Of a stretch of DNA of 64,000 bases, positions 1-64,000 are shown piece by piece. The translations under genes and the position numbers were made by a program. Positions within the stretch are counted from its first letter, which is position 1. Every line of letters begins with the position of its first letter. This DNA is from Arenibacter nanhaiticus (lineage in GTDB: Bacteria; Bacteroidota; Bacteroidia; Flavobacteriales; Flavobacteriaceae). The DNA lies in the NCBI RefSeq assembly GCF_900141935.1, contig NZ_FQYX01000001.1:4786-68785 (forward strand). The letters are read 5' to 3'. Under the pieces are notes generated by a model. The model worked only from the letters and a program-made list of their open reading frames with translations, did no database searches and was not told the origin of the DNA.

Positions 1-1725
1 ACCAGCGGCCAATCCGCTATAGGAAATTTGGTTGCTAAAGGCGCCTCCATTAAAAGCTACCTGGTAAGGAGAAGCTCCAAAATTGGCATCGATTAGGATA
101 TCGACCCTTCCATCGTTTCCTCCGTTACAACTTACATCGGCAACGGTTTCCGTGGCTTGCGGGTTACTGATGGGGGCAATGGTAATTTCCGCAGTTTGGG
201 CAATACAGCCTTCGCTATCGGTAATCTGGAATTGGTAGGTGCCAGCTGCAGGGGCGGTATGGGAAAAGGTATTTACACCTGCTCCTAAAGCAGTAGCAGG
301 ACCATATCCAGCTCCGTCAATATTGACGCTATAGCTATAGTCGGCATACCCACCACTAATGGCAATGTCTATCTGGGCATCGGTAGGGGCAGAGCATGTA
401 AGTTCTTTGCTCACTGCAGCCGTTGCGCTGAGTTGCGGGGCAATAGTGATGGTATTCGATACGGCAGTACACCCGTAAGAATCTGTTATGGTTACTTGGT
501 GGTTTCCTGGTGTTAGGTTGTTAAATACGTTGCTGTTTTGGTTGGGACCTCCGTTTAAACTGTACACATAAGGGGCAACTCCATTGGCAGGGGTAGCAGT
601 CAGGCTAACTCCTGTCCCCGGAACATAACAAAGGTCTGTGGTTGCAGCTAGGGAAACAGTCGGACTTTGAGGATTTGCGATCGAAAAAGTATTGGAAACT
701 TCGCATCCGTTGGCATCCCTAACGGTAATGGTATAATCTCCGGCCGTATTGATAGGGTTAAAGACATTACTATTTTGATAGGCATACACAACTCCCAAAG
801 AGGCTTCGGACAATTGGTATTGGTAGCCTCCCCATCCGCCAGTAGCTGTAGCAGTTGCCGAAGCATCGGTGGTACAGGTCAATGGGGTTAGGGTATGGCT
901 TACGCTTAAGGCCGCTGGCGGATCTGAAACCGTAGCAGTATTGTTTATGATACAATTGGTAGTATTATCGGTTACCGTTATGGTATAATCTCCTGCGATA
1001 AGGCCCGTAAAATCTTGTGTAGTGCCAGATTGGGCAGTTCCGCTTTGAACCACTGTCATGGCGCTATCGGTAAGGGTATATTCATAGGTAGTAGCAAAAT
1101 CATTGATGGTAAAGCGTAGCTCGCCATCATTGCCACCCATACAGCTTACCTCGCTAATGACCTGTGAACTTACGGTCATAGGAGCTACTGGTGTTATGGT
1201 AAAGTTTTCGTCGTAGAAACAGCCTTTGGCATCGGTCACTCTAAAAGTATAGGTATCCGGGGCCAGGTCGGTAAATATATTGTTGTTGCCGTTGGCCACA
1301 GCGGCTGGGGCAATAATCTCATAAGTCAAAGCGCCGTTTCCTCCAGAAACCGTTAGGGTCACATCGGAAGTTTGGGTTGGGCAGTTGGGCGCCGTTGCAC
1401 TAAAACTAATATCGGTCGGCGGGGTCAGGGGGTCAATGGTGATAGGCCTGGTGGCAGTACAATCATTAGCATCCTTAACGGTAAGGGTATAATTCCCGTC
1501 CTTAAGTCCAGCAAAAGTGTTGGATGCTCCAAAATTAATACCATCAATACTATAAGTATAGGGAGCGGTTCCTCCAACAAGAGATTGAACCTCAACACTG
1601 GCATCCTGGGTACAGGTATACTCTAAGATCTGAACGGCATCAAAACCAATGGCTGCCGGTTCGTTTACGGTCACTGATTTTATAACGGTACATCCCTTGC
1701 TGTCCTGTACGGTATAGGAATAGGT
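1..1725 (-). repeat. Tandem 1725-bp unit, copy 1 (575 aa, seven SprB repeats)
   Basis: The segment starting at base 1 (accagcggccaatccgctat) recurs at 1726 and 3451, exactly 1725 bp apart each time. One unit codes for 575 aa, about seven SprB repeats of 82 aa. The array probably continues beyond the left edge. The first 110 bp are closer to copy 3 than to copy 2. Confidence 0.9.
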
Positions 1726-4700
1726 CCCAGCGGCCAATCCGCTATAGCTCGTATTGTTGTTAAACCCACCTCCCTCAAAATTTACCTGATAAGGAGCCGC
1801 ACCAAAACTGGCATCGATTAGGATATCGACCCTTCCATCGTTTCCGCCGTTACAACTTACATCGGCAACGGTTTCTGTGGCTTGTGGAGCACTGATCGGG
1901 GCAATGGTAATCTCCGCAGTTTGGGCAATACATCCTTCGCTATCGGTGATCTGGAATCGGTAGGTCCCAGCTGTGGTGGCGGTATGGGAAAAGGTATTTG
2001 CACCTGCTCCCAAAGCGGTAGCAGGGCCATATCCGGTACCGTCGACATTTACGCTATAGCTATAGTCGGCATACCCACCATTGATTGCAATATCAATTTG
2101 GGCACCGGTAGGGGCAGAGCATGTAAGTTCCTTGCTCACTGTGGCCGTTGCGCTTAGTTGCGGGGCAACGGTAATGGTATTCGATACGGCGGTACACCCG
2201 TACGCATCGGTAATGGTTACTTGATGATTTCCTGGGGTTAGATTGTTAAATACGTTGCCGTTTTGGTTGGGACCTCCGTTTAAACTGTACACATAAGGGG
2301 CAACACCATTGGAAGCCGTAGCGGTAAGGCTAACACCGGTTCCCGGAACATAACAAAGGTCTGTGGTTGCAGCCAAGGCAACGGTTGGACTCTGAGGATT
2401 TGCAATCGAAAAAGTATTGGAAACTTCGCATCCGTTGGCATCTCTAAGGGTAATGGTATAATCCCCAGCAGTACTGATAGGGTTAAAGACATTGCTATTT
2501 TGATAAGCATATACAACACCCAAAGAGGCTTCGGACAATTGGTATTGGTAGCCTCCCCATCCGCCAGTCGCAGTAGCAGTTGCCGAAGCATCGGTGGTAC
2601 AGGTCAATGGGGTGATGGTATGGCTTACGCTTAAGGCTGCTGGCGGATCTGAAACCGTAGCAGTATTGCTTATGATACAATTGGTAGTATTATCGGTTAC
2701 CGTTATGGTATAATCCCCTGCGATAAGGCCGGTAAAGTCTTGAATAGCGGTGGATTGAGCGGTACCGCTTTGTACCACGGCCATGGCGCTATCGGTAAGG
2801 GTATATTCATAGGTAGTCGCAAAATTACCGATAGAAAATCTCAGTTCCCCATCGTTACCCCCCATACAGCTTACTTCACTGATGACCTGTGAACTTACGG
2901 TCATGGGAGCTACTGGCGTTATGGTAAAGTTTTCGTCGTAGAAACACCCTTTGGCATCGGTAACCCTAAAAGTATAGGTATCCGGGGCCAGGTCGGTAAA
3001 TATATTGTTGTTGCCGTTGGCCACAGCGGCTGGGGCAATAATCTCATAGGTCAAAACGCCGCTTCCTCCAGTTACCGTAAGCGTCACATCGGAAGTTTGG
3101 GTTGGGCAGTTGGGCGCCGTAGCACTAAAAGTAATATCGGTCGGAGGGGTCAGGGGGTCAATGGTGATTGGTCTAGTAGCGGTACAATCATTGGCATCCT
3201 TAACGGTAAGGGTATAGTTCCCGTCCTTAAGTCCAGTAAAGGTATTGGATGCGCCAAAAGTGGTACCGTCAATGCTATAGGTATAAGGGGCGGTACCACC
3301 AGCGACACTCTGTGCTTCAACGCTGCCATCTTGGATACAAGTGTACTCTAAAATCTGTACGGCATCAAAACCAATGGCTGCCGGTTCGTTTACGGTCACT
3401 GATTTTATAACGGTACATCCCTTGCTGTCCTGTACGGTATAGGAATAGGTACCAGCGGCCAATCCGCTATAGGAAATTTGGTTGCTAAAGGCGCCTCCAT
3501 TAAAAGCTACCTGATAAGGAGAAGCTCCAAAATTGGCATCGATTATTATATCGACCCTTCCATCGTTTCCGCCATTACAGCTAGTATCGGCAACGGTTTC
3601 TGTGGCTTGTGGATTGCTGATGGGGACTATGGTAACCTCCGAAGTTTGGACAACACAGCCTTCGCTATCGGTAATCTGGAATTGGTAAGTACCAGCAGCG
3701 GTAACGGTATGGGAAAAGGTATTTACACCTGCTCCTAAAGCAGTAGCAGGACCATATCCGGCTCCGTCAATATTGACCCTATAACTATAATCGGCATAGC
3801 CACCATTGATTGCAATGTCTATTTGGGCATTGGTAGGAGCGGAGCATGTAAGTTCCTTGCTCACTGTGGCCGTTGCGCTTAGTTGAGGGGCAACGGTAAT
3901 GGTATTCGATACGGCAGTACACCCGTACGCATCGGTAATAGTTACTTGGTGGTTTCCTGGGGTTAGGTTGTTAAATACGTTGTTGTTTTGGTTGGGACCT
4001 CCGTTTAAACTGTACACATAAGGGGCAACTCCATTGGCAGGGGTAGCGGTAAGGCTAACACCGGTTCCTGCCATATAGCAAAGGTCGGTAGTTGCCGCTA
4101 GGGAAACAGTTGGGGTGGTCGGTGCAGTAATGTCAAAAGTATCCGTTATCGTACAGCCACCTGCATCGGTAAGGCTGATGGTATAGGTCCCTGTTTGGGT
4201 TAGACCGGTGAATACGTTGCTGGCCTGTGGGCCTAGAATAGTTGTGTCTGGTTCTTCAATCTGATAAACGTACCCTCCCCATCCATCGGTAGGGGTAATA
4301 GTTACGGATCCGTCAGAAGAACAGCTTAATGGCCTTGTTGAAAAAGAGAATGCCAGGGGCGCTGTGGGTTCACTAACGGTTAGGGTAGTAGTATCCGTAC
4401 ACAAGGTAGTTTCATCGGTTACGACTATGGTATAATCCCCAGCACTAAGACCTGTAATGTTTATGGCAGAAGTCGTTTGCCCTGTTATAGCGGCTCCACC
4501 ATTGATACTATATTGATAGGAATTATTAAAATTTGCAACATTAAAATCGAGGGCTCCATTATTACCGCCAAAACAACTAACATTATTTACTAAGCTACCC
4601 GAAACAGCGATATAATTGATATCGGTTATGGTGTAGGTTTCAGTATAGGTACAATTATCTATATCGGATACCTCAAAAGTATAGGTGCCCGGAGAGAGGT

Positions 4701-7700
4701 TGTTAAAAGTCGCGGTAACCCCATCTGAAGAATCTGGGTTTAGTATAGATGGACTTATGATTCTATATATTAAAGCGCCATTGCCCCCTGTAGTACTTAC
4801 CGAAACCTTAGAGGTAGGAGTAGCACAGGTTATCTGGCTAGCAGCAAAACTCATGTTCAATGGCGGGTCAAGAGGCTCTATAATTAGTTGTGGCAGGGAA
4901 ACAGGGCAACTAGGGGTGTTAATATCCCTGAAAACAGGGGTATAGTTGCCTTCAGAAAGATTAGAAAATATGGGAGAGGAAACAAAATTTACCCCATCTA
5001 AACTATATTCATAAGTGCCAGAACCTCCGGTCGCTCCATCAAATGTTATAATACCATCTTGGATACAGGAGAAATCTTGGGTTATAGATGCCGTAGCATT
5101 TAGTTCGGTAGCTGCATTAATAGTAAGATCATATTCATAATCACAACCTTTGTTTCCTTTTTTCAATCTCACAAAAAGGGTATAATCTCCAGGGGCTAGA
5201 TTAGTAAAGTTGTTTTGTGGTACATACGTAATTCCGTCTAAACTATATAACAAGGTATACCCATTAGAACTGATAACATTAACTCTAATTGTTCCATCAT
5301 TGTTTTCGAAACAAGTCTCATCTGAAACTATAACATCGTAATCTGCCTCTTCATCCAAGGTTATGGTAACAGGGTTGGAAATAGCCATACAATTGTTCTC
5401 GTCCAAGACCACATACTCATAAGTTCCCTGGTCCCCATTTTTCACATCAAAAATGACTGAAGTTTGAAATTCCGAGCCAGGTATTTCGCTAACGTCGTTA
5501 TATAGGGGGCCTCCTATACCTTTGTCATCAACATAACTCCATATGGCGTAATAATATTTACCACTGCCCCCAGCTCCTTTTACTTGTATGTTTCCTTCTT
5601 TACAACTTACGTTTTGGGATACTACTGCAGTGGCTCTTAAATTAGAACTTGCGGTTATGGAAACTGCTTGGAAATAGGAACAACCATCATCCGTGGTGGC
5701 AATCACGGTATAATCGCCAACGTTTACCGAATTAAAGGTGTAATTATTGTCATCGGCAGGGCCGTAGGAGTCTATTAAAGTTCCGTTTTGCCTTATTTCA
5801 TAGTAATATTGAGGATCTACATCGTTTATGGAAATACTGATAGTCCCTTTATCGGTTGGACAAATGGGGTTGGTAGAAGAAACATCAACGGAAAAATCTC
5901 GTTGGAAAATATCGATGCTACTGGCTACAAAAATACATGGATTGGTCGCTACATTCTGTTGTCTGATATATACATTGTAGGATCCAGGGGCAGTAATATC
6001 AAAAACACCTGAGGTATTGGAAGCGCTCCAATCGTTAGCATCCAAGCTATATTCATAACTTCCCGGAACATTGGTAATGGTAATCTTACCAGGACTGTTA
6101 CAGATAATGTCTTTTTTTAGTACCTGAGGATTTAGAACATTTTCATAAACCTTAAAAGGAAATCTGTTTGAACAGCCATTTTGATAAGATACTATAAACC
6201 TATACTCACCTGGTTCTGTAGCGGTAAAATCTTCTGTGGTAGCTACTGTCACCCATGAACAAGTATTATTGGTATTGGCACAGTTTTCGGAACTTTGGGC
6301 CGTACAACTGGCCTCGTCCAATTTTTGCCAAGCAAATGAAACAGCATCGGTAAAAGTAGTTTCAATAAATCGCTCATCATTGACCCCACAAAGAAAAATT
6401 TTCGGCAATTTGGAACCGTCATTGGGACAGGTATCCACAACATCGGCATAGGGAATGATCGGATTGGCTACATTATTGGTAAATGGAATAACATTAATCG
6501 TTTCATCGAAGCTCAAGCATGGGGCTGGGGCTGTTTTGTGAACGGTATAGGTTCCTACTTGTGTGACTACCAAGCTTTGCTGGGTTCCTACGATATTGCC
6601 ATTTTCATCTTTCCATTCATAGGTTGTAAAACCGTTTCCAGCGGTTAGGGTGGTATTGGCACCACATAGGTATTGTTCCCTATTGAAATTACAATCGTCT
6701 AAATCCACCAAAAAATTGGTAGCTCCTGGAACAGAATACCCACAATTATCAAAATGAGATACACTGGGGTCGTCCGTAATAACATAGTTGTTAAATTCTC
6801 CTTGATAGGTAGAATAAGCTGTGTTTTGGATTACATTAGAACAGGCATCACGTAGGCTATAGCAATCTTCAACGACCTTCACTTTTAGTTTAATAGTGTA
6901 TCTAGGGTCTCCTTTTTCTACGAATACATTTGGAATCGAAAATTTAATTTCATGGGTAGCTGGGTCGTAGGTATAGGTTATGGCCTGGCCGTTAATAGGT
7001 GAGGGAAGTACCAGATCACTGGGAACAAAATCTACGTTGGACGGTAAAACATCCCGAATGGAAAAGTTTTGAGCATTATCATTTCCGGAGTTTTGGAACC
7101 GCAGCATATAGTACATTTCTTGTCCCAGTACTACATTGGCATTGGCAATATCGTTCCCATTAACATCTTCTACATTTTTAAGCAGATTAATTTCTGGTTC
7201 AATAATTTCAATATTAAAGGAATTGAAGAAGGGATAGTACTGATCGCCGTTAGAGGTAAACCTAAAAGTGGCTGCAGTTTCTGAGTTGGGGATGACGGAA
7301 TTTGCAGGGTTGTCCAATTTAAAGATATCGGTATCGTAGCCTAGGGTATTATTACTGTTTGGATTTCGATTAGTGGTTAAAACACCATTAAGCGTTATGT
7401 TACTATTAAAAAAGTTATTACCAGGGTTGGTGGCATTGCTGATTTGTGTATAGCTTGCTTTGCTAGCGGCTTTAATATATAATTCATCCCCAGTAATCCT
7501 AAAATCACCTTCAAGGGCAGCGGCACCGATATGGGCATTAACAGGTCCGGCAGGAATTGTATTAAATCCTGAGTAATTAAGCTCTACATTGGAATTATCA
7601 CTGTTTACCCTGGCAAAACCATCGAAAGTAGTAATAGATTTTCCGGTGAGGGTAGGGTTTTCATACACAAGGACCATTGTCCAACCAGCGGAAGCCCCAC

Positions 7701-8352
7701 CCCCCAATTCACCAGTAACGGCCCTAACATTGGCAATGGTATATTCCCCTTGGGCATCGGCCAAAGGGGTTATTAACCCAGTAATGTCTGCATAACAGGC
7801 ATAGGGGCTGTTGTCTCTCATGGATGAAATACCGCTGGTATAACCATCGTAAAGGACTTCGTCTGCGGTAATATCGACATAGGTGCCTGCGGGCACCTTT
7901 AATTTTACTCGGTTAAAATCTGCTTGCCTATTGGTACCTATACTTTGACCGGCCCTTTCACTAGGGTAGGTAGCAGACCAATAGAGGCCGGCATAAACAA
8001 TCCTATTACAATCGGCCTGCGGATAGGTGAGGGTAGCACTACTAGAACTAAAGGTCGATGGGTCGTTGTCCACATCAATATATTGCATATCCTTATTATC
8101 ATTGTAATTATTGGCTCCACCAGTTTCATGATTACCATTGTTATTGGTGCTCAAATTGTTGTAAGCATCATTGGGTTCGGTGGAGTTAGTACCACCATCC
8201 CTATTCAGGATATTATTGGCAATAAAGGTTAGATCGCCTTTAAGATTGTTTTGATAACGAACTTCAAAGGAATTATACTCTTGGGAAATACCGGTATAGC
8301 TCAAGAGGATTACCGTAGCCAGAATTAAGTTGGAGAATAATTTTAATTTCAT
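1..8352 (-). CDS. sprB: SprB-like giant gliding-motility adhesin (3' end beyond left edge)
   Basis: The frame is open without a stop from the ATG at 8352 to base 1, giving at least 2784 residues; the C-terminus lies outside the window. Residues 1-23 form a signal peptide ending in GISQ. Residues about 30-370 are an N-terminal surface region ([16 protein letters not shown]), about 380-510 resemble a DUF11 adhesin domain, and from about 750 onward the protein consists of SprB repeats of about 82 aa, each with a C-x-x-x-(D/N)G opening and a TYTxTVxDxxGC closing motif. SprB is a T9SS-exported adhesin moved along the cell surface in gliding flavobacteria. The gene lies downstream of a PorP/SprF gene, as expected, since SprF-type proteins assist SprB export. 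A type B C-terminal sorting domain is predicted beyond the edge. Whether it is the main SprB or a paralogue cannot be told here. Confidence 0.88.
1726..3450 (-). repeat. Tandem 1725-bp unit, copy 2
   Basis: The unit aligns to copy 1 without length change over its whole extent, with most 60-base lines differing at only a few positions. The subrepeat at 1735-1800 differs clearly from the same place in copies 1 and 3 (GGGFNNNTS versus GGAFSNQIS in the protein). Confidence 0.9.
3451..5175 (-). repeat. Tandem 1725-bp unit, copy 3, near-identical only to about 4112
   Basis: Bases 3451 to about 4112 are nearly identical to copies 1 and 2. From about 4113 onward the sequence is still homologous in register (for example the [10 protein letters not shown]-type subrepeat) but strongly diverged. 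The sharp change suggests that the array expanded or was homogenised from this point, leaving an older unit on the N-terminal side. Confidence 0.75.
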
Positions 8353-8991
8353 TGTACAAGTAGGTTAAGGCTCTTAATTTGGGATATGCGGTTTCAAAAA
8401 TCTCTAGGGATTCTGAATCTTAGTTATCAGTAACCGAGGTGGAATTCTTTGTGAAAATCCTAGTTTTAGTTACAAACGCTTGACGTTCAATAACAAATAT
8501 TGACTTTAATACTGAGGACAAGAAGTTATTGTTGTAGCGTGGTTTATTTCTGTTGTGAAATGCATTTTTTGTATGGTGATAGCTTTTTTCTCACAGAAAT
8601 TTTAGCCTAAAGATGTTAGTTCGAAGGCTGTTTTGAAGTACTATAGAAAGGATATCGTTAATTGTAACTAACTGATAATAAATGTATTAAATATGTTTAA
8701 TTCGGAAGAGAACCTTTTGTCTATAGTTTTGAACGCTTCATCGGGTTGGAGAAAAAACAGTGGTCCAATTAGTAATTTTAAGCTCGGCAAGTACTTTGTT
8801 TTTTCTTCCTATTGTTACAAGTAGGATGATTAAAAAAAGGGAATTCCTTTTTGGGAATCTTTTAAAGTGGCTATAGCCATGGCAATTTTATTTTTCAATG
8901 GATATAAAGAGGACAATGATAACAAGTTCGATAGGTTTTTAAGTCTTTTAAATTTAGGTTTTACATTTTGGGGCCCAACAGACATAATTTC
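8353..8991. other. AT-rich intergenic region between the SprB-like and PorP-like genes
   Basis: No credible coding frame was seen on either strand. The region must hold the leader of the SprB-like gene, whose ATG is at 8352, but I could not find a convincing TAnnTTTG promoter element on the minus strand. No strong hairpin or dispersed repeat was seen. Confidence 0.5.
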
Positions 8992-11073
8992 TTAAGTGAT
9001 GCCATTGGGGGTTACCCGCATAATCCACATCTTTTCCGTATAGGTGTCATTGAGTTTAGAGTAATAGGACACCAAAGCATTGTTCCAAGATTCGTGTTTT
9101 TTTAAGTAAACATACCGATAGTTATTATCGGGGTTAATAAAATAGCTGGCACTTAGTCCTTGGGCATTGAGTAGTTTTACAAATTTATTGGCATTGTTGG
9201 CATTGGCAAATACATTCACGATAATGTAATAACCGGTCCCTACACCATCTATCTTAAACATTTTAGCCTTGGGATCGTTTGCTTTCACCTTGTCTTTTAC
9301 CACTACGTTTTTCTGTAGTTCATCGGGGCTATAGCGCGATGATTTTTCTTTTATTTTATGAACATTGTTCACATAGGCCTTATCGGTATCGCTGCTATTG
9401 TCTACGTTCATAATCCACATATCACCTGTATAGTTGCCATCCATACTAGATTTATGAGCCGCTAAGGCCTCTTGCCAAGTATTATAACGCTCCAGGTATA
9501 CATACTTGAGAGAATTGCTGGGGTTCTCAAAGTAATCGGCCCTAAGGCCTTCTTGGGCAAGGCTGTTGACAAACTGGTTCAGGTATTTCTCGCCTTTGTA
9601 TACATTGGCAACTAGGTAATAGCCTTCGCTCACCCCGGGGAGATCCCTGAATTTTTTACTTTTTATCTGATGTTGTTTTGCAATTTTCGTGAATTCGTCC
9701 GCTTCGGTTAGGGTATTGTTTTGGGAAGGACGATTTTTTTTGATATCGGCCTTGGCCGGTACTATATCTTTTGGGATCCCGGCGGTAACCATACTGTTTG
9801 GTCTTTTATTGGAAGTATTGGTTTTCTTGGCCAATGTTGCGTTTTTGTCTGCAGCATTAAACAAAAATATCTCTTGGGCCTTATTTTCCAAATCGGGACG
9901 TTTTCCCTGGGTTTCGTTCCTTACCATCTGCATCACCATTTCGAATCTACGCTCTAGGTCTTTTTGGCGATTTTGCTCTAGGGAATCCTGGCGAAACATC
10001 AGTTCTGCCAATATTTCATCATTTTCGGCCAATGCCTTTTTAAGTTTTTCAATTTCCAGATCGCGCAAGCTTGGGGCGTCTTCGGTATGTTTTTCTTCTG
10101 CTACCAGTTCATTGTCTTTTTCTTCGAGCATTACCCTATCCTCGGTGAGGGTAGGGGTTATAGAAAAGGCAAAGGATATTTCGTGTGTCAACCCCAGGTT
10201 GTCAAAATTATTGGTCATTCCTTTTTCCATGGTATAGCCTATCGATACTCTTCGGTTTAGATTAAACCCTATTCCGGCCGAGGCGCCGTAGAAGCTATCA
10301 TAACCTCCTTGCAACCATCCCAGTTTTGGCAAATCAAGAATAAGACTTCCTCCCAATACCACCTCTTCTTTTCCCATGGCCCTCACGCTGGCCAAGGGCA
10401 TTAAACGGGCTTCATGAAGAAGTCCACCCTCATTTTTAAACTGATGGGTATATTGTAAGTGGGCAGAGAAGGTTTTTTCTTTAAACTGCGTATTGGAAAT
10501 ATTTTCGCTAATGTTATAGTCGAATAAATTTTCGGCAAAAACACCAAAATCAAATTGGTTAAAGGAAAGGTTAAACCCAGGTTGAAAACTAAGCAAAGAA
10601 CCTTCCTGCAAGCCGTTTAAGGCAGGATCGTTCTGGTCCAATGCATTAGCACGCCCCCGGTCGAATCCGCTATTGTAATAGGCTAAATTGGCCCCAAAGG
10701 TAAAATTGCTGTTGTCGGATAACTTTATACCATAGGCATAGTTGGCCATTACGCCATAATTGGAAATTAATCCTTCACGCTGGGAAAAAAGACTGAGCCC
10801 CAATCCGCTTCTATCATTCATTCTACCACTGTAGCTCAAAAAATAATCCTGATTGTTATCGCTAAATGATACCGATTGGTTTCTGTGCAATAGGTTGATA
10901 TACGACTTGTCTTCCCGCACCGTTGAAAAAGTAGGGTTAATTAAAAATCGGTTGAATTTTAATAAATTCTGGGAAGGGACATTATATTTTAAGGTAGGGT
11001 TTTCTTCTTGGGCATCCAGGGTAGGAAGGGCCAATAGGAAAAGGAATAGTATAAGATAGTTTTTGCTGCGCAT
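8992..11073 (-). CDS. PorP/SprF-family T9SS outer-membrane protein with two C-terminal SPOR-like modules
   Basis: The protein has 693 aa, about twice the usual 300-340 aa for PorP/SprF proteins. Residues 1-21 are a signal peptide, about 25-310 the PorP/SprF beta-barrel region (NRFLINPTFS near the start), about 335-395 a charged coiled coil, and 484-557 and 613-687 two copies of a SPOR-like module (GYYLVANVY...YVYLERY...MWIMNV and GYYIIVNVF...YVYLKKH...MWIMRV). PorP/SprF proteins act in the outer membrane in T9SS export of SprB-type adhesins. The gene starts 6 bp after the stop of the upstream Ig-like protein, so they are likely cotranscribed. The same SPOR-like module occurs at residues 82-155 of the PorE-like protein at 39078-41951, pointing to a shared complex. 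Confidence 0.88.
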   Translation of the reverse strand: MRSKNYLILFLFLLALPTLDAQEENPTLKYNVPSQNLLKFNRFLINPTFSTVREDKSYINLLHRNQSVSFSDNNQDYFLSYSGRMNDRSGLGLSLFSQREGLISNYGVMANYAYGIKLSDNSNFTFGANLAYYNSGFDRGRANALDQNDPALNGLQEGSLLSFQPGFNLSFNQFDFGVFAENLFDYNISENISNTQFKEKTFSAHLQYTHQFKNEGGLLHEARLMPLASVRAMGKEEVVLGGSLILDLPKLGWLQGGYDSFYGASAGIGFNLNRRVSIGYTMEKGMTNNFDNLGLTHEISFAFSITPTLTEDRVMLEEKDNELVAEEKHTEDAPSLRDLEIEKLKKALAENDEILAELMFRQDSLEQNRQKDLERRFEMVMQMVRNETQGKRPDLENKAQEIFLFNAADKNATLAKKTNTSNKRPNSMVTAGIPKDIVPAKADIKKNRPSQNNTLTEADEFTKIAKQHQIKSKKFRDLPGVSEGYYLVANVYKGEKYLNQFVNSLAQEGLRADYFENPSNSLKYVYLERYNTWQEALAAHKSSMDGNYTGDMWIMNVDNSSDTDKAYVNNVHKIKEKSSRYSPDELQKNVVVKDKVKANDPKAKMFKIDGVGTGYYIIVNVFANANNANKFVKLLNAQGLSASYFINPDNNYRYVYLKKHESWNNALVSYYSKLNDTYTEKMWIMRVTPNGIT

Positions 11074-11079
11074 GGTGGG

Positions 11080-13335
11080 TTAACGAATAACGGTTATAGT
11101 ACCTTGTTTTAAAATTTTCTTGGCTTTTTGAATGGTATAATAGAAGACCATGTTTTGTTTAGGAAAGATGGTAGTGGCTTGTGGCCAGTCATTATTGTAT
11201 TGAAATTGGTTAAAAACCTCTTCTCCTTTATGGTTATAAATAATAACGTTTATCTCTGGGTCTTTAGTATAGGTGTTAGGGAGAACCCACTGATCGTTAT
11301 AGCCGTCTCCGTTTGCCGTAACAACATTTGGAATGCTAAATGTATCTTGGTGACTCACGCTAAAGCCCTTGCTTATTTGACAGCCATTAAGGGTGGCCAA
11401 CAAGGTATAATTCCCTTCTCTACTAAGTTCAATTTCGTCTGTAGTGCTCAACAAGGTTTGGTCTTGGTAGTACCAAGCATAACTATCGGCCCCCCTAGCG
11501 GTGATGGTTTTACTGCTCCCTTCCCTAATAACCACTTCATTGTTAGTGATGTTCAGGCTAATAAGGGACTCGTCCATAGGTTTTATGGAGATGTTATTGG
11601 AGACCAAAGTACACCCGTTTTCTAAAAGCTCAAGAGAATAGGTTCCCGGGCTATTTACGGTTAAAACGGTACTCGTCTGGTGTAGGTTTTTGCCATCTTT
11701 CAACCAGTTAAATGTGGCTCCATTTAGATCGGTTGCTGTGCCGATACTAATTTCGGAACTATCGTTACAAAGTACCGTTGTTGCAGCATTTATGGTAAGG
11801 GCTTCATTGGTCATAAGAATTACATCCAGGGTATTGGAAGTGGGATTATAACCGTCTAAGTTTGCCACCAGTGTGTAGTTTCCATTTTCTTCAGAAGTGG
11901 TCAGGCTAATATTTTTTCCTGTCTCACTACTTATCGGTATTCCGTCCTTTTCCCATTGATAGGTAAAAGAGTTGACTAAGTCCAAGGTCACATCGGCCCT
12001 TGTACCATTTGGCAAAAGCGCGGTAATGGTGTCGACCTCCAAGACAATACTAGTATTATTGCAGTCGGTATATTCTGCGGCGTAGGCAATGCTTAGTTCG
12101 AAGGACGTAGGAGGGCTTATAAGAATCTTTTCAGAAATCTTTTCCGAGGTACATGCACCTCCGTTTTGGGTAACCTCCAAATAATATTCGCCAATAGCAT
12201 TGGCCAAATACGTTTTGTCGGTAGCCCCTGGAATGGCAATATTGTCCTTATACCATTGGTAAGTGGGGGTGTTGGCATCGGTGGTGGCCGATAATAAGCT
12301 GGTTTTTCCCGGCAGTAAAACGAGGGGGCCGGTCTTGTCTAGAGCGACCGTAAAATCATTTTCCAAGGTGATATTGATCCCTAAGGAACGTTCCATACAA
12401 ATGCGATCGCCATCTATTTCGACCGAATATTCCCCTTCAAAGCCTACTGAATTGGCATCCACGGTATAGTTATAGGCATCTACGATGGGGGCGGTTATAG
12501 GGAAGCCGTTCTTATACCAGGTATAGGTATAACCTTGGTCTTTAATATTGCTTTCTAGGACTAGGGATTCGCCACTGCACAATATGGTTTTTGGGGGAGG
12601 ATTAATAGCAATCCCCATACTACTGCCTTTTTTAATCTTTATACTATTGGATAGGGTATTGGCCGATCCGGAACAACTGGTCCCGTAATCAACTTCCACC
12701 ATATAAATTCCGGGTATGTCTATGCTAATAGCACTGCTTTTTTCACTTAACAACGTGCCGCTGCGATACCATTTATATTGATAATTGCCAGGATGGCTTA
12801 CGTTGTGTACTGCTAAGGTGATACTATTTCCGCTGCATAGGTCTATACGGCCACCAGCGGGGATAGTACCGTTGGCGTTTTGGCTGATGAGCAGGGAAGA
12901 TTTAAAATCTATATAATACATCTCAAAGGAATCCGAGGCTGGACTTATTTTAGCCGGACTGGTGCTTCGCACCCTGAATCTATAGGCTTCTCCACGGGTA
13001 TCTGTAGGCAAGGAAAACTTGATGTCAAAGTTAAAATTCGTATTTTTATCAGAGACCTTTGCCAATTCGGTGGGTGAACCAAAATTGCCGGATGCATCGG
13101 AGAGTTCTAATATAAACTGGTTATCGGCGTTTACGGTTGGCAACCAGGTAAAATTTACATAGTATTCGTTAAAATCTGCCGACGCACAGGCGGCCGTCCA
13201 AATAGAATTCCCTGCTATAGTAGGATTATCTGCCGGAGTGGGTTTGTTCAATGTTTGCCCAAATAAGGAGGCGGCACCTAAAAAAAGGTAACAGAGAAAA
13301 AGGAACGGAAGGCTGTTTTTAAGGCTCGGTGTCAT
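11080..13335 (-). CDS. Secreted Ig-like protein with gliding-motility (T9SS type B) C-terminal domain
   Basis: The protein has 751 aa. A signal peptide (about 1-27, ending LFGQ) is followed by a fibronectin-like region and several Ig-like/PKD-like domains with recurring W-(F/Y)-K-(D/N)-G and GxYxxxV motifs. The last 85 residues form a gliding-motility-associated C-terminal domain (FSIPNVVTANGDGYND, IIYNHKGEEVF, FYYTI), the type B sorting signal for T9SS export. It is the first gene of the minus-strand cluster ending in the SprB-like adhesin; in F. johnsoniae sprC and sprD hold a comparable place, but I see no specific evidence that this is either. It is probably a surface protein accompanying the adhesin. 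Confidence 0.82.
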   Translation of the reverse strand: MTPSLKNSLPFLFLCYLFLGAASLFGQTLNKPTPADNPTIAGNSIWTAACASADFNEYYVNFTWLPTVNADNQFILELSDASGNFGSPTELAKVSDKNTNFNFDIKFSLPTDTRGEAYRFRVRSTSPAKISPASDSFEMYYIDFKSSLLISQNANGTIPAGGRIDLCSGNSITLAVHNVSHPGNYQYKWYRSGTLLSEKSSAISIDIPGIYMVEVDYGTSCSGSANTLSNSIKIKKGSSMGIAINPPPKTILCSGESLVLESNIKDQGYTYTWYKNGFPITAPIVDAYNYTVDANSVGFEGEYSVEIDGDRICMERSLGINITLENDFTVALDKTGPLVLLPGKTSLLSATTDANTPTYQWYKDNIAIPGATDKTYLANAIGEYYLEVTQNGGACTSEKISEKILISPPTSFELSIAYAAEYTDCNNTSIVLEVDTITALLPNGTRADVTLDLVNSFTYQWEKDGIPISSETGKNISLTTSEENGNYTLVANLDGYNPTSNTLDVILMTNEALTINAATTVLCNDSSEISIGTATDLNGATFNWLKDGKNLHQTSTVLTVNSPGTYSLELLENGCTLVSNNISIKPMDESLISLNITNNEVVIREGSSKTITARGADSYAWYYQDQTLLSTTDEIELSREGNYTLLATLNGCQISKGFSVSHQDTFSIPNVVTANGDGYNDQWVLPNTYTKDPEINVIIYNHKGEEVFNQFQYNNDWPQATTIFPKQNMVFYYTIQKAKKILKQGTITVIR

Positions 13336-13588
13336 AATATATGGTGGTTTGGGCCACTGTTGGTGAATCGTTTGTAGGGTTGCCTACTGAAAACCATGGG
13401 CAGTGGTTTGGGGTCCATGATGGCAGCAAAAAAAACTGTATCCCCGATTTTTTCGCTGTTGCCTAACAAATATGGAGAATGGACAAGGCTTATTAAAGTT
13501 TAAGTTGTAAGGCTAAATAAATGTGTTGTGAAAAGGGCTTTCTTGTATGGTATACGCTTTTTATAGTACGCTTTATCTGCATTTTATA

Positions 13589-13596
13589 TACATTTG
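13589..13596 (+). promoter_or_regulatory. -7 promoter element (TACATTTG) of glnS
   Basis: TACATTTG matches the Bacteroidota TAnnTTTG element and lies 18 bp before the glnS ATG at 13615. No good -33 TTTG was found at the usual spacing. A longer TTG-start reading frame would begin inside this element, which argues against that start. Confidence 0.55.
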
Positions 13597-13614
13597 TGCA
13601 ACAAAAAAAAGAAT

Positions 13615-15300
13615 ATGAGTGAAGGGTCAAAATCGCTGAATTTTATAGAGCATATTGTAGAGGAAGATTTAAGCAATGGTTTTGCAAAAGAGAAGCTTCG
13701 TTTTCGTTTTCCACCAGAGCCCAATGGGTATTTACACATTGGTCATGCGAGTTCTATTTGCCTTAATTTTGGATTGGGCTTACGGTATAAAGCTCCGGTA
13801 AATCTTCGTTTTGACGATACCAATCCTGCCAAGGAAGAGCAGGAATATGTCGATGCTATCAAAAGAGATGTAGAATGGTTGGGTTTCAAATGGGATACAG
13901 AATGTTTTGCATCAGATTATTTTCAACAATTATACGATTGGGCCATTGTGCTTATCAAACAGGGCAAGGCCTATGTAGATAGCCAGTCGTCTGCAGAAAT
14001 AGCCGCCCAAAAAGGAACCCCTACCGAGGCAGGAAAGCCAAGTCCGTTCAGAGAGCGCTCGGTAGAAGAAAACTTGGAGCTTTTCCAAGCGATGAAGGAA
14101 GGGAAATTTAAGGAAGGCGAGCATGTTCTAAGAGCTAAAATAGACATGGCTTCTTCCAATATGCTTATGCGCGATCCTTTGATGTACCGTATCTTACACC
14201 GTCCGCATCACAGAACAAATACCGATTGGTGTATTTATCCAATGTACGATTGGGCCCATGGGGAGAGCGATTATGTGGAGCAGGTATCCCATTCTTTCTG
14301 TACCTTAGAATTTGCCATGCACAGAGAATTGTACGATTGGTTCTTGGATCAGGTTGTCGACGAAAATAAGGTACGTCCAAAACAGCGCGAATTTGCCAGA
14401 AGGAATTTTAGCCATACGGTGGTGAGCAAGCGGAAACTCTTGCAATTGGTAGAACAGGGATTTGTCTCTGGATGGGACGATCCTAGAATGCCTACCATTT
14501 CTGGGTTGAGACGAAGAGGGTATACGCCAGAGTCTTTGATCAATTTTGCCAATACCATCGGAATTGCCAAAAGAGAAAACGTGGTCGATGTTTCATTGTT
14601 GGAATTTCATGTCAGGGAACATTTAAATAAAATAGCCCCTAGGGTGATGGCGGTCTTAGATCCATTAAAGGTGGTCCTTACCAATTACCCAGAAGGAGAG
14701 GAAGAGTGGTTGGAAGCAGAAAATAACCCCGAAGACGAGGCAGCAGGATCTAGACAACTGCCTTTCTCAAGAGAATTATATATAGAAAAGGATGACTTTA
14801 AAGAAGAAGCCAACAGGAAATTCTTTAGGTTAAAATTAGGGGGTGAAGTACGACTGAAGAACGGTTATATTATAAAAGCCGAGAGCTGTACAAAAGATGC
14901 CGATGGGAATATTACGGAGGTGCAATGTACCTATGACCCAAAAAGTAAAAGTGGGAGTGGTACCGAGGAAAGCCTTAGAAAGGTAAAAGGGACCCTGCAT
15001 TGGGTTTCTGCCCCTCATGCCGTTTCCGCAGAAGTGCGCTTGTACGATAGACTTTTTATGGATGAAACGCCAGATGGTCATAAAGACCGTGACTTCTTGG
15101 AATTTATCAATAAGGATTCCCTGCAGGTGATTAATGCCTTTGTAGAGCCAAGTTTAAAAAATGCAGTCCCTGAAGATCGTTTTCAATTTCAGCGAACCGG
15201 ATATTTCAATGTGGACAAAGAGTCTACTTCCGAAAAACTTATTTTTAACAGAACGGTTGGCTTAAGGGACAGTTGGGCGAAAATTCAACAAAAAAATTAA
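13615..15300 (+). CDS. glnS: Glutaminyl-tRNA synthetase
   Basis: The protein has 561 aa from the ATG at 13615 (MSEGSKSLNFIEHI), the start that fits family N-termini; a TTG seven codons upstream is rejected because it lies in the promoter. It charges tRNA-Gln with glutamine in the cytosol. The class I signatures are present: HIGH-type PPEPNGYLHIGHAS near the start and VVSKRKL as the KMSKS-type loop near residue 263. The anticodon-binding beta-barrel domains follow after about residue 330. The gene is divergent from the gliding cluster and is followed by a strong terminator, so it is probably monocistronic. Confidence 0.95.
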   Translation: MSEGSKSLNFIEHIVEEDLSNGFAKEKLRFRFPPEPNGYLHIGHASSICLNFGLGLRYKAPVNLRFDDTNPAKEEQEYVDAIKRDVEWLGFKWDTECFASDYFQQLYDWAIVLIKQGKAYVDSQSSAEIAAQKGTPTEAGKPSPFRERSVEENLELFQAMKEGKFKEGEHVLRAKIDMASSNMLMRDPLMYRILHRPHHRTNTDWCIYPMYDWAHGESDYVEQVSHSFCTLEFAMHRELYDWFLDQVVDENKVRPKQREFARRNFSHTVVSKRKLLQLVEQGFVSGWDDPRMPTISGLRRRGYTPESLINFANTIGIAKRENVVDVSLLEFHVREHLNKIAPRVMAVLDPLKVVLTNYPEGEEEWLEAENNPEDEAAGSRQLPFSRELYIEKDDFKEEANRKFFRLKLGGEVRLKNGYIIKAESCTKDADGNITEVQCTYDPKSKSGSGTEESLRKVKGTLHWVSAPHAVSAEVRLYDRLFMDETPDGHKDRDFLEFINKDSLQVINAFVEPSLKNAVPEDRFQFQRTGYFNVDKESTSEKLIFNRTVGLRDSWAKIQQKN

Positions 15301-15351
15301 GCATAGAATAAGCTTATCGATATCAATATAACCATTGGTATTTTTTATTAA

Positions 15352-15394
15352 AAACCACCTCTTTACAGCGTATTTGAGGTGGTTTCTTTTTTTG
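15352..15394 (+). terminator. Rho-independent terminator of glnS
   Basis: AAACCACCTC (15352-15361) pairs perfectly with GAGGTGGTTT (15376-15385) and is followed by a T-rich run (CTTTTTTT). Confidence 0.88.
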
Positions 15395-15706
15395 GCAATA
15401 TATTTATATACTTATTTTGGTTTTCGCGCAATAGAGGGCCTCAAATCGATTTTTAGGCTCAAAAAACGGCTAGAAATAGGTTTTGGGTGTTTTGTGGGCA
15501 ATGTAGCTGCAGTGTGATAGTATCTCGGCAGTTTATAGAAACATTATATTGAGAAAACAGAAAACCTTACGATTATAAAAGCTCAAGGTCGTTATTCTTG
15601 CCCTAAAACGGTTTCTTTATACTTTTAACAAGTATTAACACGTATTTAGCGCTAATTCCCGTATCTTAATGGATGTAAGAACTATTAATCAAAAAAAACA
15701 CAAATT
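15395..15706. other. Intergenic region upstream of the YtxH operon
   Basis: About 310 bp without a convincing gene. A 60-codon open frame beginning in the glnS terminator has no recognisable content. A TATCTTAA near 15662 could be a weak -7 element for the downstream operon. Confidence 0.4.
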
Positions 15707-16036
15707 ATGCAGAACAACAGTGGAAATACTTTATTAGCCTTACTAACCGGAGCCGCCATTGGGGCTGGTATTGGAATTCTATACGCTCCCGAAAAGGGGG
15801 AGAAAACCCGTAAAAAAATTAGAAAAAAGGCTAAAAAAACCTCAGACGATCTCAGTTCTAGGCTGTCTCACGCCAAAGATGAACTTACCAAAACGGCAAA
15901 TGCCAAGAAAGTGGACTTTGAACACAAACTAGATGAAACAATCTCCAATATGAGTTATAAGGCCGATGATATTATCAGCGCCTTAGAAACCAAATTAGCC
16001 GATTTAAAGAAAAAGAATGCAGATCTTCACAAATAG
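15707..16036 (+). CDS. YtxH domain-containing envelope protein
   Basis: The protein has 109 aa. One N-terminal Gly/Ala-rich membrane segment (LLALLTGAAIGAGIGILYAP, about residues 8-27) is followed by EKGEKTRKKI and a long Lys/Asp-rich helical tail, the standard YtxH (GvpP-like) arrangement. The role is not well defined; the family is often induced by stress. It heads a three-gene operon: the next start is 12 bp after its stop. Confidence 0.88.
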   Translation: MQNNSGNTLLALLTGAAIGAGIGILYAPEKGEKTRKKIRKKAKKTSDDLSSRLSHAKDELTKTANAKKVDFEHKLDETISNMSYKADDIISALETKLADLKKKNADLHK

Positions 16037-16047
16037 GAAATAAGATT

Positions 16048-16395
16048 ATGGCCATAGAGGAATTAAAAGAAAATTTATCGGAGGCCGACAAAAACCTTCG
16101 TTCCTATGTAGATAATACCGCTGAGTATTACAAGTTAAAGAGCTTTAAATTATTTATGCGGGGAGTAGTGACCATGGCCAAAGTTCTTTTGGTGGGCGGG
16201 GTAGCGCTCTTGGCATTGTTTATCGTTTCCTTGGCAGGGGCCTTCGGCATTGGCCAAGCCCTTGAAAATACCTTTTTGGGTTTTTTGTTTGTGGGCTTGT
16301 TTTATATGCTGATCGGAATGATGTGTTATTGGTTCCGGCACAAATTGGATAAACCTATCCTAAAAAAGTTTTCTAAATATTATTTTGAGGAATAG
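16048..16395 (+). CDS. Phage-holin-family-like small membrane protein
   Basis: The protein has 115 aa. A charged helical N-terminus (about 1-40) is followed by two membrane segments (about 45-72 and 78-97) and a basic tail. This matches the phage holin 3_6-type family that accompanies YtxH proteins in flavobacteria; there is no phage context. It is probably an inner-membrane protein that works with its neighbour. The downstream gene starts 3 bp after the stop. Confidence 0.75.
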   Translation: MAIEELKENLSEADKNLRSYVDNTAEYYKLKSFKLFMRGVVTMAKVLLVGGVALLALFIVSLAGAFGIGQALENTFLGFLFVGLFYMLIGMMCYWFRHKLDKPILKKFSKYYFEE

Positions 16396-16398
16396 AGT

Positions 16399-16617
16399 AT
16401 GAGAAAGACTTCTTTTAACTCCTTTGAGGAGATTGATACTGAACTGAAGGTTCTGAAATTGCAAAAGAATATCAATAAAGAATTGATACGGTTTAATGTA
16501 AACAAGGCCAAAGCTACTGTCGCTCCCAAAAATCTATTAGGAGGAGTAGGGGGAACGGTACAAAAGGTTGTTCTTTCCTTCGTTATCAATAAGATTCTTA
16601 AAAAAATAAGACGGTAA
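16399..16617 (+). CDS. Small conserved protein of the YtxH operon (DUF6327-like)
   Basis: The protein has 72 aa and begins KTSFNSFEEIDTELKVLKLQ, followed by a basic helix and a hydrophobic C-terminus (GGVGGTVQKVVLSFVIN). This pattern resembles the DUF6327 family found as the third gene of YtxH-holin operons; the family number is from memory. Function unknown. The tight spacing to the two genes before it supports cotranscription. Confidence 0.7.
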   Translation: MRKTSFNSFEEIDTELKVLKLQKNINKELIRFNVNKAKATVAPKNLLGGVGGTVQKVVLSFVINKILKKIRR

Positions 16618-16737
16618 TACCAATTGTTATTTTTAATCCTAATAAGAAGGAATTACAAACTCATCCCAGTAGGGTAGTGGTTTCAATTGGCGCTGTTCAT
16701 AGGTAGTGTTTCCGCGCTAATACACCCTTGGTTTCTT

Positions 16738-16769
16738 GGGCATTCCCCCTATGGGTCGCTCTTTGCGCT
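16738..16769 (-). repeat. Degraded fragment of the 90-bp dispersed element
   Basis: GGGCATTCCCCCTATGGGTC and the following CGCTCTTTGCGCT match one end of the 90-bp element (GGGCGTTCCCCTATCGGGTC...) with several changes; the rest of the element is missing. A nearby AGTTATGCGAATTATCTATG recalls the 33-bp partner. Confidence 0.55.
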
Positions 16770-17180
16770 AATACGACTTCAGTTATGCGAATTATCTATG
16801 ACCGTTAATAACCAGTAAATAGCTGGGGTTGGAAACTGGGTAATATATAAAACCATAGTTTGCTGGCGCTATCGCCACACCCTTGACCGTATAGGAATAG
16901 AATACGCTGACAGCCATATATTAGAAACATCCAATGCTCTCCTTACCTTTAGGATAGCAGGCTATCTCCATTGCTAATCGGTTATTGTTCTCTTGTCCAT
17001 GTCCATGCCTGAAACAAATTACGGCCAGATATTTCTGCATTGTTGGGGTATATAAGGGCAGTGTTGTAATCCTAAACTATTCTGCGAACAGTAATAGCTT
17101 TCCTTGTCCTACGCCCTGGTAAATACTGGTTCCAGATTCATGGAAACATTTTTACTTTAATCCAATTGGTACATTTATTT

Positions 17181-17260
17181 GCGTTAGGGACCGCGGCGGC
17201 ATCCCCGCAGCAAGGCAAGGGATATAGCCAAGGGCCCGCCCGACGAAGGAGGGAACGCCC
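17181..17260 (+). repeat. Dispersed intergenic element, B variant (80 bp)
   Basis: Begins GCGTTAGGGACCGCGGCGGC and ends GGGAACGCCC, sharing its ends and the GCGGCATCC core with the A variant but with a different centre (ATCCC...GGGAT stem). The second B copy is at 28995-29071. Confidence 0.8.
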
Positions 17261-17447
17261 AAAATAAAAGTCCAATCGGTATTATGGGTTTGCCTAAGGG
17301 TCTGAAAGTTGGTTTGCCATTAATCCTTCCCAATAAAAATTTGGCAAATATGCTTTTATGGCTTAAAAAGTTGGCAGATTTTAAAATGAATGCAGATATA
17401 AAGAACTAGAATTCCCTGTGGGGAGTAGCAAAATTTAAGCATCAAAA

Positions 17448-17488
17448 AAGCCTTTTGATCTTCTGTAAATAGAAAAATCAAAAGGCTT
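17448..17488 (-). terminator. Terminator of the SPFH gene
   Basis: AAGCCTTTTGAT (17448-17459) pairs with ATCAAAAGGCTT (17477-17488), a 12-bp perfect stem; on the minus strand a T run follows. It lies 20 bp past the stop at 17509. Confidence 0.88.
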
Positions 17489-17508
17489 ACCAAGAGGTTG
17501 TTTAATGC

Positions 17509-18441
17509 TTACTTTTCGTCTTCGTTCTCGGCATTTTTTAATTTCATGGACTCACCGATCATGTTACTGGCGGTAAAAGAGGCCACCATATTGTTTAACA
17601 TATCGCTTCCTGCCTGTGGAGAATTTGGCAATAGGATTAAATTGGTGTTGGTCGCTTCGCCTATAGACTGTAGGGTATCGTAATGCTGTGTTACCACGAT
17701 CAGGGCAGAGGCTTCTTGGGAATTGATACCTACTTTGTTCAGCACTTCTACGGATTCTTCTAAGCCTCGGGCAATTTCCCTACGCTGGTCTGCAATACCC
17801 TGTCCTTGTAATCGTTTGCTCTCGGCCTCGGCCTTGGCTTTTTCTACAATTAGAATTCTGGCCGCATCCCCTTCGAATTGGGCGGCGATTTTTTCGCGTT
17901 CAGAGGCATTGATACGGTTCATAGCTTCCTTTACCTGGGCATCCGGATCGATATCCGTAACCAGGGTTTTTATGATATCGTAGCCGTAATCGAACATCGC
18001 TTGCTGTAGTTCGGTCTTAACGGCAATAGCGATATCGTCCTTCTTTACAAAAACATCATCTAATTTCATTTTGGGAACCTCGGCCCTAACCACATCAAAC
18101 ACGTAGGAGGTGATCTGATCGTGGGGATATTCTAATTGGTAAAAGGCCTCATATACCTTGTCTTTAAGGACAACATACTGTACGGACACCTTCAATTTTA
18201 CAAAAACATCGTCCAAGGTTTTGGTCTCTACAATAACATCTAACTGCTGAATCTTTAATCCAACCCGGGTCACTACCCGATCTATAATCGGAATTTTGAA
18301 CTGTAAACCAGATGTTCTAATGCTGTGGAATTTTCCAAAGCGTTCTATAATGGCTGCAGTTTGTTGTTTTACCGTAAATAGGGAAGACAACAGCAAAAGG
18401 ACCCCTATGAATAATAGCGGTAGTAAATAAAATTGTTCCAT
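17509..18441 (-). CDS. SPFH/band 7 domain protein (stomatin/prohibitin family)
   Basis: The protein has 310 aa. An N-terminal membrane anchor (about 4-24, LLPLLFIGVLLLLSSLF) is followed by a band 7 domain (TVKQQTAAIIERFGKF onward, to about residue 190) and an Ala/Glu/Lys-rich coiled coil (about 170-225) that drives oligomer formation, then a short polar tail. This is the stomatin-like arrangement (membrane microdomain scaffold). No NfeD partner gene adjoins it. Both ends are flanked by terminators, so it is probably monocistronic. Confidence 0.88.
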   Translation of the reverse strand: MEQFYLLPLLFIGVLLLLSSLFTVKQQTAAIIERFGKFHSIRTSGLQFKIPIIDRVVTRVGLKIQQLDVIVETKTLDDVFVKLKVSVQYVVLKDKVYEAFYQLEYPHDQITSYVFDVVRAEVPKMKLDDVFVKKDDIAIAVKTELQQAMFDYGYDIIKTLVTDIDPDAQVKEAMNRINASEREKIAAQFEGDAARILIVEKAKAEAESKRLQGQGIADQRREIARGLEESVEVLNKVGINSQEASALIVVTQHYDTLQSIGEATNTNLILLPNSPQAGSDMLNNMVASFTASNMIGESMKLKNAENEDEK

Positions 18442-18536
18442 AATTGTACATTAGAATTAAGTACTGAATTTACAAAAGACTTTCCTAACAACTAGGAGTT
18501 TGGACCTTTATATTTTATTCTATTTGGTACAAAAAA

Positions 18537-18575
18537 AAACCGGCAGGCCGTAATGTCTATACCGCCTACCGGTTT
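18537..18575 (-). terminator. Terminator of gltX
   Basis: AAACCGGCAGGC (18537-18548) pairs with GCCTACCGGTTT (18564-18575) with one mismatch; on the minus strand nine T residues follow. Confidence 0.88.
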
Positions 18576-18608
18576 ATATAAAAGTATTAAAGTTTCTTTG
18601 GCCTGTTA

Positions 18609-20120
18609 CTACAGGGCAGCGATAGCTTTTTTTATTCTTTCGATACTATCTTCCTTCCCTATCATCGCTATTATATCGAAGATGTGAGGACCTTTCATAT
18701 CTCCAACAATCACTAATCTAAGTGGCGGCATAACCTTCCCAAAAGATAGTTCCTGTGCCGCGATCCATTCTTTTACAACTGTTTCTACATTCGCAGAACT
18801 GAAATCGGTAATGCCTTCCAAGACAACCACCAATTGGCCCATGATGTCAGCTGTATCTTCCTTCCACTGCTTTTTAACGGCTTTTTCGTTGTAGGTAGTT
18901 GGTGCCGCATAAAAGTAGTCGCTTAAATCCCATAAATCGCTTATAAAGGCTGCGCGTTCCTTAATTAACGAAATCACCTCGGTCATATACCCCACCGATG
19001 TACGGTCGGCTGCTATGGGTAAGTTCTTGGCTTCTAAAATAGGTCTAAAGGCTTTAGCAAGGGAAGTATTGCTTTTCTCTTGCATATAGTGCTGATTATA
19101 CCATTTGGTCTTATCTGGGTCGAATCGAGCTCCCGATTTGTTTACCCTTTCTATACTAAAGATATCTGTGAGTTCTTCTAGGCTGAAAATTTCCTGTTCC
19201 GTACCGGGGTTCCATCCCAATAGGGCCAAAAAGTTAACAACGGCTTCTGGGAAATACCCTTCTTCTCGGTAGCCTTTTGCATCTTTCCAAGAAAGTGGGA
19301 ATACTGGAAATCCTAGTTTCTCCCCGTCCCTTTTGCTCAATTTACCCTTGCCAACCGGTTTCATAATTAATGGTAAATGGGCAAATTCCGGAGCCTCCCA
19401 ATCAAAGGCACTATAAAGCAGTTGGTGCAAGGCCATGGATGGTAGCCATTCTTCGCCTCGGATAACGTGGGTAATTTCCATTAGGTGATCGTCGACAATA
19501 TTGGCTAAGTGATAGGTGGGCATCCCATCGCTTTTAAACAATACTTTGTCGTCCAAAATATTGGTATCAATATGTATACTGCCCCTAATGAGGTCTTTTA
19601 AATGTAATTTTTGATCTTGTGGCGATTTAAACCTGATTACGTATGCTGCCCCGGAAGCTAATTTTTCCTGGGTTTCTTCCTGACTTAAAGAAAGGGAGTT
19701 GGACAGCTGTAAGCGATTGTGCCAATTATAGATAAAAGTCTTGCCATTGACCTCGTATTCCTTTCTGGTCTCATCTAGCTCTTCTGCGGTGTCAAAGGCG
19801 TAATAGGCGTGTCCTTTCTCGATCAATATGTCCGCATATTTTTTATATAAATCCTTGCGTTCACTTTGTCTATAAGGACCAAATCCGGCTTCTTTTCCTG
19901 GACCTTCGTCATACGGAATATTACACCAGTTTAGGGCATCTATAATATATTGTTCCGCTCCTTCTACATAGCGATTTTGGTCGGTATCTTCTATTCTAAG
20001 GATAAAATCTCCTCCGTGTTTTTTAGCAAAGAGATAATTAAATAGGGCGGTACGAACACCACCGATGTGCAGCGCTCCGGTTGGGCTGGGTGCAAAACGA
20101 ACACGTACTTTCTTACTCAT
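18609..20120 (-). CDS. gltX: Glutamyl-tRNA synthetase
   Basis: The protein has 503 aa, the normal bacterial length. It attaches glutamate to tRNA-Glu. HIGH-type motif APSPTGALHIGGVRTALFNY at residues 10-29, ILRIEDTDQ shortly after, and KLSKRDG as the KMSKS loop near residue 262. The second class I synthetase of the window, glnS, lies 3.3 kb away on the other strand, so charging of tRNA-Gln should be direct. A well-formed promoter precedes it and a terminator follows. Confidence 0.96.
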   Translation of the reverse strand: MSKKVRVRFAPSPTGALHIGGVRTALFNYLFAKKHGGDFILRIEDTDQNRYVEGAEQYIIDALNWCNIPYDEGPGKEAGFGPYRQSERKDLYKKYADILIEKGHAYYAFDTAEELDETRKEYEVNGKTFIYNWHNRLQLSNSLSLSQEETQEKLASGAAYVIRFKSPQDQKLHLKDLIRGSIHIDTNILDDKVLFKSDGMPTYHLANIVDDHLMEITHVIRGEEWLPSMALHQLLYSAFDWEAPEFAHLPLIMKPVGKGKLSKRDGEKLGFPVFPLSWKDAKGYREEGYFPEAVVNFLALLGWNPGTEQEIFSLEELTDIFSIERVNKSGARFDPDKTKWYNQHYMQEKSNTSLAKAFRPILEAKNLPIAADRTSVGYMTEVISLIKERAAFISDLWDLSDYFYAAPTTYNEKAVKKQWKEDTADIMGQLVVVLEGITDFSSANVETVVKEWIAAQELSFGKVMPPLRLVIVGDMKGPHIFDIIAMIGKEDSIERIKKAIAAL

Positions 20121-20138
20121 AGACTTTTATTTTGAACG

Positions 20139-20169
20139 CAAAGATAATGCAAGCCCGGTAACTCCCAAA
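20139..20169 (-). promoter_or_regulatory. gltX promoter, TTTG-N19-TATCTTTG
   Basis: On the minus strand TTTG (20166-20169) is followed after exactly 19 bases by TATCTTTG (20139-20146), the consensus Bacteroidota sigma-A promoter. The gltX ATG is 18 bases downstream. Confidence 0.8.
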
Positions 20170-20378
20170 GAGGAACCAAGATATACTCGGTAAAGCACAG
20201 TTTTTTAAAAGCGCAATGGGAGGGGGTCGGACTAGGAACAAAATGGATTGATTTTTAGTGGAAGCAGGATTTGGATGTTCGCCTTCGCATCTATCAAGCT
20301 TGGAATAGTTGCTTTTTAACAGTATTTTGATGTAAATCTTTTTACTATGCAGTAACTTGGTGTAAAATATTTACCGTT

Positions 20379-23300
20379 TTGACTACATACGATAACATCC
20401 TAATAAAGCTAAATGCCTTTACGGCTAAATACTATACCAAAATATTGGTAAAGGGGGCATTGCTTTTTCTTGCCTTTGGAGTCCTTTTTATGTTGGTGAT
20501 TTTAGGGGTGGAATATTTCTTGTGGCTGAATTCTACCGGCCGACTTCTTTTGCTGCTTATATTCCTTGGGGTAGAAGGTTTTCTGTTGTTTAAACTGGTA
20601 CTGACCCCCTTATTCTATTTGTTCAAAATTAAAAGAGGGTTAAGCAATAAGGAAGCCTCCCTACTGATAGGAAAACATTTTCCGGGGGTAGATGATAAGT
20701 TGTACAATTTATTGGATCTAGCAGAAAATACCGAACAGTCCGAACTATTATTGGCCAGTATAGAACAACGGGCCAACAATTTGGCGACGATTCCTTTTTC
20801 CAAGGCCATTGACATAAAAGATAGCTTGAAATACGCAAAATACCTTTTGGTACCGGTTGTTCTTTTGCTATTAGTGTGGGGATCGGGGGATATTTTTTCC
20901 TACTTGGACTCCTATAAGCGGGTGGTCAATTACGACATGGCCTATGCGCCTCCGGCCCCTTTTGAGTTTAAGCTGTTGTCCGATAGTCTTGAAGTCTATG
21001 AGACCAAAGAGTATATTTTATCCGTTACAACGGTCGGAAACGTAAAACCAGAGAGTGTGTCCCTGGTGATGGGGAATAGGGAAATGGTGTTACAAAAGGA
21101 AAATGATGTTTTTAGATATGTGATGACGCCTCCTTTTGGCACTGTAGATTTTTACTTTAAGGCAAACGGTATAAAATCGCAGGAATACCATTTAAAGGTG
21201 TTGAAGGTGCCCGCTATAGAAGACTTTAGGATGGTCTTGCAATATCCAAAGTACTTGGAGAAGCGCAACGACACTTTGTGGAGTACGGGAAATGCGACTT
21301 TTCCCGAAGGGACCTTGGTAAGGTGGGGAATCCGTGGGGAAAATACCGAGCGGATTGACTTAAGGACGGCGGATAGTACGGTTGCTTTTAGGAAAAACGG
21401 AAAGGTATTTAACTATGGTAAAAGAGTCTATTACGATATGGATTACGAGGTGGTCACCTCCAATGAGAACGTTCGGTATTATGAGTCGCTTGGCTTTCGG
21501 TTTTCAGTGCTTAAAGATGCTTTTCCTAGGATAAAAGTAAAGGAAGTGCTCGATTCGTTGCAGCCTAATATCAGGTATTATATAGGGGAATCTACCGATG
21601 ATCATAAAATTAGCAGCCTTAGCTTGATTTGTTATCCAGATGCTAATAAAAATGCCCAACAACGGTTGGATTTGGGTAGGCCCAATAAGAATTACGAGCA
21701 GTTTTATTACACTTTTCCGTCTGGATTAAGCTTAAAAGAGGGCCAATTGTACTCTTTTTATTTTGAAGTTAAAGATAATGATCAGCTGCACGGTGGTAAA
21801 ACTTCTAAAAGTCAGGTATTTAGTATGAGAATACTGGATAGCAGTCAGTTACAGCATAAGGCCTTGGCGGTACGGCAAAACATCATTGATAAAATGGATC
21901 ATACCTTGGATAAATTTAAGCGACAGGATGCAGCTTTGAAAGAAATGGGCAAGGAGCAAAAAGAAAAAAGTCAGCTTGGTTTTAATGATAAAAATAAGGT
22001 GCGCGATTTTTTGCGGAAACAGGAGGAGCAGGAAATTTTAATGCAAAAGTTTAGCAAAGAGTTAAGTGACAACCTGGAGAAAGCAGGGCGCGATGCTAAG
22101 CTGAATAAATTGTTGCAGGAGCGTTTGGAACGTCAAGAAATGGAAGCCCATAAAAATGAAAAACTGTTAGAGGAACTAAAGAAAATTGCCGATAAAATAT
22201 CAAAGGAAGAACTGACGCAACGTTTGGAAGAATTAGGTAAGAAGCAGAAAAACAGGGAACGGAGTTTGGAGCAACTGCTAGAACTGACCAAACGGTATTA
22301 TATAAGTGAAAAAGCACTACAGATCTCTAAGGAGTTGGAAAAATTGGCGGAGGAACAAAAGGAACTATCCGAAAAAGACCTATCCGAAAAACGAAGGGAG
22401 GAAGGACAAAAGAGATTAAACGAAAAGTTCCATGCCCTTGCCAAGGAAATGGAAGAGCTGAAAAAAGACAACCAAAGGCTACAAAAACCGATGCCCTTGG
22501 GATTTGATAAAGATAAGGAAGAAGGGGTTAAGGAGGACATGAAGGATGCTTTGGACGAACTAAAAAAATTAGGGGACAAAGCAGCTGAAGCCTCTTCGGA
22601 TGCCACCAAAAAATCTGCTGACAAAATCACCAAAAAACAACAATCCGCCGCTCAGAAAATGAAAGAAATGAGCAAGGGCTTACAGGAATCTGCCTCTGGA
22701 AGCGGAGGCGAAACCCTAGCCGAGGATGCCGAAATGTTACGACAGATCTTGGACAATCTCATTACCTTTTCCTTTAAGCAAGAACTATTGTATAGCGGTT
22801 TGGGAGCCTCGGACAGGGAAAGTAGTTTCTTTATGGGCAAACTAAAGGAGCAACAGGAACTACGGGAACTGTTTGTACATGTAGACGATAGTCTTTTTGC
22901 CCTGTCCTTAAGGCAGGCGGAAATCGCTGAATTTGTGAACGAACAAATTACCGAAGTGTATTATAATACCGATAGGGCTTTGGAGCGTATGGCCGAGAAT
23001 CAACTTTTCGAAGGAGGTTCTTTTCAAAAATACGTGTTGAATGCGGCCAATAGTTTGTCCGATTTCTTGGCGAATATGCTAGATAATATGCAGGACAATC
23101 TAAAAGCCGGCTCCGGGAAGGGACAGGGCGCCGGAGATATGCAACTGCCCGATATCATAAAAAGTCAGGAAGAATTAAAAGAAAAGATGTCCCAAATGGG
23201 GCAGGGGAGCAACCCAAAACCTGGGGACCATGGCACCGATGGAAAGGGTAAATCGGATAAAGAAGGGGAGTCCGGCGAAAAGGGCAACGGCAATAAGGAC

Positions 23301-23801
23301 GGTAATGGAGGTCAAGACAAGGGTCAGAATGGGGAGAAAGGACAGGCTCCAGGAAGTGCGGGCACCCAGGGAATGGGCGATGAAGAATTGGGGGAATTGT
23401 ATGAAATTTATAAGGAGCAACAGCGGATTCGGGAAGAATTTGAAAAGCAATTACAGGACCTGATCAAAAATGACGACCGCCAATTAGGGGAGAAAATATT
23501 AAAGCAGATGGAAGATTTTCAGAACAATCTTTTAGAAAACGGCCTTACCCCAGAAACGATTAACAAAATGGGGCAATTGAATTACGAATTGCTGAAAATG
23601 GAAAACGCGGCCCAGCGCCAAGGGCAAAAGAAGGAGCGGGAAAGCAATACCAGCACCGAAAGCTTTCAAAACCCGCTACTTACCAAACCCTCATTCTTAG
23701 AGAATTATCGCCAGGAAATAGAAATTTTAAACAGACAAGCATTACCTTTGCAGCAACATTATCAAAATAGGGTAAAGGAATATTTTAAGACAGATGATTG
23801 A
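20379..23801 (+). CDS. DUF4175 family large membrane-anchored coiled-coil protein
   Basis: The protein has 1140 aa. Three N-terminal membrane segments (about 26-48, 52-78 and 150-172) precede an extracytoplasmic beta-rich region (about 180-490), a long Lys/Glu/Gln-rich coiled coil (about 500-780), further helices, and a Gly/Lys/Asp-rich linker (about 905-1000) before the C-terminal helices. This is the pattern of DUF4175 proteins of Bacteroidota; function unknown. The start is a TTG at 20379, as no ATG lies in frame until residue 38, inside the first membrane segment. Its stop overlaps the ybeY start by 8 bp, so the two are translationally linked. Confidence 0.88.
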   Translation: MTTYDNILIKLNAFTAKYYTKILVKGALLFLAFGVLFMLVILGVEYFLWLNSTGRLLLLLIFLGVEGFLLFKLVLTPLFYLFKIKRGLSNKEASLLIGKHFPGVDDKLYNLLDLAENTEQSELLLASIEQRANNLATIPFSKAIDIKDSLKYAKYLLVPVVLLLLVWGSGDIFSYLDSYKRVVNYDMAYAPPAPFEFKLLSDSLEVYETKEYILSVTTVGNVKPESVSLVMGNREMVLQKENDVFRYVMTPPFGTVDFYFKANGIKSQEYHLKVLKVPAIEDFRMVLQYPKYLEKRNDTLWSTGNATFPEGTLVRWGIRGENTERIDLRTADSTVAFRKNGKVFNYGKRVYYDMDYEVVTSNENVRYYESLGFRFSVLKDAFPRIKVKEVLDSLQPNIRYYIGESTDDHKISSLSLICYPDANKNAQQRLDLGRPNKNYEQFYYTFPSGLSLKEGQLYSFYFEVKDNDQLHGGKTSKSQVFSMRILDSSQLQHKALAVRQNIIDKMDHTLDKFKRQDAALKEMGKEQKEKSQLGFNDKNKVRDFLRKQEEQEILMQKFSKELSDNLEKAGRDAKLNKLLQERLERQEMEAHKNEKLLEELKKIADKISKEELTQRLEELGKKQKNRERSLEQLLELTKRYYISEKALQISKELEKLAEEQKELSEKDLSEKRREEGQKRLNEKFHALAKEMEELKKDNQRLQKPMPLGFDKDKEEGVKEDMKDALDELKKLGDKAAEASSDATKKSADKITKKQQSAAQKMKEMSKGLQESASGSGGETLAEDAEMLRQILDNLITFSFKQELLYSGLGASDRESSFFMGKLKEQQELRELFVHVDDSLFALSLRQAEIAEFVNEQITEVYYNTDRALERMAENQLFEGGSFQKYVLNAANSLSDFLANMLDNMQDNLKAGSGKGQGAGDMQLPDIIKSQEELKEKMSQMGQGSNPKPGDHGTDGKGKSDKEGESGEKGNGNKDGNGGQDKGQNGEKGQAPGSAGTQGMGDEELGELYEIYKEQQRIREEFEKQLQDLIKNDDRQLGEKILKQMEDFQNNLLENGLTPETINKMGQLNYELLKMENAAQRQGQKKERESNTSTESFQNPLLTKPSFLENYRQEIEILNRQALPLQQHYQNRVKEYFKTDD

Positions 23802-24213
23802 TTTTCATTACGAGTGCGAGTTTAGTCTCCCAAACGGGGAGCAATATGCGGATTGGCTGACGGAAGTAGTGGCTTCCGAGAACAGTTCTTGCGGGCCCCT
23901 GGAGTACATTTTTTGCGATGACGAATACCTCTTGAAAATTAATCAGGAGTATTTAGCTCACGACACCTATACCGATATCATCACCTTTCAGTACAGCGAG
24001 GGCAGCAGTATCTCCGGGGATATTTTTATCTCCGTAGAAAGGGTGCGGGAGAACGCAAAGGAATACGGGGTCGATTTTGACCAGGAGTTGTTGAGGGTGA
24101 TGGCCCACGGGGTGCTGCATCTTTTGGGGTATAAGGACAAAAGCGATCGGGAGGCCGCTTTGATGAGAGAAAAAGAAAACGAAAAAATTAAATTGTTCCA
24201 CGTGGAACATTAG
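23794..24213 (+). CDS. ybeY: Endoribonuclease YbeY (16S rRNA maturation)
   Basis: The protein has 139 aa. YbeY is a zinc-dependent endoribonuclease acting in 16S rRNA 3'-end processing and ribosome quality control. The motif HGVLHLLGYKDKSD (from about residue 109) gives the first two metal-binding histidines; the third His of the usual HxxxHxxGYDH motif is replaced by D, as I recall for Bacteroidota homologues. The last codons (LFHVEH) are encoded by a parS site, so coding and centromere functions overlap. It overlaps the upstream DUF4175 gene by 8 bp and lies 5 bp before mnmG. Confidence 0.92.
   Translation: MIDFHYECEFSLPNGEQYADWLTEVVASENSSCGPLEYIFCDDEYLLKINQEYLAHDTYTDIITFQYSEGSSISGDIFISVERVRENAKEYGVDFDQELLRVMAHGVLHLLGYKDKSDREAALMREKENEKIKLFHVEH
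24194..24209. promoter_or_regulatory. parS centromere site 1 (inside ybeY)
   Basis: TGTTCCACGTGGAACA is a perfect 16-bp palindrome equal to the ParB-binding parS consensus widespread in bacteria. It lies within the last codons of ybeY. A second site is 1923 bp away. Confidence 0.88.
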
Positions 24214-24218
24214 AAATT

Positions 24219-26087
24219 ATGTTTGATACACAGTACGACGTTATAGTAGTTGGTGGCGGACATGCCGGGGCCGAGGCGGCGGCAGCTGCTGCGAATATGG
24301 GTTCTAGCACCTTGTTGGTGACCATGAACCTGCAGAATATAGGACAGATGTCCTGTAACCCGGCCATGGGCGGAATTGCCAAGGGGCAGATCGTTCGAGA
24401 GATCGATGCCTTGGGGGGGTACAGCGGTATTATTACCGATAAAAGCGCCATTCAGTTTAAAATGCTGAACAAAAGCAAAGGGCCCGCCATGTGGAGTCCA
24501 CGTGCCCAAAGCGATAGGATGCGCTTTGCAGAAGAATGGAGAATAGCCTTGGAAAACACGCCTAAGGTGGACTTCTACCAGGACATGGTTTCTGGACTGA
24601 TTATAGAAAACAATAGGGTAGCAGGGGTTGTTACTTCCCTTGGCCTAAAGATAAGATCTAAGTCGGTTGTCCTTACCAATGGCACCTTCTTAAACGGACT
24701 TATCCATATTGGCGATAAGCAGTTTGGTGGGGGCAGGGCCGGAGAAAAGGCAGCGACCGGAATCACGGAACAGCTGACATCCTTAGGGTTCGAAAGCGGT
24801 AGAATGAAGACGGGGACACCTCCTAGAGTAGATGGACGCTCGCTGGATTATTCGGTGATGATACCACAGCCTGGAGATGTTGTGCCCGAGAAATTCTCCT
24901 ATATGGATACCAAGGCCCTGACACATCAGCGCGATTGCCATATGTCTCATACCTCTGCCCTGGTGCACGATTTGTTGCGCGAAGGTTTTGATAGGTCGCC
25001 TATGTTTAACGGACGAATCAAGAGTCTGGGCCCTAGATACTGTCCCTCTATCGAAGATAAGATCAACCGTTTTGCTGACAAGGACAGCCATCAGCTTTTT
25101 GTAGAGCCAGAGGGGTGGGATACCGTGGAGGTTTATGTAAATGGCTTCTCTACTTCCTTGCCCGAGGATGTACAGTTTAAAGCATTGAGGTCTGTTCGTG
25201 GATTCGAAAATGTCAAGTTCTTTAGGCCCGGTTACGCCATAGAATACGACTACTTTCCGCCAACGCAATTGAAGCACACCCTGGAGACCAAATCTATAGA
25301 GAACCTGTTTTTTGCGGGACAGATTAATGGTACTACTGGATATGAAGAGGCCGCTTCCCAAGGGTTGATGGCAGGTATAAATGCCCACTTAAAGGTACAG
25401 GAAAAAGATCCTTTTGTACTTCAGAGAGACGAGGCCTATATCGGGGTTTTGATAGACGATCTTATTACAAAAGGTACCGAAGAGCCGTACAGAATGTTTA
25501 CTTCTAGGGCAGAATACCGTACCCTTTTGCGTCAGGATAATGCCGATTTAAGATTGACGCCAAAGAGTTTTGAGATCGGATTGGCCACCAAAGAACGCTT
25601 GGAGAGAATGGAGGAGAAGGAGGCAAAGTCCGAATCTTTCGTGAATTTCTTTAGGGAAACGAGTTTTAAACCGGACGAAATAAATCCGATTTTAGAGAGT
25701 GTGGAGTCTGCCACAGTGAAGCAACCGGACAAATTGTTCAAGGTTTTTTCGAGGCCTAGGGTAACCATGGAGCACATGATGCAGTTAGATTCTGTGTCCT
25801 CTTTCGTGACCGAAAACGAACTGAACAGAGAGGTGATGGAGCAGGCAGAAATCCAGGTAAAATACTCAGGATATATCGCCAAGGAAAAGAACAATGCCGA
25901 CAAGCTTCAGCGCTTGGAGAATATTAAGATCCCGGAGGATTTTGATTACACCAAACTAAAGTCGCTTTCGTACGAAGCACGCGAAAAACTGCAGAGCATA
26001 CGCCCGGTGAGCATTTCGCAGGCGTCTAGGATAAGCGGAGTATCTCCTAGTGATATCAGTGTTTTGTTGGTCTTTATGGGCCGTTAA
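24219..26087 (+). CDS. mnmG: tRNA uridine-5-carboxymethylaminomethyl modification enzyme MnmG (GidA)
   Basis: The protein has 622 aa. With MnmE it forms the cmnm5U34 wobble modification of several tRNAs, using FAD. The N-terminal Rossmann motif VVGGGHAGAEAAAAAA (about 10-25) and MSCNPAMGG (about 44-52) are present, as are TGTPPRVDGRSLDYS and the YIGVLIDDL region. Length is normal. It follows ybeY closely and is flanked by two parS sites. In many bacteria this gene is next to the origin. Confidence 0.96.
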   Translation: MFDTQYDVIVVGGGHAGAEAAAAAANMGSSTLLVTMNLQNIGQMSCNPAMGGIAKGQIVREIDALGGYSGIITDKSAIQFKMLNKSKGPAMWSPRAQSDRMRFAEEWRIALENTPKVDFYQDMVSGLIIENNRVAGVVTSLGLKIRSKSVVLTNGTFLNGLIHIGDKQFGGGRAGEKAATGITEQLTSLGFESGRMKTGTPPRVDGRSLDYSVMIPQPGDVVPEKFSYMDTKALTHQRDCHMSHTSALVHDLLREGFDRSPMFNGRIKSLGPRYCPSIEDKINRFADKDSHQLFVEPEGWDTVEVYVNGFSTSLPEDVQFKALRSVRGFENVKFFRPGYAIEYDYFPPTQLKHTLETKSIENLFFAGQINGTTGYEEAASQGLMAGINAHLKVQEKDPFVLQRDEAYIGVLIDDLITKGTEEPYRMFTSRAEYRTLLRQDNADLRLTPKSFEIGLATKERLERMEEKEAKSESFVNFFRETSFKPDEINPILESVESATVKQPDKLFKVFSRPRVTMEHMMQLDSVSSFVTENELNREVMEQAEIQVKYSGYIAKEKNNADKLQRLENIKIPEDFDYTKLKSLSYEAREKLQSIRPVSISQASRISGVSPSDISVLLVFMGR

Positions 26088-26116
26088 CAAGGAAGGGGCC
26101 GCAAGGCTTTTTACAA

Positions 26117-26132
26117 TGTTCCACGTGGAACA
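26117..26132. promoter_or_regulatory. parS centromere site 2 (intergenic, downstream of mnmG)
   Basis: TGTTCCACGTGGAACA again, here in the middle of a perfect 24-bp palindrome (26113-26136). It lies 30 bp past the mnmG stop. Confidence 0.9.
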
Positions 26133-26193
26133 TTGTGAGCACAACATACGGTGTTCGGTGTTTTATAAAACCCGATAAAGCCACTTTAATAAG

Positions 26194-26233
26194 AAGGGTA
26201 TTTGCTTTTGTAAAGAAGTAAATACCCTTTTTT
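26194..26233 (+). terminator. Terminator downstream of mnmG
   Basis: AAGGGTATTT (26194-26203) pairs with AAATACCCTT (26220-26229), followed by TTTT. It probably ends the DUF4175-ybeY-mnmG transcript. Confidence 0.75.
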
Positions 26234-26436
26234 ACGGCTTAATTTTTGTGGTTGTATTCGCCTTGGGAGCGGTGTAAAAAAGGAGGGAGTGGCGGTCTTT
26301 TTTAAACGGGAATTCCGCACTAAGGGTATGGGCAGTTTTAATCTAGAACCATGAATGGTGCATGACCGAAAACTGGTGGCCTGCAAGAAGTAAGACATGC
26401 AAATTACATATGACGGTTAAATAAATATCTGCAACT

Positions 26437-26526
26437 ATGAAAAGAATACTGCTGGTTTTATGGATGGGGGTGTTTGTGCCTTTCTTGTATTCCTTTGCGG
26501 ATTGCTCCGAGCATAGAAGACTATAA
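26437..26526 (+). other. Signal-peptide-like reading frame cut off from its gene by a frameshift
   Basis: From the ATG at 26437 the frame reads MKRILLVLWMGVFVPFLY and stops at 26526. The downstream body is in the next frame. Removing one G from the G5 run at 26466-26470 would give MKRILLVLWMGCLCLSCIP, an excellent lipoprotein signal with a lipobox ending in C, leading directly into the body. Confidence 0.65.
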
Positions 26527-26986
26527 AATTAGTCAAGGGAAGAAATTTAAACGGGGCTTGCCCAAGCGGCAGTTGTTTTTGTTCCAAGATCCAAAAGAGG
26601 CGAATGCCTTTTATAAATATGTCGATACCAAGTTTCGCCTAGAGGGCGAAAACGTCATGGACGATGTTCCTTTTACCATTGCTCAAAATCAATATTTCTT
26701 TTCCTTTTACGAAATTCAGATTCCGACCAAGCATATAAATTTATTTCCGTTGCTGTTCGATCATTTCTTTAATGCCGCCCTAAAAATTCAAGAGGGAGTG
26801 GAAAGGGACCCGGAAGAAATGGGAAAGGAAAATTATTATATCGGGATAGAAGTCTACAGCGATTTTGAAGAAGATTGCCTCCGTGAAAATTCCCTTTCAA
26901 GAACTGTCGTTTTAAAGTATCTTCGTAATCTGAAGAACGAATATTTAGTCACGCATCAGTACCATGAAGTTTTATTTAAGCAGTGA
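26474..26986 (+). CDS. Probable lipoprotein body, 5' end frameshifted
   Basis: The frame of 170 codons has only a TTG at its upstream limit and no own ATG near its start. The recognisable body begins IAPSIEDYKISQGKKF and is soluble, with alternating hydrophobic segments and no membrane helix. I do not recognise a named family; similar small lipoproteins occur in flavobacteria. The natural start is most likely the ATG at 26437, reached by a one-base shift at the G5 run 26466-26470; this may be a sequencing error, a phase-variable tract or a true mutation. The 3' end overlaps the methyltransferase start by 23 bp. Confidence 0.7.
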   Translation: MCLSCIPLRIAPSIEDYKISQGKKFKRGLPKRQLFLFQDPKEANAFYKYVDTKFRLEGENVMDDVPFTIAQNQYFFSFYEIQIPTKHINLFPLLFDHFFNAALKIQEGVERDPEEMGKENYYIGIEVYSDFEEDCLRENSLSRTVVLKYLRNLKNEYLVTHQYHEVLFKQ

Positions 26987-27791
26987 AGATTATACCCTAA
27001 CGAGGGAGCAGTTTCAATTAATGCACGATCTGGAAAGGGATATGCTGGTGACCGAACCCCAACCAGAAAACCTGGCCAAGTATTACGAGAGCCAGGATTA
27101 TATTTCCCATACCGATGCCAAGGACAATTGGTTCGAAAAAATGTACCAGGCCGTCAAAGGGTACAACCTAGATCGGAAGCTTGCCCTCATTACTTCCTAT
27201 GCGGGCGAAAAGAAATCGCTCTTGGATGTGGGGGCGGGGACAGGCGATTTTTTGGCCTTGGCAAAAAAGCACGGTTGGGAGACAGACGGGGTAGAGCCTA
27301 GCGATCTGGCAAAGGCGAAAGCCGCAGAAAAAGGATTGACACTCTATAGCGACCTAAAGGCCCTTCCCGAAAAAAAATACGAACTCATCACCCTTTGGCA
27401 TGTGTTGGAGCATTTGCCCAATTTGGAAGAACAGATTCAAGAATTGGTCGGACTCCTTTCCCAGACCGGTACCTTGGTCATCGCCGTGCCCAATTTTAAA
27501 TCCTTTGATGCGGCCCACTACAAAAAATTTTGGGCAGCCTATGATGTGCCCAGACACCTTTGGCATTTTTCCAGACACAGCATACGGCACCTTTTTTCTA
27601 CACAAGGAATGGAAGTGGTAAAAACCAAGCCCATGATATTCGACGCCTTTTATGTTTCCTTGCTTTCGGAAAAATACAAGTCGGGAAAACAAAACCCCAT
27701 CAAGGCATTTTTGATCGGACTCTGGTCCAATCTGTCCGCTATGCGCACCAAGGAGTATTCTTCCCTTATATACGTCCTAAAAAGGAGCTAA
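26964..27791 (+). CDS. Class I SAM-dependent methyltransferase
   Basis: The protein has 275 aa. A short N-terminal region with a YYESQDYISHTD motif precedes a Methyltransf_23-type domain: motif I LLDVGAGTGDFL near residue 90, acidic VEPS near 110 and post-motif LITLWHVLEHL near 140. The substrate is unknown. It overlaps the frameshifted lipoprotein gene, so the two are probably cotranscribed. Confidence 0.85.
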   Translation: MKFYLSSEDYTLTREQFQLMHDLERDMLVTEPQPENLAKYYESQDYISHTDAKDNWFEKMYQAVKGYNLDRKLALITSYAGEKKSLLDVGAGTGDFLALAKKHGWETDGVEPSDLAKAKAAEKGLTLYSDLKALPEKKYELITLWHVLEHLPNLEEQIQELVGLLSQTGTLVIAVPNFKSFDAAHYKKFWAAYDVPRHLWHFSRHSIRHLFSTQGMEVVKTKPMIFDAFYVSLLSEKYKSGKQNPIKAFLIGLWSNLSAMRTKEYSSLIYVLKRS

Positions 27792-28055
27792 AACGCATTT
27801 TAAGCCCTTTTGCGCGATTTTCTTTCGATAAGGGATATGGGAATATTAAAAATTAAAGATACTGCTTAAAACACATGTTTTAAAAGGCCGATTTTCATAC
27901 CCAAGGCTTATGGAACTATATGGTTGCCATAGGTTTTTGTTATAATAGCTCTCAGCGCTTTTTTGAGGGGGTAGCCTCCTTTTGGAATGCGAAACCAAAA
28001 ATTTAAAAGGATGAAGGATTGCCAATAATTTTTCCGGTTATTAAAAAACCTTTTC

Positions 28056-28063
28056 TATTTTTG
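28056..28063 (+). promoter_or_regulatory. -7 promoter element (TATTTTTG) of the OmpH-like gene
   Basis: TATTTTTG matches TAnnTTTG and is 24 bp upstream of the ATG at 28088. No clear -33 element was seen. Confidence 0.45.
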
Positions 28064-28087
28064 GTAAAATTTATAAATAAAGTTAAA

Positions 28088-28594
28088 ATGAAAAAAATAG
28101 TTTTGGTAATGGCCCTAATCGGTTTCGCATCGTGCCAACAAGAAAAAATAGGTTTTGTAGATAATGTGAAGTTGATGGAATCCTATAAGGAGAAGTTGGA
28201 TATCGAAGCCAGGTTTAAAACGAAGTCCGAAGCTTTTGGAAAAAAGAGAGATAGTATCTCTCAGGCCTTTCAGTTAGAGGCGCAGGATTTTCAGGGGAGA
28301 GCAGAAAAAATGTCTCAGGCCAAAGCACAGGAAGAATACGGAAAGTTGCAACAACGCAGTCAAATGATAGGGCAGCAGTTGCAGCAAGAAGAGCAGCAGT
28401 TACAAATGCAGGGCCAGATAGAAATGGATAGTTTGGTGAGCAATGTAAAAAGAGAAATCAAGGCCTTCGGAAAAGCAAACGGATACTCGTTTATTTTGAG
28501 CGGTGGCGAAGGTGGCAGTGTATTGTACGGAACGGAGGCCAATGATGTAACCGATGCGGTAGTGAAAATCTTAAACGAAAATTACAAGAAGTAA
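28088..28594 (+). CDS. OmpH/Skp-family periplasmic chaperone-like lipoprotein
   Basis: The protein has 168 aa from the ATG at 28088 (MKKIVLVMALIGFASC); a TTG start 69 bp upstream is rejected because it would put the signal peptide inside the protein and lies before the promoter. The lipobox GFASC suggests lipid attachment, unlike soluble Skp. The body is a long Gln/Glu/Lys-rich helical hairpin (QQLQQEEQQLQMQGQ), as in Skp, followed by a conserved C-terminal beta strand pair (YSFILSGGEGGSVLYG). Skp-type proteins guard unfolded outer-membrane proteins in the periplasm. Confidence 0.88.
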   Translation: MKKIVLVMALIGFASCQQEKIGFVDNVKLMESYKEKLDIEARFKTKSEAFGKKRDSISQAFQLEAQDFQGRAEKMSQAKAQEEYGKLQQRSQMIGQQLQQEEQQLQMQGQIEMDSLVSNVKREIKAFGKANGYSFILSGGEGGSVLYGTEANDVTDAVVKILNENYKK

Positions 28595-28615
28595 AACGTA
28601 CTTTTTTTAGATACT

Positions 28616-28651
28616 AAAGTCCCGATAACCTGGTTGTCGGGACTTTTTTTT
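28616..28651 (+). terminator. Terminator of the OmpH-like gene
   Basis: AAAGTCCCGATAACC pairs with GGTTGTCGGGACTTT (one mismatch), followed by a T8 run. Confidence 0.9.
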
Positions 28652-28706
28652 GCGGTGACAGCTGCTGTAAATTGTACGGTTATTTTTTAAGGAGCATTGT
28701 CTTTTT

Positions 28707-28796
28707 GGGCGTTCCCCTATCGGGTCGCGCTTTCCGCTCTATCTTTTTCTGCCGGCCCAGCCGTCCAAAAAAGGATGCCGCTGCAATCGCTAACGC
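28707..28796 (-). repeat. Dispersed intergenic element, A variant (90 bp)
   Basis: Same length and ends as copies at 38879-38968 and 42400-42489. Read on the minus strand it begins GCGTTAGCGATTGCAGCGGC and ends GGGGAACGCCC, with a central hairpin around CGGCTGGGCCGG. Confidence 0.88.
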
Positions 28797-28800
28797 GAAA

Positions 28801-28833
28801 ATTAGTTATGGAGTTATCTTGTTATAAAGTTAT
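28801..28833 (-). repeat. 33-bp block of four ATAACnnn units
   Basis: On the minus strand the block reads as four 8-bp units of the form ATAACnnn. It differs at about three of 33 positions from the block at 38704-38736. It sits 4 bp from the 90-bp element. Confidence 0.8.
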
Positions 28834-28994
28834 CTAGGAATAGTATTAACCGAAACACAAGCTTAGATAATCCGATTGAAGTTATAGAATAAGAATATTA
28901 AAAATATAGGTAACAGTTATCCTCTGTATAAATACTTCGGGCCTCCTTCGCTTATCTTTCCATTGGCAGCCGGAGTCATTCCCGCTTGATTTCC

Positions 28995-29071
28995 GCCTTA
29001 GGGACCGCGGCGGCATCCCCGCAGCAGCGCAAGGGATATAGCCAAGGGCCCGGCCCGCTAGGGAAACGCCC
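28995..29071 (+). repeat. Dispersed intergenic element, B variant (77 bp)
   Basis: GCCTTAGGGACCGCGGCGGC at the start and GGGAAACGCCC at the end; nearly the same as 17181-17260 except for a small length difference near the 3' end. Confidence 0.8.
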
Positions 29072-29241
29072 AAAGCTTTTGCAATAACCAATGGAAAAAT
29101 CTCTTCTTTAATCAGTAGACCGATGCTGTTATACATACAATTCTATAGAGCAAATTAACCGGTGATTGTGCCGTAGTATCTTTGGCCTTGTTACAAAGGG
29201 AAAGGCCTTTGAAGCTCGCCGTTTTAAAAAAATATACGCAT

Positions 29242-29295
29242 AAAAAAACAGGCTTTATAAAACTACCCTTTTTGGGAATTCAACAAAGCCTGTTT
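29242..29295 (-). terminator. Terminator of the holB-doxX transcript
   Basis: AAACAGGCTTT (29246-29256) pairs with AAAGCCTGTTT (29285-29295) over a long loop; on the minus strand a T run follows. It lies about 105 bp past the last gene's stop. Confidence 0.65.
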
Positions 29296-29399
29296 AAAGC
29301 TTGTAATAAGGCCTAGAGGAATCTCTATAGCGTTAGGAGGTATATAGTCCTAGGGATCTAAAAATAAACAGGCCTAGTGACCTGCAAAATGTTATTGTA

Positions 29400-29798
29400 T
29401 TAGGAGTTCAATAAGAACACTAAAAATATGGCGGGGATAAAATAAACAGCAATGGTTTTGGCGCCTTCATAATCCTTGGCCAAGCGCTGCCCGAACAATA
29501 ACATCAATAGGGTGAGGCAAGAAATGACCGCCCCTGAAAAAGCCATACTTTTTTCGCCCTGAATGGCGATCTGGAAAAATCCTATGATACAGAGTACACC
29601 GGCAAATATTTCGGTAACCAATATAATGGCCAATAATAAGGGGACTATGTCTTTGACCGGGGTCTGTGAAAAATGCCCTTTTAGCCAAGATACATTGCCC
29701 CTCCAATCCAAGGTTTTATCAATGGCACTTTGGGCAAAAGTGATAAATAGGAAAAGTAATAAAAGTAATTCCGTAGCGTAGTTGTACAAATATTCCAT
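29400..29798 (-). CDS. DoxX-like small integral membrane protein
   Basis: The protein has 132 aa from the ATG at 29798; a TTG three codons upstream is less likely. Four membrane segments (about 8-25, 50-70, 76-95 and 110-130) with the DoxX/MauE-like topology and a conserved D-K-x-x-D region after helix 1 (SAIDKTLDW). Function unknown, possibly membrane redox or quinone related. It starts 30 bp after holB and is probably cotranscribed with it. Confidence 0.75.
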   Translation of the reverse strand: MEYLYNYATELLLLLFLFITFAQSAIDKTLDWRGNVSWLKGHFSQTPVKDIVPLLLAIILVTEIFAGVLCIIGFFQIAIQGEKSMAFSGAVISCLTLLMLLFGQRLAKDYEGAKTIAVYFIPAIFLVFLLNS

Positions 29799-29828
29799 AA
29801 GCTTCAATTAATTTGTTATAGGGTTATA

Positions 29829-30980
29829 TTACACTGCTTTTTTATGTAAGAGACGGGTGAGTTTAATGGAGAGGTCCATTAAAATGATCTTGGAATTCCC
29901 GTTGCGCTCAATATGGTACATGGCATCTTCCAATTCCTGAACGATCGGCAGAATATTATTGCCGTGCACAAAGGGGGCGAATTTCTCGATCTGAAAGCCT
30001 TCTACATGTATTTGCATATAGGCGAGTGATTCCGTATTGTAATTGATCAATAGGGCTTGGCGCATTACCGAGAGGCAGTAGCTCAAGAATTTCTTTTGGG
30101 TTTCCCTACCTGTTTTGGCTACCACTTCGCTCCAGGCAATAAGGTCGTGTATGGCCGCTTTGTTGCCCTTGGCCTTAAAGGCACTTCGCACCCATTGCAC
30201 AAACCACTTTTCGAATACCTTGTCCTCGGATTCGTTGTTCATAAAATCGAGGGCCTTGTTAAAGTTGCCATTGGCTTCATGGGCAACCCCCAAGGCATCT
30301 TGTCTGCTCATCCCTTTTTCGGTCAAGGCTCGGGCAATGTCTTCCTCGGCCAAGGGAGGGAAGTGCAATACCTGGCAGCGCGACCGGATGGTCTGCAAAA
30401 TCTGTTCCTCCTCTTCGGTAATTAGGATAAAGATGGTTTTGTGGGGAGGCTCTTCTATTAATTTTAATAGCTTGTTGGCCGCACTGACGTTCATTTTATC
30501 GGCCATCCAAATAATCATCACCTTATAGCCCCCTTCATAGGATTTTAAGGTCAATTTTTTTACGATGTCGTGGGCCTCATCTACCCCTATCATGCCTTGT
30601 TTATTCTCTATTCCTATCAGTTTATACCAATCGAAAAGGTTTCCGTAGGGTTGCTCCCGAACAAACTGTCGCCATTCTTCTAAAAACAGGTCGCTTACGG
30701 GGTGACTCTTTACTTTGTCGGAATTGGCAACCGGAAAAACAAAATGCAGGTCGGGATGCGACAGGGCATTGATCTTTACATTGCAGGCTTGGTTGCCAGT
30801 ATCGTTTTCGCCCCCCGTATTGCCACAGAGAATGTATTGCGCATAACTGATGGCCAATGCCAGGGTGCCGCAACCTTCGGGACCAACAAAAAGTTGGGCA
30901 TGTGGAATACGGCCGGCATCGGTACTGGAAATCAAATGATTTTTAATATGGGAAAGCCCTAAAATATCCTTAAATAGCAT
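29829..30980 (-). CDS. holB: DNA polymerase III clamp-loader subunit delta'
   Basis: The protein has 383 aa. It is part of the clamp loader with delta and tau/gamma. AAA+ fold: GPEGCGTLALA at the P-loop position (about 33-43) lacks the catalytic Lys, as expected for the non-ATPase delta'; LLKLIEEPPHKTIFILIT and the arginine-finger SRC motif (TIRSRCQVLHFPPL) are present. Two of the usual zinc cysteines are visible (ILCGN, QACNV). The length is longer than E. coli HolB but normal for Bacteroidota. Confidence 0.92.
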   Translation of the reverse strand: MLFKDILGLSHIKNHLISSTDAGRIPHAQLFVGPEGCGTLALAISYAQYILCGNTGGENDTGNQACNVKINALSHPDLHFVFPVANSDKVKSHPVSDLFLEEWRQFVREQPYGNLFDWYKLIGIENKQGMIGVDEAHDIVKKLTLKSYEGGYKVMIIWMADKMNVSAANKLLKLIEEPPHKTIFILITEEEEQILQTIRSRCQVLHFPPLAEEDIARALTEKGMSRQDALGVAHEANGNFNKALDFMNNESEDKVFEKWFVQWVRSAFKAKGNKAAIHDLIAWSEVVAKTGRETQKKFLSYCLSVMRQALLINYNTESLAYMQIHVEGFQIEKFAPFVHGNNILPIVQELEDAMYHIERNGNSKIILMDLSIKLTRLLHKKAV

Positions 30981-31190
30981 GCCTCAAATATAGCGGTTTT
31001 AATAATTATGAAATGAGCAAGACCAAAAAATTGTCGCAACCATGGATTCAACTATGGGAATTACATGCTTGTACTGAGCGCCGCCGAAGTATGACCGTTA
31101 AAAAACAATAAACACCCGCATATGAAAAGCAATTTCTTATTTTAGAAGGAAGGTTTACCATAGGAATGTCTAAATAATTGACAAAGTGGC

Positions 31191-31221
31191 TTTACACCCA
31201 TCTCATAAATCTTTACATTTG
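31191..31221 (+). promoter_or_regulatory. pgk promoter, TTTA-N19-TACATTTG
   Basis: TACATTTG (31214-31221) is preceded after exactly 19 bases by TTTA (31191-31194), one base off TTTG. The pgk ATG is 26 bp downstream of the -7 element. Confidence 0.65.
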
Positions 31222-31247
31222 CGTTTCTCTAAAAATCAATATTATAT

Positions 31248-32438
31248 ATGAAAACCATCAACGATTTTAATTTTAAAGGTAAGAAGGCATTAATCCGAGT
31301 AGATTTCAATGTTCCTTTGGATGCAGATTTTAATGTAACGGACGATAATAGGATTGAAGCTGCCAAGCCTACTATAATTAAAGTATTAGAAGATGGCGGT
31401 AGTGCCGTACTTATGAGCCACTTGGGCAGACCAAAAGGTCAGGCAAATGCGGATATGTCCTTAAAACACCTTTGCAATAAGGTATCTGAAGTACTAGGCG
31501 TTGAAGTAAAATTCGTAGCTGCATGTGTCGGTGCAGAAGCCGAAAAAGCGGTTGCGGAATTGAAAACCGGGGAAGTACTGTTGTTAGAAAACCTACGGTT
31601 CCACGCCGAGGAAGAAAAAGGAGATAAAGCTTTTGCCGAAGAATTGTCAAAATTAGGCGATATTTATGTAAACGATGCCTTTGGAACAGCGCACAGGGCT
31701 CATGCTTCTACAACCATCATTGCCCAGTTTTTTGAAGATAAAAAGTGTTTTGGATTCTTGTTGGCCAAAGAAATAGAAGCGATCGAAAAAATTATGCGTA
31801 CTGGCGAAAAACCGGTGACGGCTATTTTAGGAGGTTCTAAGGTATCTTCAAAAATTACCATTATAGAAAACATATTGGACAAGGTAGACCACCTGATCAT
31901 CGGTGGGGGAATGACCTATACTTTTATCAAGGCACAAGGAGGAAAAGTAGGAAACTCTATTTGTGAGGACGATAAAATGGAGCTTGCTTTAGATATCCTA
32001 AAACAGGCGGAAGCAAAAGGTGTACAGGTACATATTCCTGTAGACGTAATCGCTGCGGACGATTTTAACAACAATGCCAAGACGCAGGTAGTAGATGTAA
32101 TGGCTATTCCCGATGGTTGGGAAGGTTTGGATGCCGGTCCTAAAACATTGGAAATATTCAAGGAAGTAATCCTAAAATCCAAAACCATTTTATGGAACGG
32201 ACCAGTAGGTGTTTTTGAAATGGAAAGCTTTGCCAAAGGTACCATTGCTATCGGTGACTATATTGTAGAGGCAACGGAAAACGGTGCTTTCTCATTAGTC
32301 GGTGGGGGAGACTCTGTCGCGGCAGTAAAACAATTCGGATTCGAAGACAAGGTGAGCTATGTATCTACCGGTGGTGGTGCTATGTTAGAGAGCCTTGAGG
32401 GGAAAGTTCTTCCTGGTATTGCTGCAATTTTAGATTAA
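31248..32438 (+). CDS. pgk: Phosphoglycerate kinase
   Basis: The protein has 396 aa, the normal length. It transfers phosphate between 1,3-bisphosphoglycerate and ADP in glycolysis. Signature RVDFNVPLD near residue 17, SHLGRPKG near 59, [10 protein letters not shown] near 196, and the nucleotide-binding NGPVGVFE and GGGDSVAA near the C-terminus. It has its own promoter and stands alone. Confidence 0.97.
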
Positions 32439-32563
32439 TTACAGCCTTTTTTAGGGGTGAGTTCATAGGATAGCCAAAAATCGCTGCGCTTTTTTAAAAT
32501 ATATTTTATAATTTGAAAAAAGGAACGGTTTTTGGCTACTCCAATTTTAAAAGTATTAGTGTT

Positions 32564-34177
32564 ATGAGGGGATATAGATATTTGTTGCTGGGTATGATGG
32601 CGTTGGGTTTTACAGGGAGCTCGATGGCCCAGGAAATAGATGCCGTTCCAAAGGACAAGCGTAAGATAGCAAAGGTGAAGCCTGTTGAAATTGACACCTT
32701 GGAAATGGATATGGAAGGGGGAGAGCTGATGGAGGAAATGGAATCTAAGGAAGAGCTTTCGGACGATCCTATGGTAATTCTAAAGGGGCAAACCTCTTAT
32801 GACCTAAAAGACCATGCCCGTGCGGCGGCCTACGATAGCCTTTGGATGAAAGAGTTGTACCAGAGTGCTTCTTTATTCGATACCATCTATGAAGATATAA
32901 GGAGCATGGAGGTAGATTCTACCTACTACTTAAGCGTGCATACCGATAGCCTAAAGGCCCGTTTAAAGGCACTGAACCAAAAAACACCCTTCAATATCAG
33001 TTACAACCCTTCTTTAGAGAACGTAATCAATATGTTCCTGACCCGCAGAAGGGGCCTCATGGAACGCATGCTCAAGGTCAGCCAGTTCTATTTTCCGATG
33101 TTCGAACAGGAATTGGACAACCAGGATGTGCCATTGGAACTTAAATATTTGGCCATCGTAGAATCGGCCTTAAACCCCAAGGCCCGCTCTAGGGTAGGGG
33201 CAACGGGACTTTGGCAATTTATGTACCCCACCGGTAAAATGTTCGATTTAAATGTGAGCAGTTATGTCGACGAAAGGAGCGACCCTATCAAATCGACCCA
33301 AGCCGCCAGTTTGTACCTCAAAAAATTATACGGTGTTTTCGAAGATTGGGATTTGGTCTTAGCGGCCTATAACTCAGGACCCGGAAATGTCAACAAAGCC
33401 ATCAGAAGATCTGGTGGATACAAAAACTATTGGAACATCAGAAGAAACCTGCCTAGGGAAACCGCAGGGTATGTGCCCGCTTTTTTAGCGACCATGTATA
33501 TTTTTGAATATGCCGAAGAACACGGATTTACCAGAAATCCGGTTGAGCGCCCTTATTTTGAGACCGATACGATTCACGTAAAAAGCACCATTACCTTCGA
33601 CCAGATTTCGGATTTGGTCAATGTAAGTGTCGAGGAATTGGAGCTGCTGAACCCGTCTTATAAATTAAAGATCATCCCCTATGTGAAGGGTAAAAACTAC
33701 GCCCTTCGCTTGCCTGTGGATGCCATGGGAAAATTTGTCACCAATGAGGAGGCCATTTATGCCTTTGTTCAAAATGAACTGAAAGCAAAGGAGAAACCAT
33801 TGCCTCAAATAGTGCAGGCCGAAGATCAGATACGGTACCGCGTTAAGAGCGGCGATTTCCTGGGAAAAATTGCCGCCCGTTATGGGGTCAGGGTCAGCCA
33901 GATAAAAACGTGGAACGGTTTAAGAAGCAATAATCTGAGAATAGGACAGCGATTAACGATCTATCCTAAAACCAATGGAGCGGTGGTAAACAACAGTGGA
34001 AAAGCCTCCTCCCCCGCAGGTTATAAGGTGCATACGGTGAGAAATGGAGACTCCCTATGGACCATCTCAAAAAAATATCCTGGAATTTCTATCGATAATT
34101 TGCGAAAATGGAACGGTATTAGTGGTAACAACATCAAACCGGGTACAAAACTTAAATTGTGCGATTGTTCCTCGTAA
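32564..34177 (+). CDS. MltD-like lytic transglycosylase with two LysM domains
   Basis: The protein has 537 aa from the ATG at 32564, which gives a clean signal peptide (1-22, ending SSMA); a TTG start 51 bp upstream would bury it. An SLT domain spans about 180-310 with catalytic Glu200 (AIVESALNP), GATGLWQFM and AAYNSGPGNV. Two LysM peptidoglycan-binding domains follow (about 426-470 and 489-535). It cuts glycan strands in the cell wall. The DUF4837 lipoprotein gene begins 12 bp after its stop. Confidence 0.92.
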   Translation: MRGYRYLLLGMMALGFTGSSMAQEIDAVPKDKRKIAKVKPVEIDTLEMDMEGGELMEEMESKEELSDDPMVILKGQTSYDLKDHARAAAYDSLWMKELYQSASLFDTIYEDIRSMEVDSTYYLSVHTDSLKARLKALNQKTPFNISYNPSLENVINMFLTRRRGLMERMLKVSQFYFPMFEQELDNQDVPLELKYLAIVESALNPKARSRVGATGLWQFMYPTGKMFDLNVSSYVDERSDPIKSTQAASLYLKKLYGVFEDWDLVLAAYNSGPGNVNKAIRRSGGYKNYWNIRRNLPRETAGYVPAFLATMYIFEYAEEHGFTRNPVERPYFETDTIHVKSTITFDQISDLVNVSVEELELLNPSYKLKIIPYVKGKNYALRLPVDAMGKFVTNEEAIYAFVQNELKAKEKPLPQIVQAEDQIRYRVKSGDFLGKIAARYGVRVSQIKTWNGLRSNNLRIGQRLTIYPKTNGAVVNNSGKASSPAGYKVHTVRNGDSLWTISKKYPGISIDNLRKWNGISGNNIKPGTKLKLCDCSS

Positions 34178-34189
34178 TTAAAAACTACT

Positions 34190-35185
34190 ATGAAAATAAA
34201 ATTTACGCTGTTGTTGTTGGTCTTTGTGACCCTTGTTTCTTGTGATGACAAAGAGAAGAAAAAGTATTTGCCAGAGTCTATCGGGGCCATTAATTCCTTG
34301 GCCGTAGTGATGGACAACCAGTTGTGGGAAGGAGAAGTGGGCGATAAGGTGCGAGAGCATTTTGCGGCCCCGGTTTTGGGCCTTTCCTGGGAAGAGCCTC
34401 TTTTTACCATCAATCACATGCCCACCAAAGTATTTTCGGGGACCATTATCAACACAAGATCGGTCTTGTATGTCTCCAAGGATACCTTGAATTTGGCCCA
34501 TATCAAGAGCGACCTTTATGCGAGGCCACAAAAAGTAGGGGTGATCAAAGGAGCTACCGAGGAAGAAATCATGAAAAATTTGGATGCCAAATCCGATGAA
34601 ATTATCCATGCCTTTAAATCGGTCGAAATCCAAGAGGCCCAAAAACGTTTTTTAAAGTCACTGAACAAGGAAAATGTACTTGAGAAAAAATTTGGGATCA
34701 GCCTATCGATTCCCTCTATCTATAAGGTAGGGAAAGAAGAGGACAACTTTGTATGGATAGACAGGCAGATCCAAAAAGGAACTATGAACATCATTGCGTA
34801 TTCTGTGCCCGGGAATCAGTTTAAAAGCGATTCTAGCTTGGTAAAGGATATCGTAAGGATGCGCGATTCTATTGGTAAATTATATATTCCCGGACCCGAT
34901 GTTCCTGGGAAAACCACTTATATGATGACCGAAAAAGCCTTTGCCCCCTATGTTTTTCCTGCCGAGATCGGCGGAAGAAAAGCAGCCGAGGTAAAAGGAA
35001 TATGGGAAATTAACGGCTATCCTATGGCCGGACCTTTCTTGACCTATATCGTGAACGATAAAAAGAACGACCGCAAGATCGTGATAGAAGGATTTACCTT
35101 TGCCCCGGCTACCGAGAAAAGGGATTTTATGTTCGAACTCGAAGCTATTCTAAGGACACTGCGCTTTACCGATGACAAATCATAG
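34190..35185 (+). CDS. DUF4837 family lipoprotein
   Basis: The protein has 331 aa with a lipoprotein signal (LVTLVSC, cysteine at about residue 19). The rest matches the DUF4837 pattern of Bacteroidota: SIGAINSLAVVMDNQLWEGEVGD near the start, FVWIDRQIQKGTMNIIAYS in the middle and GFTFAPATEKRDFMFELEAILRTL at the end. Function unknown. It is probably cotranscribed with the transglycosylase and ends at a strong terminator. Confidence 0.88.
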   Translation: MKIKFTLLLLVFVTLVSCDDKEKKKYLPESIGAINSLAVVMDNQLWEGEVGDKVREHFAAPVLGLSWEEPLFTINHMPTKVFSGTIINTRSVLYVSKDTLNLAHIKSDLYARPQKVGVIKGATEEEIMKNLDAKSDEIIHAFKSVEIQEAQKRFLKSLNKENVLEKKFGISLSIPSIYKVGKEEDNFVWIDRQIQKGTMNIIAYSVPGNQFKSDSSLVKDIVRMRDSIGKLYIPGPDVPGKTTYMMTEKAFAPYVFPAEIGGRKAAEVKGIWEINGYPMAGPFLTYIVNDKKNDRKIVIEGFTFAPATEKRDFMFELEAILRTLRFTDDKS

Positions 35186-35210
35186 GTATCCTCAACAATA
35201 AAATTATGCT

Positions 35211-35241
35211 GTATGGCGCCCACTGGGCGCCATACTTGTTT
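35211..35241 (+). terminator. Terminator of the transglycosylase-DUF4837 operon
   Basis: An 11-bp perfect stem, GTATGGCGCCC (35211-35221) with GGGCGCCATAC (35225-35235), followed by TTGTTTT. Confidence 0.92.
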
Positions 35242-35442
35242 TAAGGCCTATTTACGACGGCATTGTGCAGAAGGAATAAAATTCCCTTCCACGAAATAAA
35301 AAGTGGATTAAAAGGTCCCGAAAAGGTCTGGATAGGCTATAGGGAGTCGGTAGAATGAATATTTGGGGACAGGGCACAAGAAAACACCCGCCAAGTACTA
35401 AAACAAGGCGCTTATGGGGCCATTAACGTACTTTCCGATTTT

Positions 35443-35610
35443 TTAAAAGGAGAATCCGGTAAAGACCCTGAACAAGAAAGCGTAGATAACAAGGGCGATT
35501 AAACAGAAACAAAAAATGGAAAAGGCCTTGAAATATTGTTTGAGGATAATATGTCCCAGATTTTTAAAGGCTTCCAAATAAATTTCTTTCATGAGTAAAA
35601 CTTTTTTCAT
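35443..35610 (-). CDS. Small single-pass membrane protein (DUF6747-like)
   Basis: A 55-aa frame from the ATG at 35610 to the TAA at 35443 begins MKKVLLMKEIYLEAFKNLG, has a hydrophobic segment at about 31-48 and ends RVFTGFSF. I recognise this as the pattern of a small flavobacterial family (DUF6747, number from memory), with conserved MKKxLL.KEIYLE.FKNLG and YAF..R..TGF. Function unknown. It lies 251 bp downstream of nadB on the same strand. A + strand frame in register over the same DNA (ending 35502) has no start codon and is taken as its antisense shadow. Confidence 0.75.
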   Translation of the reverse strand: MKKVLLMKEIYLEAFKNLGHIILKQYFKAFSIFCFCLIALVIYAFLFRVFTGFSF

Positions 35611-35861
35611 ATTGCTGCGTTTTAATGGGTTATAACTTTAATGTATTGAATATTTAAAGGGCAGAAAAATAAATTGGACGATGGGAGTATAAGGTCGGCA
35701 AATAGGAAAGGGGGTTGGCCGTTGGCCTTGTTTTATGTGGGGCCTTGCCAAGGCAGTATTTATATGTGGGGAAGAGATTCTTGTGTAGGCTTTCAATACT
35801 TAGCGGAGTTACTGCGGCCAAATTTTAGCGACTTTCCTTTGTAGTTTTTGACCGCTGAACC

Positions 35862-37457
35862 TTATAGACACAACAATGGCTCTGTACCTCTTATTTCTTC
35901 AGTGTTATCAATTAAATCCACCTTATAATAGCCGCCTTTATTGGTCGTCCGTTTTAAGGACTGGCCAATGATCAAATGTGCCAAGTTCACCATATTTCGC
36001 AATTCGCAAAGAGGCGGACTCATTTTAGAGTGCTTGTAAAGGGAGGTTACTTCTTGGTATATAAGCGCTAATTGTTCCTCGGCTTTCTGCAATTGTTCTT
36101 GGCTTCTTACGATCCCGACGGAAGTCCGCATCAAGGCCTGTAGTGCCTTTAGTTGTTGCTCAATGGCATTTTGGTCCTGGGGATAAGAAACGCCATTGTC
36201 CTTCCAGGGCGGTACGGCAACAGGGGAGGGCTGCAGTGGGTTCGCCTTGTGATAGACAAAACTATTATGGGCGTATACCAAGGCTTCCAAGATAGAGTTC
36301 GATGCCAACCTGTTGGCGCCGTGCAAGCCGGTCCTTGTGCATTCCCCACAGGCAAATAAATTGCGGATAGAGGTCCGCCCGTGCCTGTCCACCTTAATTC
36401 CGCCACAGAGGTAATGTGCCGCCGGTACTACCGGGATCATATCTTTTTCAAGGGCATACCCGGCATCTAAGCACCTCTTATAAATATTGGGAAAATGCTT
36501 TTTAAAGGCTGTCATTTCTAAATGGGTACAGTCTAGAAAAACGTGGGTGTCCCCAGATTTTCTTAATTCATTATCGATGCTTTGTGCTACGATATCCCTA
36601 GAGGCCAGTTCTGCTTTTGGGTGATATTTTGGCATAAACCTATCGCCTTTCCCATTGCGCAAAAAGGCACCAAATCCCCTTACGGCTTCCGAAATAAGGA
36701 AAGCCGGACCTTCTTTGCCCTCGTATAGGGCCGTGGGGTGAAACTGAATAAATTCCATGTCTTCAATATCCGCTTTGGCTCTGTAGGCCATGGCTATCCC
36801 ATCGCCTGTGGCCACCAATGGGTTGGTGGTATGCCCATATAGCCGCCCCATTCCTCCGGTAGCCAATAGGGTACTCGATGCTTTTATGGGAAATACCTCG
36901 CCACTTTTCTCGTCCATCACATAGGCGCCATAGCAGCTAGTAGGGGAGGAAGCTGTGGTACTGAAATGGTGTCCGGTAATCAGATCGACGGTGAAATGAT
37001 AGGGTAGGAGCGTTATGTTTGGCAAGGCGGCGATTCTTTTCAGTAGGGCTCTTTCTATTTCAAAACCGGTGATATCCTTATGATGGACTACTCTGTATTC
37101 CGAATGTCCGCCTTCTTTCCCCAAATTGAGCTTGCCCGATGTGTCGCAATCAAAATTGGCGCCCCAACGCATCAGTTCCGCCAATCGCAATGGCCCTTCT
37201 TTTACGACCATAGCAACGATTTCGGGGTCGCATAGGCCATCTCCGGCGGTTAAGGTGTCCTGAATATGGTTCTCATAAGAATCTTCCTTTAAATCCGATA
37301 CTACGGCTACTCCGCCTTGGGCGTATTTGGTATTCGATTCGCCTTTTGCTGCCTTGGTCACTATGGTCACCTTTTTATGGGGGAATTCCGTGGCCATTTT
37401 AATGGCAAAGGTGAGTCCGGCTACCCCGGAACCAATGACAAGAGTATGGGTTTCCAT
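35862..37457 (-). CDS. nadB: L-aspartate oxidase
   Basis: The protein has 531 aa. It oxidises L-aspartate to iminoaspartate, the first step of de novo NAD synthesis, and passes it to NadA. FAD-binding motif GSGVAGLTFAIKMA (about 8-21), AQGGVAV, EFIQFHPTAL and the C-terminal-side HGANRLASNSILEALVY are all present. It starts 4 bp after nadA; nadC is not nearby. Confidence 0.95.
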   Translation of the reverse strand: METHTLVIGSGVAGLTFAIKMATEFPHKKVTIVTKAAKGESNTKYAQGGVAVVSDLKEDSYENHIQDTLTAGDGLCDPEIVAMVVKEGPLRLAELMRWGANFDCDTSGKLNLGKEGGHSEYRVVHHKDITGFEIERALLKRIAALPNITLLPYHFTVDLITGHHFSTTASSPTSCYGAYVMDEKSGEVFPIKASSTLLATGGMGRLYGHTTNPLVATGDGIAMAYRAKADIEDMEFIQFHPTALYEGKEGPAFLISEAVRGFGAFLRNGKGDRFMPKYHPKAELASRDIVAQSIDNELRKSGDTHVFLDCTHLEMTAFKKHFPNIYKRCLDAGYALEKDMIPVVPAAHYLCGGIKVDRHGRTSIRNLFACGECTRTGLHGANRLASNSILEALVYAHNSFVYHKANPLQPSPVAVPPWKDNGVSYPQDQNAIEQQLKALQALMRTSVGIVRSQEQLQKAEEQLALIYQEVTSLYKHSKMSPPLCELRNMVNLAHLIIGQSLKRTTNKGGYYKVDLIDNTEEIRGTEPLLCL

Positions 37458-37461
37458 AAGC

Positions 37462-38388
37462 TTATTTTGAGTGTTCCAGCATTCTTTGAATAGGCAGTAG
37501 GGCAGGGGCCAATAGGGCTTCTGGCAGCTGTATTTCCGGGGCTCCGTGGCGCAGGCTATCGTAAATTTTCTCCAGGGTATTAACTTTCATAAAGGCACAT
37601 TCGCTACAGGCACAGCTGTTGTCTTCCTTGGCAGGCGCCGGAATCAGTACGGTATTTGGTACTGCCTCTTGCATCTTGTGCAAGATTCCCGCCTCCGTGG
37701 CCACTATATAGTCGTGTCCGGGCTGTTTTTTGACGTATTCGATCATTTGGGCCGTAGACCCAATAAAATTGGCAATGCCTAATAGGTGATCCTCCGATTC
37801 TGGGTGGACAATTATTTTGGCCTTGGGGTATTTCCGGTACAGCGTCAATAATTTATCTATGGAAAAGGCTTGGTGCACCTCACAGGCACCATCCCAAAGC
37901 AAAAGGTCGCGCCCCGTTTTTTTGGCGACGTATTTGCCCAGGTTTCTGTCCGGGGCAAAAATAATGGGCCGGTCTTTTGGTACAGCTGCTACGATCTGTA
38001 CCGCATTGGAAGAGGTGCAGACCACATCGCTCATCGCCTTTATTTCTGCCGAACAATTGATATAGGTAACCACATAATGATCGGGATGTTGTTCTTTGAA
38101 TTTTTTGAAAGAGGCGGGGGGACAAGAATCTGCCAAGGAACAGCCGGCTTTTAGGTCGGGCAAAAGAACGGTTTTTGCGGGATTCAGGATTTTTGCGGTT
38201 TCTGCCATAAAATGGACCCCAGCAAAGACAATAATGTCGGCATCGGTATCGGCGGCTTTCTGGGAAAGCCCCAAGCTGTCGCCCACATAGTCGGCGATTT
38301 CCTGAATTTCTGGACGTTGGTAATAATGGGCCAGAATAATGGCGTTCTTTTCTTGTTTTAATCGAATGATGTTGTTCTTGAGATCCAT
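37462..38388 (-). CDS. nadA: Quinolinate synthase
   Basis: The protein has 308 aa. It condenses iminoaspartate with dihydroxyacetone phosphate to quinolinate, using a [4Fe-4S] cluster. Candidate ligand cysteines lie in [21 protein letters not shown] and the C-terminal [22 protein letters not shown] and the HPES motif are present. It is the first gene of the nadA-nadB pair; a 16-bp perfect inverted repeat lies 63 bp upstream of its ATG. Confidence 0.95.
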
Positions 38389-38450
38389 ACCCCTTAAAGA
38401 ATTTTTGAGAGGCGAAAAATAGTCGCATTACAGGGCAAAAAAAATGACAA

Positions 38451-38490
38451 AAGTCATATTAAAGGATAAAAAAGTCCTTTAATATGACTT
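38451..38490. promoter_or_regulatory. Perfect 16-bp inverted repeat upstream of nadAB
   Basis: AAGTCATATTAAAGGA (38451-38466) and TCCTTTAATATGACTT (38475-38490) are perfect inverted copies around an 8-base loop. It may be an operator, or a terminator/attenuator for minus-strand transcription since a T-rich stretch follows on that strand. Confidence 0.65.
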
Positions 38491-38703
38491 AGGAAAGAAT
38501 GTTAATTGGTGGGGCTATGGTGCACTATATATTTTCAATTTATTTGACTTGTTTAAAACGTTGGTCAAATTTCAAAGGGTTTTTAGACACTACGGTAATT
38601 CTTCTAGAATCAGCGTGCTTTGGGGTTATTAGATAATTAAATTCAGGCATTACAATGCTGTCCATGCCTGAATAGTATTGACAACTAAATTCCACCCTTC
38701 ACC

Positions 38704-38736
38704 ATAACTTGATAACAAGATAACTTCATAACTGAT
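38704..38736 (+). repeat. 33-bp block of four ATAACnnn units
   Basis: Four consecutive 8-bp units of the form ATAACnnn (ATAACTTG, ATAACAAG, ATAACTTC, ATAACTGA). It differs at one position from the block at 42567-42599 (minus strand). Its partner 90-bp element starts 142 bp downstream. Confidence 0.85.
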
Positions 38737-38878
38737 TTTCATTGTTTACTGCTTATTGTACATTGATATGGCCCCTCGCTGTAAATGCAAATCGTTGCAT
38801 TTTCCGTGCGGTCCTCTCTTTTTTCTTTTTTCTTTTCTCTATTGCTAATTGCTAATTGCTAATTGTTCACTGAAATCT

Positions 38879-38968
38879 GCGTTAGCGATTGCAGCGGCAT
38901 CCTTTTTTAGGCGGCCCAGCCGGCTGAAAAAGATACAGCGGAAAGCGCGACCCGTTAGGGGAACGCCC
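38879..38968 (+). repeat. Dispersed intergenic element, A variant (90 bp)
   Basis: Begins GCGTTAGCGATTGCAGCGGC, has a central imperfect hairpin (CTTTTTTAGGCGG with CCGGCTGAAAAAG) and ends GGGGAACGCCC. It aligns without gaps to the copies at 28707 and 42400. GCGTT and AACGC at the ends form a short terminal inverted repeat. Confidence 0.88.
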
Positions 38969-39011
38969 TTAAGACCATCATATTAAATAGCGGTACTACT
39001 GTTAAAAACAA

Positions 39012-39042
39012 AGCCAGTGAGAACAAATCGTCCCCACTGGCT
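39012..39042 (-). terminator. Terminator of the PorE-like gene
   Basis: AGCCAGTG (39012-39019) pairs with CACTGGCT (39035-39042); on the minus strand TTGTTTTT follows. It lies 35 bp past the stop. Confidence 0.82.
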
Positions 39043-39077
39043 ATTATATTTTGCTATTAGCGATCGTTTTTTGCGCG

Positions 39078-41951
39078 CTACATCTTTACGATAATGAATT
39101 CCGAACGCCTGTTAAGTTCGTGTTTGGCCCTACTACAGGGGACGCTATCGCTACATTCGTTTATAGGCTGTTCTTCGCCATATCCTTTTGCGCTGGCAAT
39201 ACGGTTCTTGGCAATACCCTGGGAAATTAGATAGTCTCGCGTAGCTTTGGCTCGCTGGTCCGACAGGTATTTGTTGTACACATCACTACCTCTAGAATCG
39301 GTATGGGAGGCTATCTTAATGACCATCTCTTCGTATTCGGTCATTACTTCTACCAACTTATCGAGTTCCTTAGCGGCGTCCTGGCGTATATAAGATTTGT
39401 CAAAATCGAAGTAAATAATATCGGTCTTTAATTTTTTCTCTCCACCTTCCATCACGATCATTTCCTTTAATTTCTTCATGGTGAGGTTGACGTTTACGAC
39501 ATCGTTTTTAAGGGTTTGCGTGTCTATCGTCTGATCGAAAAATTCGGTTTTTGAGGTTTTTATGGCGTATTTGGTTTGGGAATCTAGGGCCTCAAAAATA
39601 AAATACCCATCGGTATCTGTCATTGTTTCTGTTATTTTATCGCTGTTTTCATCGTACAGTTCTACCCTTGCATTGGGCAAGGCTTCTCCGGTGATAAATT
39701 CCGTTACATGCCCGGCAATGGCATTTTCAAACACCTCTTCTACCGCAAAATTGTTAAAGGAATATATATCGTCATCGCCCTTGCCTCCGGCCCTGTTAGA
39801 GGCGAAATATCCTTTTTGATCGGCCTCGTCTATGATATAGGAAAAGTCGTCTTTATTGCTGTTAATAGGGCGCCCCACATTTTTTACAGGACCAAATCCG
39901 TCCCCATCGGTCAAATCGGTCTCAAAAACATCCAATCCGCCCAGCCCCATATGGCCGTTAGAGGAAAAGTACAGTTTGTTTTGGGTGACAAAAGGGAACA
40001 TTTCTTTTTTAGGGGTGTTTATTCCCGGCCCCAGATTTTTAGGAGAAGAATAGGTGTCGTTTTCCAATACATCTACCACAAAAATGTCGGTATCACCCAA
40101 AGTTCCTGGCATATCGGAGACAAAATATAGTTTTTTCCCATCTGGACTAACCGCTGGGTGCCCAGTAGAATAATCATCACTATTAAAAGGCATTTCATTG
40201 GCTTCTGTCCATTCGCCCCCAATCTTTTTAGAGGTATAGATCTTTAGGTGGTTGACACCGTTTTTATCCCTTCCCAGTTTTTTGCCATAATTGTTCCTGG
40301 TAAAGTACATGGTCTTGTAGTCCGGTGAAAAACTTACGGCAGCCTCGTGGTATTTGGTGTTTATTTTATTCGAAAATTTATGGCCGTTTATTAGGTCTTC
40401 GGTGTCCTCATTTACCCTAGAAACATAGAGGTCTAGGTAAGGCTGGTTGTTCCATTTATAGGTTCTGGTACTGAAAAAGGAAGAATCCTTGGCAGAGGCA
40501 AAAACAACCTCCTTGTCTTGGTAAAACATGGGGGAGAAATCTGAGTATTCCGTATTGATACTCAGGTTGTTAATGCGTACATTGTTTTCGTTATTCAATA
40601 TAATGTCCATTTCGTTTTCTTCGGCTAAAAGCTCCGCTTCGGTATTGGCAAGTTGTGAGTTATTTTCTTCTAACTGTCTGTTATATTGGCGCATCATGCG
40701 TTTTGCTCGGCCGTATTTCCCCACCCCTTTTAGGGTATGGGCGTATTTAAAGAGTTCCTCTGGCGCAAGACTGTCCTTGTAATGTAGGTACAGTTCGTGG
40801 TACCAGTGATAGGCTCTTTCCATATTGGTATTAAAATAATGGGCATCGGCAGCTTTCCTAAGAATAGCTGCTTGGTAGTATTTCTTACCTTTTTTAAGCT
40901 CTTTTTCATAAATCTCCGCGGCTTCTGCATACCACAGTTTATCAAAGTATAGGTTGGCTCTTTTTACGAGTTTACTGGTGGTGGACTTGCTCGTGGCCTG
41001 AATATTTTCCGCGCTATTGTCCGCTAATGGGGGGGTGTTATCTTCCTCTAATTCCTCTAAAAAAGTTGCGGCCATGGTCAGTGGCACGGGCTCCGGACGG
41101 TTAATTTCGGTTATAGGGGCTATGGTAGTCCTAAGGGTTGAAAAATCTTTGGCGGTTAGGGCAGGGGCCAGATTGGCATCCGATGCCATATCGGTGTTTT
41201 CCGCAGAAAACAATCGGGTTTTATCAGCGGCTATTTCATCGTCGAAGAGCGTTATGGCCTGTATTGCTGTTGGCAGGGCAGTAGTAGCGACGGTAGGAGC
41301 GGGAATTGACCCCGAATCACCGATAGCGGTAGTTTCCGCAGTGGTTATGGTTGCTTTTTCAGCAGCTAATGCTTCGTCGAAGAGCGGCATGGAAGGCATA
41401 GGTTTTGGAAGCCTTGTTGCAGCAATGGCTGGGGAAGATAGCAGCGCGGTTGTTGGCCGTGCCGTTTCCACACTTTCGTCATTGATCACCTGTAAAAGCC
41501 ATAGATACCCCTTGTAACGTCCATTGAACTTGGAGTTATAATCGGCCATGGCTTCTTCTAAAACCGTATAATGGTTTAGATACACATAATTATATTGGGT
41601 GTCAAAGGCATTGACAATTCCAGATAAAAATCCTTTTTTTAACTGTTCCTGATGTAATTCTTGCGCTTTTTCGTCAGATTCGTACACTTTGGAGATCAAA
41701 TAAAAACCTTCGGCAACAGATTTTGGCAAATAAAACGTCCTGCTGGTAATATTTTTTTCCGAGGTGATTTTTGCAAAGGTCTTTTCGTCCATAGGGCTAT
41801 TAGAAGGCTCCTCCTTGTGTAGGGGCTGCTCTATCGGAAGTTGTAAATCTAATAAGTCTTTGGTTTGGGTCGAGGCCAGTTCCATAGACGCTTCTTGGGC
41901 CATGCCATAGAAACAGAGCAGCAGAAAACAGGCGGTTAAGGATTTTTTCAT
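39078..41951 (-). CDS. PorE-like OmpA-family protein with TPR, beta-propeller and SPOR-like domains
   Basis: The protein has 957 aa. Signal peptide 1-19; SPOR-like module 82-155 (EGFYLISKVY...YVYLNHY...LWLLQV); Ala/Thr-rich linker 160-320 containing an internal duplication (LFDEALAAEK and LFDDEIAADK); TPR-like helices about 325-425; PD40 beta-propeller about 465-735; carboxypeptidase-regulatory-like domain 742-828; OmpA peptidoglycan-binding domain about 842-957 with SHTDSRG and LSDQRA. Apart from the SPOR-like module and linker, this is the PorE arrangement of the T9SS, which ties PorP to peptidoglycan. The shared SPOR-like module links it to the PorP/SprF protein at 8992-11073. It is not adjacent to that gene. 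Confidence 0.88.
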   Translation of the reverse strand: MKKSLTACFLLLCFYGMAQEASMELASTQTKDLLDLQLPIEQPLHKEEPSNSPMDEKTFAKITSEKNITSRTFYLPKSVAEGFYLISKVYESDEKAQELHQEQLKKGFLSGIVNAFDTQYNYVYLNHYTVLEEAMADYNSKFNGRYKGYLWLLQVINDESVETARPTTALLSSPAIAATRLPKPMPSMPLFDEALAAEKATITTAETTAIGDSGSIPAPTVATTALPTAIQAITLFDDEIAADKTRLFSAENTDMASDANLAPALTAKDFSTLRTTIAPITEINRPEPVPLTMAATFLEELEEDNTPPLADNSAENIQATSKSTTSKLVKRANLYFDKLWYAEAAEIYEKELKKGKKYYQAAILRKAADAHYFNTNMERAYHWYHELYLHYKDSLAPEELFKYAHTLKGVGKYGRAKRMMRQYNRQLEENNSQLANTEAELLAEENEMDIILNNENNVRINNLSINTEYSDFSPMFYQDKEVVFASAKDSSFFSTRTYKWNNQPYLDLYVSRVNEDTEDLINGHKFSNKINTKYHEAAVSFSPDYKTMYFTRNNYGKKLGRDKNGVNHLKIYTSKKIGGEWTEANEMPFNSDDYSTGHPAVSPDGKKLYFVSDMPGTLGDTDIFVVDVLENDTYSSPKNLGPGINTPKKEMFPFVTQNKLYFSSNGHMGLGGLDVFETDLTDGDGFGPVKNVGRPINSNKDDFSYIIDEADQKGYFASNRAGGKGDDDIYSFNNFAVEEVFENAIAGHVTEFITGEALPNARVELYDENSDKITETMTDTDGYFIFEALDSQTKYAIKTSKTEFFDQTIDTQTLKNDVVNVNLTMKKLKEMIVMEGGEKKLKTDIIYFDFDKSYIRQDAAKELDKLVEVMTEYEEMVIKIASHTDSRGSDVYNKYLSDQRAKATRDYLISQGIAKNRIASAKGYGEEQPINECSDSVPCSRAKHELNRRSEFIIVKM

Positions 41952-42595
41952 GGTGTTATGGTTTGGAAAATTCAGGGGTTAGGATGTTTTTTACAGCAGC
42001 TTTTATTATTAAATTCCAATAAAGAGCCTGCCTAACTTCCGGATATTGAAACAATAGAAAGCAATCTTGCAGGCGATATGTAGGGCTAATCGGCATATGG
42101 TACCCACATTATATAGCATGGGATACTCAAAATTAAGAGCAAAGAAAGAAACCCAATTATTATTGTTGCGTAGGGTGGTTTTTCCGTGGTATAAGGCGTG
42201 TTGTTTGTGGATAGGGCCTAGAGAAATTGGCGAAAAAGAGTCCTTTTGAAGGTCAAAAGCTACGTTTGTATCTTAAAATGGAAGGCTTTTTACTAGAAAT
42301 CCCTTTGGTGGGTCCGGGAGATTTTAGGGCTATATATAGGCGTCGTAATTTTGTAGGGAGCTACTAGGATGGCAATACTATAGCCGTTCATGTTTAGGTG
42401 GGCGTTCCCCTATCGGGTCGCGCTTTCCGCTGTATCTTTTTTAGCCGGCACAGCCGCCCAAAAAAGGATGCCGCTGCAATCCCTAACGCGAGAATACAGT
42501 GAACAATAACCAATTAGCAATAAACAATGCTTAAATGCGGGCAATACTAATAAGGAAGTACATGATATCAGTTATGAAATTATCTTGTTATCAAG
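41952..42595. other. Non-coding region with one 90-bp element and its 33-bp partner
   Basis: No recognisable gene. A 60-codon + strand frame (42067-42249) has unlikely composition and no homologue I know. The part before 42400 may be remains of the hipA gene or other decayed DNA, but I cannot recognise it. Confidence 0.5.
42400..42489 (-). repeat. Dispersed intergenic element, A variant (90 bp)
   Basis: On the minus strand it begins GCGTTAGGGATTGCAGCGGC and ends GGGGAACGCCC, with about 8 differences in 90 bp from the copy at 38879-38968. Confidence 0.88.
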
Positions 42596-42599
42596 TTAT
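42567..42599 (-). repeat. 33-bp block of four ATAACnnn units ending hipA'
   Basis: The block is the reverse complement of 38704-38736 with one difference. The TAA in its first ATAAC unit is the stop codon of the hipA remnant. Confidence 0.85.
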
Positions 42600-42706
42600 G
42601 TTGTTTGGAAGTTTTCAGTGAGCAATTGAAATACATATTCCCCCTCATTGGTTTCGGTAATAATACCGGCCAAGTGGTCTTTATAAAATACCCTTCCCTT
42701 CCTCAT
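42596..42706 (-). pseudogene. Truncated hipA-type toxin gene (N-terminal fragment)
   Basis: A 36-codon frame starts with an ATGA overlap on the antitoxin stop and begins MRKGRVFYKDHLAGIITET, the start of a HipA N-terminal domain (xAxVYxxxxLAGxLxE). The domain normally has about 100 residues and is followed by the kinase domain. Here the frame ends after about 30 HipA-like residues, at the boundary of the 33-bp repeat block. The toxin is therefore inactive; the antitoxin gene is intact. Confidence 0.72.
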
Positions 42707-42912
42707 TCATTTAGATCGTTAGAGTTAACGGCAGCTAATTCATGACCAAACATTTTAAGGACCAAGTTAACCTTGTCCATATTTAGATTGGTTTTTCCTT
42801 GTTCGATTTTACGTACCACAGTTAATGCTACTCCTGCACGTTCGGCGAATTCTTCCTGGGTTAGATTAACTTCTTTTCTTCGTTCTTTGACAAACTTCGC
42901 TAAAGGTTTCAT
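42703..42912 (-). CDS. HipB-like XRE-family antitoxin/repressor
   Basis: The protein has 69 aa and is almost entirely one helix-turn-helix domain: LTQEEFAERAGVALTVVRKIEQGKTNLNMDKV, with the motif QEEFA-x3-GV and the RKIEQG recognition-helix end. Length and C-terminal region (MFGHELAAV) fit HipB-like/Y4mF-type antitoxins. Its stop overlaps the start of the hipA remnant by ATGA, the normal arrangement for a toxin-antitoxin pair. Two dyads upstream look like its operators. With the toxin gone, it is an orphan repressor. Confidence 0.82.
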   Translation of the reverse strand: MKPLAKFVKERRKEVNLTQEEFAERAGVALTVVRKIEQGKTNLNMDKVNLVLKMFGHELAAVNSNDLNE

Positions 42913-42951
42913 TATATGCTTTTAAATATAATAATAGTTAAATATAATGAA

Positions 42952-42971
42952 TTATATGTATTTACGTATAA
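42952..42971. promoter_or_regulatory. Putative HipB operator, site 1
   Basis: TTATATG-N6-CGTATAA is a dyad with one mismatch, 40 bp upstream of the antitoxin ATG. It has the same half-site (TATATG) and the same 6-bp spacer as site 2, with centres 40 bp apart. Confidence 0.6.
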
Positions 42972-42989
42972 TATAGGTATAAAATATTT

Positions 42990-43013
42990 AACTATATGCA
43001 ATTACATATAGTT
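42990..43013. promoter_or_regulatory. Putative HipB operator, site 2
   Basis: AACTATATG-N6-CATATAGTT is a perfect 9-bp dyad. It lies on the same face of the helix as site 1 if the spacing of 40 bp is about four turns, which would suit cooperative binding. Confidence 0.65.
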
Positions 43014-43524
43014 TAAAGGAAAAATAATCTATTGAGGTTAACCTCCATTCCTGGCACAAATTGAACCGAGATATGGAGGAATAACTTTTTGCTTTTTTAA
43101 GGTTTAAAAATGTGGTATCCCTCGGAGCGTCTGCGCCGAGGCGTAAGGGGTCTAAGGGGCCAGCTGGCGCGTTGGCCTTGGCAGCAGTCATTTTAAACAA
43201 ATAATTCAGCCTAAGAGACCCTATTTAATGAATAGAAAAAAAGTAATCAGTAATCAGCAGCTCCCCTTTGGTTGCGGTACTACCAGTGAATATGACTTTC
43301 TGCCAAATGCGGAGGCAATTAAGGATCGTCATTTAATTAGCTTGGTAAGGCTTTTTGGTTTCCTGAAAGCGGACGCTGAGGCGTAACATTGCCTCCTAGG
43401 GATTGCAGGAGCTTTAGGGGAGATGAAAAAAGGGAAGGCAGGCGTGCAGAAAATTCCCTTAAATAAAGGCAATAAAAAATCCGCCGCCATAAGAGTGCGG
43501 CCTGTAAAAATAAATAAGTCAAAA
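43014..43524. other. Intergenic region without recognised features
   Basis: About 510 bp. Short frames on both strands have no recognisable content. Two places hold similar GGCGTAAG/GGCGTAAC phrases (near 43140 and 43380), too short to interpret. Confidence 0.4.
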
Positions 43525-43551
43525 AAAAACATCCGTAAAACGGATGTTTTT
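43525..43551 (-). terminator. Terminator of tatA (possibly bidirectional)
   Basis: AAAAACATCCG (43525-43535) pairs perfectly with CGGATGTTTTT (43541-43551); on the minus strand a T run follows. It lies 18 bp past the tatA stop. Confidence 0.88.
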
Positions 43552-43569
43552 ATATGTTTAGAAAAGGAT

Positions 43570-43767
43570 TTACTCCTTTTTGTCTTCTACTTTTTTAGGG
43601 TCTAAATTCTCGTCATCCTTAGACGCGTCTTTAAACTCCTTAATGCCACTTCCTAAGCCACGCATTAATTCTGGGATCTTCTTCCCTCCAAACAATAATA
43701 AAACAACCACCACAATAAGGATAATCTGAGGGGCGCCAATAACAAAAAATGTATTTAATGTGATCAT
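43570..43767 (-). CDS. tatA: Sec-independent translocase subunit TatA
   Basis: The protein has 65 aa from the ATG at 43767; a TTG start at 43791 is rejected because it lies in the promoter element. One N-terminal membrane segment (about 7-23) is followed by the hinge [26 protein letters not shown], typical of TatA: FGxxxxPEL, amphipathic helix, and then an acidic/basic tail. TatA oligomers form the passage for folded proteins; tatC is not in the window. Confidence 0.92.
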
Positions 43768-43788
43768 AATAGAATGATTTAAGAGCAA

Positions 43789-43816
43789 CAAAGGTACTAA
43801 AAAAGTTATTAGTACC
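43789..43816 (-). promoter_or_regulatory. tatA -7 element overlapping an 8-bp perfect dyad
   Basis: TACCTTTG (43789-43796, minus strand) matches TAnnTTTG and is 21 bp upstream of the tatA ATG. GGTACTAA (43793-43800) and TTAGTACC (43809-43816) form a perfect inverted repeat with an 8-bp spacer, overlapping the promoter element. Confidence 0.5.
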
Positions 43817-43954
43817 TTGTTAATTTTAATGCCAAAAAAAATATATAATTCTGCTAATTTTAAACCATCTTAATCGTAGCTAGGCCTTTAGGGACCGTCA
43901 ACGTTAAGAATTTCAAAAAATATATAGAAAGGAATTATTATGGAATACTAAGCT

Positions 43955-43962
43955 TATATTTG
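43955..43962 (+). promoter_or_regulatory. -7-like element (TATATTTG) just before the M23 peptidase gene
   Basis: TATATTTG matches TAnnTTTG but ends only 6 bp before the ATG at 43969. If used, the transcript would be leaderless or nearly so. The match may be chance. Confidence 0.35.
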
Positions 43963-43968
43963 TTGATT

Positions 43969-44838
43969 ATGGCTAAAAAAGGAAAAAAAAGAAAGGAAAT
44001 AAAGCAGAAGCTGTTGCACAAATACCGCTTGGTAATACTAAACGAAAATACCTTTGAGGAAAAAATATCGTTTAAACTGAGCAGGTTGAATGTTTTTGTG
44101 ACCGGTTCTCTTTTTATAGTGGGCTTAATAGGGCTTACCACCTTGTTGATAGCCTTTACCCCCTTGCGCGAATATATTCCGGGCTACTCCTCTACAAAAC
44201 TCAAAAGGCAGGCTATAGAACTCACCTATAAAACAGATTCCTTGGTGACGGCCCTAAATTATACCAATAAGTATTTAGGGAGCATTCGCCAAGTACTGCG
44301 GGGCGATATAGAATATAGCGAAGTAGATAGGGATTCCTTGTTTGAGCAGTATAAGCTAGACCCCTCTTCGGTAGATTTAACGCCTATTAAAGAAGATTCC
44401 ATCTTACGCTCCGAAGTGGAAATGGAAGACAAATACAGTTTGTTCGAAAGAAACTTAAACTTGCCGGGAATGGTGTTGTTTTCACCGCTTAGCGGTACTA
44501 TTTCCCAAGGATACCACCCAGAAACCAAGCATTTTGCGGTCGATGTGGTAGCCCCTAAGGACAGCCCTATAAAAGCAGTGGCCAATGGGACCGTTATTTT
44601 TGCGGAATGGACGGCAGAAACCGGATATGTCATTATCTTAGAACACGCTAACGGACTCATTAGTGTATACAAACACAATGGATCCCTAAATAAGAGTCAG
44701 GGAGATATGGTGCGCGCCGGAGAGGTAGTGGCTTCTGTAGGGAATACGGGAGAACTGACCACCGGACCACACCTTCATTTTGAACTCTGGAGCAACGGTA
44801 GTGCCGTGAATCCATTAGATTTTATAGATTTTAAATAA
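43969..44838 (+). CDS. M23 family (LytM-like) metallopeptidase
   Basis: The protein has 289 aa from the ATG at 43969; a TTG three codons upstream lies within a promoter-like element. A basic cytoplasmic N-terminus (KKGKKRKEIKQK) precedes one membrane segment (about 44-66), a coiled-coil stretch, and a C-terminal M23 domain with both zinc motifs, HFAVD (HxxxD) and GPHLHFE (HxH), so it should be an active endopeptidase cutting peptidoglycan cross-links, or a divisome/elongation regulator. It is 6 bp upstream of the GH3 gene. Confidence 0.92.
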   Translation: MAKKGKKRKEIKQKLLHKYRLVILNENTFEEKISFKLSRLNVFVTGSLFIVGLIGLTTLLIAFTPLREYIPGYSSTKLKRQAIELTYKTDSLVTALNYTNKYLGSIRQVLRGDIEYSEVDRDSLFEQYKLDPSSVDLTPIKEDSILRSEVEMEDKYSLFERNLNLPGMVLFSPLSGTISQGYHPETKHFAVDVVAPKDSPIKAVANGTVIFAEWTAETGYVIILEHANGLISVYKHNGSLNKSQGDMVRAGEVVASVGNTGELTTGPHLHFELWSNGSAVNPLDFIDFK

Positions 44839-44844
44839 GCATAC

Positions 44845-46350
44845 ATGAGCTTAAAGTCCTTTGCAGCTAAAATTTTTGCCAAGAATATTGCCCGTAAAAC
44901 CCAAAAATGGGTGCAAGACCCCATCGCTACCCAAGACAAGGTATTTGCCGCACTGGTAGCCGCGGCCAAAGACACCAACTTTGGAAAAGATCACGGTTTT
45001 TCGGAAATAACAAGTCACGCCGATTTTGTAAAACAAGTGCCCATTAGAGATTATGAGGCGCTTAAAGGCTATGTAGAAAAAGTTATTGCCGGGGAAAAAG
45101 ATATCCTATGGCCAGGGAAACCTGCCTATTTTGCCAAAACATCGGGCACTACTTCCGGAGCCAAGTACATTCCTATTACCCACGAATCTATAAAGTACCA
45201 AATAGAGGCTTCCCGAAATGCCATCCTGAACTATATTCACGAAACCGGACAGGCCGATTTTGTCGATGGAAAAATGATATTCCTACAAGGGAGTCCGGAA
45301 ATGCAGGAAAAAAACGGAATCAAATTGGGAAGGTTATCGGGGATATCGGCCCATTATGTGCCCAATTATCTGCAAAAAAACCGCCTGCCCTCTTGGGAAA
45401 CCAACTGTATAGAAGATTGGGATACCAAGGTCAATGAAATAGTAAAGGAGACCAAGGACCAAAACATGACCGTTATAGCGGGAATTCCTTCTTGGGTACA
45501 GATGTATTTTGAAAAATTACAGGCCGCGACCGATAAAAAAGTAGGGGAGCTTTTTAAGGACTTTCAGCTTTTTATCTATGGTGGGGTCAACTACGAACCG
45601 TATAGGGCAAAATTCGAAAACCTAATCGGCAGACGGGTCGATAGTATAGAACTGTTTCCCGCAAGCGAAGGTTTCTTTGCCTATCAGAACTCCCAAAAAG
45701 AAAAAGGGATGCTTTTGTTGCTCAATTCGGGCATCTTTTACGAGTTTATAAAGGCCGATGAGTTTTTTAGCGACAATCCGGAGCGGCTTACTATTAAAGA
45801 CGTGGAGCTAGGAGTCAATTATGTGATGATTATTTCTACCAATGCCGGCTTATGGGCCTATAACCTGGGAGACACTGTGCAGTTCACTTCCTTAAAGCCC
45901 TATAAAATAATAGTTTCCGGAAGGATAAAGCATTTTATTTCTGCCTTTGGCGAACACGTTATCGGGAAAGAAGTAGAAGAGGCGATGCAACAGGCAATAG
46001 TTGCTACCGACGCCCGTATCAACGAATTTACGGTCGCCCCACAGATAACGCCCGAAGGCCAGGAACTGCCCTACCACGAATGGTTGGTAGAATTTGAAAA
46101 ATTGCCCTCCGATATGGCGAAATTCAGCGGCCTTTTAGACGCTGCCATGCAACAACAAAACAGTTATTATCACGATCTGTTGACAGGGAAAATTTTGCAG
46201 CCCCTAAAAGTAACCCCAATAAAAAAGGACGGTTTTCAGGCCTATATGCAATCGATCGGGAAGTTGGGCGGACAAAATAAGGTGCAGCGCCTCTCTAACG
46301 ACCGAAAGCTGGCAGAAGCGCTTTTAAAGATCAATGACCAGGAGCAATAA
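44845..46350 (+). CDS. GH3-family acyl-acid-amido synthetase-like enzyme
   Basis: The protein has 501 aa. GH3 enzymes, first known from plants, adenylate a carboxylic acid and join it to an amino acid. The nucleotide-binding loop AKTSGTTSGAKYIPIT (about residues 92-107) and the IYGGVNYEPYR and ELFPASEGFFAYQ motifs are clear. In flavobacteria this family commonly follows an M23 peptidase, as here. The substrate is unknown. Confidence 0.88.
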   Translation: MSLKSFAAKIFAKNIARKTQKWVQDPIATQDKVFAALVAAAKDTNFGKDHGFSEITSHADFVKQVPIRDYEALKGYVEKVIAGEKDILWPGKPAYFAKTSGTTSGAKYIPITHESIKYQIEASRNAILNYIHETGQADFVDGKMIFLQGSPEMQEKNGIKLGRLSGISAHYVPNYLQKNRLPSWETNCIEDWDTKVNEIVKETKDQNMTVIAGIPSWVQMYFEKLQAATDKKVGELFKDFQLFIYGGVNYEPYRAKFENLIGRRVDSIELFPASEGFFAYQNSQKEKGMLLLLNSGIFYEFIKADEFFSDNPERLTIKDVELGVNYVMIISTNAGLWAYNLGDTVQFTSLKPYKIIVSGRIKHFISAFGEHVIGKEVEEAMQQAIVATDARINEFTVAPQITPEGQELPYHEWLVEFEKLPSDMAKFSGLLDAAMQQQNSYYHDLLTGKILQPLKVTPIKKDGFQAYMQSIGKLGGQNKVQRLSNDRKLAEALLKINDQEQ

Positions 46351-46437
46351 TAGATGTAAGAAACACGCGTGTAAGGTATTTCCTTAAAAAATACCTATAA
46401 TTGGCGGAGTAAAGGCCGTAAACAATAATATAAATTG

Positions 46438-46445
46438 TAGTTTTG
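46438..46445 (+). promoter_or_regulatory. -7 promoter element (TAGTTTTG) before 46460
   Basis: TAGTTTTG matches TAnnTTTG, 14 bp upstream of the ATG at 46460. It could drive the transcript into the polysaccharide locus, since the following genes are closely spaced. Confidence 0.45.
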
Positions 46446-46459
46446 CAACTTGTATCACT

Positions 46460-48145
46460 ATGAATAATTCAATCAATACCACCAGAGCACAAGATTCTAC
46501 CAACGCCATAGAGCGGTTGTATATCACTATGCGCCACCTTTTTAATAGGGGGTTCTATAAGCCGTCCGGGGTTTCCGGGGCAGCCTTGCGACAATCCTTA
46601 TTGCAACTACGGCCAGAGATATACGGGTCTATTGCCGAGGATAAGGCCGAATTAAACGGACTGATATATGTTTTAGAACGCCTGCCCGAGGGTATTGAAC
46701 AATGTAGGTTTATCAACCTTACTTCAGACGAGGGCTATGCTACCTCACAGTTTAAGCCCATTATACCTCCAAAGAGACGAAGGAACTGTTACCGTATCGA
46801 TGACGAGCAGATGAACATTGAGATCACCAGGGGACGGTCCGACATTTATGATATCCTGACCCACCTTACCTTTTTGTTTATCGAATCGGAAAAAATAAGC
46901 GCTAGAGCCCTTATAGAAGATACCGACAGAACCATCCGGGACTGGGTAAAACTAGAGCAGGCCGTACAAAAAGACAAGCTTACCCAATTAGAACGGGAAG
47001 TGGCCTTGATACACGCGGCCAATATTTTGGGACGCCCCTTTGTAGAGGTGATGGAGGTGCACCAAATCCTGGCCACAAAAACCAATCCGGAACGCTTTTT
47101 AAAAATCATCTATTGGCTTGGGAAATTGGCCATTGAAGAAATTACCACCGGCGACAAAAGAGCCATTACCTTTAGTCCTATGTTGCGCGAACGCCTGGGA
47201 CACCATATCCATGGGGAACGGTGGGCCAATACCATCAAAGAGGTACTAGGACAGAAAGGCCTATTGCAGCGTCCTATCCATATTATAAGTGCCAATATGC
47301 ACTCGGTAATGAATTCCCTCTTTGCTAAAAAAGCCTTGAGCAAGGAATTTAAGGAAAAAGAGTCATTAGAAATCTATGAAACGTTGAGTCTGCCTAAAAA
47401 TGACCTTTTGAGGAATAAGGTTATTGCCTTGGCCAAGAAAAATGGGATGCTGGCCATAGACGATGTTTCCGGGACCAATATAGACGTCCAGATTTTTGAT
47501 TTGGCCAAACTAGGGCCAGACGCTTGCTGCTTTAACTTGCCCAAAGACCTGCCAGAAGCGCAAAAACCATTGTTATTTGTCATGGATTACGCCTTTGGAG
47601 AACAGGCCTATGAAACCATAGACGAATTATTAAAACCCTATGTCAATAAAAAAGGGGAAGAGGTCTTTTTAAATGTGTCCTCTATTTCCATTATGGGGAA
47701 GGCCGGTATTTTAGAAGGAGGCAAGGGCGATATCATGATCCCCAATGCCCATATTTTTGAAGGTACCGCCGATAATTACCCTTTTGAAAATGAATTGTCC
47801 AAGGAAGATTTTGAAGGCAATGGCCTAAAGGTCCTTCAGGGAACCATGGTCACCGTTTTAGGAACCTCGCTCCAGAACAAGGATGTCCTACAGTTTTTCC
47901 ACGAATCTACCTGGAATGTCATAGGGCTCGAAATGGAAGGGGTACACTATCAAAAGGCCATTCAATCGGCCTCCAAGATCCGGAAAAGCATACGCCCAGA
48001 CGTACAAGTGCGCTATGCCTATTACGCCTCGGATAATCCGTTGGAAACAGGAAGTACCCTGGCCTCGGGCGGACTAGGGACCACAGGAGTAAAACCCACG
48101 TATTTAATTACCGATAAAATTTTAACACAAATATTCAATTCATAG
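46460..48145 (+). CDS. Conserved protein of unknown function with phosphorylase-like C-terminus (DUF6909-like)
   Basis: The protein has 561 aa, soluble, without signal peptide. The N-terminal half is helical (IERLYITMRHLFNRGFYKPSG, YDILTHLTFLFIESEKI). The C-terminal half has features of the nucleoside phosphorylase superfamily: GILEGGKGDIMIP, a central GTMVTVLGTSLQ strand-turn and GLEMEGVHYQKAI, which recalls the MEG/MEA ribose-binding motif of MTA/SAH nucleosidases and purine phosphorylases. I believe flavobacterial relatives are listed as DUF6909 (from memory). No function is established. The gene is followed after 3 bp by the Wzz-like gene. Confidence 0.72.
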   Translation: MNNSINTTRAQDSTNAIERLYITMRHLFNRGFYKPSGVSGAALRQSLLQLRPEIYGSIAEDKAELNGLIYVLERLPEGIEQCRFINLTSDEGYATSQFKPIIPPKRRRNCYRIDDEQMNIEITRGRSDIYDILTHLTFLFIESEKISARALIEDTDRTIRDWVKLEQAVQKDKLTQLEREVALIHAANILGRPFVEVMEVHQILATKTNPERFLKIIYWLGKLAIEEITTGDKRAITFSPMLRERLGHHIHGERWANTIKEVLGQKGLLQRPIHIISANMHSVMNSLFAKKALSKEFKEKESLEIYETLSLPKNDLLRNKVIALAKKNGMLAIDDVSGTNIDVQIFDLAKLGPDACCFNLPKDLPEAQKPLLFVMDYAFGEQAYETIDELLKPYVNKKGEEVFLNVSSISIMGKAGILEGGKGDIMIPNAHIFEGTADNYPFENELSKEDFEGNGLKVLQGTMVTVLGTSLQNKDVLQFFHESTWNVIGLEMEGVHYQKAIQSASKIRKSIRPDVQVRYAYYASDNPLETGSTLASGGLGTTGVKPTYLITDKILTQIFNS

Positions 48146-48148
48146 TAT

Positions 48149-49204
48149 ATGGCAGAACAACAACCCTCTAAAACCAATGCAAATTCAGAGGAAATAGATT
48201 TGGGACAATTGTTCCAAATGATAGGAAATGTATTCAATAGATTTTTTCGCTTTATTGGGAATATCTTTAAGGGGATCTTTGGTGCCCTAGTAGTTTTTTT
48301 GTTGTTTATACAGCAGCACTTTTTAAAATTTGTCATCGCCGGTATTCTAGGGCTGGCCTTAGGGGTGTATTTAGACATTAAAAAGGAGCCGGTATACACT
48401 TCCTCCATGGTAGTAGAACCTAACTTTAACAGTGCGCAGCAGCTGTACAACAACATTAATTTTTATAATGAACTGGCAGAAGCCAAAGATTCTGTCGCCT
48501 TGGCCGAGGCCTTGGATATTACGGTGAAAGAGGCAAAGTCTTTAAAGAAATTTAAGGTAGATTCCTATGTAGACGAGAACCAAAAGGTAAAACTTTTCGA
48601 TGCCTTTGTACGTAGTTTGGATTCTACTACCAAATCTACCATGGATATGGAGAAGTACCTAAAAAACTTCAACGCCATGGATGCCCGTTTTCATACCATT
48701 TCGGTGATTGCCAGCAACAATACCATTGCCAAAAAGTTACAGCCTTTTATCATCAACTCTATCTCTAGGAACGAGTACTTTCAATTGCAACAAAGTATCA
48801 ACGACCAAAACCTTAGCCTACAAGACAGCCTGTACAAAAAACAGTTGATGGAGGTAGATTCCTTACAGTCCTTGTACAAACGCATCATGGTCAAAGAAGC
48901 CGAAAAACCAATGCAGGGAACCAATATTTCTTTGGGCGATAATGGTAATAACCAGAACAAGGAAATGGCCTTGATCAACAAGGTAGAAGAATTAAAAAAT
49001 AGCCTGGTACTGTTGAACCAGGAAAAGGCCAACAAATCGGGGATCATCAACGTTATCTCGGCCTTCCCAAGAAGGGGGGTAGAAGACAATGTACTGTGGA
49101 AAAGTGCTAAGTTTGTAGTGCCAATAGGTTTTATAGGGCTACTGTTCTTACTATTATCGGCCTTGTCTTTAAACACCTATTTAAAAAACTATAAAAAGGA
49201 GTAG
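48149..49204 (+). CDS. Wzz-like polysaccharide chain-length determinant
   Basis: The protein has 351 aa. A hydrophobic N-terminal part (about 38-60 and 62-78) and a C-terminal membrane segment (about 326-345) enclose a periplasmic helical region (about 80-320) with EPVYTSSMVVEPN after the first segment. This two-ended topology is that of Wzz/PCP proteins, which set O-antigen or capsule length. No C-terminal kinase domain. It stands directly upstream of rfbB (3 bp gap). Confidence 0.8.
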   Translation: MAEQQPSKTNANSEEIDLGQLFQMIGNVFNRFFRFIGNIFKGIFGALVVFLLFIQQHFLKFVIAGILGLALGVYLDIKKEPVYTSSMVVEPNFNSAQQLYNNINFYNELAEAKDSVALAEALDITVKEAKSLKKFKVDSYVDENQKVKLFDAFVRSLDSTTKSTMDMEKYLKNFNAMDARFHTISVIASNNTIAKKLQPFIINSISRNEYFQLQQSINDQNLSLQDSLYKKQLMEVDSLQSLYKRIMVKEAEKPMQGTNISLGDNGNNQNKEMALINKVEELKNSLVLLNQEKANKSGIINVISAFPRRGVEDNVLWKSAKFVVPIGFIGLLFLLLSALSLNTYLKNYKKE

Positions 49205-49207
49205 ACT

Positions 49208-50251
49208 ATGCATATTTTGATTACAGGTGGGGCCGGATTTATAGGATCCCATGTTGTTCGTAGATTGGTAAATAACTATCCAGAATATCAGATTTATAAT
49301 TTGGATGCCCTGACCTATGCGGGAAATTTAGAAAACCTAAAAGACATTGAGGAGGCTCCAAATTATACGTTTATAAAAGGAGATATTACAGATGCCGAGT
49401 TTATAGATAGCTTGTTTAAAAAACATAAATTTAACGGAGTTATACATTTGGCAGCAGAAAGCCATGTAGATCGTTCCATAACAGACCCTTTAGCTTTTGT
49501 GAAAACCAATATTTTAGGGACGGTAAACCTCCTAAATGCGGCAAAGGAAACTTGGAAAGGCGATATGGAAGGGAAACGTTTTTACCATGTTAGTACCGAT
49601 GAAGTATATGGTTCCTTGGGAGAGACGGGATTGTTTACCGAAACTACCGCCTATGACCCTAATTCACCTTATTCGGCTTCTAAAGCCAGCTCAGACCATT
49701 TTGTTAGGGCTTATGGAGAAACTTATGGCTTACCGTTTGTGATCAGTAATTGTTCTAATAATTACGGACCTAACCATTTTCCCGAGAAACTTATCCCCCT
49801 ATTCATAAACAATATTATTCAAAATCAACCCTTACCGGTATATGGAGATGGTAATTATACCCGCGATTGGTTATATGTGTTAGACCATGCCAAGGCCATA
49901 GATTTAGTCTATCATGAAGGTCAGAATGCTGAAACCTACAATATAGGAGGCTTTAACGAATGGAAAAATATCGATTTGGTGAAGTTGCTATGTAGCTTAA
50001 TGGACGTTAAACTAGGTAGGAAAGAAGGACAAAGTGAAACTTTGATTACTTATGTAAAAGACAGACCTGGCCACGATTTACGCTATGCTATTGATGCCTC
50101 TAAAATAAACCAAGAACTAGGATGGGAGCCATCGGTAACCTTTGAGGAGGGACTAGAAAAAACAATACGTTGGTATTTAGAAAATGAAGATTGGCTTGCC
50201 AATGTTACTTCAGGAGCTTATCAAGCCTATTATAAAAAACAATACCAGTAA
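49208..50251 (+). CDS. rfbB: dTDP-glucose 4,6-dehydratase
   Basis: The protein has 347 aa. It converts dTDP-glucose to dTDP-4-keto-6-deoxyglucose, the second step to dTDP-L-rhamnose. Motifs: TGGAGFIGSHVV (NAD binding), HLAAESHVDRSI, STDEVYG and PYSASKASSDH (YxxxK). It is the first of four rhamnose genes (rfbBACD). Confidence 0.96.
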   Translation: MHILITGGAGFIGSHVVRRLVNNYPEYQIYNLDALTYAGNLENLKDIEEAPNYTFIKGDITDAEFIDSLFKKHKFNGVIHLAAESHVDRSITDPLAFVKTNILGTVNLLNAAKETWKGDMEGKRFYHVSTDEVYGSLGETGLFTETTAYDPNSPYSASKASSDHFVRAYGETYGLPFVISNCSNNYGPNHFPEKLIPLFINNIIQNQPLPVYGDGNYTRDWLYVLDHAKAIDLVYHEGQNAETYNIGGFNEWKNIDLVKLLCSLMDVKLGRKEGQSETLITYVKDRPGHDLRYAIDASKINQELGWEPSVTFEEGLEKTIRWYLENEDWLANVTSGAYQAYYKKQYQ

Positions 50252-50261
50252 AATATAAACT

Positions 50262-51128
50262 ATGAAAGGAATAATTTTAGCTGGAGGATCTGGTACTAGG
50301 TTGCATCCGCTTACTTTAAGTGTAAGTAAACAATTGATGCCCATTTACGATAAACCCATGATCTATTATCCGTTATCTACCTTAATGTATTCGGGTATTA
50401 GGGAGATATTGATAATTTCCACTCCCAAGGACCTTCCGTTATTTAAGGAACTATTAGGAGACGGCACCACATACGGTTGTTCTTTTGAATATGCAGTTCA
50501 AGAAGCACCTAATGGTCTAGCTGAAGCTTTTATCATTGGGGAAGAATTTATAGGAAAAGACAAGGTAGCCCTGATTTTAGGAGACAATATTTTTTATGGG
50601 GCTGGATTGGCAAAATTATTACAGGCCAATAACGATCCGGATGGGGGAATTATTTATGCCTATCGTGTCCATGATCCAGAACGCTATGGAGTAGTAGAAT
50701 TTAATGAGGAAGGAAAAGCAATTAGTATAGAGGAAAAGCCCGAACACCCAAAATCTAATTACGCCGTTCCAGGCATCTATTTTTACGATAATGAGGTGGT
50801 GGAGATCGCCAAAAATATAGCCCCAAGTCATAGAGGCGAATTGGAAATTACAGATGTTAATAAGGTTTATTTAGAACGAAATAAATTAAATGTGAGCATT
50901 CTGGATAGGGGAACGGCCTGGTTAGACACTGGTACCTTTGCCTCCTTAATGCAGGCCTCACAGTTTGTAGAGGTCATAGAGGAACGCCAAGGCCTTAAAA
51001 TAGGGGCTATTGAGGGCGCAGCCTATGAGATGGGCTATATTAGTAAGGAGCAGTTTAAAGCGCTGGCAGAGCCCCTTATGAAGAGCGGGTATGGAAAAAA
51101 TTTATTGGGAATACTGAATAAAAATTAA
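50262..51128 (+). CDS. rfbA: Glucose-1-phosphate thymidylyltransferase
   Basis: The protein has 288 aa. It makes dTDP-glucose. [11 protein letters not shown] and the [19 protein letters not shown] motif follow at once, with LGDNIFYG and [19 protein letters not shown] further on. The start is 10 bp after rfbB and the stop overlaps the rfbC start by one base. Confidence 0.97.
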
Positions 51129-51673
51129 TGAAAGTTACAGAGACTAGACTTAAAGGCTGTTTTGTTATAGAACCAGCAGTTTTTAAGGATGATAGAGGAT
51201 ATTTTTTTGAAAGTTTTAATGCCAACAACTTTAATGAAACTATAGGAGAAAGTATAAACTTTGTTCAGGACAATCAATCCTATTCATCTAAAGGAGTGGT
51301 GAGGGCCATACATTATCAAAGAGGCGAATTCGCCCAAGCTAAATTGGTACGTGTTCTAAGTGGACGGGTTTTGGATGTTGCGGTAGACCTAAGACAGGAT
51401 TCGCCCACTTTCGGACAGCATGTTGCCATAGAATTGTCGGCCGAGAATAAAAAACAACTCTTTATACCAAAAGGATTTGGACATGGTTTTTCTGTTTTAA
51501 GTGAAACTGCCGAATTCTTTTATAAATGTGATAATTTTTATAATAAAGCTTCCGAAGGAGGTATTATCTACAATGATCCAAGTTTGGATATAGATTGGCA
51601 AGTACCAATTGATGAAATTAAAGTTTCAGATAAGGATTTGGAACTCCCTGTTTTAGATAATGCATTGTTATAA
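51128..51673 (+). CDS. rfbC: dTDP-4-dehydrorhamnose 3,5-epimerase
   Basis: The protein has 181 aa, cupin fold. It epimerises dTDP-4-keto-6-deoxyglucose at C3 and C5. RGYFFESFN, FVQDNQSYSSKGVVRAIHYQ (catalytic His) and IPKGFGHGFSVLSETAEFFYK are present. Confidence 0.95.
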   Translation: MKVTETRLKGCFVIEPAVFKDDRGYFFESFNANNFNETIGESINFVQDNQSYSSKGVVRAIHYQRGEFAQAKLVRVLSGRVLDVAVDLRQDSPTFGQHVAIELSAENKKQLFIPKGFGHGFSVLSETAEFFYKCDNFYNKASEGGIIYNDPSLDIDWQVPIDEIKVSDKDLELPVLDNALL

Positions 51674-52536
51674 TGGGAGAAAAAAACACTAAAAGTTTGA
51701 AAATAATTATCACCGGAGCCAATGGGCAGTTAGGAAGATGTTTACAAGATGTTGCGGAAAGGTATCCGGACTATGAATTTAAATTTAAATCCTCCAAGGA
51801 GCTAGATATAACCTCCAAAGAGCAAATAAATAGTCTGTTTGCCCACGAAAAGTTCGATTATTGTATTAATTGTGCAGCATATACCGCTGTCGATAAGGCC
51901 GAAACAGATCAGGAAAATGCATTTCTAGTGAATGCAGAAGCCGTTAAGTATTTGTCAGAGGCCTGCAAGACAGAAAACACTACGTTAATACACATCTCTA
52001 CCGATTTTGTCTTTGACGGTTCAAAGACAACACCCTATACAGAGGAAGATGTTCCTAACCCTATAAACGTTTATGGAGCATCTAAATTAAAAGGAGAACA
52101 ATATGTTCAGAATATTTTAGAACACTATTTTATCATACGTACCTCTTGGGTGTATTCAGAATACGGACATAATTTTGTAAAAACTATGTTGCGTTTGGGA
52201 GCAGAAAAGGAAGAGCTTAGTGTGGTCAATGACCAAATAGGAGCACCGACCTATGCTGGAGATTTAGCAGAAGTCATTATGAAAGTCATAAGTTCAAAAG
52301 CAACCAATTATGGACTGTATCATTATAGCAATGAAGGAGCTATCAGTTGGTACGATTTTGCCAAGGCTATTTTCGAGATTAAAGGAATGAATATAGAAGT
52401 AAATCCAATTCCATCAGAAGCATATCCAACGCCGGCGAAGAGACCAATTAATAGTGAATTATTTAAGCATAAAATTGAAAAAATATTTCCTAAAAATATA
52501 AAATTCTGGATGGATAGCTTACATAAATGTATATGA
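51673..52536 (+). CDS. rfbD: dTDP-4-dehydrorhamnose reductase
   Basis: The protein has 287 aa. It reduces the keto group to give dTDP-L-rhamnose. ITGANGQLGRCL (NAD(P)-binding), STDFVFDG, and the catalytic YGASKLKGE (YxxxK). One-base overlap with rfbC. The product probably feeds the rhamnosyltransferase-like GT2 at 61559. Confidence 0.95.
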   Translation: MGEKNTKSLKIIITGANGQLGRCLQDVAERYPDYEFKFKSSKELDITSKEQINSLFAHEKFDYCINCAAYTAVDKAETDQENAFLVNAEAVKYLSEACKTENTTLIHISTDFVFDGSKTTPYTEEDVPNPINVYGASKLKGEQYVQNILEHYFIIRTSWVYSEYGHNFVKTMLRLGAEKEELSVVNDQIGAPTYAGDLAEVIMKVISSKATNYGLYHYSNEGAISWYDFAKAIFEIKGMNIEVNPIPSEAYPTPAKRPINSELFKHKIEKIFPKNIKFWMDSLHKCI

Positions 52537-52598
52537 AATAATTTCTTACGAGTAATTAATTAGAAATATAGGGTTGGCTTTCAATAAAAAATTAAAAT

Positions 52599-54158
52599 AT
52601 GAAAAGTAATATAACTGAAAGGGTTAAAATATTAGATTGTACATTAAGGGATGGCGGATATTATACCAATTGGGATTTTGATAAAGAATTAGTAGAGGAG
52701 TATTGTAAAGCCATGGAAGAGCTTCCCATTGAATATGTGGAGGTGGGATATAGAAGTATTCCTTTAAAGGGATATTTGGGAGAGTATTTCTATTGTCCAG
52801 ACTATGTAATGAAAGCTCTGAAGGAGGCTATGCCAACAAAGAAATTGGTTATAATTCTGGATGAGAAAAATATACGTCCAGAGCATTTGGAAGATTTGTT
52901 AAGTCCATGTTTACCTTATATTACCATGGTAAGGATGGCTATTGATCCAAAGAATTTTAAGAGGGCCATCATACTTGCTAAGGCAGTAAAGGCAATGGGA
53001 TTTGAGGTTGCTTTTAATGTAATGTATATGTCTAGTTGGAAGGAAGATGATTCTTTTTTAGACTTACTTAAAGGCCTAGATAATACTATAGATTATTTCT
53101 ATATGGTAGACTCCTTTGGGGGGGTAATGCCTAAAGATGTTAAAGAAATTATAGCCTTAGTAAAATCCAAGACTAATGTTCCTTTGGGCTTTCATGGGCA
53201 TAATAATTTGGAAATGGCCCTGATTAATACCTTAACGGCTATTGAAGAAGGCTGTATCATGGTTGATGGCACAATTACCGGAATGGGTAGAGGAGCTGGA
53301 AACCTAAGGACAGAATTGTTACTAACTTATCTGAATAGTAAAAACACCCTAAAGATTAAATTTACTTTGTTAAGTGGGGTCGTAGCCTCTTTTGAAAATT
53401 TAAAAAAGCACTATAATTGGGGAACCAATCTACCCTATATGTTTTCAGGCGCCTTTTCTTTACCGCAAAAACAAGTAATGGAATGGGTTGGCATGAATCG
53501 ATATCCTATAGGAAATATTCTTAATGCTTTAAACAACCAAAAAGAATCGGTAGAGGACAATATTAAATTACCAGTACTACAGCGTGAGAAGTCCTTTAAG
53601 AGCGCATTAATTCTTGGAGGTGGTAAATCAGCTAATAATCATAGCCTAGCCATTAAAAAGCTAGCAGAAGGGAATGAGGAGATATGTATTATTCACGCAG
53701 GAGCACGAAACGTCTCCACTTATTTAGAAGTAACTAATAAGCAATTTTACGCATTAGCAGGTTTTGAAAGTGAAAAGTTGTTAAATACAATCGGCGACGT
53801 CTCAAAATTGGAACAGACTTGTGTATATCCACCATTTCCTAGAAATATGGGAACTATAATACCCGATGCTATTAAAGAGATGTCAGTAGAGTTGGAGGCT
53901 ATAAATTTTACAAAAGCTTCTATAGATTCTCCTTTGGCATTAGGTTTTCAAATTGCATTAGATTTGGGAGTGAAAAATGTCTTTTTGGCTGGTTTTGATG
54001 GTTATGATACTACAATTGACCAAACGCAATTTGTCTTAGCTCAAGAAAATCAAAATATACTGAACGACGCCTTGCAAATAAAAGATTTAGAAGTTGTTGC
54101 CATAACACCTACAAAATATAAGAAAGTTAATACAATATCAATTTACAGTATAATATAA
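52599..54158 (+). CDS. Fusion of a DRE-TIM pyruvate-type aldolase with a C-terminal DUF115/GT42-like domain
   Basis: The protein has 519 aa. Residues 1-290 belong to the HMGL-like/4-hydroxy-2-oxovalerate aldolase superfamily: DCTLRDGG (13-20) and FHGHNN (198-203) supply the metal-binding Asp and HxH residues, and GMGRGAGN follows. Such enzymes make or break 4-hydroxy-2-oxo acids with pyruvate. Residues about 335-519 form a second domain with ALILGGGKSA (335-344) and a strand-turn DLGVKNVFLAGFDGY (455-469), resembling DUF115 and GT42 sialyltransferase folds. The next gene, which overlaps it by one base, is a CMP-ulosonate synthetase. Inference: it builds a 3-deoxy-ulosonic acid from pyruvate and an aldehyde sugar. 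What the C-terminal domain does is not known. Confidence 0.72.
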   Translation: MKSNITERVKILDCTLRDGGYYTNWDFDKELVEEYCKAMEELPIEYVEVGYRSIPLKGYLGEYFYCPDYVMKALKEAMPTKKLVIILDEKNIRPEHLEDLLSPCLPYITMVRMAIDPKNFKRAIILAKAVKAMGFEVAFNVMYMSSWKEDDSFLDLLKGLDNTIDYFYMVDSFGGVMPKDVKEIIALVKSKTNVPLGFHGHNNLEMALINTLTAIEEGCIMVDGTITGMGRGAGNLRTELLLTYLNSKNTLKIKFTLLSGVVASFENLKKHYNWGTNLPYMFSGAFSLPQKQVMEWVGMNRYPIGNILNALNNQKESVEDNIKLPVLQREKSFKSALILGGGKSANNHSLAIKKLAEGNEEICIIHAGARNVSTYLEVTNKQFYALAGFESEKLLNTIGDVSKLEQTCVYPPFPRNMGTIIPDAIKEMSVELEAINFTKASIDSPLALGFQIALDLGVKNVFLAGFDGYDTTIDQTQFVLAQENQNILNDALQIKDLEVVAITPTKYKKVNTISIYSII

Positions 54159-54898
54159 TGAAAATAGTAGGAGTTATACCAGCCCGGTTTAAGTCATCAA
54201 GGTTTCCAGGAAAACCATTAATTGATATTGTTGGGGTTCCAATGATTATAAGGGTTGCGAGAATTGTTGAGAAAGCACTGGGAAAAGAAAATACTTATAT
54301 CGCCACAGATGATGTCAGAATTAAAGATGTAGCTGAATCGTATGGTTTTAAAGTTGTTATGACTTCAGGTAATTGTCTAACGGGCACAGATAGGGTATAC
54401 GAATTTTCTCAACAAATAGAAGCGGATATTTATGTTAATGTACAGGGCGACGAACCATTGTTGAATTATTTGGATATTTTGAATGTTGCAAAGGCAAAAG
54501 AACAAAGTTTTGACTATGTAACAAACGGTATGTGTGAAATATCAGAAAATGAGGATGCAAATAACATTAATATACCTAAGGTTCTCGTTAATAAAGACAA
54601 TAAATTGATTTATATGTCGAGGTTACCTATTCCAGGAATTAAAGATGTTAATGCTAAAGACACTCCGAAATATTTAAAGCAGGTTTGTATTTATGGTTTT
54701 AGTAAAAATGATTTGGAATTATTTGGTAGTACTTCAGAGAAGGCTATTTATGAGGGATTTGAAGATATAGAAATTTTACGGTTTTTTGATTTAGGAATTC
54801 CTGTATTGATGGTTGAAACATCAGGCAGTTCCTTGGCTGTGGATGTTCCGGAAGATGTTAAAAAAGTAGAGCAAGAAATTCTAAAACAAAAGAAATAA
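54158..54898 (+). CDS. kdsB: CMP-3-deoxy-ulosonate cytidylyltransferase (KdsB family)
   Basis: The protein has 246 aa. KdsB activates a 3-deoxy-2-ulosonic acid with CTP. PARFKSSRFPGKPL at the start, ATDD, NCLTGTDRV and VNVQGDEPL are all present. kdsA and kpsF-like genes are absent from the window; the aldolase before it could supply the acid. It may be the second kdsB of the genome, specific for the surface polysaccharide. One-base overlaps join it to both neighbours. Confidence 0.88.
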   Translation: MKIVGVIPARFKSSRFPGKPLIDIVGVPMIIRVARIVEKALGKENTYIATDDVRIKDVAESYGFKVVMTSGNCLTGTDRVYEFSQQIEADIYVNVQGDEPLLNYLDILNVAKAKEQSFDYVTNGMCEISENEDANNINIPKVLVNKDNKLIYMSRLPIPGIKDVNAKDTPKYLKQVCIYGFSKNDLELFGSTSEKAIYEGFEDIEILRFFDLGIPVLMVETSGSSLAVDVPEDVKKVEQEILKQKK

Positions 54899-55518
54899 TG
54901 TTAAAAAATATATTATGGGATTTTGATGGAGTCATATTGGATTCCATGGAGGTTAGAGATTTTGGATTTAAGGAAATATTTAAAGGATTTAAAGCTTCTG
55001 ATGTTAAGACTTTATTGGAATATCACCGTCTAAATGGAGGGTTGTCTAGGTATGTAAAAATCAGGTATTTTTTTGAATCTATTTTGAATCAAAGTATTAC
55101 CGATACAGAAGTATTGGAGTACGCTACTAGATTCTCGGATATAATGAGAGAGGAATTGATTAATCCAAAAAATTTGATTGAAGATTCAGTTCATTTCATA
55201 AAAAAAAATCATACCAATTTTAATTTTCATATTGTCTCTGGATCGGATCAGGAAGAGTTACGGTTTTTATGTAAAGAATTAGGTCTTTCGGATTATTTTA
55301 TATCTATTCATGGCTCTCCAACCCCTAAAAACACCTTGGTGAAGGAATTGTTAGTAAAGTATGATTATAATATCACTGAATCCTGCTTAATAGGCGATTC
55401 AATAAACGATTATGAAGCCGCTAGGATCAATGATATTTCTTTTTACGGATATAACTCTATTTCTTTAAAAGAAAGTGGAAATAAGTATATAAAATCCTTT
55501 GATACTTTTTCTATATAA
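54898..55518 (+). CDS. HAD-superfamily phosphatase
   Basis: The protein has 206 aa. Motif I WDFDGVILDS, motif II HIVSGSD, motif III Lys in TPKNTLVK and motif IV GDSINDYEAA mark an active HAD phosphatase of the PGM-like group with a helical cap. Its place directly after kdsB (one-base overlap) suggests that it removes phosphate from a precursor of the CMP-sugar, the job of KdsC or NeuA-linked phosphatases in other pathways. Confidence 0.85.
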   Translation: MLKNILWDFDGVILDSMEVRDFGFKEIFKGFKASDVKTLLEYHRLNGGLSRYVKIRYFFESILNQSITDTEVLEYATRFSDIMREELINPKNLIEDSVHFIKKNHTNFNFHIVSGSDQEELRFLCKELGLSDYFISIHGSPTPKNTLVKELLVKYDYNITESCLIGDSINDYEAARINDISFYGYNSISLKESGNKYIKSFDTFSI

Positions 55519-55542
55519 TAAGTCCGTTTAATCTGAATTAGC

Positions 55543-56958
55543 GTGTTGATAAAAAAAATTATTAATCATTCATTTGTATATGCAGTTCTCCCTAAGCTAC
55601 CTATTTTATTGGGGTTTCTAATTTTGCCGTTAATAACACCTTTTTTATCAGATATTGATTACGGAGTTTATGGCATAGTTTTATCTATAGTAACAGGAAT
55701 AACAGTAATTAAAACACTTGGTTTAGATGTTATACTAATGAATTCTTATATACATCATTGTCATAGTAGCAGATATAAAATAGTTTGGAATGAAATTCAA
55801 GGCTTTATATTTGTTTGGTCGTTTGTTTTAGGTTTATTGGTTACGATATTGCTCTACTTTATTTTACCCGCTGAGGCAGATACAAACAAATATTTGATAA
55901 TTCTGCTGACGGCAATTCCAATTATGCTTTATTCCTCCCTTCAAGTGGTTTCCTTAAAGTATTATCAATTGGCAGAAAAACCGATGGCAATAGGTGTTAG
56001 ATCATTAATTTTCGGAGTACTTACTATTTTCCTTAATTACTACTTTATAGTTAATCAAAAAATTGGCTATATGGGTTGGGTTTGGAGTATGTTTATTGCA
56101 GAAACTCTAACATTTTTGTCATTTATTTATCCTTTATGGATAAAAAATAGGTTATACCCTAATTTTTTCTTTAGAAGGAAAACGATGAAAAAGCATTTGA
56201 AAATAGGCCTACCTCTTGTGCCCCATACTAGTGCTTTTTTTTTATTGGATTTTTCAGATCGGTTGGTCATGCTAAAAATGGGTGTAAGTACGGCAAATAT
56301 CGGTCTGTATGATTTTGCATATAAATTTGCTGGGTATGCCAGGGTTTTTTCTGAAAGTATACACCAAGCCTCAACACCTTTACTTATAAAATCATTTAAG
56401 GATAATCCAAAAAGCCACATATTAAGGGATATTATCTTTTTAGAAAACTACATTGTTGCTTTTGTGTCCTTTACCATTGCAATTTGGTTAAAAGAAATAT
56501 TTTCCATTATGGTAAATAATGAGGAGCTAAGTTTAACCTATAATATGGGTATAATATTAACCATGGCGTATGTTTATAAACCTATGTATACTGCTATGGC
56601 AACAGTCTTCTATTATTACGAGAAAACTAAAGAATTTTGGAAAATTTCCTTTACGGCGGGTGTGGTAAACATTGTTTTAAACATTATTTTTATTCCGATC
56701 TACGGTTTTAAAGCTGCCGTTTATACTACTTTTTTGGCATTTCTATTTATAGGATATGCTGGTTTTTACGTAACTCAATTCAAGAAACTATATTCACCTA
56801 ATTTTAACCCCTTATTGTGGGTAGGTTACACTGTTTTGTTATTAAGTAGTTCATACTTTTTTAGAGATGCAGAATTCATTACTAAATTAGTATTAACCAT
56901 CATTGTTCTCATTTTTACAACCGTAAAGATTATTCCTTTAATAAAGACACTAAAATGA
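55543..56958 (+). CDS. Polysaccharide flippase (Wzx-like, MATE/PST superfamily)
   Basis: The protein has 471 aa and about 12-14 membrane segments. It should flip the lipid-linked repeat unit across the inner membrane. The start must be a GTG at 55543 or TTG at 55546, as the next in-frame ATG lies 65 codons further, past two helices. The LPLVPHTSAFFLLDFSDRLVML region is typical of the family. The stop overlaps the next gene by 4 bp. Confidence 0.85.
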   Translation: MLIKKIINHSFVYAVLPKLPILLGFLILPLITPFLSDIDYGVYGIVLSIVTGITVIKTLGLDVILMNSYIHHCHSSRYKIVWNEIQGFIFVWSFVLGLLVTILLYFILPAEADTNKYLIILLTAIPIMLYSSLQVVSLKYYQLAEKPMAIGVRSLIFGVLTIFLNYYFIVNQKIGYMGWVWSMFIAETLTFLSFIYPLWIKNRLYPNFFFRRKTMKKHLKIGLPLVPHTSAFFLLDFSDRLVMLKMGVSTANIGLYDFAYKFAGYARVFSESIHQASTPLLIKSFKDNPKSHILRDIIFLENYIVAFVSFTIAIWLKEIFSIMVNNEELSLTYNMGIILTMAYVYKPMYTAMATVFYYYEKTKEFWKISFTAGVVNIVLNIIFIPIYGFKAAVYTTFLAFLFIGYAGFYVTQFKKLYSPNFNPLLWVGYTVLLLSSSYFFRDAEFITKLVLTIIVLIFTTVKIIPLIKTLK

Positions 56959-57932
56959 AAGATTTAATTTTTAAATATTTAGGTTTCATATATTCTATAT
57001 ACTTAAAGTATAAAAAGCCTGCTATCTTTAAAACAGAAAAGGGTAAGGAATTCCTTCAGATGTATGCCGAATCCGAAGTGAAATTATTATTTTTTAGGGC
57101 TTTAGCTTTGTTAAAGGGATTTAAATTAATCGATGATTATTCTGATAAGAAAAAGAAATCTGATACAGTGTTTATTTTTGGTAGTGGTGAATCGATTAAT
57201 GAACTGACCGAAAAGGAATGGAATATAATAAAGAAGCATAATTTAATTGGCTTAAATTATTCCTTTGTACACCCAATTGTTCCTGATTATTTTCTTATGG
57301 AGATGATTCCCTTTAAAGAAATGCAGGATTATTTTTGTGAATATACAAAGGATAAATATGCTAAAGTTGATATGTTTTTTCAATTTAAACATATACTTAA
57401 AAGTGGTTTTGATTTAAATAAATATGAGTTTAAAAATAAAGCCTTTGTACACATACCACACCTCCTTCCAACTATTTATCCGGAAATTTTAGAATATTAT
57501 TTTAATGATTTAATTAAATCTAAAGGTTTATCGTTGGCACACCTTGTACATCATAATAGCCATGTTGGGTGTGCTGTTATGTTCGCACAAGCACTTGGCT
57601 ATAAAAGGATAGTTCTTTTAGGTATTGATTTAAATGGTGGGGATTATTTTACAGACTCAGAACAAATTTCAGAATCGTATCCACCAACAAAGGATTATAT
57701 TAAATTAAACAAGCTTAGAAACAAATATAATCAAGTAAAGAATGACTTTAAAGGTAATTTGCATCCCACAATGAATGCCCAATTAATGAAAGAAAGAGGG
57801 AGTGTTTCAATGGATGAGTACTTTAGAGTATACCAGAAAAATATAGTTAATACAAACAACGTTAAATTATATGTAAATAGTGATAAATCAATTTTATCTG
57901 AATTTATAGAAGTATTTGATTTTAAGAAATAA
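56955..57932 (+). CDS. GT42/DUF115-like glycosyltransferase candidate
   Basis: The protein has 325 aa. FIFGSGESI (73-81) and NSHVGCAVMFAQALGYKRIV followed by LLGID (201-225) are close in form and spacing to GNGPSL and SGVYMCAVAIALGYKEIYLS-GID of Campylobacter CstII-type sialyltransferases (GT42); a His in NLHPT (268-272) could match the catalytic His region. GT42 enzymes use CMP-sugars, and a CMP-ulosonate synthetase lies in the same cluster. The acceptor and the sugar are unknown. It may also be a non-catalytic DUF115-like protein. Confidence 0.65.
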   Translation: MKDLIFKYLGFIYSIYLKYKKPAIFKTEKGKEFLQMYAESEVKLLFFRALALLKGFKLIDDYSDKKKKSDTVFIFGSGESINELTEKEWNIIKKHNLIGLNYSFVHPIVPDYFLMEMIPFKEMQDYFCEYTKDKYAKVDMFFQFKHILKSGFDLNKYEFKNKAFVHIPHLLPTIYPEILEYYFNDLIKSKGLSLAHLVHHNSHVGCAVMFAQALGYKRIVLLGIDLNGGDYFTDSEQISESYPPTKDYIKLNKLRNKYNQVKNDFKGNLHPTMNAQLMKERGSVSMDEYFRVYQKNIVNTNNVKLYVNSDKSILSEFIEVFDFKK

Positions 57933-57937
57933 GAAAT

Positions 57938-59206
57938 ATGCTTTTAAACATAAAACTAAAAGATGTTGATTTTATATTTATTTTGTTTCTTTTATTAGTA
58001 ACACAATCGAATATTCAGTTAAAATTAGTGGGAATATTTCTTATTTTAATTCTCAGAATAAATGCAATTCAAAAGATTAATTTCTTCGGTATATTTTATT
58101 TAGTATTATTGTTATTCCATTTAAGTTTTGGGTTGATTACTCTACTGAGTACGGGCATAGATTACTTAGCTTCTTACATTTTAGTTTTTTTATTTTGGTC
58201 CCTTTCCTTAATTATTTATACACAGTTAGCGTATTTTGTCAAGAATAATTCACTAAAAAAAATTAGTCTTACCCTTAATGTGTTTTTTTTAATTTGTGTT
58301 TTCGTTATTGTTCTTCAATATATCTTTACAGCAATTAATTTACAATCCATCAATCCATACAGTGTATCTCCTGCTGCAGGAGATAAAATGATGTCTATTT
58401 TTAGCAACTCTTCGGTGAGCATGATTATAATGTCATTCTTTTTTCTAAAGTATCTTTTTGAAAATAAATGGTTTTTAGGATCAATTTCATTTATATGTTT
58501 GATAATGGCTACATATATGAGTGGAACAGTGTTGTTTTTAGGATCAATATTTTTAGGAATATTTTTCTTTTCAAAGATTGATATAAAATACAAGCTATAT
58601 TTTATTATAATAACTTTTTTATTTATTGCAACCTTCTCTTTTATTTCTCCAGCAAACATAGATTATGCCATGGGATATATAAATAGAATATGGAATAATG
58701 GAAATGATACACCATTTAAAATAAAATCGTTTTTCCAAACATTTGAATATTGGACTTCATCCATTAGATCTTTTGTTTTTGGGGCGGGAGGCGGTAACTT
58801 TTCTTCTAGAGTTGCATTTATAACATCAGGAGATTATGTTGGTTGGTTCCCAGACATATTAAGTTATATATCCGAAGAATTTAAACAATATCATTTAGGG
58901 ATTTGGACTCATGATTTTAACAATCCATGGGATAATCGTAATAATACGGCAAATCAACCATTTTCATTTTATAATCAGATAATCGGTGAATATGGTTTAA
59001 TTGGTGTCTTAATCTTTATTTGTTTCTATTTAGGGTTTATCCTCAAAAAATGGCCTATTCTAACTTATTCTAAATTTTTACTATTAGCTCTAACTGGATA
59101 TTTTCTATTAGATTACTGGTTTGAATACTTTTCAGTTATCATAATTTTTGAATTGTTTTTATTGATAGATATAAAACATAACACTAAAAACTCTTATAAT
59201 GAGTGA
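57938..59206 (+). CDS. O-antigen polymerase-like membrane protein (Wzy-like)
   Basis: The protein has 422 aa and about 10-12 membrane segments. A large periplasmic loop (about 260-345) contains SFVFGAGGGNFSSR and a late YNQIIGEYGLIG, the pattern of Wzy/O-antigen polymerases (Wzy_C-like). The neighbour downstream, with an 8-bp overlap, is of the same superfamily; this one is the better candidate for the polymerase. Very AT-rich. Confidence 0.75.
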   Translation: MLLNIKLKDVDFIFILFLLLVTQSNIQLKLVGIFLILILRINAIQKINFFGIFYLVLLLFHLSFGLITLLSTGIDYLASYILVFLFWSLSLIIYTQLAYFVKNNSLKKISLTLNVFFLICVFVIVLQYIFTAINLQSINPYSVSPAAGDKMMSIFSNSSVSMIIMSFFFLKYLFENKWFLGSISFICLIMATYMSGTVLFLGSIFLGIFFFSKIDIKYKLYFIIITFLFIATFSFISPANIDYAMGYINRIWNNGNDTPFKIKSFFQTFEYWTSSIRSFVFGAGGGNFSSRVAFITSGDYVGWFPDILSYISEEFKQYHLGIWTHDFNNPWDNRNNTANQPFSFYNQIIGEYGLIGVLIFICFYLGFILKKWPILTYSKFLLLALTGYFLLDYWFEYFSVIIIFELFLLIDIKHNTKNSYNE

Positions 59207-60506
59207 TTTTCGAACCATTAATTTTAAAAATCTTCTGAAGTCAAATTCAGTGTTAGAGAATATTAATTACGGAAAAATACTATTGTATTCGTTTGCGGTA
59301 TCAATATACTTGCCCATGATTTTTACTAATATTATTTCTATAATATTAGTGGTCTATTGCTTTTTTAAGTTTAATAAGGTTGGTTTAAAAACTGTTATTA
59401 AGGATAAATTTGTCACGTTATTTCTTTTGTTCTTTTTGATTCTTGCGTTCGGTTTTTTATACAATATTCCGGTAGTTGGCGTTTTTAAAGGCATGGAAAA
59501 GAAGTTGTCATTTCTTGTGCTGCCAATTACCATTGGTTTGATAGGCATTAAAAGAAAAGATATAGAAATAATTTTTATGTTGTTTTTTTACGCAGGTATC
59601 CTCGTTACCACCTTCGCTTTTTTCAAAGTTTTTCTATCCCCTTTGGAACCGTTAGAATTTAAAAACTTTATTAATCATGAATTGTCGAATAAAGTGGGTC
59701 TTCATGCAACATATTTAAGCATGTTTTTAGTACTCTCTTTGGCTTATCCTTTATTATATTTAAAATCTCTTAAAAATAATAATATTAAAATTTCAATATA
59801 TTGTTTATCAATTGTATGTGTTGTTTATATATTGTTTCTTGGGGTTAGAATAGTTTGGCTGACACTAGTTTTACTTTTAATTTTAAGTGGATTCTATTTA
59901 ATTAGAAAGTCAGTATTTTCTAAAAAAAATATTTTTATAGCTTCCATCACTGTAATTATTATTCCATTATTAATTTTTATGGTCAACCCGTTGAGAGAAA
60001 GGTTAAAAGAAATGGTTAATTACAATAATGAATATAATACCAAAGAAGTTTGGGGAGGAAGAGGAATACGTATTATGATTTGGGAGAGCGGTTTTCAATT
60101 ATTCAAAAAGCAACCTTTATTGGGTTACGGATCTTCTAATGCAGTTCAGACTGAATTAGAAACTGTTTATAAAGAAAATAATCTCGGCCCATTATTATAT
60201 ATGATGGAAAAAAATGGCAAAACCTTTAATCCACATAACCAATTTTTGTCAGAGGTTTTAAAGCATGGGATTCTGATAGGCTTCTATTATCCATTTGTCC
60301 TAATTTTTCTGGGAAAAGGGTATTATGAGAACAACTCTATAGTTGGATTCTTATTTTTATTAATAACCTTTGGTGTTTCTTTAACTGAAACAATTTTGGA
60401 ACTAAATAAAGGAATAGTGTTTTTCTCATTTTTTGCTTCTATTCTTTACTTTAGCTATAAACACAATCTTAATCCAAAGAGCTCAAGCAGAGTAGGCCTT
60501 GAATAA
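59199..60506 (+). CDS. O-antigen ligase-like protein (WaaL/Wzy_C)
   Basis: The protein has 435 aa and about 11 membrane segments. The Wzy_C region contains GGRGIRIMIWESGFQLFKKQ, PLLGYGSS and the NPHNQFLSEVLKHG motif, whose His is typical of O-antigen ligases and polymerases. It may join finished chains to lipid A core or act as a second polymerase. Confidence 0.75.
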   Translation: MSDFRTINFKNLLKSNSVLENINYGKILLYSFAVSIYLPMIFTNIISIILVVYCFFKFNKVGLKTVIKDKFVTLFLLFFLILAFGFLYNIPVVGVFKGMEKKLSFLVLPITIGLIGIKRKDIEIIFMLFFYAGILVTTFAFFKVFLSPLEPLEFKNFINHELSNKVGLHATYLSMFLVLSLAYPLLYLKSLKNNNIKISIYCLSIVCVVYILFLGVRIVWLTLVLLLILSGFYLIRKSVFSKKNIFIASITVIIIPLLIFMVNPLRERLKEMVNYNNEYNTKEVWGGRGIRIMIWESGFQLFKKQPLLGYGSSNAVQTELETVYKENNLGPLLYMMEKNGKTFNPHNQFLSEVLKHGILIGFYYPFVLIFLGKGYYENNSIVGFLFLLITFGVSLTETILELNKGIVFFSFFASILYFSYKHNLNPKSSSRVGLE

Positions 60507-60513
60507 TAGTAGT

Positions 60514-61572
60514 ATGAAAAATTTATATTTTATATTTCCCATAACTGGCCCAAATAACGGTGTTAAGGTTATTTCCAATCATATTAAACGCTCAATTTTT
60601 AATAATAATCCAATTTCGGTTCGTACCATAAATACCGCCCAAGCAGAAGATTTTTCAAATTTTGGAAAATTTAGTACTAAAAAGGTTTTTCATTTCTTTA
60701 AACTTTTTAAAAGTCTTTTTATAATTGAGAGGGAGGATATGGTTTATGTTAATGTAACCCCAAGTGGGTTTGCCTTTTACCGGGATCTTATAATTCTTTT
60801 CTTATGTAGCTTTAGAACTACTAATATAACGGCTCATATACATGCAAATGGGCTTGAGAAAAAAGTAAAAATATATAATAAGTTTTTATTTGCTAAACTT
60901 AAGATTATAGTTATAAATGTAGATCAAAAGGGTAAACTAGATAGTTTGAAACTTAATACGTTTTTAGTTCCTAATTCACTCCCAGATTATTTTGAAAATA
61001 CTCCAATACGACCTTTACAGGAAGCTGGGATAAAATTGATTTACCTTTCAAATATTTCCAAACCAAAGGGTATAGAAAGACTTATAAAGATAGCTGAAGT
61101 AATATCTTCTAAAAAATTAGATTGTATTTTAAATGTCTTTGGAGGTGCTTTATCAGAAACAGAAAAATGTACAATTAAAGATCTCGATTTGAAATATGAT
61201 TTTTTAAATTATCATGGCCCAATTCTTGATGAAAGGGAAAAATATGATAATCTATTAAAAAATGATGCATTATTATTTTTGAGTGACGAAAATTATGAAG
61301 TTTATCCTTTGGTTTATATAGAGTCGCTCATGAGTGGTTTACCCATATTAACAACCAAACAAATTGTATCAGACAACTTCAGTAAAATTGGGGTGGCAGA
61401 TATTTTAAATGAAAACACTGATAATTTTGAGGCAATCATAACAAATTATCTTGAAGATCCACAACAATTTCACAATCGAAAGATAAAATCAAGAGATGCT
61501 TATAAGCAAAATTACTCCTACAACAATTTTATACAACAAATAGAAAAAATTATTTTGCATGACAAAAATTAA
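60514..61572 (+). CDS. Glycosyltransferase family 4-like
   Basis: The protein has 352 aa from the ATG at 60514 (MKNLYFIFPITGPNNGVKVI); a TTG five codons upstream would overlap the previous gene by 8 bp and is possible. GT-B fold: LIYLSNISKPKGIERLIKIA near the domain boundary and an EX7E motif, EVYPLVYIE, at about residue 262. The sugar is unknown. The stop overlaps the next gene by 14 bp. Confidence 0.85.
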   Translation: MKNLYFIFPITGPNNGVKVISNHIKRSIFNNNPISVRTINTAQAEDFSNFGKFSTKKVFHFFKLFKSLFIIEREDMVYVNVTPSGFAFYRDLIILFLCSFRTTNITAHIHANGLEKKVKIYNKFLFAKLKIIVINVDQKGKLDSLKLNTFLVPNSLPDYFENTPIRPLQEAGIKLIYLSNISKPKGIERLIKIAEVISSKKLDCILNVFGGALSETEKCTIKDLDLKYDFLNYHGPILDEREKYDNLLKNDALLFLSDENYEVYPLVYIESLMSGLPILTTKQIVSDNFSKIGVADILNENTDNFEAIITNYLEDPQQFHNRKIKSRDAYKQNYSYNNFIQQIEKIILHDKN

Positions 61573-62329
61573 TGAGATAAGTATTTTGGTAGTGACCCAT
61601 AATCACTCGGATTATATAGATAAATTAATAAATTCTTTGGAGAAATTTGGGTATAATAACGTATACTTTTGTGATGCAAAATCAAATGATAATACATATG
61701 AAAAGCTAATCAATAGTTCTTTTAAGAAAAATGTATTGAAAAAGGATGTTTTAGAAGGGTTTTCTAAGAACAATAATGACTTAATAAGACACTTTAATTT
61801 ACAATCGAAATATTTTCTTCTTTTAAATCCAGACACTTATTTTGATGTCGATTTTTTAAAGGTTCTTAAGTCAGAAATGGAATCTAATGAGGGAATAGGA
61901 ATTGTGACTCCATTAATGAAATATCCTAATGGTGATTTACAAATAACTTGGAAACATTTTCCAAATTTTTATAATGTTTTAAAGAAAAGATTAGGGATTT
62001 TAAAAGCAAAATTTGAAAGCCAAATGGAAGGCCCGGAAATTGATTGGTGCTTAGGAGCATGCATGTTGATATCAAATCGCCTATTGAAGGAGAGAAATAC
62101 ATTATTGGATGAACGCTATAGATTATATTGTGAAGATATAGACATTTGTTTCGAAGCTTTCGATAAAAATATGAAAGTTATTGGTTTATCAAATACGTAT
62201 ATTTACCACAACCTAAACGAGAGTAGCTCTAAAAATATATTTAGCAAGTATAATCTTTGGAACATATCCAGTATTGTTAAATTTATTTTAAAATGGAATT
62301 GGAAATATTTAAAGAGAGTATATGTATAA
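61559..62329 (+). CDS. Glycosyltransferase family 2, rhamnosyltransferase-like
   Basis: The protein has 256 aa. GT-A fold with SILVVTHNHSDY at the start, LLLNPDTYFDVDFL (DxD-like region) and the WCLGACMLISNRLL / RYRLYCEDIDICFEA motifs usual for WbbL-type rhamnosyltransferases. With rfbBACD in the same locus, transfer of L-rhamnose is a reasonable inference. Confidence 0.82.
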   Translation: MTKINEISILVVTHNHSDYIDKLINSLEKFGYNNVYFCDAKSNDNTYEKLINSSFKKNVLKKDVLEGFSKNNNDLIRHFNLQSKYFLLLNPDTYFDVDFLKVLKSEMESNEGIGIVTPLMKYPNGDLQITWKHFPNFYNVLKKRLGILKAKFESQMEGPEIDWCLGACMLISNRLLKERNTLLDERYRLYCEDIDICFEAFDKNMKVIGLSNTYIYHNLNESSSKNIFSKYNLWNISSIVKFILKWNWKYLKRVYV

Positions 62330-62372
62330 AAGAATTCCTCGTTTTTAAGAATATTAATAGGTAATATTTACT

Positions 62373-63725
62373 ATGTTTTCCAAAAAACACCGCTATTCCG
62401 GTTTTATTACGCCCATTTCGTATGGGATAGATTTGTTGGTTATCAACCTGTTTGCCTTGGTGTTGCCCATTAATTTTCAGTACCCAATTCTTTTCCATGG
62501 GTATATAACCTTGGCTTGGTTTATCATTTCCTTTAAAAACGACTTTTACGAGGTGTACCGCTATACCAAGGTGACCTATATTGTAAAGTTGCTATTAACC
62601 CAATTTGTTTTCTTTTTTCTGGTGCTCTATGCTTTTATAGGCTTCTTTAAACAGCCCAATATGAGCCGTTTGGGCTTGGCAGAATATTTCCTCTGTGTTT
62701 TTGGCAGTATTTTTCTACTAAAGCTCCTTAATTATATACTATTGATGCAGTACCGTAAGGAGGTAAAGGGAAATATGAGGAATGTAGTGGTCATTGGTAA
62801 AAACAAGAAAACAGACCAATTGATCGAGGTTTTTTACCAACGCAGGGAGTTTGGTTACCAGTTTATGAAGCAATTCTGTGCAGAGGACAAAAATTTTGAC
62901 ATTAGAAAGTGTTTTGAATATATCCTGGACAACAATGTGGACGAGATATACTGTTCGGTGGCCGAGTTAAAGAACAGCCAGTTGAACCTCTTCATAAACT
63001 TTGCCGATAACAACCTAAAAACCCTGAAATTTATTCCGGACAACAAGAATATATTTACCAAAAAGCTCACCTTTGAGTACTACGATTATATTCCTGTACT
63101 TTCTCTTCGCGATATTCCCTTGCATCAGCCCCTGAATTCGGCCTTAAAAAGAGTTTTCGATATACTGTTCTCCCTTTTTGTGATTGTATTTCTACTCTCA
63201 TGGTTGGCCCCTATAGTGGCTATTTTTATCCGTTGGGAATCTAAGGGACCTATTTATTTTAGACAGAAGCGAAACGGGGTAGACAATAAGGAGTTCTACT
63301 GTTATAAATTCCGCTCCATGGCTCCCAATGCCGATGCCGATAGCCAAATGGCGAGCAAAAACGATATGCGGATTACCAAGGTTGGCCGCTTTATGCGCAA
63401 AACCAGTATAGATGAATTGCCGCAGTTTTACAATGTACTCTTTGGCAATATGTCGGTTGTAGGGCCAAGGCCCCATATGGTGAAGCATACCAACGAATAT
63501 GCCCATAGGGTAGACAAGTATATGGTGCGCCATTTTGTAAAACCGGGTATTACCGGTTTGGCACAGGTGAAGGGCTATAGAGGAGAGATAGAAACAGATG
63601 CCGATATTTTTAACCGTACCAAGTTTGATATCTTTTATATCGAAAACTGGTCTATATTCCTAGATCTTAAAATTATCCTTCAAACGGTGATCAATGCGGT
63701 CTCTGGTGAGGAAAAAGCGTATTAA
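62373..63725 (+). CDS. Undecaprenyl-phosphate sugar-phosphate transferase (initiating enzyme)
   Basis: The protein has 450 aa. Four N-terminal membrane segments, a CoA-binding-like domain in the middle (VVVIGKNKKTDQLIE), a fifth membrane segment (about 270-290), and a C-terminal bacterial sugar transferase domain: KRVFDILFS, PIYFRQKRNG, YKFRSM, TSIDELPQFYNVL and SVVGPRPH. It places the first sugar-phosphate on undecaprenyl phosphate. Its base composition is clearly less AT-rich than that of the genes before it. Confidence 0.93.
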   Translation: MFSKKHRYSGFITPISYGIDLLVINLFALVLPINFQYPILFHGYITLAWFIISFKNDFYEVYRYTKVTYIVKLLLTQFVFFFLVLYAFIGFFKQPNMSRLGLAEYFLCVFGSIFLLKLLNYILLMQYRKEVKGNMRNVVVIGKNKKTDQLIEVFYQRREFGYQFMKQFCAEDKNFDIRKCFEYILDNNVDEIYCSVAELKNSQLNLFINFADNNLKTLKFIPDNKNIFTKKLTFEYYDYIPVLSLRDIPLHQPLNSALKRVFDILFSLFVIVFLLSWLAPIVAIFIRWESKGPIYFRQKRNGVDNKEFYCYKFRSMAPNADADSQMASKNDMRITKVGRFMRKTSIDELPQFYNVLFGNMSVVGPRPHMVKHTNEYAHRVDKYMVRHFVKPGITGLAQVKGYRGEIETDADIFNRTKFDIFYIENWSIFLDLKIILQTVINAVSGEEKAY

Positions 63726-63858
63726 GTAGGTACCCTCTTGTATAACGGCCCTATTTTGTATCTTTAAGACTTGAAAAATAAATAGGAGACACACCTTTTT
63801 AGGATGCTCACCCAAAAGATAGTAGTCCTAGGCAGGAGAATTGCTAAAACATATACAT

Positions 63859-64000
63859 TTGAAAAAAGTACTCATCACCGGGGCAGCCGGATTTTTAGGA
63901 TCGCATCTGTGCGATCGGTTTATAAAAGAAGGGTTTTATGTGATTGCCATGGATAACCTGATCACCGGCGATCTAAAAAATATAGAACACCTATTTCCCC
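63859..64000 (+). CDS. NAD-dependent epimerase/UDP-glucuronate decarboxylase-like, 5' part
   Basis: The first 47 codons are in the window and read [18 protein letters not shown] and [18 protein letters not shown], as in UDP-glucuronate decarboxylases (UDP-xylose synthase) and related epimerases. Start: TTG at 63859, giving the family N-terminus, or TTG at 63841 preceded by AGGAGA. No ATG is available. The 63859 start also lies in a TACATTTG promoter-like motif. The gene continues beyond the right edge. Confidence 0.72.

Follow-up and report, generated by a model that had tools for sequence, protein, structure and literature searches.

A candidate PEP-independent route to CMP-activated ulosonic acids built on an aldolase–MptE-like fusion

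Introduction

An aldolase fusion, a HAD phosphatase and a CMP-sugar synthetase of KdsB type (elsewhere of NeuA type), encoded side by side in Arenibacter nanhaiticus, would form a three-enzyme route to a CMP-activated 2-keto-3-deoxy sugar acid (ulosonic acid), a reading to which we assign a probability of about two in three. With somewhat less confidence, but still on the favourable side of even, we propose that this is a third, PEP-independent CMP-ulosonate route, in which the aldolase–MptE-like fusion replaces KdsA or NeuB and two dedicated synthetase subfamilies activate the product, which may be an ulosonic acid not yet described; the route would occur in Bacteroidota, Balneolota, Pseudomonadota, Campylobacterota and Bacillota. 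The genes lie in the window, i.e., the whole stretch of 64,000 nucleotides that was analysed. In the proposed mechanism, the metal-dependent aldolase domain would join pyruvate, in its enolate form, to the aldehyde group of a common sugar phosphate, yielding an ulosonate phosphate, the HAD enzyme would strip the phosphate and thereby pull the reversible aldol step forward, and the synthetase would use CTP to produce the CMP-ulosonate; a transferase, here perhaps the product of 56955-57932, would then add the residue to a repeat unit, to be exported by the flippase. Comparison of sequences argues for the route through a conserved gene set, an intact metal site, separate synthetase subfamilies and two carriers in which neither KdsA nor NeuB was found; we infer the pyruvate donor, the phosphorylated acceptor, the direction, the identity of the sugar and the role of the C-terminal domain.

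The Kdo pathway runs through KdsA, KdsC and KdsB, that is, synthesis of the ulosonate phosphate, a HAD phosphatase and KdsB-type activation with CTP, and a three-step logic also underlies the nonulosonic acid routes (NeuB-NeuA; KDN-9-P synthase, phosphatase and synthetase). To our knowledge, the bacterial Kdo and nonulosonic acid routes described so far rest on PEP-dependent synthases. The window set shares with the Kdo pathway the ulosonate phosphate (predicted), the HAD phosphatase and the KdsB-type activation, but its C-C bond-forming enzyme is a DRE-TIM-type aldolase instead of the PEP-dependent KdsA, its KdsB belongs to a separate subfamily and no KdsC model is among the listed matches of its HAD. 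It resembles the nonulosonic acid pathways in that 37 of the 66 rows of the aldolase comparison have a NeuA-type synthetase and sialyltransferase-like genes lie near 19 of 74 loci, and differs from them in that the core set has no NeuB and the NeuA-like enzymes linked to the aldolase fall into a clade of their own. No published account of the gene set was found among titles and abstract openings, a search in which subscription journals were thinly covered. If the proposal is right, a pyruvate aldolase would open a new way into the acidic surface sugars of the sialic acid/Kdo type, the structure 3dxi (see below) would acquire a role, and genome surveys based on counts of NeuB or KdsA would overlook part of the ulosonate-making organisms.

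Organization of the Gene Cluster

An ORF check of the window recovered all five ORFs of the cluster between 52599 and 57932 on the forward strand. The first (52599-54158, 519 aa) encodes the fusion, in which residues 1-325 (52599-53573) correspond to an HMGL-like/DRE-TIM TIM barrel with a helical extension and residues 326-519 (53574-54158) to a domain with a predicted MptE/DUF115-like fold; the two aldolase motifs named in the original prediction, DCTLRDGG and FHGHNN, are both present in it. The KdsB-type CMP-ulosonate synthetase (54158-54898, 246 aa; PF02348, CTP_transf_3), assigned to a cluster-specific subfamily, and the HAD phosphatase (54898-55518, 206 aa; HAD_2, E 4.2e-14) follow, and the three genes overlap by one base at both junctions, as had been claimed. 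The model matches of the HAD protein are of the PGMB and phosphoglycolate-phosphatase types, only HAD-IA reaching its cut-off, and no KdsC model is among its profile matches listed. A Wzx-type polysaccharide flippase (55543-56958, 471 aa, GTG start; PF01943, Polysacc_synt, E 2.4e-13) precedes a candidate ulosonate transferase (56955-57932, 325 aa), whose assignment is weak: it matches the MptE-like family PF01973 at E 0.0012 (19.1 bits, below the cut-off of 34.6) and no GT42 structure, so that the label “GT42-like” given to it earlier is a weak one. Homologues of this last gene occur in L007, L019, L020 and L044.

Recurrence of the Gene Set

A single scan of public genomes with six peptides of the window protein, two of them from the C-terminal domain, returned 74 related loci, a sample which, being fished with these peptides, leans towards relatives of the window protein. 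Neighbouring genes were ORFs called by a script, gene families were single-linkage BLAST clusters, each named after one or two of its members had been tested, and the counts of loci and genomes include related genomes and are not independent. In 69 of the 74 loci, one of the three genes downstream of the fusion, on either strand, encodes a CMP-sugar synthetase, and in 58 a HAD phosphatase homologue is among the four downstream genes; both partners are found together in 56. Since the set recurs in 74 loci, with the synthetase at position +1 in 59 and at position -1 in none, a chance neighbourhood was ruled out. We count against the pathway the 16 loci that have no HAD homologue within four genes, 13 of which have the synthetase. 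In six loci, moreover, position +1 is taken by HpcH/HpaI, a second pyruvate-type aldolase, and the active-site positions of the fusion are intact in all five of these that were aligned, a situation that a model with a single aldolase does not explain. No sugar-supplying gene conserved with the set stood out in the neighbourhood comparison.

The Aldolase Domain

The N-terminal half of the fusion is a member of the HMGL-like family (PF00682, E 4.4e-25, 89 bits against a cut-off of 29). PDB entry 3dxi, the N-terminal domain of BVU_2661 from Bacteroides vulgatus, belongs to the same aldolase family, matching the domain at E 9e-117 by sequence and with a TMt of 0.96 by fold (56% identity over the aligned part); its 2008 release bears the label “putative aldolase”, and none of the papers listed in a search by its code is about it, to judge by the titles. 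The next-best fold matches are DmpG-type aldolases, at 16-20% identity, with which the fusion has in common the HMGL-like family, the TIM barrel and the metal-ligand positions. DmpG, too, works with a Rossmann-type partner, DmpF.

R17, D18, Y21, Y22, E48, R112, D171, H199, H201, N203, R231 and N235 are identical in all 66 aligned aldolases. By analogy with DmpG, we take R17-D18 and H199-x-H201 to be the catalytic Arg and metal-ligand positions; a lack of metal ligands, which had been named as a possible objection to the pathway, is contradicted by the invariance of D18, H199 and H201. Tyr21 stands in all 66 sequences at what is presumably the position of the DmpG catalytic base (His21), and the chemistry could therefore differ from that of DmpG; the fused MptE-like domain and the polysaccharide context are further differences. 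A DmpG-type catabolic aldolase was rejected, as the protein scores 93.6 bits against the TIGR03217 (DmpG) equivalog cut-off of 286 and the next gene encodes a CMP-sugar synthetase. The alignment (A2) leaves aside nine of the 74 loci: L051 (partial), L075 (short) and seven thinned by no measured threshold (L011, L038, L043, L048, L057, L062 and L078).

Two Types of Synthetase

The window KdsB scores above the cut-off of the NF009905 subfamily (277.7 against 255 bits) and below that of the TIGR00466 kdsB equivalog (141.9 against 155.2). In FastTree phylogenies, the cluster KdsB (35 rows) separate cleanly from housekeeping KdsB (26 rows, from the window genome and 25 carriers) with a support of 0.902, and the aldolase-linked NeuA-like enzymes (43 rows) from other NeuA-like ones (23 rows) with a support of 0.90, four KdsB and three NeuA-like refetched rows having been set as cluster copies by contig position after the trees had been seen. 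Judged from these trees, each type of cluster synthetase is a subfamily distinct from the remaining KdsB or NeuA-like copies compared. That the window KdsB is the housekeeping copy was ruled out by these clades and by another PF02348 gene on contig C78 of the same genome. KdsB was counted in 26 genomes, 19 of KdsB type and seven of NeuA type without NeuB: two KdsB above 200 bits are present in each of the 19, which all have another KdsB elsewhere, and at most one in each of the seven.

Cluster KdsB carry Gln175 where housekeeping KdsB have an invariant His, which we presume to be a Kdo contact. This is one aspect of a wider pattern, in which the CTP and two-metal site residues P8, R10, R15, K19, R79, D98 and D229 are kept in both groups and eight other positions differ near-uniformly between them. 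The site residues were matched by position to those named in a published study, and six of the eight differing positions (124-177) fall within the sugar-binding part as given there (PMC3149649).

The choice of synthetase follows the aldolase phylogeny poorly. The careful aldolase tree (62 rows, four long rows dropped, bootstrap not settled) requires 17 exchanges between KdsB type and NeuA type, at least 11 of them forced by well-supported branches, and the quick tree (66 rows) requires 19, at least nine of them forced; 17 changes are hardly better than the 19.2 obtained with shuffled labels. With such a near-random fit, the product could differ between loci or the coupling could be looser than assumed.

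KdsA and NeuB in Carrier Genomes

Genome tests covered the genomes of 49 of the 74 loci, picked for better-looking assemblies. The original prediction held that neither KdsA nor NeuB is present; this is true of the gene set itself, but one KdsA is encoded elsewhere in the genome, on contig C66 (the window is on C36), and there is no NeuB match. KdsA occurs in 45 of the 49 carriers, those without a match being L026, L054, L072 and L032, whose assembly of 1.0 Mb is possibly incomplete. Exactly one KdsA is found in 18 of the 19 KdsB-type genomes and none in the remaining 1.0 Mb assembly, so that a second KdsA appears in none of the 19. A NeuB match (E<=1e-3) is present in 35 of the 49 genomes and absent from 14, and NeuB lies in the neighbourhood of the set in 10 of the 74 loci; many carriers therefore have another ulosonate source. 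Neither KdsA (E<=1e-60) nor NeuB was found in L026, a Balneola MAG, and L072, a Paenibacillus paeoniae isolate in which the sole PF03102 match is a DAHP synthase, and no enzyme searched for would thus make the ulosonate there; as L026 is a MAG, absence from it is the weaker evidence. These two genomes contradict a supply of the cluster KdsB by KdsA or NeuB, another challenge foreseen for the pathway, and the placement of this KdsB in a subfamily of its own likewise makes such a supply improbable.

Alternative Readings and the C-Terminal Domain

The cluster KdsB could nevertheless be an additional CMP-Kdo synthetase that draws on the KdsA of the genome, with ordinary Kdo going into the surface polysaccharide and the aldolase trimming or modifying the sugar or serving another task. 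The KdsA and additional PF02348 gene of the window genome, the high frequency of KdsA among carriers and the capsular precedent (Kdo is known from variable parts of capsules, according to PMC12887879) speak for this reading, which we consider rather unlikely in view of the near-uniform changes in the sugar-binding part of a separate KdsB subfamily (e.g., Gln175 for the invariant His), the NeuA-type enzyme that holds the same slot in 37 of 66 rows, the lack of a second KdsA and the four carriers without a KdsA match. Less likely still is a reading in which the aldolase cleaves its sugar acid, as NanA cleaves sialic acid, and so recovers or keeps in balance an ulosonate that comes from another source: aldol reactions are reversible and NeuB does lie near the set in 10 loci, but 14 of the 49 carriers have no NeuB match, two of them (L026 and L072) having no KdsA either, the adjoining phosphatase and CTP-consuming enzyme suit synthesis, and the sets of the window, L026 and Leisingera sit amid sugar-nucleotide or glycosyltransferase genes.

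The remaining alternative, a bifunctional protein in which the aldolase makes the ulosonate and a GT42-type C-terminal domain transfers it, concerns a domain found in nearly all relatives of the fusion. Its best PDB profile match, although weak (E 0.09), is the alpha-2,3-sialyltransferase 2p2v, and the GT29 sialyltransferase 6apj ranks fourth in Foldseek (prob 0.95). The AlphaFold2 model (pLDDT 93.3), however, folds most like MptE, the archaeal 6-hydroxymethylpterin diphosphokinase (DUF115), if weakly: the first-ranked match is 8sd5 MptE/HPPK (prob 1.00, E 1.3e-3, TM 0.48-0.55) and none reached E 0.001. No GT42 chain is among the 50 Foldseek matches listed, and the family alignment has no invariant His in this domain, so that the residue we take to be catalytic in GT42 is not conserved. 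PF01973 is matched by 42 of 66 family members at E<=1 (best 6e-7). Moreover, 19 of the 74 neighbourhoods contain GT29-like or polysialyltransferase-like genes and nine more contain MptE-like ones (28 in total), beside which a fused transferase would be redundant. We therefore regard this reading as the least probable. Of the “GT42/DUF115 features” ascribed to residues 335-519, a DUF115/MptE-like relationship at superfamily level stands, with nothing closer to GT42; the proposed CMP-ulosonate pathway likewise keeps its conserved aldolase-synthetase-phosphatase unit, without a PEP-dependent synthase of its own, but a GT42 role of this domain finds no support. The domain differs from MptE in its fusion to an aldolase and its polysaccharide context. 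Its likely role is substrate or nucleotide binding in the service of the aldolase, for channelling or control, more than that of the transferase.

Relatives on Plasmids and Taxonomic Placement

Relatives of the aldolase are also carried by plasmids. The Leisingera fusion is full-length, with KdsB and HAD adjoining, and the plasmid relatives in Mesorhizobium and Priestia were set aside as too short for a second domain and placed in other gene contexts. One of the loci, L074, comes from a MAG labelled Christensenellaceae and has an aldolase that groups with those of Bacteroidales, perhaps through a binning error.

Proposed Pathway and Its Conservation

The aldolase fusion (52599–54158), KdsB (54158–54898) and HAD phosphatase (54898–55518) lie where the original prediction had placed them and overlap by one base at each junction, followed by a flippase (55543–56958) and a candidate transferase (56955–57932). 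In the best reading of this set, for which we infer donor, acceptor, direction and product, the aldolase would join pyruvate to a sugar phosphate, and dephosphorylation and activation with CTP would follow. The Kdo and KDN pathways have a similar working logic, but the PEP-dependent synthase that defines them is missing from the set, which for this reason is not classed with either. No paper on an aldolase-synthetase-HAD set was found in a search whose coverage left out most subscription journals. The dTDP-rhamnose-type genes 5′ of the set (dehydratase/epimerase, PF00483, PF00908, PF04321), together with O-antigen ligase/polymerase-type, glycosyltransferase and initiating sugar-transferase genes on its 3′ side, mark the region as a Wzx/Wzy-type surface polysaccharide locus.

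One scan of public genome contigs yielded 74 related loci. Most are from Bacteroidota, and others come from Balneolota, Alphaproteobacteria, Arcobacteraceae and Paenibacillus. The set's three genes also stand in this order on a Leisingera plasmid. A PF02348-type synthetase is found within +3 genes of the aldolase, on either strand, in 69/74 loci (+1 in 59, –1 in 0), and the eleven other surveyed positions (–6 to –1, +4 to +8) hold seven in total. PF02348 is matched by 60 of the 73 next-gene proteins, the window's included. A HAD family member lies within +4 in 58/74 loci, and the conserved sets for which a neighborhood survey had been proposed do recur, with both partners in range in 56/74. 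Of the five loci that have no synthetase in range, L051 and L070 stop at a contig end or close to one, and L075 is a short relative; none was found in L047, with an unexplained 576-base gap after the aldolase, or in L071. At E ≤ 1e-50, and with the window's own genome included, the fusion is present in 5/149 genomes sampled from the window's family and 9/395 sampled from its phylum, a patchy spread that suits an accessory polysaccharide trait. One genome of this survey (G305, contig C1) has two copies about 20 kb apart (3156604–3158142 and 3177214–3178749). In another (G082, contig C23, 139373–140890) a single in-frame TAA interrupts the fusion gene, which may have decayed unless the stop is a sequencing error.

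Some sets contain an additional pyruvate-type aldolase, a member of the HpcH/HpaI family (PF03328, E 1.4e-34 in L014 and 1.3e-28 in L026): it stands at +1 of the fusion in L014, L026, L029, L045, L061 and L062, and at +6 in L053. A BNR-repeat sialidase-like protein is encoded between the KdsB and HAD genes in L033 (12354–13517) and L078 (12276–13295), and also near the aldolase in L034, L036, L038 and L063; both members tested match PF13088.

The Aldolase Domain

Residues 1–325 of the fusion form an HMGL-like domain, and the protein scores far under the 4-hydroxy-2-oxovalerate aldolase cut-off. A model of the whole fusion has high confidence (pLDDT 93.4). Both by sequence (E 9e-117) and by Foldseek (56% identity, TMt 0.96), its closest solved structure is 3dxi, which covers the N-terminal domain of the putative aldolase BVU_2661; DmpG-type aldolases follow at 16–20% identity. 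All 66 aligned members of the family share R17, D18, E48, R112, D171, H199, H201, N203, R231 and N235. Since the ligand positions are among these, the metal site is intact, and the absence of ligands, named beforehand as an argument against the pathway, is ruled out by this alignment. Likewise invariant are Y21 and Y22, at the site of His21, the catalytic base of DmpG; this histidine is replaced by Tyr in the fusion family, whose base may be a different one.

Synthetases of Two Types

The nearest synthetase over 66 aldolase rows is KdsB-type in 26, NeuA-type in 37 and absent in 3, the two types being distinct families within PF02348. Its type changes 19 times on the quick aldolase tree, where supported branches force at least 9 of the changes and shuffled labels give 20.3. 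On the careful tree, which has 62 rows, there are 17 changes, with at least 11 forced and 19.2 under shuffling, so that neither count is much below the shuffled expectation. If the aldolase makes the substrate of the synthetase, repeated exchange of one CMP-ulosonate synthetase for another with the position kept is expected; in another reading of the same exchange, the product could differ between loci.

The KdsB of the clusters, with 35 rows of which four are refetched duplicates, split cleanly (support 0.90) from 26 other KdsB that come from 25 carriers and the window's own genome. An equally clean split (support 0.90) sets the NeuA-like proteins linked to the aldolase, 43 rows with three refetched duplicates, apart from 23 further NeuA/PseF-like proteins. 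Between the window's KdsB and the other one in its genome, sequence identity is 34%. The CTP- and metal-binding residues named in PMC3149649 are retained by position in cluster KdsB, and near-uniform differences (85% or more within each group; cluster/other) are C73/H, G124/L, L150/A, M153/F, K162/R, Q175/H, C177/G and V228/I. Six of these (124 to 177) fall in the part that the same paper assigns to dimerization and Kdo binding, which suggests a substrate other than Kdo.

Possible Source of the Ulosonate

The original prediction had both KdsA and NeuB absent, which holds for the cluster; the window genome as a whole has one KdsA over the cut-off, no match to NeuB and two PF02348 genes. Among 49 carrier genomes, drawn from 50 loci chosen out of the 74, NeuB has no match in 14, and KdsA has none at E ≤ 1e-60 in 4. 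With a threshold of 200 bits, KdsB is present twice in 19/19 KdsB-type genomes and at most once in the seven NeuA-type genomes examined, which are those without NeuB. Exactly one KdsA is found in 18 of the 19 KdsB-type genomes. Both synthases are missing in three carriers: L032, where absence says little because the assembly is only 1.0 Mb, L026 (a Balneola MAG) and L072 (a Paenibacillus paeoniae isolate). Within the sets of the latter two, the sole candidate ulosonate makers are the predicted aldolase and, in L026, also the HpcH aldolase. Against such a role of the aldolase stand the PF03102 match in 35/49 carriers and NeuB near the aldolase in 10/74 loci. The single PF03102 match of L072 was rejected as NeuB, being a DAHP synthase (466 bits vs 335).

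C-Terminal Domain and Candidate Transferases

The C-terminal domain, modeled alone with confidence (pLDDT 93.3), had been proposed as a GT42 transferase, a role that finds no support, the top fold being MptE and no His being invariant among the aligned members; only three Gly, an Asp and a Tyr are. By Foldseek the best solved matches are the Methanocaldococcus jannaschii MptE (prob 1.00, TM 0.48–0.55, E 1.3e-3) and SteA (prob 0.98–1.00, TM 0.50–0.54), with a GT29 sialyltransferase lower (prob 0.95, TM about 0.42), and no match reaches E 0.001. With an E threshold of 1, PF01973 (MptE-like) is matched by 42/66 members (best E 6e-7), and a profile of the domain against the PDB has alpha-2,3-sialyltransferase 2p2v on top (E 0.09). 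The domain is assigned to the wide MptE/sialyltransferase-like fold group.

Candidate transferase genes accompany the aldolase in 28/74 loci, 19 with GT29-like or polysialyltransferase-like genes and 9, the window not counted, with MptE-like ones. The polysialyltransferase-like genes (PF07388; E 2.3e-8 and 2.6e-9 in two members) occur in 13 loci. The window candidate is among the weakest assignments (E 0.0012). GT29 sialyltransferases are best known from animals, and in six loci (L025, L028, L030, L040, L045, L065) bacterial relatives of them lie three to five genes after the aldolase. The two of these that were tested match PF00777 (E 5.9e-12 and 8.4e-16), and a profile of the family hits sialyltransferase 2wml at E 0.0011. 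L030 (11541–15146) has NeuA-like, KdsB-like and two GT29-like genes around one aldolase, with NeuB upstream. In L073, a locus of a single-cell genome of Pelagibacteraceae, the aldolase is followed directly by an MptE-like gene (11555–12412; E 2.8e-12), and a NeuA-like one stands at +3.
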